From Gyrodactylus bullatarudis (taxonomy: Eukaryota > Platyhelminthes > Monogenea > Gyrodactylidea > Gyrodactylidae), in assembly GCA_012064415.1 (NCBI GenBank), contig SSNU01000295.1:62001-126000 (forward strand): DNA of 64,000 bases. The letters are read 5' to 3'. Below are positions 1-64,000 of this stretch, piece by piece. The first letter of the stretch is position 1, and every line of letters begins with the position of its first letter. The translations under genes were made by a program, and so were the position numbers. The notes beneath the pieces are model-generated. The model ran no database searches. It had not been told where the DNA came from and saw nothing but the letters and a program-made list of their open reading frames with translations.

Positions 1-2809
1 TGAAAGTATGGAAAGGGGGGGGTAGAGAGAAAGAGAAAGGTCAAACTAGCATATACCAAAAAAATTCTTCCTAAATTGGTCGACCAAAATAGGAAGAGAG
101 TGAAATCTTCCAGAATTGTGCAACTTCCTAAATTGAGTACAACATATATATTATTTCTAACAAAGATGTGATTTTACCAAATCACTATAACTTTTTTTCT
201 TGAATTTTAAAAACTAAAACACCCTTGGATTCTTACGATTTATTTTTAAGTACAAGTCTATCTAAAATTCACTGCGCCCTCAATAATGGTCTGAAAATTT
301 TGAACAAAGTTTTCTTTAATTTCTACTCTAAACGATGTCTCGAAAATTACCGGTCGTAGCGATCTGACAGTTGGTTGTAGTAAATTTTGTGCTCTTCATT
401 TTGGTACATAAATCATTATTTTGGAACAAATTATAAGCGAGTAATGGTATTTTTATATAGGCCACTATATTATCAGGTGGAGAGATATTCGAATTAGATT
501 TATCAATAATCAAAAGGCGAGCAAACCTTTTGATGGAAAATAATTGAATTCCTCATTTAAACTTTAGATCATTATCTATGAATTTTAGAATGAATTAAAA
601 AGTCAATAATCAATCATCTTTGACACATGTAAGAAAGTATAAAATTTTCAAACATAATGTAATATGATTTTATTTAGATCATCAGATAAAATTACTACGA
701 TACAATGTTAAATGTTAAAATCTCAAGTAGGATTTAATATAAAGTCTGAGAGTGAGATTGAAGGATTCCATCTAGATTGAATGTGATTTATCGATTAATT
801 AAATTTGTTTTTTTTCTAAAATACTAAAATACCTTGTATGAATACTGATGATAATAATCTCAAATTATTTACTTAGTGAATGTTTATTTTCCATTCAATT
901 GTTCTTTAAGGATAATAGAAGGAAATCTGCATTGATTAATTGATACATTCTCATGTCTAAGAGAAAATCTATAGTAACATTGTGAAGGGAAAAAAAATTT
1001 TTTTTCGGCAAGAGAAAAATGTACATGGTACGGAGCCAGAATAGTCAAACCATAAGCTAACTGATACAGTATGGAGTTGGAAATCTATGACTTTTAAGGG
1101 TCTTTTGAACATTTAATGGCAATAATCGGCTTCCTTGTTTCCTTTCGATCATGAAAGATGCCTTTCGACCACCCTTCCACTTAAAATTCAGCTCAAATTC
1201 GGAAAAATGTCCAAATTTTTCTTGAATATAGTTATTTCTAAATTTTATTTCATATCAAATGGTAAAAATGGATTTTTCAATCTGGACTTGAGAAAATCTC
1301 TAGGAGAATTTTGGTCTAATAATGATAACTAGGGCCTCAAAAGTATGTTTAAAGTAGTACACTATACTTTTTACACAATTCACGTCTATTTTCCATCATT
1401 AGTATCAATTAATTCATCAGAAAACTCTTTTTCTTTTATTTTTAACTTTCCTAGAATCAGGATTGACCATTTTCGTAGAATTTGAAAATGGCATGCATGA
1501 AAGTCCTCTAATATTTCGTACTTAAATCTGATTGATCGAAAGGAGTTATGCATATGTTACAGTGAATCTGGAAACTAAGACTCCCTGATAGTCTTCAGAC
1601 TCCCTACATTTCTAGGGAATTTGGAAACTTCTAGCCCGAACATACATATTTCGTGCTGAACACATATTTCGACAGGTTTTATCAATCCCTAATCCAGGTT
1701 AATTTATTTTAAAACTTTCGAAAGTTTTACAATCGAAAATATCAATTCTATCAAATTACATGAGAACTCGTTTTAAGTGATAAGGGGTATATTTCTCGAA
1801 AAAATTGCAAAAATCTCAGCATTTTCTGTCAAAAAGTAGTTAAATCTACTAATAATAAGAAATAAGAATCTGGAATAATATTAGAAACTATTTACTAATC
1901 GATTATCTAGTCTCTTATTTGAGTTTGTAAAACCCATGAATAATTGATCTGATTTGTTATAGAAGGAAGCATAAAATTTACCCTATATTTGTACGAGATT
2001 AATAAGTAATATTATTTCTGAAAATTTTAAACTCATTTTCCCATAGATCTAGTGAATGAATCCTAAGCATCTTTTTGTATTGAGTCATGTTTCTAAAATG
2101 TTTATCTATTATTTGATCCTGAATTTTTAAATCGCCGCTAAATTCACCACATAAAACCTCAATATCTTCAACATTAATGCAATCGCGTGAACTCTATCTG
2201 TTAAATCTTGGAAGATGGTCAATTTGGATCGAAAAATGACCCAAATTTTTTCCGGACAAAAAAATCGAAATTCGATTTGGAAACTAAAGTCAATTTGGAT
2301 TTCATCAGTGAAAAGGCGACAGATCCCTTCGAGCATTATTTACTGATGGTATCGTTAGAAATTAGTGTGGTTATCAAAAAAATCAGTTAATATGTAATTA
2401 TCCTCGTGTACTAAAGAGTAGTTAAGGAATTTAATGTTAATTAGTCTTCTTAATGTTAGTAGTAGTATGTCATAAAGTATGAGATTTGCAGTGATCCCAA
2501 ATCTAATTTCATTAAATCATTCGAGTAAAAGGGACTTGGAAATTTCAAATGAACACAAGAATAAAAAGTATGCTTGTCTATATAGGGGAGAGAATACTCT
2601 TTTGCTGTTGTATGATGTTGTTTAATGATGAGATTATATAGATTTTTGTTTTCAACAGTATACTGTAGTAGTGAAAGGAGTATCGTGAAGACTAAACAAT
2701 GCTTTGAGCAATAATAACAAGAGAATAATAATATTGGGAAATAGTAATTCTACATGAAACTATAGTGAATTGATTTGTATTGTCAACAACAAGAAAGAGG
2801 AACACTTAC
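1..2809. other. left-edge stretch, probably the next MON2 intron, no exon recognised
   Basis: The MON2 exon at 2810-2920 ends in a good minus-strand donor (GTAAGT), so this stretch should be intron of that gene. I looked for the next conserved MON2 segment on the minus strand and did not find it. Short open frames here (for example 328-513 and 2127-2336 on the minus strand) have no recognisable domain. The DNA around 2200-2340 resembles the foldback-repeat arms seen elsewhere (FRSKLTIFQD-like false frame). Confidence 0.5.
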
Positions 2810-2920
2810 TCGGTTTTCCCAGAATGGAACTTCGAATTTATTGGATGCTGCCTGTTGAATTAGGAGAGTTGTTGTCTCTGCAGCGAATTCTCGCGATAAC
2901 GAGTTGGAGAAGTTGGTCAT
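2810..2920 (-). CDS. MON2: MON2 exon 16, after a 23-kb intron
   Basis: A 37-codon exon in phase 0 at both ends, with a TTTTTTCAG acceptor and a GTAAGT donor. The peptide includes NSLSREFAAETTTLLIQQA, which lines up with NSRMREWGAEALTSLIKAG of animal MON2, exactly the segment that should follow exon 15. That continuity is the evidence that the 23.3-kb stretch 2921-26198 is a single intron. Confidence 0.85.
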
Positions 2921-5900
2921 CTGAAAAAATATTATAGAAATATTAAATTTACTGAAATTCCATTGTATTTTACTCTAAAAAAGGTATGAGTAACAAGTTC
3001 AATGTAGACTGAAAATACGGTACTATATGAGTCTCGATTATAACAAGATATGGTCATTTTTCAAATTTTAATTTGGCGCTAAAATCTCAAAACTCAAACT
3101 TTTTATTGATTTGAAAATAGGATTGTGGTCAAAATAAAATTTTCAGGATTAGACAAGAAAATTAATTATGCAAAATCTGTTCTAATGAATAAGCAAATTA
3201 TCGTTTGAGAGCTGAATTTCGATTTTCTGATCATTTTCACTACTTAAAAATCAATAAAACTTCGATAAATGCTGTCTCTTTCGAAAATTTATCGGCGATA
3301 TTGGGCTTTCTTGTCTGATTCTGATCCTAAAAAACATCTTTAGGCAACAATTCCATTTTCATATCAATAAAAATTTCCTGTTCAAAGTTCAAAAAATAGG
3401 ACTTTCACTCCAAATCAAAATTTGAAAATTTGGCATATTTTTCAGAAAAAAATTATTTTTTCAGATGTGTGACTTCTCCACGCCCAATTAGAGACACTAA
3501 AAGAGTTAAGAACTTATCCCTCGTCACCAAAAAACTCAATAAAAACCGATTGAATTCATTCTTACAAGTATTTATTGAACCAAAGGAAAAGAACATGCAA
3601 CTATGGGTTGAATATCTAAACAGATTATAACAGTAATGGGTTAGATGCTTATCTGAATGGGATTTACCAAAAGGCAGAGAGAGAGAGAGAGAATGGTCTT
3701 TTGTTCTCTCCTTAAAAAAACATGCATAAACAATGTTGACATTTATTTATTTATAAAATGTACAAATACATATATAAATTGTGTAATCAAATGAGAAGGT
3801 AAAAAGGTATCATTATGAATAATGAATATCCCAATTTATATATATCTGAATATGTAGATATTCTAGATGTGTAAACATTGAATGTTGTATGTGTATTTTT
3901 CCTCCTTATTAAAACATCATTGGAATATGTAACTACTATGTTAAGCCGAAATCAAATCATAAATTAATAATTCTTTCATCCAATAGAATTATCCTATTCT
4001 TTCACCGACCAATAGGATTCGAGAATGATTATGTGACACATGGAAAATATATTCATTATAAAATAAATGAATGAAAATAACAATTAGTTTATCTATGTAC
4101 AGGGATTATTGTCAACATTTGTGAGGGAAACTTTGTTTTTTTTTATTTTGAACTTGATCTCTTGTGAATGTCTCTCTCAATGGTTGAAGGGAAATGAGAC
4201 AGGAGAATTATCAGTAACTAAGCCTCTTATCCCGTTAAAACAATTATGAGCAATGGGTCTTTTAATGCCTATGCATTCGCAGAATGGATAGACTTGAATT
4301 ACTCGCCATATCATGGAAAAATCCAGTTGTGCGTTTGTTCCATTGGTCTCACTTTGAATATAATCTCCATAATTGTCTTTTTGCGAAAGGAGATGAAAAG
4401 TCAGACAAATTCAATACTCCTTGGAATATCAATTGCTGACATGTTAACCATGGTGATATATTTGGTGTACGACATATTTTGCATGTTGGAGTTTAAGGAT
4501 GGATGCAACTATTTCAGCTGTATTGTTATAGCAGTATGCATGTCTTTAATTATTGGATGTCATTCAACAGCAACACTTTTAACTGTTTTTCTAGCAGCAT
4601 TCCGATGTTTAGTATTATACAAGACAAGTCAGAAATCATTGCCAAAGAATCTAGTCAACATTGGATTGGGGGTATCGACTGTTTTTGGAATATTAATGAG
4701 TCTACCAAACTTTGGAATTGTAGATATTAGCCTTAATACAGCAAGGATTGAAAACGGGACCCAAGGGAATGAAACCAATAATTACATGTATAGTCTGGAG
4801 ACGAAGAGTAAGACATTAGAACAGATTTACTTTATGGTCTATGGTGCTATCATAAAGTTGATATCGTGCGCGTTGATTATTGTTTTCACAATAATTATTG
4901 TTATAATATTGTTCCAGACAAAGAAAAGACAGCTGGCCCTGTGCAATAGGAATGGAACAGAGACGACAAAACTTGCTCAAGAGAAATTGAAGAAGAAAAT
5001 GCGCCAATCTCATCGAACGACAATTATGTTAATTTTCATAACAATAAGTTTTGCCATTAGTGAAGCTCCACAAGGTGTTATAACCATACTTTCAGTTACA
5101 AATGAAGATTTTATGAATAATTTTTATGTGAAAAGTGGTAGCTTCCTCGACATTATCATCATATTAAATAGTGCCTGTACATTTTTCCTTTATTGCGCAA
5201 TGTCGGAACAGTTTAAGGACAACTTCAAAAAGATCTTTCTACCATGTATAAAGCCAAGGGAGACCAATGCCTCTGGAGAAAGAAAGACTAACCTGGTCGA
5301 TAAGAAGAACACCAGGCACAACATGAAGTTGGTTGATAATCTGGTTGATTCCAAGGAGACAATACAACTGAATAATGTTCGCAAAGAGGTTAATGAGAAT
5401 GGGTACCTGCTAATTAATCCGAATGCTGACCAGAATAGTATAATGTCAATTGATATCTAGATTGGGAATCCAAAAATATATAAATACAATCCGTTTTAAA
5501 AATATTCCAAATGATGCCAACTGGAGGGAAATATTCCTTTTTACAAACAAAAGATGACAAAATAATCAAGTTTCATTATTATTATTATTATTATTATTTG
5601 TGATAAAAAGAATTATACTCTTTCTGTGATCAATTTTTTTTCAAGAAATTTCAAAATTACTGTGAGACAACGGAGAGACATGGCACATGAGAAAAGTCAG
5701 AGAAGAAGAGTTCCACAGTTGGTTTTATTTTCTTCTTCTTCTTCTTCACTATTTTCAAAAAGATTTTTATTCATATCATGAATCGAAGCAGATACAAAGT
5801 CAGAGAGGACCCACACGCAATGTATATTAAAACAGTGATAGTAGTAAAAGAACTCTCTATAAATTCATATTTATTTGAGAACAAGAAAGGGGACCAAAAA

Positions 5901-8900
5901 TATGAGAAAAAAAGAACCATAAAAAGTGATGTTTTATTTCAGTCTTTGTAACAAAAAAAAGAAAAAAAAGTTTTGGAAATCTATTTTTTATAAAAGAGAA
6001 TAAAATCTTTTCAAACAGAAAATAAAAACAATACAAGAGCACTTTTTAAAACTAATTTTCCGTTTCATTATTATTATACTGTATTAGAATTACTAGATCA
6101 TTGTAGTTTTTTGGTAACGATCAGACCAACGAGAATTTGTCAGCTTTTGTCGTTTCTTTCTAGGCTTACAAAAAAAGGAAGGGAAACATAGCATTCTGAC
6201 AGCAATTAATGCTGTAATGAAGTTGGGAGTTTATGAATTTTACTAAAATTTCAATATCTTTAATCGATAATTGGAGAATGATCAGGATTTCAACAGGTTC
6301 AAATTCAAATCATTTGAAGAAATAATTTTGTAAGAATAATTTCATTTATTCGAACTTTGAGCGGATAATTGCTGTTTCAAATTAATTGATATGTGAGACC
6401 AAAATTAGAAAATAAGGTAAAATTTTTAACCTCATTTTTGTACCAACTTTCCTGATAGAATTATCAATTCTAAGCATTATTTTTTATTAAAGCATGTGCT
6501 GAAAATGCTTCACCATTATGTCATTCAGTTTTAAAAGTCCAGAATTTTTCAAATCCCCACTCAATTTTTAATGAAGTTTTACTACACAATGACTAAAATC
6601 ACTTACATTTTTTCTTTAAAAATAGTAATATTATCATCAAAAGGTCCTCTATGATTAATTTCGTTGTTTTATCATGTAAAGCTAGTTGACATGAAAATGA
6701 GAATTTACTTTTTTTACAAAAACTCAATATTTTTCTCAGGATAGTCAAGAAAAAATTTATTTTTCGAATTCCAACATAAAATGAGCCAATAAGTTGTGGA
6801 AATTAAAAAAAATTTCTGAAAAAATTCAATCTGACCAAAATTAGACCGTTTTTCGAATTTTTGAAATGCGCCAAATTTCCACTTTTTCAACTGTTGTCAA
6901 AATTTTTTATCGATTTCAAAGATTTGAAGCAGTTAAATGCAGATATTCGATATCAGCATCAGACAAAGAATTCGATCATCTTCATGTCAATTAGGTGTAT
7001 GTGGGATATTGTGGGAAAAATAGGCAATGCCATAATGGAGGATGACTTTCACAATTTGAAAATATGTAAAAAAAGATCTGAGTACTAAATTCTATCAGAA
7101 AAGTAAGTACTCTCGTGAGTTGTTCGGAGAAAAAAAATTTCACCCTAGCCTATTAGACAACAAACTTTTATTATTCATAGACCTCGAATAATCAAAGTTT
7201 CAAGAAAACAACAAAAGTTACCAGCTAAAAGTTCAAGAGATGTTCGTACTTAGGATTATGATAAAATCTCCAAAAATTTTATAACTTCTTATCAACTAGC
7301 TTCATCTGGAATTTAATTGATACGATACTTTATTGAAATTCTATTAAACTACAGATTAAATTGAATGAATAGTCAGGAAAAATTACGGGTTGTAAAATAT
7401 GAAAGACACAAATAGGGGTAGACATTTTACTGACTATGATACTGTAAGCCCTCATCTTTGGAAATTAAGTCTGATTTCACTTAATTAATTGGAGATTGAA
7501 AGGTTTCGATGATTGGTAAATTGTCAATATTGAAAATCAATGAGAGTTTGACATTTTTCAACAAGTATTCTAAAACACTAAATTTATTTCTTATTAATCA
7601 GGAAAATTTTAAATTAAAATAATCAATTTAAATTGTACTTGAGAAAGAAAGAATGGATAAGTAAAAGGTTATCACTAATTTATGTTAATATCTTCTGAAT
7701 TCTGACTAAACTCTTTATAAATAGCGTTTTCTTCAAGGTATTACCCGACAGACACTTGAAATTGATTTTAAATAGTTGATTGACTCTAAAGCTTTATGAA
7801 TCATATTTAAAACTTTTTAATGATTGAAGGTAGAGATAATTTAAGAGATAATTCTTAAAGTAAGAAAAAAAAACAAAATTAGAATTCTGAGTTAGTCATT
7901 TAAGGTTTAATTAGAGCTACTGTTAGATATATACTACCAGAAGTCTCATAAGAGACTAGCCTCCCTGGGCGGTTCTAGATGAGGCTGATAGTTGGCTAAT
8001 AGGGACGGTTCTTTTTATCGACATACTTGAACATTATTCAGGATCGTATTATAGCAGAATAATCATTAGAGTATAGGCTTACTGACGATCCCTAATAAGG
8101 GTGAAACTATAGTATGAGTTTTTGCTTAATCTTTGGATGTGTAACATTAAATGTAAGTTTCATTCTGAATCAGTCATTTGACGTTTGACTAGAGCTAGTG
8201 TAAGATGAAATAGAATAGTTCCACAATTTGGTCAGAAAGTTCTAGAACAAGTTTTATAATAAGACTAATTATAGGCGTTCTCATTCGTATTGTTAAGGAG
8301 TGAGAAACTCAAATGACTAAAATGTTCAGGATCTTTGGGATTATGTAGCTAACCCTAGTTTGTACACTGTGAAGCCTGCTTTTCAGAGAGATACCAAGCC
8401 ATCCATAAAACAAAAAAGTATGTTATTTTTGCCCGGAAAAAGATCACAGATTTTGCTTTGATTTGAGAGAGTATTCTATTCGAAAACTTGAGTTTTATTG
8501 AGTATAATTATAATTATAGAAGTAAAATTCAATGAAAGATGTTGGCGCGGATTTGAAGTTCACGATTTTTAATTGAAATTTTTTGAGAGAGAGAAACGTT
8601 TGAATCTCGGATTTTAGTTGAGTTGATTCCAATAAGAATATAGCGCTTTTATTTCGTGGCATACTCATAAGCTTAAACATGCCAGATTTATATAAAGAAA
8701 ATGTGTACAAAATATTGGTTTTGAATCTGATTGGTAATTTTTTGATGCGTGAGTCCCTTTATTTTACATGTAATAGATTGTTGTCGTAATTAAATTGTAA
8801 TATAAAAGCGCTATATTATCATTACTAATTGGCAGCACCTTCTTTTTAATTCAAGTTTTGTATGTGAGAACGCAGTAAGAAACATTTAGCTCACCTGTAG

Positions 8901-11900
8901 TTCAGTAGGATTTTTCTCTCATAAAGAAATTAATTTTCGTTTGAGAATGATGACCAGAATGATTGTAAAAGTATTACCCTAATGGTTTCATTCTTCGAAT
9001 TTAATATTCATGCAGCAAGAGAGTAGATAAGACTTTTAATTTCATTGGCCTCGAATATTAAGAATGTAGTTACAGAGAGGGAAAAATGTTGAAAAAATTT
9101 TTAGAATGTTTGGAAATGTCAAATGATCTTATTATAATGTAAAAAAGAGACATGGAAGGCTTCTTCTCCCTTCGATAACAATATTGATCAGAAGGGCAGG
9201 AAAAATTAAATTTTCTGTTTGATAAAATCTCTTACAATTTCATTGAAAAAAGTTTGATTTTTCTGTTCAGTCTTATCTTTTTTTGATTCAAATTATTCTG
9301 GTAAATATTAGTTTAATGAAAAAAACTCTTTGTATATTGATAAAATAATTCTCATGATTTTGTATGTTGGTAAAGAACTGAAACCAATACCAATATGTGA
9401 ACAAATAGTTTTATATTACCCTAACATAATGCTCATTATTTAATCGTTGAAGATAAATAAAAAGAAAAAACAGACATTAGAAATAATATCATTATTATTT
9501 TCAATAAATACTGTATTCTAGATAAGCCATTGTTTCGAGCAGTTGGTTAGATATTATGTATTGTTTATATGAGGCATGTCAGATGTATCAATACTTTGTC
9601 GATTTCTGATCTATCTTGAGATCCACAAAAATTTAAGAATAAAAATTAAAAATTTTGATTGGACCCACAAGGTTTTGAATATCTCACGCCAAAAGAAGAC
9701 CACGACATGTGTTTGAAATATTGTGTGAGTCCAAACTATTTTTATAAGGGTAATCAAATGTTTTTTATTCTAACCTTAATTTTCTTTTAAGTGATGAATT
9801 ATATCTCAGAATTATTACTCTAATAATTCTAATTATTATAAAAACCATGTTATAAAATCCATATTTTTTAGAAATACTACAATCTTTTCTTTTTTAAAGA
9901 TAGACCAATAGAAGCCAGAAGACAACATAGCTATGACTATAGTCAATCTATACCGAACAGTTCCCTGGAGAACTACTTGGCTCAAAATTATTATTCATAT
10001 TTATGAAATTAAAAAGCCTAATTCAAGATAGAAAGTCAAAACTCAGTTGACAAGATCATAACAATATACTCCTCTAAAGTTGAAACAAGATCAGAGAGAT
10101 ACAACATCTTTAATTTTTTCCCCATACAAAATATTAGAAACATTTTTTCTCCTTGTCATTTCAGGATATGCAAGTTTTAAAAATTGAAAAAATAAATATA
10201 AAATCTCCTAGGATAAATACGCAATTGTCATTGCTTTCTCGTTATAAAAGATTATCATTACAGTACAGAGATAATTGAGGAGATTTGAAATTTTATTTTT
10301 CTTATTTCATGTGTAATATCTAATAATAATAATAATAATATCCCTGTATCACTTTTTCTATTCTTCGTGTATGAAGGATAAGAAGATTTGTTACAATAAT
10401 TGTCTAGTGCATTCAAATCTTATATGCTCTCAATATTTCTCCCCAACAGAATATAAGATATTTTTTCACATTTTCCCACAAATTAATTTCAGATTATAAG
10501 TACCCTTGTGTGTTGGAGAGAAATATGTGGGAATTTTATCCCCTCTCCTTGTGACAATATCCGAATTTCTCATATAATGATCTTAGATCGCCTGGATTAA
10601 GGAGAGAGGGATTAAAAGCAGACAAATTTCCAACTATTACTTCAGAGAGTTTTGATGAAAAACTTTATATTGACATTCCCATGAGTCGATGAAGATGAGA
10701 AGGCTCCAAAAAATATATTTATATATTTTGTAGCTAATTCGTACTTAAGTATAAATTAGCAGGGATTGCTATGCTAATTCGTACTGAAAGGGCAGAGGGG
10801 AATACATCACATAGACCAAGTGTATGCTTAATAATTTCAGTGACAATTAGTAGAGTAATCCCTGCTAATTCGTACTGAAAAGATCAAGATTCGTATCTTT
10901 TATGCAATTAAACTCTGATGTTTCTGTAATAGATTTGTTCTCATTTACATTTAATTTGATCTACTTCAAGGGGATTTACCTATATAATTTTCAAATATTT
11001 TTTGCAAAACTCATTCAAATAGAGAATTTTTATTCATAGAGAACTCCATAATTTTTTCTAAAATCAAAGATATTTTCGATCTTTATAAATCATTTTAAAA
11101 AAACTCGAAAATCCAGAAATTCTATATTTGAATGAGGTGTGATAGATGAGAACAAATCGAGATCAGAAACAGAAAGGTTGAATTGCATAAAAGATACGAA
11201 TCTTGATCTTTTCAGTACGAGTTAGCAGGGATTGCTCTGCTAATTGACACTGAAATTGTTAAGCATACACTTGGTCTATGCGATGTATTCCCCACTGCCC
11301 TTTCAGTACGAATTAGCAGTTCAGTACAAATTAGCTACAACATATATAATCTGCAATATAATGGCAAAATAATAAAAAAAACTTTGACAGAAAGACTGAG
11401 ATGTACTACGGTTCAAATAAATTACATTATTTCTTATTAGTAGTTGAAATTAATTTAAGCTCTGTAAAAAATTTATAGTAAATCTTACGACATAGATGTC
11501 TTTAAAAATTGAGTACTAGGCTTTGAGGAAACATTTTATGAGTATCTTTTTACAATCGTCTCATGTAATGAAGCAGGTGCAAGAACCAAAATGTCTGGAA
11601 ATAGGTATTATCTTCTTTCAATAAAAGTAGTGAGTAGAATTCCTTCAAAATATGATTTTTGGCTTCATTTTAAGAGAACTAATCCAAAAGTATTCACATA
11701 AACATGAAGCAATCATAGTTTTAGTTTTTCTCTTCAAAAATAAACAGACGCCAGAACTGAAATAAAAAGTATAGACACAAGAGTATATAAAAATCAAATT
11801 TCTACGTTTTCTACATCAGAATCATCAGTTATTTTTTATATTATTGACAGAAGAATACCCACATATTTTCCCCTAATTCTCAAGGTTTCCTTAAAACACT

Positions 11901-14900
11901 GAAAAATTTTAATAAAAAAATATGTTTGTACAAGAACACAACAAGTGTGTTATTTTCTTTTGAAAGAATTGAGTTATTCTCTTAAGCACATTGAGATCAT
12001 TCTTGCGAGAAATGAATAATTTAAAATCTTGTTAAAATTTTCTTTCAACTAGATAACTATACTAAAAGTTTCTTCAACATCATTCACAAAAGAGGATAAA
12101 AGATTAGTTTCAAGATACATATCCCAGCTGAATAATAATATACTTTAGGACGTGGCCTTTTTTATATTTCACTGTTGATAACTGGGACCGAATTATAGTT
12201 TAAAAGTATTTTAAAAACTATTACTATAAGCAAACCTAACTAGTTGAAATAACGTTACAAAACCATTTTTTAGAAAGTTCAGATTTATCAATAGAAAATA
12301 CTCCAACATTTCTGGAAGAGAAGTTAGTAGATTTACCTTTAATAGATATGAGAATAATTCAACTTAAATTTTTAAGTATGGTGTAGTGGATAGTGTGCCC
12401 GCCTCATCTATGATTAATATAATTACTTCACGAGTTCAAGTAATTAATCTGATCATCAGTGGTATGTCTTGAATGAACTCTTAACTTACATCAGTTTTGA
12501 ACAATTACCACTGATGATGCTCTGAGAGATGTATATTTGGTTTCAATTATCTAAATCATAGGATAATCAAAATAAAAAAGACACAGTAGAAATATTGCAG
12601 GATCAAAATCTCTATTTTTTGAGGGAAAGAAAGCCTCACTGTTCTTGGAAATCACAAATGAACATTGTAAAATATATTCTTATCTGATTATTAGGTCTTT
12701 GCTGAATATTAGCTCAGCTTCTTGATTATTTTGAAAGTTTTTATTTCTACCGACAAGCTTTAATTCTTGGTTTTTTCCAGACATCAGGGAGAATTATAGA
12801 AACAACTTGAAAACGTTAATTAATTCTACTCATTCTTTAAAACTGATTGACAAGAGGGAGCCAATTGTTGGCAGTTGATTATTTCAAAGAATAAGTCACG
12901 TTTAAATTATTTTAAAATTCTACCCATCTTTTTTATTCATGAGAAATTTAGAGAAAAACAATATGGTTTAAATTTGTTTGGTTAAATGATAATGTCTTGG
13001 ATTGGATATCAAAGGACTATGGATTCTTCTATAAAAGAAGCACTTAAATATTGCCTTAGCTTGGAAGCTGAAATGGTATATTTTAGTAGATTTCAAGTCA
13101 ATTTTAGTAATTACAAAATGCTTAATCTTGCAAGTTATTCAATAGTGTAAGATAATTCAAGTTCAAATTTTTGGGAAACATTATTTTTTGGATGATGAAT
13201 TTTTTTATTCTTGAGATCAGTACGATCAGTTTAAAAATCGTAAAGTAGAAAAATCTACCTTTAATACATATAGAGAAGAAAAAAATCATCTCACTTTTTC
13301 ACAAACTACATTTCAGACTTAAAAAGAATTTACTGGTTTCTTTCAAGATGAAATTTTTCAACAAAAAACAAGAAAATTCTGGAATTATACTTCCGGTAAA
13401 GCTAAGAGATATTTTATAATATTTTTCATTTAATTATGGCTTTGTAGTTGAACTCATTTTAGTTGAGGAAAAATCCTGAAAAAAAGTGACATGAGAAATT
13501 GCGTTTTTTTGTTTGAATGAGAGATTAGTTCAGATTCTCTCTTATTAAACATAAACAGGCGAAGAAATTTTTCTAGTACCCGAGTTGATTTGGTCAGACC
13601 AGCCGAAGAGAATGAAGATTAATCTACACAAAATTTGATTAGTATTCTCTCTATAGTGTGTGGGATTAAATTTTGTCAGGTTTGATATTGAAATACTTAA
13701 CAAAAACTCGGGTCTGAAATGGGCGAAAAAAGTTTTTTTTGATGTGCAATCTAACGAATCACGAATGAATCAAGAAACATCCATAATCAAAAAAAATATT
13801 CGTGAAAGCTACTTTCACATATTTTTTCGGCATTAGTTCATCATGAATTTAGACTTGAATTTATTCACTAGATTTTATTGAATTTCCATCTAGATTGATT
13901 TTGATTCTTCTACTAGCTAAACAGTGAAAAGTGAATAAACCCCATTTATGCTATTAACTCAGCAAAGTCAATTACATAGACAAAACGATCCCAGAATACA
14001 GTAAAAGGGGAATTTTTTTCCATCACAGTTATCTTCTTTTATTATCATCAAAAAGATGAAAAAATGTTGTTTCTCTTGCTATCCTGCTCCCTTGCATACT
14101 CTTCATCCATGACTACTCAGGATTAGTTCCAAACTAAGAAGGAAAAAACTAAATGAAAAATAGCGTATATATATTCACTGAAAATTTTTGTAGTTTTTTC
14201 ACTTGTTCTTATATATATGTGGAAGAGAAATATATAATCATTATTATCATCATATTAAAAAGATCGAAGGCTAGTAGAAGATAGATTGAATGTGTATAGA
14301 TCAAATTGACTTCAAAATCAACTGTAGATGGATATGAGATGGATGGTGGTAATTGTGGGGGTGAATATGATCGAGTTATTCCTACATATTGGCTCGTTTA
14401 TTGTAAAAGAGACACGCATATTCCTATGTAGAGGAGTGTAAAGAAACATACGATCTAAACTGTGAGATAACAAATAAAATAGCAATTCATAGCACACTAT
14501 TTTTTTATTATCAATAATATTATTGATATGATTATAATCAAATGTGTATATCATACATACATAGTATTTATATAGTCTAGGGTGGTGTATGCTTCTTTTT
14601 TAGATAATTTTTTTCTGGTGGGAAAATTTACTCTTTTTATTTGTAATTTCGACGATTATGAATGTAATCAAAAGTCAGAAGATGATTAATTTTAAAAATG
14701 GATTTGGTTCACAAGAAAGAAAAGCTAAGGAAATATAATTTGAGTTTAGGTAATAATTATGGGTTGAGAAATATAGTTTGAAATTGTGAGACGAATTCCT
14801 ATTTCTAGTTGATTTTGAAAAATTTAAATAAGCTATATTTGGATGATCCAAGGTCCGCGCTTCTTTTGAAAATTGACTAATAAGCTTTCTGATCTAAACG

Positions 14901-17900
14901 TGGTCCTAAAAATGAACTTCTGAGCACCCTCTCATTTTGAAATCAACGAAAAATTCAGCTCGAAATTCAAAAAATGAAAATTAGCGCTAATTTGAAATTT
15001 TGAATTTCCAAATTTTTTTGTTAAAAATGATCATTTCCCAAAATAATTTAATTCAAATTTTTGATTAAAAACTTATAGATTCCCATCTTCATATTCAACC
15101 TGTAATTTAAAAGTTAAACTTGAACCTTTTGAATTGGTGCAAACCAATTTGTTTTTATAACAGATTAAAAGGCATTAAATTATAAAAGGGAAATGAACAT
15201 GGCAATCGATACACCTATCATCAATGTTTTTTTTCCTTGATAATAAAATGGTATTACGCGTGGATAGAAATGATAATATTGGACCATTTATTACGAGGTA
15301 AGGTAACTATAATATTTTATAGAAAATTGTAATAAAAATTGTTGATAAACAATAAAACATTTTGGATAATGTATTCAAACTTTTTTATAATTATCAAGAT
15401 TATGGTGCAACACTATAATTTATTAGATGTATGGACTGTGTAATGTTTATATTATACATGCAATGTCAATAAATAGGTAACACCTTATTTTAATATCAAT
15501 AAATGATAAGAAAGATGAAAAGAATTAAAATAATCTCATCTACAAATAATGTATTGAGACCCATCTCTGGTCAGAGTGGATAAACATTAGATTTAAGAGG
15601 CCTAGAGAAAAGGTTATCTTTAATTAAGCTGAATAGTCAAATCACAAGTGGGGTTAATTTTTAGAAAAATTAGTTAAACATGCTAATTTCATGAGAGAAC
15701 AAACTTATTAATCGAAAATAAAGGTTGAATATAATATGAGAAACTCAGGAATTTTTTCGCGTAATTTGATTAATATCTACTCATTAATTATGAATAAATC
15801 TAGATTCCTTATTTCAAAAATTCTCTTTAAGGTACGGTTTATTTGATAAGTATTATTTTTGAGCTGAGTTACTGATGACCCACAAAACTCAGACTGCAGT
15901 CAGAGAGCATTTAAGAACATAATGCCTAAGTTCCCCCACCCCAAACTTTGAAATTTTTTGCAAACCATCAGGGAAACATCTTGAAAGCAGCTGAAACGTA
16001 CACCTCAATGAATTTGAACCAAATCTTTGTGTCCACAAGGATCATATAAAGCCATTGAATTTGTTAAGACCAAGAGAGAATCAATCAAAAAGATCCCAGC
16101 CCCCTTTAAGGAAAAGAAGACGATAAGAAATGAACCAACAGATTAACCAGTTCATCTCAGCAAAAAAATGATTGAATCGTAAGATTTAATATTTGATTAA
16201 CACAATCTATAAAAGGTAGCAGGAATTAGTAAAATTTTAAATTATATACCAGAGATTCACGTAATTTTGTATATACGTCCGAAAATCCACTTATTTGCAT
16301 TTAGAATTTTGGAAGAACTATTAGAAAACTAAGGACTAGGACAAAAGAACATCTTTCAAAGAACACTTCAGTTCATGAACATTTGACGGACAATAATCAT
16401 AATGCTGACTATTCCAATTTTTCAGTATTTTATAAGAACTCAGGTGATGACAGCACTGATCGCTGGATTAAAGAGAAATTCTTTATTAATACTATTAAAC
16501 CAGATCTGTGTGTTCAAAAGAACTATACATATTCTCTTATATTACCCTGGCTTATGCGAGCTTTATCACCTTTTTTCTCTTCAATTTTGCTATTAATGTT
16601 GAGTTTTTGGGTGTTTTTTCAGCTTGCATTATATTCTTTTATGAAATTTGCTTCTTACTATTTTCATTCTTATATTTGTAATTTTATTATTTCAATGATT
16701 ATATTTATAATTTCCATTTTTAAAGTAACACTGCTGTTGAAGCTTTAAGAAATACGTATTCAGTGTAAATAAAACTCTTGTTTTTTCAATACTTCAAATA
16801 AATTCTAAATTTTAAATTAGGACCAATAAAGTCATCAGTATTAAACTGAGGAGTAAGAGATGTAAGATCTTTAATAAGGAAAATATCTTCATATCCATCG
16901 ACAGATTCATTGAAATAAAAAGGTGTACATTGTATAGATATTAGAATTAGATAGAATGAGATCACGGATACTGTAGAAATGGAATTAATGATATTGTAAA
17001 TCTAATCAAAATTCACTCTCTCCCTCTGTCTAGTTCGTTCTCTCATCTTGAAATGATTTTTTTTTTCATTTTTCAACACACTCAACTACCTTTCAAATTC
17101 ACCTCGATTTTTTTCATGATTTAATCATCATCAGAAATCCTATGGATTCTTTGAAAGGGAAAGAGGAAAATATTCTTTTTTTCATAATACACTCAAACAG
17201 AAGGAAAAATAACATGAGAGAAAGATAGAATTCTAATGTGAAAGTATGTTTTGTGAATTCGTCGACGAAAAATATTGTTGAGTATCCTGTCATTGGTCGA
17301 TGGATTCTTCGATAATTTAAGAATTTTTGGCCATACAGGTTATATATTCTTGAAAAAAGTTTATTGTCCTTAGATAATGAAATAATAAAGCGCAAGTTTA
17401 ATAAGAGTCAAATACATTTTTGACTACACTTCCTATCAAATTTTACACAGTTGACTGTATTCAAATTCCAATTAAAATTTTAAGAATTTCTTCCACATTT
17501 ATTTGACTACAGTTAATTTAGATTTTACATTTTTGACTATAAAATATCTAAAATCTTACAAAGGTTATTATATTTTTTATTCAAATGGCTCGAAAAATTA
17601 ACAAATGAGGATGAATACTTTGTAATGAAAATACTTTCATCTGATGTTTTCAATGTTTAAGAACTAATATATATTCAAGGCAAAAATTTCTATTTGGATT
17701 CTATTAAAGATAATGAACTTTTAAGCTTAAAGATAAATCGAAAACGAGGTCAATCCAGGTTGAAATGACTGAAACCAAAAAAAGAAGTTGTTTAATGAAT
17801 AATATTGATAAAAATTCAATTTTAATGCATTAATTGAAACGTAGATCATAGATATTTTATAGTCAAAAATGTAAAATCTAAATTAACTGTAGTCAAATAA

Positions 17901-20900
17901 ATGTGGAAGAAATTCTTAAAATTTTAATTGGAATTTGAATACAGTCAACTGTGTAAAAATTGAAAGAAAGTGTAGTCAAAAGTGTAAAAATTGTAGTCAA
18001 AAAAATGATAAAGACATGAAAGTGTAGTCAAAAATGTAATTGACTTTTTTTCATCCATATGATGGAATATTAAATCTTCAATAAGTATTAGTCAAAGTAG
18101 ATTTAATTGGAAAATAACCAACCCTGTTCCAAAGAGGATGATCGATTGCAATTATACGGAAAAAGAAGAAGACTTTCATAAATTGTTGATTTGGCAGATG
18201 GTTAATTTCAGGTTTTTTCGTGTTTGATTTTTCTACAGTTTATCTGCTTGGTTTCAAGGTTTATTTAATTTTAATGGTTTTTCAGATCAAATTTTCGTGT
18301 TTAAATTAGAATAATCTGACTAATTTTAATCCCAAATGTCGGATTCTTATCACTTCAAATCACTGAAATGGATAAAATTTTGAGTGTAATGTTGAAAGAG
18401 TCGAAATTTGGGCTATTTTTGAAATTCATAGAAATGGCCTACGTTTTTTTTTATTTTGAAAGACTATCGGGATATTCCATAATAAAATTCAAAAAATATT
18501 GTATTCCTGACCGGAGAGAAGTATTTAGATTAAATTCCAAGAGAGTTGATTTTTTCCAAAAATTTAATTCTTGTTTTAAACGTTTTTTTGAAAATCAATT
18601 TCCAAATTTCATGGATAAAAATTAGGATAACTATTAATTACGAGTAATCATACCTGTAGAAAACAAATATGCAATCTGCTAAAGCTATAAAGATAGTGTG
18701 TTTTTGGATCAAAAATTGGCCCAATTTTTTATCAATAACTCCTGAACCAAAACTAATTGCATTAAAAAAACTGTAAATTCGTAATCAGCGTATTAACAGA
18801 CCAAAGGATAGACAAAAGCTTGAATGCGAGAAATGAATAAAAATTTTCTGGGACTTAGAGGGGTAAATTATTTTGATTTTAGGGTTATCTTAATACAGAG
18901 TTATTTGAATTTAATTTATTTTTGATGAACAAGAAATAATAAAGATGCATTATAAAAGACAAACTCAGTGTCAGAGTAACACAAAACACACATTGTTACG
19001 TGAAAAAATAAAAGAGAATAAATAACACAAGAATAAACAGTATTATAAAAAACATGTAACACAATTAATAAAAAAGTAAATAGAGTGAAAGGAATGTAAT
19101 GAGAAGAGAACAATTGCATAAATTTTAAATTCCCATGCAATACAGGACGGAATGGATTACTGAATATATATATTATACGTTTTTGTGTGGTTGTATTCTA
19201 TTTTAGAAACTGAATAGAAAAAAAAGTCTCTTGAGTGATAATTTTTGAAAGAGTATATTAATTAATAACATTATCAAATTATCAAATCCAATAGCTCAAC
19301 AAAAGGCATAGATTAATAATTTCTAAAGGTCTTTAAAGTCATTATAGCTCTTACCCCTTTTGATTCTAAACAATTGTATTCATACTAATGAGTAAGGATT
19401 TGGAAAACTAAATATAATTTTAATCAAATGGGGGAATGATTCTCATATATGTTAATATATATTAACTTGACAACTGTTTGAAAAATACGAAATTTCAACT
19501 TAAAACCCCAAAAAAAGATTTTCTATTTCAGTAATTTGGCTTCTATTCTCCCAGAGCATATTACAGTACGTACTACGTATTCTTTTTCATTACATAAATT
19601 TTTATCGAGCTGTCTTGCGTTTCATTTTTTATAAACTAAAGCTTATAAGTTATTACAAAAATTAAATAAAATACATTTTGGTGATGATTGAAATTATCCC
19701 AATTTTAAGGTACATGTATCAATATATATTACAGTTTAATTGATAATTTCGAAATTCCTGAAATTCGAATTAGCTAGAATGTTTCTCTTCAGATTTTGTT
19801 CTTGAAGGACTTGATGCATAAGGAGTATTCCATTTAGCCTATTCATGAGTAACACCAACTCGACTAATTACCTCCCTCCCCCAAATAATTCTATCAAAGA
19901 AAAATTTGTAAGAAGGCAATTATTGGAATTTTTTAAAGATATTTTCCTAGTTTGAATAGTATTTTCTTTCAATATAAAATGCTCTAATGGATTATAATGA
20001 TTATTTGAGAATAACGGCATTTTAGGAGTTAAGTAAACTATCTCTTTTAATACTTTACTAAAGTTTAACTTGTTTCTTCCCTAGTTCAAGTATAAAGAAG
20101 GCAGGCAATATTATTAATTTTGATCTGTATGTAATTTTTCAGAACATTGTAACTATATAGTTGGATAAGAAGAATGAAAAAATATATATATATTTCTGTA
20201 TTCTCATGAGAAAAAGAATAGAAAAAATATGTGTAGATATTCTCTCTTGTTGAAATATATAGAGAATGAAAAAACGGGAAATACTACACAAGAATTTATT
20301 TATTGAAAGGAGCCAAAAAGAGAGGCAAAGTTTGTTGTATTGTTAGAATAAAGTAGAAGGATATATATATTTTCAAAAAATCAACACGTAAATTCAATGT
20401 TATTATTTATTATCATGTTTAGTTTATTTTTGAAATTAAAATAGACATTCCATTCCATTTATGGTGTAAAAAAGGCTAAAGAAAAAAAACAACAATACAG
20501 CTGTGTATATTAACTCAGATTCATGAAATTAGTTTCATAATTGAACTTTATAGAGATTCAATTGGACTGAATATGGTTTGTTACACAATGTGTAATCAAC
20601 AAGATGTAAAGTCTTAAAATAAAGCTAGTGGATATGATGATGAGAAATTACTGTGTTTTTTTTCTCCCAAAATACGTTCCAATGAGTTTTGAGCTCGAAA
20701 GTTTATAGAAAAAAATATTGAAAATAAGAAAAAAATAGCTCAAAATTATAAAGTTTAACTCTTTCTTTGTACTTCTATGAACAAATTCGAATTTTTGTAT
20801 ATTTTGCATCCTAAATCTCAGTATTAATCTCTATAACTAATAAAAGAGTTCTAGCCTAAAAGTAAAAGAGTGGAACTTTGGATATTAATTTAGAAAAATT

Positions 20901-23900
20901 AACTTTTTCGGATTCAATAATTTTTTATATATTCTATTGAAAATATCAGTAGAAATTCAAATGTATTCTTGTTGAGATATTTTCAAAGAATCTATCAGCT
21001 CGAATACTAAATATTTACTTGACTACTACTACTCTTTGAATCATGTCGGAGAATTTACTAGAAAGAATATTTTATTTACGAACAGGAAAACAAGATCTTG
21101 AGCTAAAATGCAAATTTTTACATTTCCATCATGATACAGTTCACGAAATAGTTGATAATTTAGCTATGAACAACACAGATGATTCAATGAGTATTGACAA
21201 TATATTTTTTTGATTTTGAATAATCTTCGGGAAATATGCAAATCAGGAATTAATTAATGAAAAGTATTCAGTCATAAGTTAGATTCATAATTAAACCCTA
21301 TGCAATAAATAGCAAATGATGGAAGGACTCGTACAAAGGCTTTGTATAGATTTGCAGGAGTAATATTATTTATAAAGTTATTCTGTATGATGACTATAAA
21401 AAATTAGCTTATTCTGATTGGTTGATTGTTGATGGTTATCTAACGCTCAAGCAAGTGGCAATGCTGCAACAAATTATTTATTTAACAATTCTAGATGATA
21501 AAAAAATTGGTCAAGTAAAATATGACGTAAAACCTTGAGGTTCAGTTTTGAATCTTTAGAGATAAAGCAAAACACTAGATATTCGTACGAATCCTTTTAC
21601 AAGAAATATTGCAAAAAAGTATTTTTCGAATAAGCTTTCATTTTAGTTGATTCAGACAAGCCTTGTAAATTTATTTCAATTAATATCTTAACTGTGTCTA
21701 AAGCAAGCTTGAATAGGATGAAATTTACTTAGGCGATAGCAAAAAAGAAATTATTCAACTGAACCCGAATAAATTTCGTTCAGGTGACTTGGTCAATTTG
21801 ATCCTGTCTAAACTGATATACATTATTATATACAATTCATAATATATATTCAGTCATAATATTTTTAATCAAACTAATACACATTCTAATATATCACGAT
21901 TGAATGAATGATCAAAAATAAATTAAAAAGTAAAATACTCGGTTAATAACCTCAAAGGGGAAAAAAACTAACAAATTTCACTGGCAATTCAAAATGTCCA
22001 CTGTCAAAATGAAAGTGGGCAAAAACACACAAATGAAAAGTTAGCAGTCGTTTTTATTGATGTTAATTTACTATGCAGGGTATATGCATTGCATACATAC
22101 TATATTACTAGATTTGAAGGGAACAATGATCCCTTTATTGATGGCATCATATATTTTTATGTTAGAGACATACTAATGTATGTAATTTTATAGTTATTAT
22201 TGTGAAAAAATAATGAAAAAAATATATGATGGATACACGCTATTATTAATATAAGCGTTTATTTAATTATTTAACTCAAATTTTAGAAAAACAGTTTTTG
22301 CTGGACTCGCATTTAATATTTTGTCATAATAATGGTTTTATGTGCTGATTATAAATCTTAATAAGTTTAGAACGATTATCTTTAGTTCAGGAATTATCGA
22401 TCCGATTATGTCTTAATTTTTAGCAGATTTCCATTCAAAAAAATAATCTAGTCCTAATTGACATGAAGATGAGAATTTACTCATTTTACAAAGAACTTTG
22501 AAAAGTCGGGAGAATACTGTCTTTCGAATTCTGTAATGCAACGAGCCCATAAGTTGTGGAAAAAAATTCAATCTAACCAAAATTAGGCCGTTTTTCAAAA
22601 TTCCAGTGACCCAGCAAATATAAGACAATAACATAACAAAAGAGGTAAATTAAGGTTTGTGGTCTGTAATTGGCAAGAAGAATTTATTACTCAAAATTGA
22701 AAAGTGAAACTAGTGAGACTTAACCCTCGCATGGAATTTGAAAAAAATCACGTAGACGAAATTTGGGGTCTTTTTGACCCCACATACTCTCAACATTAGT
22801 TTTAGCAAAAAGAAAAAGTTTTCATTCAACAAGATTTAAATATTTTTATAGACAATTAGGACAAGATAGATAAGAATGTTCTTTGCATATAAAAATGCTG
22901 CATTTTCCACAGCAACTTTGTACTTTTCTGTCACCTGCTCTGGAACAAAGTCCACATCTAGCTCTCTTTTTACTCTTGCATATACTCGTGTCTATACTGA
23001 TAATTGTTGAATTTTCAAGGTTGTTTTCATCTTTTTTCATCAGCTGAATAGACAAGGTTTTCAGAAATTCCCTTCTTGAATGTTTTTTGTGTTTAGAGTA
23101 TTAGGCCATTTCAAAAAATGTAGAACATAAGAGTTATAACCGGCCAAATCAATGATGTTGAAAAAAATTTTCAAAGGCCATCGGACAGTTGATCTATTAC
23201 AGGAATAATTGCCTACAAGCTGGTCAAGAGTACCTTTAGTCGAATTATAGTATTCTATTATTTCTGGTTTTGATCCAGTATCGTCTGGATTTTNNNNNNN
23301 NNNNNNNNNNNNNNNNNNNNNNNNNNNNNNNNNNNNNNNNNNNNNNNNNNNNNNNNNNNNNNNNNNNNNNNNNNNNNNNNNNNNNNNNNNNNNNNNNNNN
23401 NNNNNNNNNNNNNNNNNNNNNNNNNNNNNNNNNNNNNNNNNNNNNNNNNNNNNNNNNNNNNNNNNNNNNNNNNNNNNNNNNNNNNNNNNNNNNNNNNNNN
23501 NNNNNNNNNNNNNNNNNNNNNNNNNNNNNNNNNNNNNNNNNNNNNNNNNNNNNNNNNNNNNNNNNNNNNNNNNNNNNNNNNNNNNNNNNNNNNNNNNNNN
23601 NNNNNNNNNNNNNNNNNNNNNNNNNNNNNNNNNNNNNNNNNNNNNNNNNNNNNNNNNNNNNNNNNNNNNNNNNNNNNNNNNNNNNNNNNNNNNNNNNNNN
23701 NNNNNNNNNNNNNNNNNNNNNNNNNNNNNNNNNNNNNNNNNNNNNNNNNNNNNNNNNNNNNNNNNNNNNNNNNNNNNNNNNNNNNNNNNNNNNNNNNNNN
23801 NNNNNNNNNNNNNNNNNNNNNNNNNNNNNNNNNNNNNNNNNNNNNNNNNNNNNNNNNNNNNNNNNNNNNNNNNNNNNNNNNNNNNNNNNNNNNNNNNNNN

Positions 23901-26900
23901 NNNNNNNNNNNNNNNNNNNNNNNNNNNNNNNNNNNNNNNNNNNNNNNNNNNNNNNNNNNNNNNNNNNAATTGGAGTGTCCTCGTCTAATTCTGGATCAGA
24001 AATTTGCTCTTCAACATGATCCTCTACACTGCTAGCCGAAGAGAAATTTTCGGATTCATCTGATAATTCTCTATTCATAGCACGTGAGAACAGCTCTTGT
24101 ACGTCTTTATTGTAGTTCATGATGTGAATAAATGAATACGATAAAAATTCCATGTATGAAATCAAAAAAAAGATATACAAACAGGACGGGGTCGAAAAGA
24201 CCCCAAATTCCGTCTGTGTTATTATTTTTTCTGAATGACTTATTTCATGTAATTATAGATCGACGACTGAAAAAACAATCATTTTAGATAAAACAATTGT
24301 TTGTTCTAGGATTACAAAAAAAATCATACAAAAAGAAAAAAAAACAATAAAGTTACAAAGGATTGAAATCACCTTGGGGTCAAAAAGACCCCAAATTCCA
24401 TGCGAGGGTTAAGTCGAATGATTCAATGATAGCATCGTTAGGATTATATTTTTCAATCAATATTTTCATACGGATAGATTTTTAAATAATCATACTTTCC
24501 TATAAATTAGATAATGCTAATCTAGCTGGCTTTAGTATATGAAAAAATATCTTCCCATGATTTAGATTATGTTTTGTAATATTCCTTGTGAACTATTCTT
24601 TTTGAAAGAATTTGAGAATTTAATTGCAAGAATTTCTAAAAAAATGAGTCTAATTCAAGAATATCTAAAAACAATCCTGTTATTCAATTAATTGATATGT
24701 ATGTTTAAATCTTATTTATTTTTGTCAGTCTCAAGATTTTCAGACGAATAATATCAAAAGTCATATTTCAACCACCTTTTTTAATCATAAAAAATGTTGA
24801 TTTCAAGGTGTAAATGGGATCAAACATTGTTTTTCAGGATCATCATTCGACAAGAAAACAAAGATAGTCCTTGATATTCTAAGAAACACTTTATTATCGT
24901 GCGAGAGTCTACTTCCTATCTTAAGACCCTTTTTACTGCTTGAAAATTAATAAATTTGGATGATCAGTTCAAAAATTGAATAGTGATACAATTAATTAGT
25001 TTCTCAGTCTATTGGTGATTCAATTCACACATTGAAATCAAAGTCAAAGTTTAAAAAATGGAAATAATCTTTTCAAAATTCATCGAGAATAAATAGTATA
25101 GTATAAGATTTTCGATATAATATTCTTTCAGACATCAATCGAACCTAACATGTGTTTTTTGAATTTACAAATGAGATATTCGTAATGAAAGAATAGCACA
25201 CTAACGGATGTAGTGTATTACTAATGATGATTAAAAATAGATGTGTGTAATTAAATCGTAAATCTTGAGGCTTTGTACTTTCCTTGAGAAATGATCATAA
25301 ACTGGAATATTTTATTGCCAAATAGATGAACACACACAGATCAAGATGAAAAGAGAGAATACACTCTGAGACTATTCCTCCTCATCAATAATTCTAATGA
25401 GTAAAAGTAAAATATATAGTCTGTTCTGATCAAAATTGTCGAATACGAGCAAAAAATCTGCTATTCCATCTATATTCTGATTTTTAGGTGTTAAAAAATA
25501 GAGATTTGTCAATAAAAACATTTTATAGATGCATAATTTCCTATGAGTTTTACGCTTTGGATACTTCAAGGTCTACTGCATTCGAATTGGGCGTAGATTA
25601 TTTTCCTATCTTCTGAAACGTGCACAAAATTGAGTTGAAGTTGAGAAGTTTCGAAAAAGCATTGATGATCTAAGGAGAATTTTCCTACTACTCTTTTGCT
25701 ATGAAATTAATCTTGAAAAAGATAATGTCCTTTTTATTTTTCAATCTCGTTCACGATTTTCAATATCAAATGGCGAAACACTGCAAGTTGGGTTTTCATT
25801 TTTTACCGAATAACTTGAAATTTTACATAATATTCGTAAAACTGGGTAGTTCCTCATCACTTGACTTTCAAAGACAATGAGAGAAATTAAATGAAAAAAT
25901 ATTAATACGATAAAGAATCTTTTACGTTTAAAAAATGGAAGAACGAATAGAGAGATTAATAATGAAACTCGAATTCTCTTAATATGATTATTTCAAAATG
26001 AGTAACATCGGAAAAAAATAAATTTTGAATTAATTATGTAAATCAAAAATTTATATCATTCTATGTAAGGGAGAATGAAACGAGAAAGAGGGAATCACGA
26101 CAAAAATAAAATTAGAATTTTTTCTAATCTCTCATCAACTGGGATATGGCAAAGTTAAACATATCTTTTTAAGCCAATCTATCAAGAAGAGAACTCACAT
26201 CATATAGATCGTGCATAACCTTAGGCCACCATAGGTCCAGTCGATCGATTGTGGAAAGACCGATTTCAAGGATTTTCGCCAATGCAAAATGTGTTGGTTC
26301 CTTGAAATAAAAGAATGAAATCTATCAAGTAAGCAATTAATAATTACTATAATTATCATGTTCAGACTTTGTCAAATTTCAAGATTACACCAAGATCTTA
26401 GAAGATGACAAGACAGATATATGAAAAATTTTATTCGACAAAAATAACTACAAGTTTTACATAGTAGGGTAATACAAGTTTTTACAACTTTTCAGCTATT
26501 TGCTCATTTGAAAGAGAATTAAATTTTGAGAAAAAAATTCTTTTGAATTAAAAATTTAAAAATTTTTTCTGATATACAAAAACTCATTTTAAATTTACAA
26601 TTTTTAAATTCGCGTCAACAAATTTTGAATGAATGACTTTTAGATGTGTATTATTCTTATATTTATTTAAAATCCTCGTCGTTATGTGAAAATTTTACAC
26701 AGTCATTCTGATGTTACAGAAATGATAGTACGTGAGGTGGTGAGATAACGAACTATTTTTTCGTTCATTAAATCAATAAGATTTGAGTAAATTAAAATTC
26801 AGTGAAACCCCATCCTTGAATGAAGCTCAATAGCTTCAAAACCACGTAAATTCAGATAAACTAATCAATGAAACGAACTTTGGGAATCTAAAAATTACTT

Positions 26901-29900
26901 TATGAAACATATTTTAATTGATCTATTTATCCAAAAAGTTACTAATTTTTTATGAAAATTTGTTTTGCTTTATTAAATTTAACCAAATTATACCTAAATC
27001 TTATTCTGGGCATTCAATTTTGGTAATTTTGAAAAGCCATAAAAGTTATTCAATGGTGTTTAAATTTTTGAAAATAATTATTTAGAAACTAGGGACATAA
27101 TAGAGCCGAAGTTTCATTTTAGGCGTTTAATAGCAAAGAGAGATGACTACTTACAAGTGAACTTTGTTATTCTGAGGATTTCTAGGTTCCTATTTGATTT
27201 TTCACATTTTTATTATATAAATAATTGCAATAATACATACAAATTGAAAGCAAGACTTTTTGTAGAAAAATAATCTGATAAAATGAGAATTGAGAAACTT
27301 TCAAGTTAATATAAAAATTTTACCTCTATTATGTGACAAGTAAATATAAGATTTAGATATTATTTTTAGCTCTGTACTAATAGGACATCATTAGAATCAT
27401 TTCAAGAAACTGAATTAGACTCTGACCCAGGTTGAAAATTGGAGATTTCAAAAATCTAAAGAAAAATTGTTTACGATAAACAAATTTGTTTGTTCAATTT
27501 TTCACATCCTTTTTTAATTTATTTCTCAAAATTATAGTTTTAAAAAGTGACACTATTGATGATCCCTAAGAACCTAGAAGAAACTCAAAATTATAAAAAA
27601 TAAAACATGTTTTGTTAGTAACTGTAAAACAGAATGATGAAACATTTTTTGTCATAAAATTTAAGCAATTTTTGTTTATTTTCAAGTGAATATATGTATT
27701 CAGATATTTCTCTAAGAGACACGTGATACAACTTACTTAAAAATGAGACTTGTTCCTAAGTTTAATTGACAAGGATCGTTAATAAAATTTGGGGAATGAA
27801 GCTTAGACATATAAACTGTGCATAGCAGTTCATTCTAATAAATTATGTTCCCTTGATGATAATTTGTACTGTGATGAATTTCATGAAAATTTCAATTGAA
27901 GATAATATTTTTTGCAAAAAAAGAATGGATAAAAGGATCATTTTGGTAGGAAAACCATTATTCTTTGATGTTAAACATTATCGTTACTCCTCCACACATT
28001 ATTTCCTTTAGTCTAAAAAAGATTGTTTATCATCACAAGACGATTTAGACCTAGGAAAGATGATCAGTTTTAAAAACAATCTAGTAACAAGAACTCATTT
28101 ATTAAAAAGTTATTAAAGAGGTTGAAGTTAGTTATTTTTAAATATTACTTTTAGGAATAATCTGAATTGTACTACGAAGTGATTTTCATTGAAATGAGCT
28201 AAAACTTTCTTTTAGCTCATAAATTATATCTTTTAAACTATAGAAGCGTATACAGACAGATGACGTGACAACCCCCTTTACCAATTAACGAAAAAATGAT
28301 TTTAAACAAAAATGTGGACGTTTTAGAATTTTGAGTTGGCGTCAAAGATTTTTTGAGCTTTAACCCAGGAAATTTTATCGATTTTGAAGTGAGAATAAGG
28401 TCAAATAAGGTTTTTAGGATCGAAATTATACGAGAAAATAAAATTTGCTAAACGTGTTCTGAGCACCAAACTCGGGTTTGAGGAAGAATCGAAATTCGAT
28501 TTCTTGGAAAAAATTCTTAAAAAAAGTGAAATTTCGATAAATCAAGATTCTTTAAAAACAGGGGATCTTGCATAAATTTAATGGTGATACATTTGGTTAA
28601 ATTTTTTCTCTTCTTTTTTTGGTAAAAGTAGTTTAGTTATCACTTTATCCAGATTTAAAAAAATTTTCATCATTTTGAAATTTTTGATGAATTAGGTGAG
28701 ATTTTCGTAAAATTCAAAAATTTTCAACTTTTATCCTTGATATTTTGATCGATCATATGATTATTTCACTGCAATATTTCATATGTAATAATTGGAACGG
28801 GGTTAGCATTAAAGAAGTCCATATATTTTTTAAATAATGAGATTTGAATACTATCTCTAATAGAGATGTAACCTTTTTTTAAATCAAAGTTTTCCGAGAA
28901 ATATCCACAATTTTGATAACAATGATGTATGAGATCTAAATTAACTGAAAATTCGTTCGCAATCCCATGCATAGTCGTGCATTGCCCATTTTCCCTAAAT
29001 TCTCTTGTATGTATAGTGGAATAGCAAAATTTAACAGAAATGATCCTAACATGATTGTATTACTGTTTTCATTGAAAAAACCCTTGAAGCTTAATCAGCA
29101 GGAAAAGATATTCGAAATTTTGTTTAAAATGTAGTAAAAATTCATTGGAAATCTAGCGGCATTTTTAAAAAAGTCTGATCTTTAAACTTGAATATTATCA
29201 CGGGCAAGCATTTTGATACTTGATCTTATATGAAATAATGTTAAGAACTCATAGTATTATCATTTGAGTTGGTTTTTAAAATAGGTTGAAAAATTTGTTA
29301 CATCTCTAATCTCATTAAGAATTCTCTAAGAATGCACAAATCAAACTTTAGTAATATACAAGAGTAATGTAATTTATCATCTTAGTAAGTATTCAGAAGG
29401 GAATCTTTATTATACTATCTAGTAGTCTAATTGAAAAGAAAGGAGTAAGGAGAATCAAATTAAAAACTGCAAAAGTTAAATGCTAGAGATGATAGATAGA
29501 ATTTCTTACCTTTCTGAAAGAATTCGGATCATCCTTATCATTGAGCATTTCACAGAGTCCTTCAATAATATTGATTAATGTCGGATCACTCCATTTCCTA
29601 TTAATAAGTAATAAAAAATACATTATCAATCAACAGTTTTTGCTCAATCATTCAAAAAATATCTTGTACTCTTTTCCGAGAAAAATATCATTAAATCAAG
29701 ATATCTTTCTACAAGCTCTACCCCATTTTACTCTTTTTTGGGATTATGAATAGTAATTCAAGAACTTTAAACTTACTTCCCGAGTCTAAATATTTTGCCG
29801 AGCATGTTCGTGAGTATTGGAACCTCAGCAGCTGTTTGTGACGTCAAGATACAATGACTACCAGAATTATTGGTCCCAATTCTATCGAGAAGAGGTCGTG

Positions 29901-32900
29901 AATCACTGGTACCGTTTTTACTGCTAGACGAAACATTATCGATTTGATCAATGAGGAGGTCTGACATTGGATTTATTTTGAGGTTGTACATCCAGGATAT
30001 TTCCTAGAGAGATGTATATATTTTCGGGTGAAATTATTTGAAATTCGAGGAAAAAAACTTGTTTGCTATTTCTTCAGTAAATAAAAAGATATACCGTTCA
30101 GTTGAAAGGATTACGAACTCTGTTGTTGGCACATCCCTTTTCCCTGATTTTCAGGTATTTTTAAGCATTTCAGGTATAAAAATCAAGCCGGTGTAAAAGT
30201 CTGATGAAAAATAGTGAGAATTCACTTGTCTTATAAGAAATTACAAGGTCGAATTAGCTTATCTTTCTCACTTATTTAAACTTCTAATCATTTATTTTCT
30301 GATGAATAGAAGGTGATCTGAATGTTTATGGGATAAATCAGAAACGGATTTGGAAAAAAAATCATTAATAACAATTATTTAATGTAATTTATGAAGTGTA
30401 AAATTTATCTAATTAAATATATTATTTTTATTCATCTATCAATGTAGGCCTTTTTATTCAATTGAGTAAACAAGGGATTTCGATGAAATTCTAAGCAAAT
30501 TGGAAATAGGATATTTATCAAAGGTTTTTCGTATCGAATTTTTCTTTTATCTTCTCTAAGTTTAGGTAATCCAGATGATCAGGAGAAATCAATGAAAGAT
30601 GCCTAACTTTACTACTACCTAAAAACAAAGTCAATTCAAAAAATGGCAGAAATTTCAAGATTTCTATGATATTTAAGGAGAGTTGCTCCTTTGTTACTCT
30701 GATTAATGATGCATATTCCATGAACTTTCTGATCAATGGGAGCTCTTATGCCACTATTGTGTAGCAATTTTGCATACAAAGTTAAAGGGCAAGATATGAT
30801 AACTGAAAAAAATTAAACTAACTTTTATAGTCAATAGGAATATAGGCCAGTTTTCACAGAGGCTTTCTCCATGATTCAAGACCGTGTCGAGTATTGCTTT
30901 GGCTACTTGAAGATGTTTGAAGGTCAAGATGAGATTTCCGTTATTGCCTGAAAATATTGAATAGTAGCTAATAAGTCATTCGAGGAACTACTCAAAATGT
31001 AATATGCAGTTATCATTTCAGTTTAGTTTTGTTCAGGAATTTTAAATAAATCTATCTTCCTCATCTTTAAGAAAGAGAGAAGTCAATCAATTAATAAATT
31101 TTATGGATTTTTCCCAACAACTAGACAGGCTAATAGCGCACGCAAGCATCAAATATATTGAGAAAAGTATTCTAATTCTCTTTAGGAATCCTGGAATGGG
31201 ATTTGAAAAATGAGTCAGATGAAGTTAACCAAAACCCGTGTACTTGGGGCGCAATGGAAATGTGAAATCTCTGATACTAGACTGAGAACTAAAACGAGTG
31301 CCTAACCATCAAATTTGATAATTTGGCAATAAATTGGAAAAACTGATTATTTGAATGTCAAAAAGTAGGACAAAACTGAAAACATAACTCCTAAAACATA
31401 CTAAAAACATACATGTACTAAATATTATTTTGTATCTCTACTATGGAGTATATAGATATAAAATATAAAAGAAGAATTCAGTTGGAGCAAAGATGAATTT
31501 TTCGAAATCAAAAATTCTTTCTAGTAAAATTTGAAGAGCAGATGTTATACCGATGATCAAACAAGCTTGTCTTCACTCAAGTTATCTGAACACATTTCTC
31601 GTTCTTGAACAAAATAATGATGTAGAACCAATATTGAACATAAGAAAATCTCATTAAGGGAGGAAGTTAAGCAAGAAAACGTATTAAACTTTCTAATCAC
31701 AAAATTTTACGAGTAGATCTGTTGATAAAAGATGACTAATCGAAATCTTTCATTGAGAAACATTCGGGTAAAAGCTGAAGATGACGTTGAGGACTTGACA
31801 CGAATATACTGTTTAAGTGATACTCATTGAATTCTACAAAAATGTTATTTAGAACCACGTAAGGTCACGAGTCTCACTGAGTACAACAAAGTTATTTACT
31901 TATAAAAATGCAAATATGGCTCTTCAAATTGAGTCATTATAGGTAACGAAAACAGTAAGGTCTGTGAGGGCAAGAATCAAAGAACATAAGAGAGTTGTCA
32001 ACAAAGGATCATCGGTTCAGGAGAACATTGCCAAGAAAGATCAAACTACTGATGTGAGCCGTTTCAGCATTTTGTATCAAGCCAATCTTAGGTCCATCAA
32101 AGAAGAGGTCTTGAACATAGCGGATTCGAACTTAATCACGAAATTGAAGCCTGATTTATGTCAACAAAGGAAAAAACTGGTTCATAAAGAAACAGAATTG
32201 GTAAAACTAATTAATTTTTATGATAATAAACTGATTTTTTGTTCTGCTTAAATATCTGAAAACAGGAAAATTTTGATCAGAAGGAAGAAACAAATTAGCA
32301 ATCAGTGGAAACTATGTATCTATCAAATTAACAACAGATGTCAGCTACAAAAACAGTTGAGGAGAATGCACACTCAAAGAAGTCAACAGTAACTGATAAT
32401 CAAACTATTTCTCAACCAGTAGTTTTCTATTTCAAACCCATAAATGCAAACCCTGCAAATAGGAAACAAAGGACGAAAAGTAAAAGACATAATGGACAAT
32501 TACAAGTGAACTCTTTCTTATATAAAGATAATTGTAATCTAATGTGAAAATGATATTCCAAAGATAAAAGCTTTATAAATAGTAGTTATTAACTACGTAT
32601 TCACTAATCTTCTAATTCTCTTAATGAGTTGCTCATTAAAATTCGATATGATTAGATCGATGCATATTTTTTTTTAATAATAGAATCTACTTTTAAGTAG
32701 AAATATAAAAAACTTACCTAAAGATCCTGAATAAGCAATGCTGTTGCTCTGAACGACTCCTTTTGAATTTTGTTGAGATGCATTTGTTTGAGGATTTTGA
32801 GAATTCTTCTGAATTACCAGGGCAATACAACTTCGTTCGTAGGATTCTTCTTGTGATGCGGCTGATGACTGACTTGCCAGTAAACCTTTGAGAGCTGAAT

Positions 32901-35900
32901 TTAAAATGATAATTTAGCAGATAAATATTTGATACTTGACGAGATTACTTACCTGAACTAGATCCCATGTTGTAATTGTATGGAAGACATGATTTGCACA
33001 AGAGTGTTGAAAAGGCTTCTCTTACTGTTGTCAAAGAGAGACGACCAGCCAAGACAACAAGAGTGCTTATCGACTGAAGGATGCATTCTGTTGCTTCATT
33101 GGATGCACTAGAAAAAATATCGAAATTATCATCTCTAAGCAGACTTTAAAAATAAGATTATTGATAAGATGTTGGAAATCAAATCTTAATTTTTTCATTC
33201 TTTTGAGCTTTAAGCTGAAATTTTTATTGATATGGAAGGGCGAGGATGCTAAACCTCATTATCTTTTAGGAATTGAATTTTGATTTCATGCTTATTTTCG
33301 CTACTTGAAAATCAATGAAATTTCGATAATTCAAGATAACGATATTCGGCATTCATGTCTAATTTTGATTCTAAACATTTCCTTGTTATTATCATTATTA
33401 GAAAAGAGGCTAATCGAAATTAGAAGAAATTACCTTGCATCAAGAAGTAATGATAGTACAGCCAATAGGGGACACCAAGTGACGTTCAACATTTTTTTAT
33501 TAACCTCTTCGTTTGGAACATTCTTTGCATCGTTAGATTCGTGCGAGGGGATTGGCTCAGACTGGGAAATTTCAACAATGATCTTCATACTAGAAACAAT
33601 TTCAATCACAGATAAATAGCCCATTGATAAACAGTAACCTTCGGGTGGAGCAGGCGGTTCAATTGTATCGTAATTGTCGTAGCTAAATATTTAAGAGATT
33701 TAAAAATTTACAAAAAGTTTATTTTTTGTCAAATACATATCTACTACCAAGTAATTATGGGAATAATTGGGAATAAATTTCAAGTGGTAAAAATAATCAA
33801 GAAGTGGGATCAATGAAGAAGGAGTAACATTTGTAAAGTAAAGTAAACTCTTTGTTTTCTTTATAAATAGTAATATTTATAATACTTTTGAGCATATCTG
33901 TTATTAATACACCGCTCCCAATGTCTCCCTTTTTCAGTTGAAAAGCTATATTAAAAATAATAAATGTAGATTAATGTCTCAAGATTAGTTCTTTAGACAG
34001 TATCAAATTAATGTAGGTCACAAAAATAGATGATTGAATAAAATGAAAAATATTCATTATTCATTAGCCTTAATTTTAGATTCATTAGTCAGCTTAATGT
34101 ATGTATAACCTTTCTTCACTTTTATTGGTTGAAAATGTTAGGTATGAGTTTTATGATACACGCGTGTTTAATCAGTGTATATGATGTGTGAAACGGACAA
34201 TGTGGGCAAGTATATCAAGATTCAATGAGTGGTTTAATGCTTTAATAATATCTATGATACATGAATATAGAAAAGCCTTTCACAGTTATAGGGAAAAATA
34301 TAGGTGTTTGACAGTTAGAATGGAGCAATTCAAAGTGAATAAACTCAACTGTCAATCGATAGTTTGACTATTCTATTGATTATTCTCAACTATGTCACAA
34401 ATAACTGTAAATGGTGAACAAATTTTTTCTTAATTGAAAGGGAACACTGCATTGAGAGAAGTACGCAATGTTTTCAAAACTTGTCCCTGAAAAAATAGCG
34501 ATCGAAAATATTTTTTTAAAAATAAGGATAGGAAGAATATCCTAAATGAAATTCAAGTTTTTTTTCAATATATGAATAATAGTCTTACATGGAAAAATTC
34601 TACTTAATGATATTTTCCACTTTTGTATAGAACTTTTCGGTGGTTTCAGATATTTGTATGTGCTTCTTAAAAAATTATAATAATTTTCGAGAATTTAATG
34701 AAATTACAAATGTAAAACTCTTCAAATTTTACTATGATCAGATTAGAAATAACGAATTTAAAATGAAAAATTTTCTGATGGGTTATTGTGATAAAGCATT
34801 CTATATTAAAGCTTTAAATATAAAAATCAAAAATAGAAGATTTTGCGAAGTTCATCCTCTGTCGGAACTTTTCAAGTTTCAAAGCAAAATTATCATAAAT
34901 GATTAATTTCATTATTTTTTTTGAGATTTAATCTAATAGAATCATAATGAATTTAGGCAAATGTAAATTTTCATAAAAAAATACTAGGATCAACATTCGA
35001 ATTATCACCCCTTGGTCGCGACAATGATCTTCTTTACGCGTGGCTCATAAGAGACAAAATCCTACTTGTTTATTTTCATTTCTACCAGATCAAAGAAAAA
35101 GACCATTATTGCAATAATTCATTAATAAATTCTAATTACCAATTGTCAACTACTTTATTCTTCAATCTGATTGGACGAAAGTGATAGGAATAAGTTTATT
35201 TCGTCTTTGATGAGCCACATAGAAAATTATAATTTATAATTATCGTCAAAATTTAAATATTGATCAATTTTTGATAAATCTTATTACAAAGATGATTTTT
35301 GATTATTTTTCTCTAAAATCGTAATATTCTTGACATAAACAGATTAGATAGAACCTCAACATGCAACAGTGTGAATCAGAAATAGAATTCATTTGAAAAT
35401 TTCGCCATTTTCGAATTTATAAATGGGAATTAGATTTTTCTTTTTTAACATACTTGAGCATTTTGCTATGATCCCTAGAATATTTATTCGGTTATGTAAT
35501 TAAAATATAATTAATAATTTCTTTGAATAAAATATTCTTAATCCAACTGTATCTGAATTTCACACCATCATAGAGATTATGGGTAAGACTTTGAATTTTT
35601 TCATTTTTCTAAAATTAATCAAGACGTGCTAAAAATTGAGAAAGGGAGGGCCAAATTCGTCCAATGATTATGAAGAAAACAGTAAAAATTAAAAGGTTTT
35701 AAAAAGTTTTATCAAAAATTCTAAGCAGAAAAAAAGTGATATGTTCTTGGAAGTGTTGCACGGAGGTGTGCTTTAGATAATTTTATAGTTTAATAAAATT
35801 TCTACCTCTACTCATTTGGGAAATGTGTGACCCTTCATGTTGCAAATTTCATGCTATGGGATCTATGATCAATTTAGTTATTTCACTGACATGTTTCAGT

Positions 35901-37770
35901 TGAAATTATTGTAAACTGAAAATGGAGCCAAGGGACGCAAAGGAACCCTTCATTAATAAATTTCAGCTGACAAAATATCCTCAAATACAGTATATTCTAA
36001 TGAATATAACCTAATAATAATACTTACAGTGAACTCTTTGGATTAAGATAAATGGGATAAGTGGAACCACGATAGATGAAACATGGAGAACCATTCGGAC
36101 CATACCCAGAGGCTGTGATAAATGATAATTTTATTAGTTCAGGTGTTAAACAGTTTACATGAAAATATTATTGATTTTAATTTGGAATAATAACATTTTT
36201 GGAGATTATATAGACAAATCAATATATATTATATATTTATAATTATACATGGTTTGTGTGTGTAACTATTAAACTCACTTGAAATAGGCGATTGTTGAGA
36301 ATTATTCAATAGATTATTTTTCACATAACTCGATAGGACTGATACGATACTCTCAAAGATACCACGATTATCCTCGTTAATGTCATAATGAAGACATATT
36401 GTCCTAAAAGGATATTATTAAAACATGAAATCATACTTGAGAATTTTTGGTTGTATAGCAATCTTGTAGATAATATCCAAGGCTAGAGCTCTCTGCCAGG
36501 GTATTTGTTCCACATCAACCAACTTCAACAATGTAGTTATAAAGATTTCGCATTCAGTTTTCTAGAGATTAAAGAGAAGATTTATTAAAAACTGTTATCT
36601 TACCATCATTAGAAAATATCTACTGATGAGAGTGTAGACAAGATGAAGAATTCGAACGCAGACTGGAAACGAAGCTGACCCATTGCCAATATCCGAATTA
36701 TTTGCATATAATGGCTGATTGTTATTAGTTGAAGACGAACTATTTGGGGATATTGTCATGTTCTTGAATTTGAATGTTAAGGAGAACATTCTTATGACGA
36801 TTGGGCAAACCTTTTCTTGCAACATTTTTGAGAAATCTTCCCTCTGTGAAATTTACAAGATCATTTATTGAACGAGAAAATAGTATCGAAATTATGAGTA
36901 TGGGCAAGATTTTTAATTAATTGAATCACTAACCTGTAAGAAAACCTGTGAATAATTTATGATTATGTGATCAATAACTTCAATAGCAAGAAGTTTAGAC
37001 ATTTCTGTTATTCCAGTAAACCAAACAGGAGGCTCCCCATTTAAAAGTAGACATATATCTTCAAATAAAAGATATGCATCCCTCAGATGGGTCTTATTAT
37101 TCACTAGATCTTCATCTGAGCTGTTTTTATCAATTCCATCTTGATGAGACTTCAATGCACGGTCAAAGACAGCGCAAGCACATTGTCTTGTGGCAGCAGC
37201 AGCTGTATTAGATATGGATTTAACTTTGGATAAATTTAATCTAAGACAAATTGTTATGGCACGAGCAAGGCTGTTCTCTTTAGTGCTGAATGGATTTGTA
37301 ACTAGTAGAAGAATTGTCTGAAGAACTCTTAATTCCTCTATATTTTGATTGATTAATTCCCATGAGTTGTCGATTAGAACTTCGGACATTTTCTATAATT
37401 GAATAAAATGATATAGTTACTTCGCTGACCGCTTTGTATTGAATAAACTTTTGCAGGGTTCCGAATGAAATACTAATAATCTTAGGATTATTTGTTGTTA
37501 AGCCATCGAGAAATGGTTCAGACAGAGAAAAGTTATCCTTGATAGCTCCTTAAAATAAAATATCAATTAAAATTACTCGTTTTCATATCTGACTCATTAT
37601 TGATGATTTCTTTTACTATTTTAACTTGAGCCTCAGCTTTCTAAAGTTGTTACTGAAATAAAAGTTACATCTTTAATAGGAAGAAATTTTCTCTTAGTTT
37701 CATATATTAGATTTCGGTAGTCTTGAATTAGCGATTCGTAAAATTTCATCCATCCTGCTGTCGTATCCAT
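2810..37770 (-). CDS. MON2: MON2 homolog (Golgi/endosome Arf-GEF-related scaffold), 16 exons, 3' end off window
   Basis: MON2 is a large HEAT-repeat protein related to the DCB-HUS parts of Sec7-type Arf-GEFs. It acts at the trans-Golgi and endosomes in retrograde traffic with Dopey and the flippase. Exons in transcription order: 37770-37669, 37640-37577, 37548-37421, 37392-36934, 36843-36604, 36561-36437, 36403-36279, 36112-36028, 33682-33434, 33107-32953, 32894-32718, 30947-30823, 30003-29777, 29597-29510, 26300-26199, 2920-2810. Every junction is GT-AG and every phase agrees with the next exon, which is strong support. Conserved landmarks appear in the order known for the family: RKFLPIKD, PFLDGLTTNNPKI, EELRVLQT, TAAAATRQ, EKVCPIVIRMFS, KTECEIF, PPEGY, LLAVLSLLLDAS, LTFKHLQ, KEPTHFALAKILE. 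About 770 residues are covered; the rest lies left of the window. The start Met gives a normal N-terminus. Confidence 0.93.
3040..3470. repeat. foldback-family internal region, both arms, degenerate
   Basis: The left part has TTTGGCGCTAAAATCTC and CAGGATTAGACAAGAAA. The right part has the reverse complements (TTCTTGTCTGATTCTGATCC, TTCAAAGTTCAAAAAATAG), with the central TTTTCACTACTT motif between. This is the same arrangement as the complete copies at 42363-43213 and 61334-62011. Terminal sequences are not clear. Confidence 0.6.
3675..3693. repeat. (GA)n microsatellite
   Basis: An uninterrupted GAGA run upstream of the GPCR gene. No other feature is tied to it. Confidence 0.8.
4246..5460 (+). 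CDS. rhodopsin-class neuropeptide GPCR, myosuppressin/FMRFamide receptor-like, intronless
   Basis: A 404-residue seven-transmembrane receptor for an unknown, probably peptide, ligand at the plasma membrane. Approximate segments: TM1 26-46, TM2 56-79, TM3 92-119, TM4 136-158, TM5 194-223, TM6 258-284, TM7 298-317. Class A marks: N38 in TM1, D65 in SIADM of TM2, R120 in FRC (the DRY position reduced to F-R-C), and NSACTFFLY at 308-316, which replaces NPxxY. HRTTIMLIF at 256-264 and EAPQGVITILS at 273-283 recall the dromyosuppressin-receptor/sex-peptide-receptor family (RTTRMLL, EFPQGI). N-glycosylation sequons lie at N3, N18, N170 and N175. Extracellular loop 2 (about 160-193) has no cysteine, so the usual TM3-ECL2 disulfide seems absent. 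The first ATG of the frame is used. The gene has no intron and lies inside a MON2 intron on the opposite strand. The family call is firm, the subfamily tentative. Confidence 0.93.
   Translation: MSNGSFNAYAFAEWIDLNYSPYHGKIQLCVCSIGLTLNIISIIVFLRKEMKSQTNSILLGISIADMLTMVIYLVYDIFCMLEFKDGCNYFSCIVIAVCMSLIIGCHSTATLLTVFLAAFRCLVLYKTSQKSLPKNLVNIGLGVSTVFGILMSLPNFGIVDISLNTARIENGTQGNETNNYMYSLETKSKTLEQIYFMVYGAIIKLISCALIIVFTIIIVIILFQTKKRQLALCNRNGTETTKLAQEKLKKKMRQSHRTTIMLIFITISFAISEAPQGVITILSVTNEDFMNNFYVKSGSFLDIIIILNSACTFFLYCAMSEQFKDNFKKIFLPCIKPRETNASGERKTNLVDKKNTRHNMKLVDNLVDSKETIQLNNVRKEVNENGYLLINPNADQNSIMSIDI
5574..5598. repeat. (ATT)n microsatellite
   Basis: About eight ATT units just downstream of the GPCR stop codon. 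A (CTT)n run follows near 5729-5747. Confidence 0.8.
6679..6997. repeat. foldback/MITE copy, short form, TA-flanked
   Basis: The left end reads AAGCTAGTTGACATGAAAAT after TA; the right end reads TTCATGTCAATTAGGTG before TA. The end sequences are inverted relatives of each other and match the foldback family at 42363, 43340 and 61334. A related half copy lies at 22433-22613, sharing CATAAGTTGTGGAAA and ACCAAAATTAG. Confidence 0.65.
9653..9910. repeat. dispersed repeat, copy 1 (second copy at 54679-54969)
   Basis: From TTTTGATTGGACCCACAAGG to AGATAGACCAATA this stretch runs parallel to 54679-54969, sharing ACGACATGTGTTTGAAATAT, TTGTGTGAGTCCAA, AAGTGATGAATTATA and TTACTCTAATAATTCT. The copies have diverged by substitutions and small indels. 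In the second copy the beginning of the repeat is one arm of a larger inverted repeat. Confidence 0.75.
10322..10340. repeat. (AAT)n microsatellite
   Basis: Six AAT units. No associated gene. Confidence 0.8.
10730..11338. mobile_element. 609-bp palindromic MITE-like element with iterated GCTAATTCGTACT motif
   Basis: The ends are GTAGCTAATTCGTACTTAAG on the left and TTCAGTACAAATTAGCTAC on the right. The arms continue inward as complements for roughly 200 bp: GACCAAGTGTATGCTTAA pairs with TTAAGCATACACTTGGTC, and AAGATTCGTATCTTTTATGC pairs with GCATAAAAGATACGAATCTT. GCTAATTCGTACTGAAA-type motifs recur three times in each arm. No coding capacity is seen. It is probably a non-autonomous DNA transposon; the target duplication is unclear. 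Confidence 0.75.
12373..12450 (+). repeat. tRNA-like sequence, probable SINE head or tRNA pseudogene
   Basis: TGGTGTAGTGG at 12379-12389 is a good RNA polymerase III A box and CGAGTTCAAGT at 12431-12441 is a B-box-like match at normal spacing. A clean cloverleaf with paired acceptor stem is not evident, so a functional tRNA is unlikely. A CTGATGATG...GTATATTTGG motif shared with other retroelement tails follows at 12505-12543. Confidence 0.5.
12503..12545 (+). repeat. retroelement tail motif, copy 1
   Basis: CCACTGATGATGCTCTGAGA followed by GATGTATATTTGGTTT. Related copies occur at 16722-16760, 50352-50388 and 59727-59766 (plus) and near 61118-61155 (minus). Confidence 0.55.
16310..16790 (+). 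pseudogene. GIY-YIG-like 3' fragment of a Penelope-like retroelement
   Basis: In frame with the open stretch 16383-16748 and extending upstream without a start codon, the peptide reads RTRTKEHLSKNTSVHEHLTD, then ADYSNFSVFY, then WIKEKFFINTIKPDLCVQKN. The pattern R...EH...(E)H and E...I...KPDLC is that of the GIY-YIG endonuclease region found at the C-terminus of many Penelope-like reverse transcriptases. The following hydrophobic stretch is probably untranslated tail: the same DNA (GTGTTTTTTCAGCTTGCATT) recurs at 50230-50300 and, inverted, near 61250-61280. No reverse transcriptase domain is present. It is a truncated 3' end. Confidence 0.55.
17406..18045. mobile_element. inverted-repeat element with subterminal TGTAGTCAAAA iterons
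   Basis: The left end AGTCAAATACATTTTTGACT and right end TGTAGTCAAAAATGTAATTG are inverted copies. The arms stay complementary for about 150-200 bp (CATTTATTTGACTACAGTTA pairs with TAACTGTAGTCAAATAAATG). TGTAGTCAAA-type units occur about five times in the right arm and as complements in the left. The interior (about 17560-17840) shows no coding sequence. It is a non-autonomous DNA transposon of unknown superfamily. Confidence 0.75.
18075..18145. repeat. half copy of the hairpin repeat seen at 63653-63828
   Basis: It contains AGTAGATTTAATTGGAAAAT and ACCAACCCTGTTCCAAAGAG, matching one arm of the element at 63653-63828. The opposite arm is missing. Confidence 0.6.
21043..21213 (+). CDS. 56-codon open frame of unknown function, possibly a gene fragment
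   Basis: The frame starts ATGTCGGAG and encodes a polar peptide with LELKCKFLHFHHDTVHEIVD. The spacing of hydrophobic residues around DT..EIV faintly recalls the CCT/PF2-like domain of WNK and OSR1 kinases (F.F...DT...IA.EM), but the match is short and I would not name it. It ends in a TGA and no neighbouring exon with the same character was found. It lies antisense within the large MON2 intron. It may be a pseudogene remnant or chance. Confidence 0.2.
   Translation: MSENLLERIFYLRTGKQDLELKCKFLHFHHDTVHEIVDNLAMNNTDDSMSIDNIFF
22433..22613. repeat. foldback-family half copy
   Basis: CTAATTGACATGAAGATGAG through ACCAAAATTAGGCCG runs parallel to 6690-6850, the short foldback copy. The right half is absent. 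Confidence 0.55.
22846..24120 (-). pseudogene. piggyBac transposase, broken (gap, lost catalytic Asp, frameshift)
   Basis: The reading starts at MNYNKDVQELFSRA (ATG at 24118-24120) with an acidic N-terminus ending DPELDEDTPI at the gap. After the gap it resumes with PDDTGSKPEIIEYYNSTKG. The intact relative reads KGGVDTLD here, whereas this copy goes from KG straight to TLDQL, losing three codons including the third catalytic Asp. It then reads VGNYSCNRST and RWPLKIFFNIIDLAGYNSYV. A frameshift follows near AACACAAAAAACATTC, since the continuing SRREFLKTLSIQLM is in another frame. The Cys-rich C-terminus (CGLCSRAGDRK, CGKC, CKEH, CPNC) ends at 22846. It cannot encode an active enzyme as read. 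Confidence 0.88.
23294..23967. other. assembly gap (674 N)
   Basis: A run of N inside the piggyBac transposase. By comparison with the intact copy about 330 codons (about 1 kb) should lie here, so either the gap size is an estimate or this copy has an internal deletion. Confidence 0.99.
26199..26300 (-). CDS. MON2: MON2 exon 15
   Basis: A 34-codon exon in phase 0 at both ends, reading EPTHFALAKILEIGLSTIDR and then LDLWWPKVMHDLYD. It is a close match to the MON2 segment EPSLFAVAKLLETGL...WRPL. The upstream intron is 3.2 kb (26301-29509), the downstream intron 23.3 kb. Confidence 0.92.
28290..28720. repeat. foldback-family arm, degenerate, in MON2 intron 14
   Basis: TTTGAGTTGGCGTCAAAGAT, GATTTTGAAGTGAGAATAAG and TGAAATTTCGATAAATCAAG follow the order of motifs in the left arm of the complete foldback copies. 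The right arm is not recognisable. The rest of intron 26301-29509 shows nothing I can name. Confidence 0.5.
29510..30003 (-). CDS. MON2: MON2 exons 13-14
   Basis: Exons 29777-30003 and 29510-29597 are separated by a 179-nt intron. Exon 13 encodes EISWMYNLKINP, an S/N-rich linker, then AAEVPILTNMLGKIFRLG, which corresponds to the MON2 segment DLPVISNILSRLFE. Exon 14 encodes KWSDPTLINIIEGLCEMLND and ends in FRK. The split Lys codon (AA|G) at the junction closes in frame, and exon 14 ends in phase 0 directly before the conserved KEP motif of exon 15. Confidence 0.9.
30823..30947 (-). CDS. MON2: MON2 exon 12
   Basis: It starts with two bases completing a Gly codon from exon 11 and ends in phase 0 before a GTTAGT donor. 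It encodes NNGNLILTFKHLQVAKAILD followed by a segment ending ENWPIFLLTIK, matching the family segment LTSKNIQ...LLNLAHCHG...W.LVL. It lies between introns of 1,770 nt (30948-32717) and 819 nt (30004-30822). Confidence 0.88.
31945..32254 (+). pseudogene. second GIY-YIG-like Penelope fragment
   Basis: The open stretch reads TVRSVRARIKEHKRVVNKGS, SRFSILYQANLRSIKEEVLN and ITKLKPDLCQQ. It has the same R..EH / E..I..KPDLC layout as 16310-16560 but is not the same copy. It lies in MON2 intron 11 on the opposite strand. The upstream part (31480-31940) is presumably the same decayed element but has no readable domain. A following open frame, 32338-32547, is not recognisable. Confidence 0.5.
32718..33682 (-). 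CDS. MON2: MON2 exons 9-11
   Basis: Exons 33434-33682, 32953-33107 and 32718-32894, separated by introns of 326 and 58 nt. Exon 9 encodes YDTIEPPAPPEGY and, after an acidic linker, CPLLAVLSLLLDA, both hallmark MON2 segments. Exon 10 continues with SNEATECILQSISTLVVLAG and REAFSTLLCKSCLP. Exon 11 is a low-complexity S/Q/N-rich linker, as expected at this place in the family. The 326-nt intron contains half of a foldback repeat arm (about 33180-33420). Junction phases are 2, 1 and 1 and all close correctly. Confidence 0.9.
33683..36027 (-). other. 2.3-kb MON2 intron, no element recognised
   Basis: GT-AG bounded intron between exons 8 and 9. One plus-strand open frame of 88 codons (34640-34906) is AT-rich with no recognisable domain. 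I see no inverted-repeat element or conserved coding segment. Confidence 0.6.
36028..37770 (-). CDS. MON2: MON2 5' exon cluster (exons 1-8) with ultra-short introns
   Basis: Exons: 37669-37770 (phase 0), 37577-37640, 37421-37548, 36934-37392, 36604-36843, 36437-36561, 36279-36403, 36028-36112. Intervening introns are 28, 28, 28, 90, 42, 33 and 166 nt, all GT-AG. Exon 1 encodes 34 residues ending in KRKFLPIKD; exon 4 (153 codons) carries EELRVLQT and NTAAAATRQ, the DCB-region signature; exon 5 carries EKVCPIVIRMFS followed by an S/N-rich insert; exon 6 has KTECEIF and WQRALALDIIYKIAIQP. Spacing and order match animal MON2. The first in-frame ATG of exon 1 is taken as start because conserved residues follow about 15 codons later. 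Confidence 0.93.
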
Positions 37771-37897
37771 TTTGAGGTTACTTTTTATAAGTGTGAATAA
37801 TTAAAAGTGCTAAAATTTGATTTCATTTTGTTGTTTTGCTAGGTCATCTATTTTGTACAGTTCCACAACTGTAAGATTAAATTATAATTGAGGAAAA
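37771..37897. promoter_or_regulatory. 127-bp divergent promoter region of MON2 and ARF
   Basis: The start codons of MON2 (minus, 37770) and ARF (plus, 37898) are 127 bp apart, so both promoters and 5' UTRs must fit here or overlap. A pyrimidine-rich run ending in TTTTGCTAG at 37842 could be a 5' UTR or spliced-leader acceptor for ARF; that reading is speculative. No clear TATA box at a useful distance was seen. Confidence 0.6.
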
Positions 37898-38467
37898 ATG
37901 GGGCTAACTATATCGTCTCTATTCAACAGCTTCTTTTTCCAAAACCAACAATTCAGAATATTAATGGGTACGTTTTCTCTCTTTTATACTCTAGTTGGTC
38001 TTGACGCTGCTGGTAAAACAACAATTTTATACCAACTAAAACTCGGAGATGTTGTTACTACAATCCCAACAATTGGTTTTAATGTCGAAACTGTCCAATA
38101 TGAAAGTATTACATTCAATGTATGGGACGTTGGTGGACAAGACAAAATTAGACAACTTTGGAGACATTACTACGATAATACTCAAGGCGTTATTTTTGTT
38201 GTCGATTCAAATGACAAGGAAAGATTATCTGAAGCCAGAAATGAAATTATCAGTCTATCTAAAGAAGAAGCTCTCAAAGATTCCATATTCCTTATTCTGG
38301 CCAATAAAAACGATTTACCAGATGCTCTAAAGGCTAGTGAGGTAGCTGCAGGTCTTGATTTGAACCAAATAAATCAAACATGGCATATTCAATCTTGTTC
38401 AGCCACTAAGAATGAGGGAATATTCCAGGGTCTCGATTGGCTATCTAAAAACCTTCAAAAAAAATAA
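37898..38467 (+). CDS. ARF: ADP-ribosylation factor, class II (ARF4/5)-like small GTPase
   Basis: CDS is 37898-37967 joined to 37995-38467, removing a 27-nt GT-AG intron that happens to be in frame and open. The spliced protein is 180 residues, the normal Arf length, and restores [14 protein letters not shown]. Arf GTPases recruit coats and lipid enzymes to Golgi and endosomal membranes. Visible marks: Gly2 for N-myristoylation in MGLTISSLF (the ARF4/5 N-terminus), P-loop GLDAAGKT 25-32, switch [12 protein letters not shown] 48-57, WDVGGQ 67-72 with catalytic Gln72, NKND 127-130 and SAT 159-161. Departures from usual Arfs: Q37 for Lys after TTILY, Q77 for Pro in KIRPLW, N129 for Gln in NKQD and S159 for Cys. 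It is divergent to MON2. AATAAA at 38571 is a likely polyadenylation signal. Confidence 0.96.
37968..37994 (+). other. 27-nt spliceosomal intron in ARF
   Basis: Bounded by GTACGT and CTCTAG. Its removal restores the invariant [12 protein letters not shown], while retention would insert nine codons in front of the P-loop. Confidence 0.93.
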
Positions 38468-38570
38468 TTGGAAAAATTATTTAAAAATTTTGTCTTTCTC
38501 CTTAAAATTGTATATTTTATAATAACTAATGAGTTCTGTGTGTATATGAAAAAACTTTGATTTGTTTTTT

Positions 38571-38576
38571 AATAAA
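38571..38576 (+). terminator. ARF polyadenylation signal AATAAA
   Basis: A canonical hexamer about 100 nt after the ARF stop codon. Confidence 0.6.
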
Positions 38577-39116
38577 ATATACACTCTAATATGGTTTCTT
38601 CATAATACTGACTCTTTGATCCTTCTTCAATGAGGAATCGCCTGACTAAATCATTGAGTTAGAATAACCAAGGTTACTATAGTTTAGAATGATTAAACAT
38701 AAAATTTCAACACCAGAGCTAGAGAGGATATCGATTAACCAAAAATAGGACTGTCACATGATTCAATTACTTGAAGCTACTTTCTAGTAGATAGAAAAAA
38801 AATAAAATGAATCTTGTGATAAATATTTTTTTATTTTTGTGAAGTAAATAATTGTTTCTTTCGTCAGATAATCCGATATCTAATTTTTTTTCGAGAAAAA
38901 TTTTGCATAATCATATATATTTTTTGTTCATTTTAAAAAGTATACATAAATGTTCTTTTACTTACGAATTTCAATCAATCAATGGATGATGATAAATTCG
39001 ATAAATCAAGATGAAAGAGTACAAGTCATAATAAATAAGTATAATAACAAGATTTTTAATTAAATAAATCTTTTTTTTCCAATTTGATCGATGATCGTTA
39101 ATATTGAGAAAAAACT

Positions 39117-39122
39117 TTTATT
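39117..39122 (-). terminator. PIP4K polyadenylation signal candidate AATAAA
   Basis: A minus-strand AATAAA about 160 nt beyond the PIP4K stop codon. The gap between the two convergent 3' ends (about 38600-39100) has no gene. Confidence 0.45.
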
Positions 39123-39280
39123 CCTGTATTAATTGTAAAAAGGATGGGTTGAAGATTTGGGCCAAATTGCGAGGAAGGATGAATGCTGTCTTTTTGCATA
39201 ATACGATTTGTAAATATATCATCATATTTAATATTTACCAAAGTTTGCATAAGTAATAGATAGAAATGAGTCAAGAGAAG

Positions 39281-39546
39281 TTATTCGATTCGAGTTGAAA
39301 TAAAATCATACAATCGTTTACCATAGGCATCAGGACCTATTGTACGATTCGATTGTTCATGACCAATCTTGACAGTTTGAAAGGTCTTCTTACGCATTCC
39401 ATATCTGGTTAGGATGTCGATGAGGCCGATAAAGTAAACACAGTTCTTTTCTTTCCTACTAGTGATGCCATAAAATTCAAAGTCTGTCATTAGTTTGCCG
39501 TTGTACTGCTGGCGCAATCTTGGACTATCTGGAGGCGTCAAGTTAC
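39281..39546 (-). CDS. PIP4K2: PIP4K last exon
   Basis: TTCATTCAG acceptor, then TPPDSPRLRQQYNG, FEFYGITSRKEKNCVYFIGL, IDILTRYGMRKKTFQTVK and GPDAYGKRLYDFISTRIE before the stop codon. TPPDSP, the GLIDILTRY helix and the C-terminal Y..R..DFI are the type II kinase C-terminus. Confidence 0.95.
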
Positions 39547-42500
39547 CTGAATGAATGAAAATATTAGAATTTTATTGTAATATTTGGTCGAAGAATGGCG
39601 TAAAAAGTCTTTTCTTTTGAAGAAATAGGTTTTCATCAATGGATTCTAGGAGAATCGAAATGAAATTTTGAATCGATTTTATCTAGAATTTTTACATTCT
39701 TGTGTTGTGAAATATAGTTTAAATAATAACTCTATAATATTAGATTCAACTCATAATTGAAATCGAGTTTTTCATTAAAAAATTACAGTTATATGCAGTA
39801 AGTTTTTTCCTAAAGATTTTGTTCGATCTTTTTTCAATGAATGAGATTCACAATGGATCAAAACGATTCTTCTAGTTACTGAGGTTTGAAAGAGATGAAA
39901 AATTCAAAAGACTTTTTAACCATAGCATTACATTTGAAATTCAAACTAAATGATGATATTCAATGGAATATTTTGATTCTCTAACGCCCGTTAATCAGTG
40001 TACTTTGACCAATCAAAAGTTAAAAGAGGAGCTTTGTTGACAGTTTGTCAAGGGAAAAATTACAATTTTTCGATGAAAATGGTTAGTAAACAGAATAATT
40101 TTTAGAAATCTTTTTATGATAATAATTGGTCGAAGGTAAGATTAACCTAAACGTTAAGGGATATTAGAGCAAAATTAATTTGACGTGCACTGAAAAATAT
40201 TCTATTGCATTATAAATAACAGAAAAATGACTGCATATGATCAACAAACTAAAGAGTAAAAATAAACAAAAGCGATCACAGAAAATCCCATTCAAATTTC
40301 AGCTTGCAAAATAATTTAGATTTCCAGAAGTCAAGTTAGATCAAAAGATTGTGCAAATTAAAAGAAAATCTTGCCAATATTGAACTGCTCAATCTGTATT
40401 AGAGAACAAAACAGTTTATAGATGCGATTACCATCCACACTTAAATAAAAAAATTCCAGCTAATCTTCCCAAAGTCTTACTGAGTATCTTTTAATTCCTT
40501 ATAGCTGCACTAAAGACGTTAAAACTACTTATAGAACATGAATAAATATTGTTTCACAAATCGTTTATGCAAAATACTGGATCTAGACTTCACAAATTTG
40601 CTGAATTTTTGACATGTTGTTGAGAGAAGTCACTCAAAGAAAAAAGTAGGAGTAAATCTTTAACGGCCAGCGGCGGATGTTGAAAAATAGTACCATAAAA
40701 ATTAGCAGGAAAAACTGAAGAACATGTCAAAGATTCAGCAAATTTTTAATTTTTTTGCTTCACCTTGTTATTAAAAAAATGAATAAAAAATATTGTGAGT
40801 AGACTATGAAACTCTTGTTTTACCAGGTTGACTAGATGAAATAGAGTTTGATCACATGTGAATAAATTAGCATTTTATTGTGTAATGATTAGAAAATAAA
40901 CATTATCATTAGAACGTAATAAATGAATAGTATTGGGAACAAAGAATAGTTCTTTTATTCTTAGAAATACTAAAGAGATTTAAAGTTCTAAACAATTTAA
41001 AAAACGGTAACTATTTTTGATGTTTTCAAGATTGAACTGATTTTGACTGATTTCTTAAACATTTATAGCTATCGTATCAATAAAAAAGACACATGATTAT
41101 ATAAAACTAAAGTAAGGCTAGATTTGATAAGCAAATTGAATGGTTTTCCTTGAATTTTAATATTGATCTGTATTTAGAGTAAATAAACTTGGTCCAAAAT
41201 TGACTGTCCTACTACATAGTTTTAACATTGATCAGAAATAGAATTCCTATAAAACCTATTGAAACTAAAATCATTATTGTGCAAGATTCTCAAATTTTTA
41301 AACAAGTGTGAATTGTTGCTTTTCTTATTCTTGGTTATAATCATTATTACTCATCAGAAGAGCCTCAAATCAAGTATCAAACTGATTATCTGGAACATCT
41401 ATTCTAACCTTTGAAAAACGTTTAAAAATTTTCTTTCAGGGTTCAAAATTATAAGGTCTCAAGATGTATTATTTTGAAGATAAGGTATTAAAATTATTGC
41501 AATTATCAAGGTATTGTAATAGGGTCATTTCACAGGACTCAATCCACATCTTTTCAGGTAGAGAGATGATTTTCATTTTTTAACAAATTGCTCACCACGA
41601 AAATAAATTCAAAATTAATAATTTCGAAATTTCCTCGATGTTTTAGTTCGATTGATTTTTCATATTTTTATTCAGTTTACTTGTAAGTAGTTTATGAAGT
41701 TTTTTTAGATCTTTAAAACCAACTTTTTCAAGGTTACTCTCGAAGATTATTCGAAATATTCCAAAATTAGCCTTGAAGAGGAAATAATCCCTAAAAACAG
41801 CCAATAGGTTCTATGAAAGAACTTCTATCTCAATAAAGTGTCACTATGAAATTAAATTACTGTAATTATAGTGGAGCAGAGAGGCTTCAAAGTATTTCGA
41901 TCTGTGTAACAGAAGATTGAGAGGCTTTTTTCTCGATCAGAAAAAATGATTAGATTTTCGGTAAATCCAAGTAAATAATAATAACTTTGAAGAGGATGAG
42001 AATCAGAATAATTTGGGAAATATACAGCTATTCTTGATGAATTATGATTTTTGAAATCCGAATCAAAAGATACAATTGTACCGAATAACTGAAATTTCGA
42101 GTTGGTAATCCTTTTACCTTGAAGATCTTAAAGATAAAATCATGACATTTCAAGGAGTCATAATAACATTTTTAAAATCCTATTCGAGGGACTATTCAGC
42201 AATTGGCATAAAAGCATAGAACAATTAACTTGTGATAATGATGTAGTCTAGTCTGTAATTAAGAAATTGACCTTTGGTTTATGAATAAAAATCAATGCAA
42301 TACAGACAAGTTTATTATTCTAAATCACCCGTATAATAAAGCAAACGATCATAATTATTATAAAGCTAATTAATAAGAAGATGGGAGTTTATGCTTTTTA
42401 CAAAATTATGAATTTTTTCATCAAGAAATCGAATTTGATCAAGATATTTTGGAATCTTGATCGTAGGTTCCACTTTCAGGATCTGAAGAAAAAAAATTTG

Positions 42501-45500
42501 AAAAAAAAAATTTTAGGAATAAGCACAAGGTAGAAATTACATTGTTTTTAGACATTAAACCTACTAGCTAAGTGTAACCAGTGACCACACTTAGCTAGTA
42601 GGTTTAATGTATAAATTTTAGGAAAGTTATGGCATATTTCAAATCTAGCGATGGCGCTGAATTCCCATTTTTTTGAACTTTGAGTTGATAAATTTTGTTG
42701 ATTTAAAAGTGAGAGAATGATCAAAAGTTGATTTTTAAGATCATGATTAGTCAAAGAAATCAAATATGCTAATTCAGATTTTGAGAATCCGTCCATCTTC
42801 GTGTGAAAATCGAATTTTGATTTTTTGAACATTTTCACTGCTTGAAAATCGATGAAATTTTGATGATTCAAGATGCCTGGAGATTGGCGAGTCCATTGAA
42901 ATTTACATGGTCATAATCGGTTTCTTTGACTAATCGGGATCCTAAAAATCAACTTTTGATCACTCTCTGACTTTTAAATAAACAAAAATTATCAACTCAA
43001 AGTTCAAAAAATGGGAATCCGGCGCCATCGCTAGATTTGAAATATGCCAAAACTTTCCTAAAATTTGTTTTTTTTCAAATTTTTTTTCTTCAGATCCTGA
43101 AAGTGGAACCTACGATCAAGATTCCAAAATATCTTGATCAAATTCGATTTCTTGATGAAAAAATTCATAATTTTGTAAAAAGCATAAATTCCCATCTTCA
43201 TATTAATTAGGTGTACTTGTGGTAGATAAAAACAGCCTAAAATTCCAGAAATATTTGTTATTGTGCTCTTTTGACAACTCAAATAAGTTTAAATGAACTA
43301 AATTAGTTGTAATTAACGTGAAATTTTGTTATTAAACTAAAGCTAGTTGATATGAAGATGACAGTTCATGGTCTAGATTTTAAAGTACAGCTTAATCTTA
43401 AAAGGGAAAAATTTTTAATTTCGCGTTGGTGCCTACTTTTTTGTTATAGATATTTTTTATCATAACCCTTTCAGGTCCATGGCCCATATGTTGGCCCAAA
43501 TATTAAACCTGAAAATTTTTGTAGAAATAAAGATCCTATAAATAAAAAATACACACTATTCATCAATCTTCCCGAAAAATGTTGGACCAAAAGTTATTTT
43601 ATTAGAATTGATTAAATTCATCTTATTAATTGAAAAAAACCTAAAATTACTCGTGCGGTCGCTTGAAAGTAGATAGGGAAAATGTATTGAAAAGTGTCGA
43701 AAATTTTTTAAAAAGGTTTTTAGATGATTTAAGGTTTTATTATTCATCTATAATTCATTCTGATTCCGAATATGTATTTATATTCGATATATGAACTCAT
43801 TAAATAGACTCGGACCTGAAAGGGTTAATGTTCAAGCTGTGTTTTACAAAATCTGGACGTAAGAAAACTTTTAATCCTGGATGAAGAATTGCAATATATT
43901 CTAAGAACATAAGTTTCCGTCTTCATGTCAACTAGTTTTATGTAATGATGGGATAATGTTTAAAATTGAAATGATGTCTTGATTGATAGTGCAATTTAAA
44001 CATAGGAGTATTTCATTGAGAATATTATACAGTATATGAAATACTTATTTGTTCAAGAACTTTATATTGAATGAATTGAATAATCTCCATCCATGTCAAT
44101 ATTCATGTTTGGGCTAGAATAATTTGAACTGCTAGCTTGATCTAAAGAAATTGATTTTTGAATCAAAATGAAGTTGAGATATATTTTGGCAAATCAAATA
44201 TAATTTATTACAACTTAGAATCTTATTACTAGCCAAGCTGAGTTGAGGGACCTAAATTTTTCAATGTTTTGACATACATTGAGATCGCGTCTACTATTCT
44301 ATAGTCATAAGATGGATCTCAGACCAGAATAACAGTTCAAACCATTCTAGCTGTAAAAAATTATTTTGTGTAGGTGAAATGGCATATAAACTCCGTTATA
44401 TAGGAAGGAGACGTAAATATGACTCGATATTGTGATTGGATGATGTTATATAATTTAACCTTCTCACAGAGAAAGGGACCTCTTCGCACCAGGATTTTGT
44501 TTCTACGATAGAGTAATTCTGAATGAAAAAATAAGTGTTAAATCAATTTTAAATTTCGGTACGAGAATATTGAAGGTTGATCGTATTAACAGAGGGACAC
44601 CTCTTCTGAAAGCTTCTCCATTTAAGATGTTTTTAAAACAAATCACATTTGAGTAAAATGGTGTATTAATCAATGCAAAGACAATGGGGAGAGTGGAATT
44701 TCTTTACACAGATGAAAGAAATAGTTTTTTAACAAGTCATTTCCAGTCAATCACGCGTTCTAAGCAACCTCAGAATGTGAATAAATATGGCTAGGAGAGA
44801 CAGATGGGTTGCAGCACATAAACATGCGACTTTCATGCATTTCCACAGGAGAAATAGTAAACTTTTAGTAATGATTAAAAATGTCTTTTACTACTTTTCT
44901 ATGGAAATAATTTGAAAGAAAGGAGAAGAAACTCTGTCATTCCAAAAATAAAGAAAATGTGAAAAAATAAATAGGAGCCAACCGGTTGATTTGAAAATAG
45001 CGAATAAAAAAATCAAACTCATTTCAAGAGAGACCCATCTGGCTGAGTAGTGAGAAATGAAAATCTTACATTTAAGACTAGCAGTGGTAGTGTTGTTACT
45101 AATAATGATGGGATTATTGCTAATTTGGTTTGTTGTGGGATGATTTGACTTTACTGAAAGAGAAAATGGTATGAAATTTATTTAAATTTATTCAATTTTA
45201 GATCATAGTTGTTGTTTTGAGGAAATAAGTAATGTAATTTTGGCAGAAAAAAAATAGTGTTTGAGTAAAGCTAATAATAAAAACTAGGAGAGAGGGTGGA
45301 AAAAAGGATTTACATTTATTTATCAAGATGAAGTTGTATGGAGATTTGTATCTTTTAGAATCTAGAAATGAAATTGTTCAATAAATTCCTGAAAATTCTT
45401 AAATTTTGACTACAGTATAGCAAAACAAATGTAACACTATTATTTAGTAGGGTAATACAAAATTTTATTTTCCATATTCACCTAGTTTATAAGAAGATAT

Positions 45501-48500
45501 GAATTTGTGATATTTTTTCCTCAAGAAATCGAATTTGATAAAGACTTTTTGGAACCTAGATCATGAAGCCCACTTTCATAACATGATGAAAAAATCAATT
45601 TATAAGATTTCAAATCTCGAGTTAGCGCCAAATTTCAATTCTTGGAGTTGAATTTAAGGATCCCGAAGACAAAGAAACCAAACATTTTGAATCAGATTTT
45701 TGAGAATCGCCCTATCATCGTTTTGATTTTTTTGATCATTTTCCCTACTGGATATCGATTCCTGGAAAATGACGATTTCAATAAACTTTAATCGTGATAA
45801 AAGTTTTTCTTGTCTTATGGTTATCCTTAAAATCAATATTTGGTGTCTCTCTTTCACTTTAAAATCAACTAAAAAATTTATCAGATGACGACATAGGACA
45901 AAACAAGATAACCAAATATTTTTCCCAAGTGTAACATTTTAATTTTTTTCATGAAACCACACTTTACTATCTCAGATCTTATATAGTGAATCAAAGTGAA
46001 AAATTTTTACGTGCTGATGAGCGGAAATCCCATTTTCCCTTAAATCATTAAAATTCGCTTATTTTCCAAGCAATAATTTTTTGAAGACTTAATTTTTACT
46101 ATTAACCCTCTTTTTAAATAAAATTTTGCAAAAATCTCAAAATTGTCATTTCTAGTAGATAAATTCATTGAAAGAAATTTTTTCTTTGTCATTTTTAATT
46201 GTATAAACTCAAAAAAAACTCGAAAACATATGGTGAAGCCAATTAATATGTAGATGGAAATTTACAAGATACTCAATAATTTTCAACGAACAGGTATATA
46301 AATACTGTATTTCTGGATCTGAAATTAAGACTATTTTTCGAATTTCAACTTTAACAAACTATAAGCTCAAACATTTTCTCGTCACATTCAAAGATTTGAC
46401 TTGAATGACAACTGATATTCGGGATCAAATTTTTGAAAAAAACATTCGAATATGATAATTTTCATTTTCTACAAGTAAAATGAGCATGAAAAAGTTTTTT
46501 TGGTTTTGATTCGATTGGAAAAGTTTAGATGAGACCAGACGGAATAAGAGAGATAATCGTTAAAGAAAATAAATAAATAGTACGGCACTTATACTTACAA
46601 AGATTGACTAGAAATATTCCGTTCTAGGTGCTTAGGTAATATATCCCACACGAACGTCTTATTTGATAATGGATTAGCACATGTCGCTGAATATTACAGC
46701 TTACTAATTACTAATTAGTAATTAGTAATAATAATGGATCCCACCGAGACTGGTACGAAAGAAACTCACAAAGCATTTATTAATAATCTAAGTATACATA
46801 AATGGTAGACATATACGCGCGTTTCGTCCTCTTTTGGACTCGTCAGTATGCCACGACCTGGGATTTGAACCTAGGACCTCTCGCACTGTAGTATTCGTTC
46901 TTTCCATTAAAATTTACCTATGAGTTAAGAATCAGATAACAGTCGATCAGAGGAAGAAAACAAGTTGGAAGCATTCATCATTTCCTCACAGAATAAAGAA
47001 TGAACGAAATAAGGAGAATTTTTCTCTTTTCATGTCTAAATAATTCATAAAAACTATACATATCTATTCCATTCAGGGATAGATTTTATGTGATTTCCAC
47101 TCATACATCCTGATGAGAGAGAATCTGAATAATAAATATACTCTTGAATAAATGTTTCAAAATTATTTCAAAAAAATCCATTCAAATTATCAAAGAGGAG
47201 AGGGAAGAACAAAAATCACTTAATTTTCTTTGAAATTCACAAAAATTAGTTGAAAATAATGTTGAGTATGCCTTCGATTATTCGAAAGAATTGAAGTTCT
47301 TAGATGATGCGAGGCAAGAAGCCCTATTAATTTCCACATTGAATATACAATGGGAACTATATATCTTTTACAGACGAGGATTTATTCCAAAGATGACCCC
47401 AAACTTCCTTTCAAACTTGTGTCTTGTACAACATTGGGATGTGTTATCAAGAAGAAGAAAATCTTGCAGATATATTTAATCCTTTTCAAAAATAAGTAAT
47501 GGAGTAGAATAAGTGTAGAAATATTTTCCCTGCCCTAAAATTTTTCCAAGTCCAAAAAAGTAGGTCTTGTGTACCTATTAGTATGTCAGTTACACATTCC
47601 TTTTCTATCTCTCTTTGTTTGATGATGTAAGCCCCTTATTATTAACCCTAAGAAATTAATAAAAATAGCATTTTCAAATCTAAATATCTTTGGTTAGAAG
47701 AAAGATATTTGAACATTTCAAAATGCTATCAGTATTAGAAAATTACGCTCTTTAAGATGATCTAAGTTTCAGAATTATGTGTTGAATATTAAGCGAGATA
47801 GAATATGATCAAATCACCTGCTATAATTTTGATTTACTCGAGTGAAAAGTTTCACATTTCTTTATTAAAAACAAAAGTTACATAGTTATTTGATCCTGGT
47901 AACAAGTGTTCCCCTTAAGCTCATTTCCTTTCAGAAACAAATTATATATTTCTTCGCTTATTATTCAACACATAATTTTGAAACTTAGATCATCTTAAAG
48001 AGCGTAATTTTCTAATACTGATAGCATTTTGAAATGTTCAAATATCTTTCTTCTAACCAAAGATATTTAGATTTGAAAATGCTATTTTTATTAATTTCTT
48101 AAGGTTAATAATAAGGGGCTTACATCATCAAACAAAGAGAGATAGAGAAGGAATGTGTGACTGACATACTAATAGGTACGCAAGACCTACCTTTTTGGAC
48201 TTGGAAAAATTTTAGGGCAGGGAAAATATTTCTACACTTATTCTACTCCATTAACCAAAAATATATTGAGCAGTTTCGTTCCAATGATGGCATAAATATG
48301 TATAATCAAAAATGAAATCCGGATATCATTTAGAATGGATTAAAAGACTAAAGAAATTAAATCGGAATTCTCTATGTAGCCGACACAAGTTCTAGAAACA
48401 GTTGAAGTCGGAAGTTGAAGCTTGATAATGCAGTATTTGGATATGGGGAAAAAAGAAACTCATCAGTATTCAAGAACTAGAGGAAAGGTTCTACGGTATC

Positions 48501-51500
48501 CTTCCTATTAAATTGCGAATTTTAATAGTCAAACACAGTTACATACGTATAGTACAACACCGTATTTATTTAGACTTTTTAATTTAATAATACTTCTTTA
48601 AGAAGCCAACTTTAAATTTCAAGTTTATGCTAGTTCGAGAAGATTAAATTACACTGGTGTTTTATATAAGATAAAATTATTCCTTAATACAATTAATGAA
48701 CTCGAATTAAAATAAATCTGATAAAAAGATGATACTCACTTAGATTAGACTCATCATGGTTGAAATTGCCATAGTTAAATGCAGGGTTCTCAGGACTTCC
48801 ACCAGAGGAACTGAGGGGATTATAGTCAACTGATTTGTTCATAGGGACAGGTACAAAGTTTCCAGCATCATCTGAACATTCAGGATCATCATCAATCTCC
48901 ATATTGAGAGATGCCTTTTGAACCTTGAATTTAATGAATTTCATTAGAAATCAACTTAGTTTGCAATGATTCAGGTAGGTCATCAAAGAATTCAATGGTT
49001 TGAATCCAAACATTGCAGTTATCTGCAGAGTTAATCACCAAAGTATGGTAACAAAATCAAGGTTATTCGAGCCTTTATTCTTCTATTCTTGCTTATTTCT
49101 ATTTCTTTTATTCTAAAGTCTTTAGATTTGTTTATTGATTTTAATGTTTGGAGAAAAAAAACTTGATGATTGACTACCCTTTCAATAATAAGGAATATAA
49201 TCTCAGCAGGGAAGTAGGAAACGATATTCATAAAGAATTCAATTTATACTCGATCATCTGGTTTTTATTACAAGGAATTTATTTTTCTTTTCGATTTCCT
49301 GATATTTTCTTTCTGTCTAACTATTCGAATTGGAGAGACTTTGAGGTAAAATTGAATTGTATTTAACCCTTTCGGTGTCGATTGACGAATATGTTTATTT
49401 AATAAACCTTTGGTACTTTATTAATATGGTAGATTTTTTAGCAAATTAAAGCTTAAAATGTGGACTAGGATCACTAATTAATAACTAGTAAATATATTAT
49501 GAATTTAAAGAAAAATGTTGAACATTCAATCATTATTATAATTGATATTTTTGATCAAATTACGAGTAATAAGTTATTACTAATAACAGACTATCATATG
49601 ATCATGAATTTAAGATAAACTTGTTACTGGTAAAAAGATTAACTGAATCGACAAGATATTTATTTATTCTTAATAAAGCTACTGTAATTGATATGAAGTT
49701 GAGAATCTATGATTTTTGCAAAAATCTCAATTTTTCACTATGAACTCGAATTCGTTAAACATTTTTTGGAATCCTAATGATTTTTAAACATGAATTTATA
49801 ATTAGAAGAAAAATATTACTTCAATGAAAAATATGGTCATTTTTCAAAATTCGATTTGGCGCAAAATTCATATTTTTTTGAACTTGTAGCTGAATTATTT
49901 TTATTTTTTTGAATGTGGAAGGGCAGCCAGATGAAGCTTTTGAGGATCAGATTTAGATAAGAACATGCACAACCTCATTATCGTATTTTAAAATCAATGA
50001 TATTTCGGTAATTTAAAATCCCTTAAAAATGATGGAGCTTTCAAAAATTTGACTGTAGTATTCAGCTTTCTTGTCTAATTCTGATCCTGAGAAGCTCCTT
50101 TTGACTTTCTTCTCACTTTTAAATCAACAAAAAATTTCAGCTCATGAAAAAGTAACTAACTAGTAATTAGATAATGCAATTCAACATTTATTAGAAAATC
50201 TTTTTTGTCCACTGTTGCTATTGATTGGAGAGTTTTGGTGTTTTTTCAGCTTGCATTTTATTCTTATTTTCGTTGACTTTACTATTTCTTTCATTATTTG
50301 TAAATTACTATCTTGAATGAATTCTAATATCATTGTTGAAGAATTACGACGGATGAAGCTTCAAGAAATGTACATTTGGTTTTAGTATATCTTGCTTCAA
50401 TTTTCTAAATTTATTAGATAGATAATGAACCGTAGTTTTAGCATGATTTATCTATTTCATTATAAATGATTGAAATGAATAAACATTTTAATAAAATTTA
50501 ATAAAACGGTAACGAGAGGGTTAAAGTTCGAAAAAAAATTTGAATTCCTGAGATTTTTGTAAAAATTTTATATCAACCAACCTGAGATTCAAAATCAGAT
50601 ATTTCTAATTCAAGCAAGAAAAAGGTAAGACAAAAGATAAAAACTGATTACTCACACCTCTGATAGAATAATTAACATTGCTAGAATTAATGGCTGTAAT
50701 TTTTTGAGTCTTTTGATAGTTTCCTTCGGGATTTACGGTACCTCTACCGTCGCCTGCAGATGGAAGCTCTTTACCCTCATATGAAGCATTGTTTTCTGTT
50801 TTTTTATTACGTATAGATTCGTCAATAGGACTTTTGTCTGATGAATGCTGTAAGAATGATATTGAAAAAATTTAATTATAATAAACTTTTCTGTTGATTA
50901 AATTTCTTATACACCTAGTTAATATGAAGATGGGAATTTATGATTTTCAAAAAATTCTCATTTTTTTATCAAGGAATCGAATTTGATCAAGATTTTTTAG
51001 AATCTTGATCATGAGGCCCTCTTTCACGATAAGGAGAAAAAAATTTAGAAAAAATCAACATTACGGCAAATTTGAAATCTTGAAATAGCGCCAAATTCCC
51101 ATTTTTTTGAACTTTGAGTTGAATAATTTTGCTGATTTCAATGTGAGAGAGCGATCAGATGTTGATTTTCAGGATGACAATAAGACAAAAAACCAATGTT
51201 TTCATGTATTCAATTTAACGTGAAAAACCAAAAAAATTTGAATATCAATATGGAAGAACGATTCTGATTGGTCAATATCATATACATCAGCTAATACATG
51301 TATATGGTTTCATGTACGATATAGTATATCGTCGATATACATTGTATATGGTGTAAAAGCATATCATATACAAAATTATGCTTAAATCTACTACTGGGAA
51401 ACAAGTACGCTGTTCTCTTTGTTTGATTTTGTTACGTTCAGTCTCAAATTGATAATTGACCTAAACTTTTTAAGACTTTATCATGAAAATAAGACCGATC

Positions 51501-54500
51501 TAAGACTTTATAACTTTGATCTGGATCATGATAAATAATTTTTTTTAACATTTTATTAATCCTCGGAGCCACAGTATCCTTAGAAAAAATAGACTTTTTA
51601 GGACTTTTTGAGGCCCTAATTATAATACTAATACATAAGAGTGAGAAATTAGATAAGCCAATCAATTATATAAACCTGGCAATAATAATCAAGATAGCAT
51701 TCTGAAACCATTGTAGTTATTCCAAGTAACAGAGAAAATTTTTCATGTCAATAGATTTCTATTGGATTATTTTTTGGAAGTCAATCAGGGTACTTTTATT
51801 AGTTTGGCGATTTTTGAAAGAAAGGGTTCAATGGGTTCAGAACACTAATTCAAGAGCAACAAAAGTACTTCAAAAATTTTTCGCCTAAACAACAGCCCAT
51901 GATTTAAATCAAGAGGATCGATACGAATGTTCTATTTGAGCTAGAATAAATTTGCTTGTTTTAATATAATGCTAAAGAGATTTAACAAAATTATAACTAT
52001 TGCATCATAAAAAGGTTTATGAATTGAATGCTAGAAATTTCTTCTCAAATTTTGTTCCCTTGGAAATCCAAATCAAGAGGTAATGAACAAAAGTGAATTG
52101 TTTCCAGGTGCAACTACACAATTGAGAGCTACCCAATGGATAAGAGCTACTTAAAAATTCATAAGAAAAGATTGGCAAGTTTTTCTCAAACTTCACGGTC
52201 AAATTCGAATTCTTCGTCTTATGATAATCCAAAGTATCAGCATTTTGTTGCTTTGAATTCTCCAATAGATAAACATTGGAAAAGTAGAAATTTTTCGTCG
52301 TTTTGAAATTCAAAACATTTTCTAATTTTGGCCAAATTTAATTTTTTCAGAAATTATTTGATCAACTCATGGGTTCATTTCATTTCAAAGTAAATTTTTT
52401 TCTGGCTATTCAGAACAAAATATGGTTACACTGGTAGGCCAAAATACAATTTTTACATTGGATTTAGGGACCTCTAAAATTCACTTCTTGATTCCTTTTT
52501 GTAATGCAAAATTTTTTAAATTGTATTTATGGTCACTTTTTACTGGGTTGAAATTTAATAATTGCAGTTATGGTTAGTCCTCGCTGTAAATATGTAAAGT
52601 TTTTCTTAACTGGAAATTACATAATTGAGTAATGCTAATTACTATAAATCATCAGAATCTTTTGTTTTGCCCTATTATTTTGGGTAAGCGCTGCTCTAAT
52701 CATTAGCCGTTCTCCTTTGATATTATGAAACAGTTTTACACTTAATCACGTCAAAAAATTAGCACGAACAAAATATTTGACTTTTGAAATTCTAGAATCT
52801 TTAACCATGTGGTTATCTGACTGAGAAGTAGAGAAAATTATTTTTCCGGCAAGATATACTTATAAGACGTAGAGTTTCACAGAATTCTCTTCTATGAGAG
52901 AAGAACAGTTATTTGAGAAGAGAGACTCAAAGGAAACATAATCTTTTCAAATGTAAGGAAATGAATTTCAATTAGAGATCTCGACTGATTGATTGATGAT
53001 GTGAAATGGGGGATATGTTGATACACATGAGCATTTGAGAAATACTGAAAGAAGGGGTATAGAAATTAAGATCAATTCAGAGTGGATTTTAGTGAGTAGA
53101 AAGGGATTTTAGTCTTGGAATAAAAAAGCGGTAACTATGACGGTAACATATCGTTTTATTAAATATAGAATAATTTTAGTAGAGGAGTAGAAATTCATTA
53201 ATTTTTGCATCAGTAAGTTATAAGTACAGTCGTGTTATATAATGATTTAAGTGGACTAAACTCTCTTTACAGATTTACAAGTACCTATCTATCACATAAA
53301 GTATTAATGATTTGATAAACGGAAGTATGATAATTTAATCGCTCTTTTTGTTTGAACTTAGTAGATGTAATCAAAAGAATCTATTCTTGGAGATAAGAAT
53401 AAGTGTCCTACAGTCCTCTCTAGATCAACACGAAACCACATCTCAAAGAAGAGATTGAATATTTTTTTAAGAAAGAGAACTTTGATATCTTAGTTCATCC
53501 CACTTATAGTCCTGATCTTACTCCATCTGATTATCGTCATTTCAGATTTCTAGAACCTTTTCCAAAGACCGAAACTTTAAAATCAAAAGATGAGATCAGA
53601 AATGAATTCAATTACTTCTGAATCTGAAGAATTATTTGCTGACGGGATTAGACAAATACAAATTTTTTTTTAATTTGTATTCAGTAGGCTGGGCCTTTTT
53701 TTCTTGAGCAAATCATTCTACATGAAATTATTAATTATCGCAAAACCTAATAACTGTATTTGGCCTATTAGAAGGTTGATGAGTATGCTTTTAATATAGC
53801 GCTTACTCCTCAAAGTTTCGGCCTGGTTTTCATCAAATCAACTGAAATTCAAACTCACTGATTCAGGATCCTTATTAACAGAGGGGAAGTTAATGGTGAG
53901 GGAACTATTCAAGTTCAAAGCAGATTTGATATCTGTCATATTCATGGCAGTTTCAATTTTTGAATTATTATTAATTTCTGAATTGTTATTATCATTGTTG
54001 AGCATGGTTGAATTTAATTCAGCTCTGTGCAAAGGGGAACTGCTTGATTCATTATTTGGGATTATTTGAGGTGTTGCATCGTCAAAGGATTCATTTTCGG
54101 TAATACACTTTATGTTGTGTATTCCAACAATGATACTATAGTCAATGAGGTTGTTCTCTTCTAAAAACTAAAAAAAACAATTCATAATCAATCTAATCAG
54201 TTATATTTTGTATTCTTTGAACCTCCCAAGCCAGATTTGGTAATAGGAGAAGATAGAATCTTGATACAAATTTGTAATCAGCATTAGATCCATTCATAAA
54301 TAAAAATCATAAATTTTCAATATCGATGATCGATTCTGTAAAATCCTGAATATTTTGGCTATCAATATTTTCCAACGTTTGTACATAAGTTACCTTTGAG
54401 TATAAACGTTGAAAAAGTAGAGATAGTAATTCCAAAAATATTAATTTTGAACCAAGTTCTTCAGGGAGGTGTTCGGCATAGATTGACTATAACGTTGATA

Positions 54501-57500
54501 AAAATAGTTTGGACTCATACAATATTTCGAATACATGTCGTATTTATCTTCTAGCGTGAGATTTTTCAAAAAACTTAAGACACTTAAAACCTTGTGTACC
54601 CAATCAAAACATTAAACCAATCAGATTTCTTCTCAACTTTAATCAATCAATTCTAACCAACGATTTCCTATATTTCTATTTTGATTGGGTACACAAGGTT
54701 TTAAGTATCTTAGTTTTTTGAAAAGTTTCACGCCAGTAGAAGAATACGACATGTATTCGAAATATTGTGTGAGTCCAACTATTTTTATCAGGGTAATCTA
54801 AATTTTTTTATTCTAATGTTAATTTTCTTTCAAGTGATGAATTATAATATCAGAGTTGTTACTCTAATAATTCTGATTACTATAACAATCACTATAATTT
54901 TTATAATACTTATTCTTTAAGAAATACTACACAATTCTCTCCCCTTTCTTTTTCTACAGATAGACCAATGTTGTTTCCTTAGAAAAATTGTTTGTAAATA
55001 TTTCTTTTTGAAGTTTAAAAATATTTTCAGAAAAAATCTCTATTTGTTTCATTTATTAACGTTTTCTAAAGTCATAGAGAAAGCTCTATAAAAAATTAAT
55101 TTATTATGAATAGTCAGTGTTAAAATATAGGGTTATTCACCATGTTAGTATAAATTTTTTAATTATTTTCACGAATAGTATAATAGACCGGTATTATTTT
55201 CCAAAGTAGTATCATTTTTCTTATTATTTTCCATTACAGTATCAATAATTAACCCTTGCACGAAATCTCGGGTCTGAGAGACCCCAAATGAACTTCCACT
55301 AAAGATAACTTATATAAAATTATTTTTTTAGGCTGGTCTTCTAGGACATCCCTAAGCAACTAATAAAAAGGGTTATTCATAGTTTATCTTAGGTTTCTTT
55401 TTTTCCCTAGTTGACTAGGATATTATGAAATCATTTGTTACTTATAAGACATATGGGGTCTCCTAGACCCCAAGTTGGTAAGTCTGCTTATATAAGGCTT
55501 GTATAACTTATTGGAATATAAAAACAATTTTCTATCTAAAAATTCATTCTGTTTTTCATGGTTAACACAAATAGAAGTATTCCTCTTTGTCTCGCAATTC
55601 AAGAGGATTTATTCGAACATCTGACTGATGATTCCAATTCTTCTGAGGATGAATTTGATGAAATTCTAAGTGATATTTCGGATGAAAACAGTTTTGCTGA
55701 TAACGAAATACAACCTGATGATGCTGATTTGACTATTTTGTCTTCGAAATGCGGGTCTATTCAATACACTGCTCGTAAACCTGCCCAAACTCAGACGCCT
55801 GCTCAAAATATTTTGGATTTTTTACCTGGATTATCACGTACTTCCAAGAATCTGATTGAACATGAAGAATTCTTTGATTTACTTATTGACAAATCGATGA
55901 TAGAAAATATCGTCAAATACTCTAATATCTATATGAAGCACAAAAAATCAAATTTAAGCCCGATTACATCAGCAGAAATCAAGAAATGGATTGGAATATC
56001 TTTATACTTTGGAGTTACCAAACAGAAAAATATGGATCTTGAAGAGTTATGGGAAAATGAAAACGGTACATCTATTGTAAATAAATCAATGTCATTCTCA
56101 CGATGGAAAGTTGTCAAGCAGTTTATAAGATTTGACAATAAAATTATGCGAGAAGATGTTCAGCAAAGAGATAAATTGGCTCCAATTCGCGGATTTTTTC
56201 AAAGTTTTATCCAAAATTGTCAGTCATCTTATGTACCTTCTGAAGAAATAACCATTGATGAGCAACTAATAAGCTTCAGAGGACGATGTCCTTTTAAAAT
56301 TTATATGCCGTCAAAGCCTGGCAAGTACGGTATCAAAGTTTGGGCGGCTTGTGATTCCAAGACCTCTTATCTATGTAATGCAGAAATCTATATTGGTAAA
56401 GAAAATAATACTGCAGAAATAGGTCAAGGAGCTAGAGTTGTCAAGCAACTGATCCATCCGTTTTTAAATCATGGAAGAACTGTTACATGCGATAACTTCT
56501 TTACCACGTATGATCTTGCGATGTATTTGAAACGAAACCGAACTGCCTTAGTTGGCACTTGTAGAAAGAATCGTTCATTTCTTCCACCAAGTTTTCAACA
56601 AAAATCCATTGATCAAATGAAGATTGAATACTTGTATAGCAAAGACGTAGTTTTGATGCGATTCGGACAGCAGAAAAACAAACCTGTTGTACTACTCTCC
56701 ACACTTCATACAAATCCTGATGATACTGGTGCCAAACCCGAAATTATACAGTATTATAATCATAATAAAGGTGGTGTGGATACTCTTGATTTACTGGTTG
56801 GGAATTATTCATGTCGTAGAGCAACCAGAAGATGGCCTTTATCTGTTTTCTGGAACATATTGGACATAGCTGCCTACAATGCTTATGTTCTTTACAGCAC
56901 AAAGTGGCCAGAAACTCTAAGAACTAAGAAGTATTCCCGCAGGGATTTTCTGAAGAAATTATCCATAAAACTCATGGGAATTGAAGAGGAAAACCCGAAT
57001 CCAGATCCAAAAAGAAGGAGGCTGACTCAAAGCACTGAAAAATCTAGAGGAAGATGCAGTATTTGTCCAAGGCAAAATGATCGTAAAACTAAGCTAAAAT
57101 GTCACAAGTGTAATTTAATATGTCAGAATCACGCAAACCTAATTTGTAACTCTTGTGAACCTATAAATTATAAATAATAAATATTTAATTGAAAAATACT
57201 GATCCGACTTCATTATTTTGAGAACTTATTCTACTGTGGTCATTTAGACCCCAAATGTCATACTTGTAATTTTTATTTAATGTCGTGCTAGGGTTAAAAT
57301 TATTTCAAAAACAGTATAATATATCAATATATATTTTCAGAATTAGTATTAATTTGAACAAGCATAACTATAATCAGATCAATTTCGAAAAAAAGATTTA
57401 TTCGTTTAAAAGTCAGCAAAATTAAACAAATACAGTTTATAGAAATCATAATAAGATTTTCTTGGCTACTGAGCAGACATTAGACTCCTATTTTATTGGC

Positions 57501-60500
57501 ATTGACCAATTAAACAATGTTTTTCAATAGCTATTAAAAAGAAAACAAACAAGATGTCAAATAAAATGTACATTGTCATTTTAATCATGGTCTCATCTAA
57601 TCTCCCCCTAAAAAATTTCTAGCGAATCAAAATTTTGTCAAAGGTTAAGATGGGCTTAGACTCTAAACTATTCATTTTTACGATTCACATGCCTGAAAAA
57701 GGTTGTTCCTTTTCATCTTTCATCTATAAAGGAATCTAAATGTCTTAAAGTTCATAGTACAATAAATCCTGAAATTTATCGGGAAAAATTCGACAAATCT
57801 AATTTTCAAAATAGTTGATCTAAAAGTGTTATCGTGTTCTTGTGGATTTATGAAGATGAATGGTTTTATATGCGTACATGTTATTGCAGCACTGACTTAT
57901 ATTAATTTGAATATAGTAAACTACCTTTCGAATTATTACAAGATATCAGAATTGAAAAAAATGAACAGTACTGAATTTATTTTCTGTGATTTAGATGGTC
58001 TGAAATCATCAAATCTGAAACCGAAGTCTGATTCACGTATAAGAGGAAGACCTAAGAAGAAAAGAATTCGTTCAGTAGCCGAGAAAATCTAATTATGATT
58101 TCTATAAACTGTATTTGTTTAATTTTGCTGACTTTTAAACGAATAAATCTTTTTTTCGAAATTGATCTGATTATAGTTATGCTTGTTCAAACTAATACTA
58201 ATTCTGAAAATATATATTGATATATTATACTGTTTTTGAAATAATTTTAATTATTGATACTGTAATGGAAAATAATAAGAAAAAATGATACTACTTTGGA
58301 AAATAATACCGGTCTATTATACTATTCTTAAAAATAATTAAAAAATTTATACTAACATGGTGAATAACCCTAAAATATATTATTATTTTTTTTACAAAAA
58401 TATCTCTAAGAATTCGGTAACGAAAATGATCTTTTAGAGAAACCAGGTGGGACCATTTTATCATTGGAGGTTTCTCAAATCTTGGGTTGGCGCCAAATGT
58501 TCCATTTTTTAAAATTTGAGTAGAAAATCTTTAGTGATTTCAATTGAATAAGAGAATGACTAAGAAGTGTTTTTCAATTATAATTATTGTTGTGTTTTTG
58601 GAATTATCAAGAATATTTAACACAGTAGAAATAGTCAATAATTCTACCAAAGATGCATTGAAATGAATCAGATTTGTTTACTTATAAGTAATTATAATAA
58701 TTATCAGTAAAATTATTTTATCAATACTGAGAGAGTTCTGAAGGTTAGAAATGGAAAATTTTTAATTGAAGAAAGGAATGAAAATTTTTTAATTATTCTT
58801 CCTTCTCCCAAAGAAATAGATTCTCAGAGTCTGCCACAGAGCAAAGAGTATCACATAAACTGCTGATTAAATTATTTTTCTATTCAAAGAGTGCTCTGAG
58901 AGCATTGCTTTCCTATTTTAATGTAGGCTATATTGTTCGAATAAATAATTCCACTTATAAATCAATATTTGGTTATTTATTCACTAAACTGCGTAGTTAT
59001 TTCAATTGGAATTTTATCTAGAGCTAGAAGAGGGAATTTTGAAAAGAATCAAATCAAATTTTACTAGAATAATTGAATTAAAGTTGATTGAATTTTTATT
59101 GAATGTTATTTTTTCCATAAAGAAATCGAATAGGTTCAAGATTTTTTGGAATCAATATCATATTTTGCCTACTTTGAGATGAAGAAAATAAAATAATTTC
59201 AAGAGAAATGATATCATTTTCAAATTTTGATAGGAAAAAGTAGGCAACATGATATGGACTCTAAAAGGTCTGTAAAATATTCGAATTTAGAAACCAAAAC
59301 TCTATTTTCTATTCAGATTAACAAAGATTAAACTCCAGTTTGATTCAACTTTCAAACACCTGATCACTACTAGAATTACGAGAAGAAAATTACTTTTGAT
59401 AGAAAAACTCTCATCAATGTCTCATAGACATGGTTTTATGATGAAAAAAAAGTTGATTGGTTTTTTCAATCTTAGATAATTATCATTATAATGATTCTCT
59501 AGAATGCTCTTACTTAACTTTCTTATCTCTCAGTCTAGCAAGAGAAGTAAATGAAACTCATACAAGACTTTTGTAGAAGAAATATCAAAGTTTTCGTTAA
59601 AATTTCTTCATAATGAGAATACTACATATCATTCATTCAACATATTTAGACAAACTCGCTATTCTAGGCAGATATTGGATCATTAAAATTTTACAAATTA
59701 ATCCATTTTACCAATTTTAGAGTAATACCACTGATGATGTTTTAAGAAATGTACATTTGGTTTTAAATATATCTCCTACTTATATATTTTCAAATTATGA
59801 TGCTCGGACGTTTTTGAAAAACAACGAGAATTACTCATTCATAATTAATCGAAATTAAACTTTCACACGATATTATGGTTTATCCATTTTTTTCAAGCCC
59901 CATCTCAAATTTAAATCATTAAAAATATAATAGGTGTTGCAAAGATCAAAGTTCAAAAAATGGTTCAATAAAAGTGCCATATTCTTATAAATGACTATAG
60001 CATCAATCCTTTTAACTCATGGAAATGTGTTGAATTTATTTTGTCACTCGGGAGTAATAATCTTTTTATTGTAACTCACGTTGATGTCCTTTTTCAATTT
60101 GGCCAGAAAATCTTCCTTCTCCTGCTCGCCAATAAATAGTTTGCCGACAGAGTTTACAAAATCATTATCCTTGAGTGTAGGATTTGGTTTTGTCTAAAAT
60201 ATGAACGAAAACAAGGTTAATAATTAAAATTATTAAAAAGATACTTTGGTAAATGTATAACACTGTATTCTAAACATTTTTTTTGTTAATCAAGTAAAGT
60301 ACAGTATTCTTTACAGGTATACTCTTAAATTACATGGGATAGATTATTATTCAAACGGAAATGGGCTTTGGCAGGACTCTAAACTGAAATCAAATACAGC
60401 TATTCTCGATGAATTTTGTAGTTTGTGATATTAACAAAAATCTAATTTTTGTCAAGTTCTTAACCGATTAAAAATGACACATTGTCACCGAAAAAATAAA

Positions 60501-63317
60501 TTCTTTTGAAAAAACTGGAGAAACTTCAAATTTTGAGTTATTCTACAGGATAACTAATGGAAAAAGAAAACCACATTAAATCGGTGAAATATCTTCATGA
60601 AACTTAAAGATCTTGATGAAGAAATGAAATATTTGTAAAATCATGAATTCCCAAGTTCATTGAGAATAAGTTTTTCGATATTTTAAACTATTTTATTGTT
60701 GCCATTGAATTTTATGATAACAGCTAAAGCCATATTATTTTAAAATAAAGTAAGAATTTTTGTTTGAATGAATTAGCTTTTTGAAGCCGAAAATTTGTAT
60801 CCTAAAATTATCTTTGAAAATTGCTTAGAAATACTGTATGGTGATGAATCTTACCTAGCTAGTTATGATAGGGCCTCAAAAAAGTATCTATGAAAAAATG
60901 ATATCTCAAAGATGAAAATGTTATTGGAAAGATATTTTAAGAAGGATTTCAGTGAAATTTTTAAGTAAACCGATTCCTTTTTCATCTCTTTTGTTACTTG
61001 TATTTGCCAATCAAAAAATATCTTTCGTCTTATTTAACTGAAGATGATAAATTTCTTTCGGTTGAAATTTTTAACACTGAGGAATATTTGTAGGTATAGA
61101 AGAAAGTTTTTATTCACCAAATGTAAATTTCTTTATGGTTCATCAGTAGTGACACATAAATAATGATAAAAGTTAAAAATTCATTGAAAATAATATTTTG
61201 AAAATTTTGACAGAAGTATAGTAGAGTTGAAAAAATATAAGAATATAATGTGAGCTGAAAAAACACCAAAACTCTAAGGAATAGTTCTCAACTTTTGCCA
61301 ACTTCTGAAACCAAGTTTCATATCAATAATCTAAAGTTGGTTGATATGAAGTTGGGAATCTATGATTTTTTCATCAAAAATTCGAATATGTTAAAAGATT
61401 TTTTAGAATCATACTCATATTGCCCACTCTTACGAGTTGAAGAAAAAAATTGTTTTACTATTTTTTTGATTTGGCGCCAAAATCCCATTTTTTCAAACTT
61501 TGAACAGAAAAATTTTTGATTTGAAAGTAAGAGAGTGATCAAAATTTGATTTTCAGGATCACAATAAGACAAGAAAGCCAAATATCGCCAAATAATTTTC
61601 GAAAGATCCACCATTTTCGAGGGATTTCGATTTGTCGAAATTTCATTAATTTTCCAGTAGTGAAAATGATCAAAATTCGAAATTCGACTCAAAAACGATA
61701 ATCAAGTTATGCATTAGAACAGATTCAGCATATCTTTCTTGTCTCATTGTGATCCTGAAAATCAAATTTTGATCACTCTCTTAGTTTGAAATCGATAAGA
61801 ATTTTCAGTTCAATGTTCGAAAAGTGGGATTTTGGGCGCCAAATCGAAATTTGAAAAATTACCATGTTTTTCAGTAAAATAATTTTTTTCAGAATTTTTT
61901 TCTTCAACTCGTAAAAGTAGGTTTCCAAAAAATCTTTAACATATTTGAATTTTTGATAAAAAGATTTTCGTAAAAATAATAGATTCCCAACTTCATATCA
62001 ATTAATAGCTTTAATATTTATCAATTATCAAAACAATAATTTGTCCTTTATAGGTGCTAACTCTTGGAGAACGAGATTTCAAGACTTGAAATTTTAAAAA
62101 ATACTTGAATGTACCATGAAAGCAATTTCGTATAAAAAGGTTACAGATATGAAATGGGATTAGATAAGCTGATATTTTCTTGTTATAATTAAAGCTCCTT
62201 TGTCTAGAGTGAAAATTTAAAAAATTGTACTTTTTTGAGTCATCAATAATGAGCATCTTAGAAATAGAGATCTTTAGAGATGAATCTGGGATATTCAAAT
62301 TACATATTTAATATGTCAATAAAAATTCCTATGACTAACATTAAAATTTTTAAAACTTTTAAAAGAGAATTTACTGGAAATCTAAAGGGACTTTCTGGTA
62401 TCAAATCCTTTATTACAATTCGTCAAATAAAATTATTACTTACTGAAGAGAGATTTAAATAGGTACAAGGAGGATGTAAATCACCAGTAATTTAGTTAAA
62501 AACTAGGCCGGTAAAAGAATTTTAAAATTCATTTATTTAAAATGCTACTCTTTACAAATACAACAGAGGTAGGATGAATCTTTCTATTTTTTCTTTGAAG
62601 AGAATCATTTATTCTTAGAATGAAGAATTAATTCAGAAAGGTATAAGAAGAAATAAATTTCTGAATTGTGACACATGAAGTAAATGGTAGATTTTTCACA
62701 CACATGCGAAAGTAGAGAATCTTTGAAAAGTTTTAATCAATTAAATTTCTCTACCGGCCTAGTTAGGGTTTATGATTCTGTTTTTTGACACATAAAACAT
62801 TACTTTGGAATTTTTAAATATCTTATGAAATATGTCCTGAAAAATGTTAAGAAATTGGTATAAAATGAAAGTTTTACAGATGTAACTAGGATTAGTCAAA
62901 CCCTTCTCTATTCATCAGGGTGCTTTCAAGCTCAAAAAATGGAGCTAGTTGAATTTATGGTTTTCACAAAGATATTTTTTCTAAATTCGATTCGACGTCA
63001 AAATTCAAATTTTCGAAAATGAATTTTTCTGCTGATTTCAATGTGATAAATTGGATCATATTGAAATCCCAAACCGTTCAATCACAAATTATATATAAAT
63101 GGATTGATTCCTAAAATCTCAATAAGCTTACATGATTTTCTTGTCTTGTTGCGAAAAGAAAACTTATCCTAAACAATCAAGATACAGTGATTGTGTGATA
63201 AAAAAACACAAATCTATCCAACGGAAATGTTTTAGTCGCAAAGACAGGGGCTGAATAATATTTAAAATGTGAGAAATTATTATTTACCTCGTAAATATTC
63301 TTCATTGTGACAAGGTT
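39281..63317 (-). CDS. PIP4K2: type II phosphatidylinositol-5-phosphate 4-kinase (PIP4K2), 3' half in seven exons
   Basis: The enzyme makes PI(4,5)P2 from PI5P and acts on endosomal, autophagic and nuclear pools. Exons in transcription order: 63317-63288, 60193-60080, 54167-53859, 50847-50656, 48923-48740, 45153-45070, 39546-39281. All introns are GT-AG and phases agree throughout (0,0,0,0,1,1). Family landmarks in order: PTLKDNDFVN, FLAKLKKDI, FLEENNLIDYSIIVGIHNI, then a long linker, TPPDSP, FEFYGI, VYFIGLIDILTRYGMRKK, and the C-terminal YGKRLYDFI. These are the PIP4K rather than PIP5K forms. The linker between GIHN and TPPDSP is over 200 residues, against roughly 45 in human PIP4K2A, and is rich in N, S and acidic residues. 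The N-terminal half, including the DLKGS glycine-rich segment, is not in the window and should lie beyond 64000. Introns of 1.7-5.9 kb carry most of the local transposons. Confidence 0.92.
42363..43213. mobile_element. foldback element, full copy A (851 bp, TA-flanked)
   Basis: The left end is TA then AAGCTAATTAATAAGAAGAT; the right end is ATCTTCATATTAATTAGGTG then TA. The arms are complementary over more than 300 bp: GATCAAGATATTTTGGAATC pairs with GATTCCAAAATATCTTGATC, and GGTTCCACTTTCAGGATCTG pairs with CAGATCCTGAAAGTGGAACC. GGCGC motifs lie at similar places in both arms, and the centre carries TTTTCACTGCTTGAAAATC. The left arm is interrupted by the insert at 42520-42612. No coding capacity. 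The apparent 107-codon minus-strand frame here is an artefact of the arm. Confidence 0.85.
42520..42612. mobile_element. small insert with perfect 24-bp-arm hairpin, flanked by 12-bp direct repeats
   Basis: AAATTTTAGGAA occurs at 42508-42519 and again at 42613-42624, whereas the opposite arm of the foldback has this sequence once, so 42520-42612 is a later insertion with a 12-bp duplication. Inside, 42552-42575 and 42587-42610 are perfect inverted copies (ACATTAAACCTACTAGCTAA...) around an 11-nt loop. Confidence 0.7.
43340..43938. mobile_element. foldback element copy B (599 bp)
   Basis: The ends are AAGCTAGTTGATATGAAGAT on the left and CGTCTTCATGTCAACTAGTT on the right, both beside TA. Internally it carries the piggyBac-type element 43466-43824 and a GGTGCC-like arm motif. 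Confidence 0.65.
43466..43824. mobile_element. piggyBac-type non-autonomous element (359 bp)
   Basis: Perfect 13-bp inverted ends CCCTTTCAGGTCC, followed on the right by TTAA (43825-43828); the left flank reads ATAA, one base off TTAA. No transposase. It is nested inside foldback copy B. Confidence 0.7.
45070..45153 (-). CDS. PIP4K2: PIP4K linker exon (28 codons, N/T-rich)
   Basis: Phase 1 to phase 1, CTCTTTCAG acceptor and GTAAGA donor. It encodes KSNHPTTNQISNNPIIISNN and ends TTTASLK. Low complexity; accepted because both phases close, giving CNLTPPDSP in the last exon. Confidence 0.72.
45470..45900. repeat. foldback-family copy, degenerate
   Basis: It begins with CACCTAGTTTATAAGAAGAT and carries AATTTGATAAAGACTTTTTG, GAGTTAGCGCCAAATTTC and, in the inverted half, TTTTCCCTACTGGATATC and AAAATCAATATTTGGTGTCTC. 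This order equals that of copy A. The right terminus is not clear. Confidence 0.55.
46702..46727. repeat. 26-bp perfect palindrome
   Basis: TACTAATTACTAA followed by its exact complement. It lies about 80 bp beyond the hammerhead on its 3' side. Confidence 0.85.
46804..46858 (-). ncRNA. hammerhead ribozyme, Penelope-like-element type, intronic in PIP4K
   Basis: Reading the minus strand: GGT (stem I), internal loop, CATA (stem I), core CTGACGA, stem II GTCC/GGAC around AAAAGA, core GAA, then a two-pair stem III (AC, loop GCGC, GT), the GTA cleavage triplet, TATG pairing with CATA, an internal loop TCT, and ACC pairing with GGT. All conserved core bases of the hammerhead (CUGANGA and GAA) are present and the three stems close. 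The very short stem III with GCGC loop is the form described for Penelope-like retroelements. Orientation is sense to the PIP4K transcript, within intron 45154-48739. Confidence 0.82.
46861..46895 (-). repeat. tRNA-like TpsiC arm / B box next to the hammerhead
   Basis: On the minus strand GGTTCAAATCC (46861-46871) is a perfect B box within CCTAGGTTCAAATCCCAGG, immediately upstream of the ribozyme. AGTGCGAGAGG precedes it. No complete tRNA can be folded, so this looks like the 3' half of a tRNA fused to a ribozyme-bearing repeat. Confidence 0.6.
47499..48251. mobile_element. 753-bp near-perfect palindromic MITE with TA target site
   Basis: Ends ATGGAGTAGAATAAGTGTAG and CTACACTTATTCTACTCCAT are exact complements flanked by TA (47497-47498 and 48252-48253). 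The arms of about 300 bp (47499-47805 and 47941-48251) differ at only a few places, with a spacer of about 135 bp between. TA duplication suggests a Tc1/mariner-type mobiliser. No coding sequence. Confidence 0.88.
48740..48923 (-). CDS. PIP4K2: PIP4K linker exon (acidic, 61 codons)
   Basis: Phase 0 to phase 1. It encodes VQKASLNMEIDDDPECSDDA and a P/S/N-rich stretch ending HDESNL. The donor is AA|GTGAGT. Acidic character is typical for the PIP4K insert region. Confidence 0.78.
49676..50145. repeat. foldback-family copy, right end truncated
   Basis: TA then AAGCTACTGTAATTGATATG, GGTCATTTTTCAAAATTCGA, TTTGGCGCAAAATTC, a centre and inverted motifs to AAATCAACAAAAAATTTCAGC. The expected right terminus is missing. 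Confidence 0.6.
50215..50390 (+). repeat. Penelope-like 3' tail fragment, copy 2
   Basis: GTTTTGGTGTTTTTTCAGCT and GATGAAGCTTCAAGAAATGT...CATTTGG run parallel to 16600-16760. No coding sequence remains. Confidence 0.55.
50656..50847 (-). CDS. PIP4K2: PIP4K linker exon (64 codons)
   Basis: Phase 0 to phase 0, TTACAG acceptor and GTGAGT donor. It encodes HSSDKSPIDESIRNKKTENN and a G/S/N-rich remainder ending NVNYSIRG. There is no domain. Assignment rests on strand, open frame and phase continuity with the flanking kinase exons. Confidence 0.75.
50912..51190. repeat. foldback-family left arm
   Basis: TA then CACCTAGTTAATATGAAGAT, AATTTGATCAAGATTTTTTA, ATAGCGCCAAATTCCCATTT and AGGATGACAATAAGACAAAA. 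The right half is absent. Confidence 0.65.
53415..53690 (+). pseudogene. mariner transposase fragment (DD34D C-terminal part)
   Basis: The frame reads NTKPHLKEEIEYFFKKENFD, then ILVHPTYSPDLTPSDYRHFR, FLEPF and SKDEIRNEF before a stop, with EELFADGIRQI resuming after it. YSPDLTPSDY is the mariner signature around the third catalytic Asp, and NTKPH stands where DNARPH carries the second, so that Asp is lost. It is a dead fragment in the PIP4K intron 50848-53858, on the opposite strand. Confidence 0.85.
53859..54167 (-). CDS. PIP4K2: PIP4K exon with DYSIIVGIHN and start of expanded linker
   Basis: 103 codons in phase 0. It begins FLEENNLIDYSIIVGIHNIK, the conserved segment around the DYSLLVGIHD motif of the catalytic core, and then enters an N/S-rich acidic linker ending KDPES at a GTGAGT donor. 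The linker is unlike its human counterpart in composition and length. Confidence 0.94.
54497..54789. mobile_element. foldback element with 110-bp arms
   Basis: The left arm (GATAAAAATAGTTTGGACTC ... GTGTACCCAATCAAAA) and right arm (TTTTGATTGGGTACACAAGG ... GTCCAACTATTTTTATC) are complements, with a loop of about 70 bp. The right arm and its downstream flank form the dispersed repeat also present at 9653-9910. Confidence 0.75.
54679..54969. repeat. dispersed repeat, copy 2
   Basis: Direct-orientation relative of 9653-9910; see that entry for shared blocks. Confidence 0.75.
55253..57293 (+). mobile_element. complete piggyBac transposon, TTAA-flanked
   Basis: TTAA at 55249-55252 and 57294-57297; inverted ends CCCTTGCACGA and CCCTAGCACGA, one mismatch. 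Subterminal GGGTCTGAGAGACCCC (55270-55285) and GGGGTCTCCTAGACCCC (55455-55471) hairpins on the left, TTTAGACCCC on the right. It encodes one full-length transposase and sits inside the left TIR of a MULE, so it arrived later. Confidence 0.95.
55558..57177 (+). CDS. piggyBac transposase, intact 539-residue reading frame
   Basis: A cut-and-paste DNA transposase acting at TTAA. It has an acidic N-terminus (about 13-58), then the DDE_Tnp_1_7 catalytic domain with Asp234 in TIDEQL, Asp312 in TCDNFF and Asp408 in GGVDTLD, the DDD triad. RRATRRWPLSVFWNILDIAA and YNAYVLY follow. The C-terminal Cys/His-rich finger (about 498-534: CSIC, CHKC, CQNH, CNSC) binds the transposon ends in the family. Length is normal for piggyBac. 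The frame has no stops or frameshifts, so the copy may be young or active. The first ATG is used; it lies 300 bp inside the left end. The minus-strand copy at 22846-24120 is a close relative. The flanking host gene is PIP4K, on the opposite strand. Confidence 0.96.
   Translation: MVNTNRSIPLCLAIQEDLFEHLTDDSNSSEDEFDEILSDISDENSFADNEIQPDDADLTILSSKCGSIQYTARKPAQTQTPAQNILDFLPGLSRTSKNLIEHEEFFDLLIDKSMIENIVKYSNIYMKHKKSNLSPITSAEIKKWIGISLYFGVTKQKNMDLEELWENENGTSIVNKSMSFSRWKVVKQFIRFDNKIMREDVQQRDKLAPIRGFFQSFIQNCQSSYVPSEEITIDEQLISFRGRCPFKIYMPSKPGKYGIKVWAACDSKTSYLCNAEIYIGKENNTAEIGQGARVVKQLIHPFLNHGRTVTCDNFFTTYDLAMYLKRNRTALVGTCRKNRSFLPPSFQQKSIDQMKIEYLYSKDVVLMRFGQQKNKPVVLLSTLHTNPDDTGAKPEIIQYYNHNKGGVDTLDLLVGNYSCRRATRRWPLSVFWNILDIAAYNAYVLYSTKWPETLRTKKYSRRDFLKKLSIKLMGIEEENPNPDPKRRRLTQSTEKSRGRCSICPRQNDRKTKLKCHKCNLICQNHANLICNSCEPINYK
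57826..58092 (+). pseudogene. MULE transposase C-terminal fragment with SWIM zinc finger
   Basis: 88 codons. C4-S-C6 ... C17-V-H19 in LSCSCGFMKMNGFICVHVIA is the CxCx(n)CxH SWIM finger of Mutator-like transposases, and GRPKKKRIRS near the end is the usual basic tail. The DDE catalytic domain that should precede it is gone; 57463-57825 has no readable domain. The stop codon falls at the inner edge of the right TIR. The annotated Met is only the first in the frame, not a real start. Confidence 0.8.
58430..58570. repeat. foldback-family arm fragment
   Basis: TTGGGTTGGCGCCAAATGTTC and TTTTTAAAATTTGAGTAGAA follow the arm motif order of the complete copies. The rest is lost. Confidence 0.5.
59727..59766 (+). 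repeat. retroelement tail motif, copy 4
   Basis: CCACTGATGATGTTTTAAGA then AATGTACATTTGGTTT; see the copy at 12503-12545. Confidence 0.55.
60080..60193 (-). CDS. PIP4K2: PIP4K exon with LKDNDF
   Basis: 38 codons, phase 0 at both ends: TKPNPTLKDNDFVNSVGKLF then GEQEKEDFLAKLKKDIN. A near-diagnostic match to the kinase segment PTLKDNDFINEGQKI....FLEKLKKDV. Confidence 0.95.
61085..61285 (-). repeat. Penelope-like 3' tail fragment, inverted copy
   Basis: On the minus strand GAGTTTTGGTGTTTTTTCAG is followed about 110 bp later by CTACTGATGAACCATAAAGA and AATTTACATTTGG, the same two blocks in the same order as at 16590-16760 and 50215-50390. Confidence 0.55.
61334..62011. mobile_element. foldback element, full copy C (678 bp, TA-flanked)
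   Basis: The ends are AAGTTGGTTGATATGAAGTT and AACTTCATATCAATTAATAG, each next to TA. Arm pairs: TTTGGCGCCAAAATCCCA with GGGATTTTGGGCGCCAAA; GAGTGATCAAAATTTGATTT with AAATCAAATTTTGATCACTC. The centre carries TTTCCAGTAGTGAAAATGATC. Two overlapping false frames (61295-61519 plus, 61360-61692 minus) come from the arm. It lies in the PIP4K intron 60194-63287. Confidence 0.85.
62501..62765. mobile_element. 265-bp MITE with AACTAGGCCGGTA ends
   Basis: AACTAGGCCGGTA at the left is exactly complemented by TACCGGCCTAGTT at the right, and similarity weakens after about 25 bp. No coding sequence; target duplication not clear. Confidence 0.6.
63288..63317 (-). CDS. PIP4K2: PIP4K internal exon, 30 nt
   Basis: It encodes NLVTMKNIYE in phase 0, between a TTTAG acceptor and a GTAAAT donor, directly before TKPNPTLKDNDF of the next exon. 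In the family this is the REASDKEKAK segment between DLKGSTV and LPTLKDNDF; similarity is weak, so this small exon is inferred from splice sites and phase. Alternatively it is a first exon starting at its ATG (MKNIYE). Confidence 0.5.
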
Positions 63318-63652
63318 CTAAATTGTCGAGGGTGTAGAAAATGGAATTTTATTTCCAATTCAATTTCAAAAAAAGAATTTCATGATAAAGGTTGAATTTT
63401 AATTTATATATTTTCACTATCTCCAAATACAAATGGGTCTTTGTCGGCAAAAAGAACAAAAACAACCAAATATAAAGCTAGTCAATGAAGTCAATGAGAA
63501 TTTTGCTTTTTACAAAAATTTTAAATCGATAAAAATAATCGAATTTTAAAAACTTTATATGACCACGTTCTTCATTTTTAAATCAAAATAATTTTTCAAC
63601 TCAAGTTTGAAAAATTCGCAATTTGGCACCAACTCAAAATTCAAGAGTATCC

Positions 63653-63828
63653 AATAAAAATTAGTAAAAGTAGATTTAATTGGAATATAACCAACCTTTT
63701 TCCAAAGCCTCTGAGAGGTCTCATCCACTCAAGAAGGTACTTGAATATCTCAGTACCGAAACGTCTGGAAGAGTCTTTGGAAAAGGTTGGTTATAGTCCG
63801 ATTAAATCTACTTTTACTAATTTTTATT
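63653..63828. mobile_element. 176-bp hairpin element
   Basis: AATAAAAATTAGTAAAAGTA ... ACCAACCTTTTTCCAAAG and CTTTGGAAAAGGTTGGTTAT ... TACTTTTACTAATTTTTATT are complementary over about 56 bp, with a loop of about 60 bp. One arm recurs at 18075-18145. Confidence 0.8.
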
Positions 63829-64000
63829 GAAGATTTCATATTCCATCATGGAACAAAACAATTTTCCTATTGAAGAACATCCACATTTTTCTCCAAAAAT
63901 ATTTTTCTGGATATTTTTTCTGTAATCTGTAAAAGTGGGTTATTTTATCTAGATTTGAAAAGTATTTTTGATGAAAAAATTGAAATTTTTGTAAAAATCA

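Follow-up and report, generated by a model that had tools for sequence, protein, structure and literature searches.

The locus considered here raises the question of whether a hammerhead ribozyme motif in an intron of a PIP4K gene acts on the transcript of its host or was brought there by a mobile element, and by what machinery such an element would have moved. We searched the window, that is, the whole 64-kb stretch of DNA that was analysed, with cmscan, and a single match reached any gathering score. It was to RF00163 (Hammerhead_1), at 46852-46808 on the minus strand, over the full model length (E 4.2e-6; cut-off 34 bits). The following features locate the motif and its host gene.

46808..46852, minus strand: type I hammerhead ribozyme motif (RF00163, 38.3 bits)
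46813..46814, minus strand: predicted cleavage site, after GTA, from the Rfam alignment and established hammerhead chemistry
39296..39466, minus strand: PIP4K exon 3′ of the element (PF01504 profile positions 228-286, 40.5 bits)
53958..54170, minus strand: PIP4K stretch 5′ of the element (PF01504 profile positions 151-221)

The covariance match, being above the gathering cut-off, bears out the hammerhead that an earlier note on this DNA had claimed from the letters alone. The CTGACGA and GAAA core segments, stem II (GTCC/GGAC), the stem III and loop ACGCGCGT and the GTA site were all as that note had described them. Its stem I was right in the GGT/ACC pairing and the internal loop, but CATA/TATG was too short: the stem is GGCATA/TATGTC, six pairs including one G-U, with GGT/ACC beyond the internal loop. 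Stem III reads ACGC/GCGT. The motif thus has the core CUGANGA...GAAA, stems I to III, an open stem I and a predicted cut after NUH, as in type I hammerheads. With up to three mismatches allowed, the core pattern was found at 2 sites in the 64 kb against 0.01 expected from shuffles, the site in the PIP4K intron being exact and the other, at 8082-8107, degraded. The latter, on the plus strand, reads CTGACGA-TCCC-TAATAA-GGGT-GAAAC, has three mismatches and lies below the Rfam threshold; in its stem II one pair is altered on both sides and another is lost.

Judged by its sequence matches, the host gene encodes a type-2 PI5P4K (PIP4K) and lies on the minus strand. The exon at 39296-39466 matched 17 PDB sequences, and all 17 are named type-2 PI5P4K or older synonyms. 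The stretch at 53958-54170 scored 25.1 bits, under the cut-off of 27, with one stop within the match. Since minus-strand PF01504 stretches flank the ribozyme on both sides, it is intronic and in the sense orientation to PIP4K; together with the PDB names, this confirms the position proposed before.

A genome search for further copies, which had been suggested as a check, located the exact core at 243 places in the 77-Mb genome (77.3 Mb in 471 contigs; pattern CTGANGANTCCN6GGACGAAAC), and the reversed control gave 0. An Rfam family search of the genome returned at least 57 hammerhead matches, 29 of them above the cut-off, with 73 of 11180 candidates scored; the Rfam hammerhead search gave no match in 14 control genomes. 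As to the host, its mitochondrial COX1 (C13) was 90% identical to a cluster headed by Gyrodactylus albolacustris, with Macrogyrodactylus and further gyrodactylids and monogeneans next in order, as for a Gyrodactylus-like flatworm. Two of three AAA codons in this COX1 fall at what we take to be the expected N positions, which fits the flatworm code. Among 100 listed of the 243 core sites, loop II was TAATAA in 62 and AAAAGA in 24. Nearly all of the copies inspected, which came from top-scored or first-listed places rather than a full census, fell into two families of non-coding units. Family A, to which the window copy belongs, has the loop II AAAAGA and mostly GTA at the cut site, and family B has TAATAA and mostly GTC.

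The guide units, which are approximate, are 379 nt (A) and 369 nt (B) long. Both carry Pol III-type boxes, with the A box at 61/62 and the B box at 105/106 in A/B; next come the hammerhead (130 in both) and its predicted cut site (after 162/160). In family A the boxes are TGGACGAGTGG (A box) and GGTTCAAATCC (B box), and in family B they are TGGCCTAGTGG and GGTTCGAATCC. An alignment of the two guides rose above chance only at the boxes (z 5.2) and the hammerhead (z 10.2), and the head (z -0.9), body (z 1.8) and tail (z 1.4) were not significantly alike. Neither guide contains four T in a row. The word tRNA-like rests on the boxes, since a search of the box region at four loci gave no Rfam match to tRNA with E up to 1, and since the family A version of the A box differs in one position from what we take to be the consensus.

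Variation within the hammerhead follows the families. Of stem I pairs scored in 39 A and 26 B copies, pair 3 is A-T in 29 A copies and G-C in 22 B copies, and pair 4 is C-G in 26 A copies and T-A in 26 B copies. Both pairs have thus been swapped on both sides between the families, so that pairing was kept through double changes. All six stem I pairs are present in 19/39 A copies and 17/26 B copies. We collected 71 hammerheads, 66 of which could be scored at the cut site. The base there was A in 36, C in 2 and G in 1 of the family A copies, C in 22, A in 3 and T in 1 of the family B copies, and A in one other; it was A, C or U in 65/66 and G in 1/66. GTA is therefore no oddity of the window copy, as A stands at the cut site in 36/39 family A copies. 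The predicted fold of a family B dimer showed no clean double hammerhead, unlike that of family A.

The copy in the PIP4K intron and a second, smaller insertion in the window can be placed on these guides as follows.

46572..46892, minus strand: truncated family A hammerhead unit (unit positions 84-377 of 379)
46861..46871, minus strand: B-box-like GGTTCAAATCC, just upstream of the hammerhead, at the same position as in family A copies
42518..42615, no strand assigned: head-to-head pair of family B 3′ ends only, 98 bp, mapped to the guide
42508..42519, plus strand: left copy of the 12-bp target-site duplication AAATTTTAGGAA
42613..42624, plus strand: right copy of the same duplication, AAATTTTAGGAA

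The window copy of family A is 87% identical to the guide, keeps the B box and has the long, tail-bearing 3′ end; starting at unit position 84, it has lost the A box. Its flanks hold no clear target duplication. The predicted minimum-energy fold of the monomer (-8.0 kcal/mol) lacks the hammerhead core, and two copies together are predicted to form a double hammerhead with an eight-pair stem III (-30.1 kcal/mol). The 98-bp family B insertion consists of unit positions 359-302 on the minus strand followed by 292-330 on the plus strand, one end with the tail and the other without. Within 42508-42624 the 12-bp duplication is perfect, and the insertion copied almost nothing besides two start sites.

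The same anatomy recurred across the genome when the guides were mapped to the loci. Many insertions are head-to-head pairs in which both outer ends are the 3′ end of the unit and the inner junctions vary. The outer ends form two classes about 35 nt apart, at 340-345 and 373-379 in A and at 330-333 and 350-369 in B, with some scatter; BLAST may misplace an end by several bases, and the peaks at A 376 and B 352 mark where the fetched sequence stops in the set of loci chosen by their tails. For counting, the classes were set after seeing the data as short 330-352 and long ≥365 in A, and short 315-335 and long ≥343 in B. Seven duplicate loci were dropped beforehand, and L001-L008 were excluded as repeats. 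One long and one short end were combined in 30/32 A pairs and 11/15 B pairs, or 41/47 of the pairs with both ends classed, the exceptions being two A pairs and one B pair with two short ends and three B pairs with two long ends. A further 28 pairs stand outside this count, with an unclassed end (13 A, 5 B) or a censored end (2 A, 8 B). At loci not selected by tail, long/short pairs made up 13/15 in family A against 7.4 expected by random pairing (P 0.003) and 5/6 in family B (P 0.10). At tail-chosen loci the partner end was short in 17/17 classed A pairs, against 62.5% short in single-ended copies (P 3e-4), and in 6/9 classed B pairs.

Words of at least 7 bp common to both flanks were found around 21/66 insertions (31.8%), and shuffled pairings gave 4.3%; this count of target duplications leaves out the 60 loci chosen by tail (L110-L169). 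Words of 9-13 bp were found at 13/66, and 12 of these 13 lay around inverted pairs. Given the one-sided tail and the shared flank words around pairs, an inverted pair is best read as one insertion event. A MITE or foldback DNA transposon was also considered for the inverted ends and was rejected, given the variable inner junctions and the tail that distinguishes one end from the other.

Nineteen segments reached to within 15 nt of the unit start. Twelve of them continue into the tail of an upstream unit, six end at an inverted neighbour and one ends at the flank. In each of the 12 tandem joins the tail of one unit meets the head of the next across 0-11 nt, and none of them contains coding sequence. 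The tandems were only partial in the loci inspected, and no same-strand hammerhead pair about one unit apart was seen by eye among 100 listed of the 243 sites. Taken with the lack of four T in the guides, the 12/19 run-on segments point to a template RNA that was probably multimeric or circular. A footprint of the cut site was also sought as a sign of the template, with 5′ ends expected at the cut. At the tail-chosen loci only 1/51 A and 1/53 B segments ended within 2 nt of it; without such a pile-up, there is no genomic trace of cut linear RNA as template. In an unfiltered list, 5′ ends of family B clustered near the A box, at unit positions 58-76 (15/93 segments), for which a stop of the reverse transcriptase or a transcript start are candidate causes.

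The earlier note had inferred that the ribozyme came with a retroelement, and had pointed to Penelope-like elements as carriers of hammerheads with such a minimal stem III. A retroelement carrier, the minimal stem III and a connection to Penelope all held, but the carrier is no Penelope-like element (PLE). It is instead a non-autonomous unit of about 379 nt with Pol III-type boxes and no room for a reverse transcriptase. A PLE encodes a reverse transcriptase (RT) and a GIY-YIG endonuclease, and the 379-nt and 369-nt units are far too short for an RT. What the insertions do have is the one-sided tail, inverted pairs with duplication and partial tandems of Penelope-type mobilisation. The Penelope link lies in insertion structure and not in shared sequence.

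A Penelope-type gene is present in the genome, which had 19 GIY-YIG matches, few of which were inspected. The GIY-YIG stretch on C159 (E 9.7e-4, above the cut-off) lies in a 732-aa open frame, with an RT piece (L171) in frame upstream of it. The motifs of this piece are ones we take to be Penelope-like. Among its relatives in the database are proteins of Schistosoma and Trichobilharzia that bear the name reverse transcriptase, and its database relatives carry PF00078 and/or PF28514; the piece itself matched no Pfam family, and a PDB search returned nothing relevant. C159 was absent from the RVT_1 list, which covered the best 150 scored of 1528 candidates. Penelope-type protein pieces were found near some copies (L003/L011, L027, L032, L063, L075/L025 and L079). 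At L003 ~1708-1869 (equal to L011 808-969), the 3′ side of a family A copy runs into Penelope-type coding sequence, and this junction may reflect template switching or the insertion of the copy into a PLE. Within the window, decayed stretches at 15881-16553 on the plus strand resemble the C-terminal part of the Penelope-type protein, one with 42% over 99 aa and one with 31% over 83 aa.

The PLE 3′ regions compared with the units (L170, 601 nt, and part of L025) had no significant stretch in common with A or B (best E 0.16), and an autonomous PLE with a 3′ end common to the units was not found in the PLE regions inspected. In the PLE 3′ region, L170 (minus strand) and L025 (plus strand) share a conserved stretch that contains CTGATGAG and CGAAA and lies some 70 nt ahead of a likely start codon. 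This combination prompted a search for a hammerhead there, which gave no Rfam match.

We consider it probable, at about 0.72 for the full proposed cycle, that the motif belongs to a non-autonomous retroposon unit mobilised Penelope-style. Each unit has the A and B boxes of Pol III type, then a type I hammerhead right after the B box, a body and the 3′ end. It would be transcribed from the internal boxes or by read-through, and as the guides have no T4 stop, the RNA could run on into the next unit. The multimeric RNA would then be cut by its hammerheads. With a self-complementary stem III, they may work best when two of them pair as a double hammerhead, and the resulting monomer may become circular, as the retrozyme papers would suggest. 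A Penelope-type RT/GIY-YIG enzyme would cut both target strands, and reverse transcription would start on each strand from one of two sites about 35 nt apart near the 3′ end of the unit. Joining of the two cDNAs would give head-to-head pairs, one tailed end, partial tandems and duplications of 9-13 bp. Such products are observed in the genome, and the enzyme behind them would presumably be of the Penelope type.

Two published articles (PMC7229834, PMC7761336) regard PLEs as strong or likely candidate movers of animal hammerhead retroposons, on the grounds that the two kinds of element co-exist and have in common the type I hammerhead and the tandem arrangement. PMC11167929 describes a Penelope-like enzyme that acts on both target strands, cutting and extending each, and that starts reverse transcription at two adjacent sites, which explains an optional tail of 30-40 bp, a signature there termed unique to PLEs. 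Hammerhead mutants left insertion in vitro unchanged in the same study, and the rarity of cut-site ends in A and B agrees with that result. PMC3846280 describes pseudo-LTRs in inverted orientation, only one of which bears a tail (31 bp), together with partial tandems and target duplications of 8-10 bp, and the A and B insertions show all four of these features.

Copying by a LINE from linear Pol III transcripts, as of a classical tRNA-derived SINE of the Sm-alpha type, is an unlikely and already disfavoured source of these insertions. The order of A and B boxes and then a type I hammerhead would suit it, as would the 5′ ends of family B near the A box, at unit 58-76, and Sm-alpha and Sj-alpha are SINE-like with hammerheads, Sm-alpha being related to tRNA-Gln (PMC2770079). 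It conflicts with outer ends that are both unit 3′ ends, usually with a one-sided tail and one pair of target-site duplications, an arrangement that twin priming by a LINE would not produce; nor would an internal Pol III start give segments that run into an upstream unit, as 12 of the 19 start-reaching ones do. The insertion pattern itself would be accommodated if A and B were no independent units and were solo pseudo-LTRs of PLE families with coding copies elsewhere, since hammerheads, inverted pairs and partial tandems are all described for the pseudo-LTRs of PLEs (PMC3846280 and PMC11167929, in extract), and most of the 19 GIY-YIG matches lie outside the few inspected. The inspected PLE 3′ regions are unrelated to the units, however, and 12/12 tandem joins leave no coding part in their gaps of 0-11 nt, so that we rate this somewhat lower still. 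A guide match in 3/30 RT loci (144, 28 and 27 nt) says little here because those loci hold mostly other kinds of RT.

A functional intronic ribozyme, whose sense hammerhead cuts the PIP4K pre-mRNA and tunes expression, is the least probable of the readings weighed and would come as a surprise. The window copy retains every core base and six stem I pairs in spite of only 87% identity to the guide, the motif is in sense orientation in the intron, and conserved intronic hammerheads occur in amniotes (PMC7761336, in extract). Most hammerheads of invertebrate retrozymes self-cleave efficiently, according to the extract of PMC7229834, so that cutting by a monomer is conceivable. However, the window copy is one among hundreds, its stem III has two pairs, and the core is predicted to form from two copies and not from the monomer; a weak helix III often prevents monomer cutting (PMC7761336, in extract). 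Cutting of PIP4K RNA of any consequence by the predicted ribozyme is thus unlikely, and the window copy is most likely an old-looking, single, truncated product, neutral in its intron.

The Penelope-style retroposon unit favoured here can be set beside three known systems. Like Sm-alpha and Sj-alpha of Schistosoma, A and B have a flatworm host and a hammerhead in a short repeated unit, which in Sm-alpha is related to tRNA-Gln (PMC2770079, in extract) and in A and B is tRNA-like in its boxes. A and B form two families with unrelated bodies and had no Rfam tRNA match in the 4 loci searched, and their insertion ends are of Penelope type, a feature in which Sm-alpha may differ. Metazoan non-LTR retrozymes share non-coding units of 170-400 nt, the type I hammerhead and tandem joins, and platyhelminths are among the hosts of retrozyme-type repeats (both from the extract of PMC7229834). 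Retrozymes seem to be without promoters and without a motif pointing to a helper, as far as the extract of PMC7761336 goes, unlike the A and B units with their A and B boxes and PLE-type junctions; only partial tandems were found for the latter. PLEs of the Penelope/Poseidon clade, as described in the extracts cited above, resemble them in the hammerhead, the one-sided 30-40-bp tail, inverted pairs, partial tandems and target duplications. They differ in that the units contain no RT or GIY-YIG, have the hammerhead elsewhere than at an ORF start and share no sequence with the inspected PLE regions.

The carrier is thus of a known kind, a hammerhead retroposon, in a new combination of promoter boxes, hammerhead and Penelope-type ends. 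A link to PLEs has so far been proposed mainly from shared ribozymes and tandem repeats, and the insertion pattern of A and B suggests further support for it. No such link at the level of junctions was reported among the top-listed open-licence papers, judged by title or the start of the abstract. Whether PLEs are parasitised by the hammerhead retroposons of flatworms, and by extension also by retrozymes and Sm-alpha, seems to us evenly balanced; if so, self-cut, circular or multimeric hammerhead RNA would be copied by the PLE enzyme from both ends of the target. The mechanistic link to PLEs is the part most worth pursuing. As A and B end with the tail termed unique to PLEs in the extract of PMC11167929, the question of the helper can be put to a direct test in which purified PLE protein is combined with unit RNA. 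If true, the two-site tail at A and B would give the helper of these elements its first support at the level of junctions, replacing mere co-occurrence.
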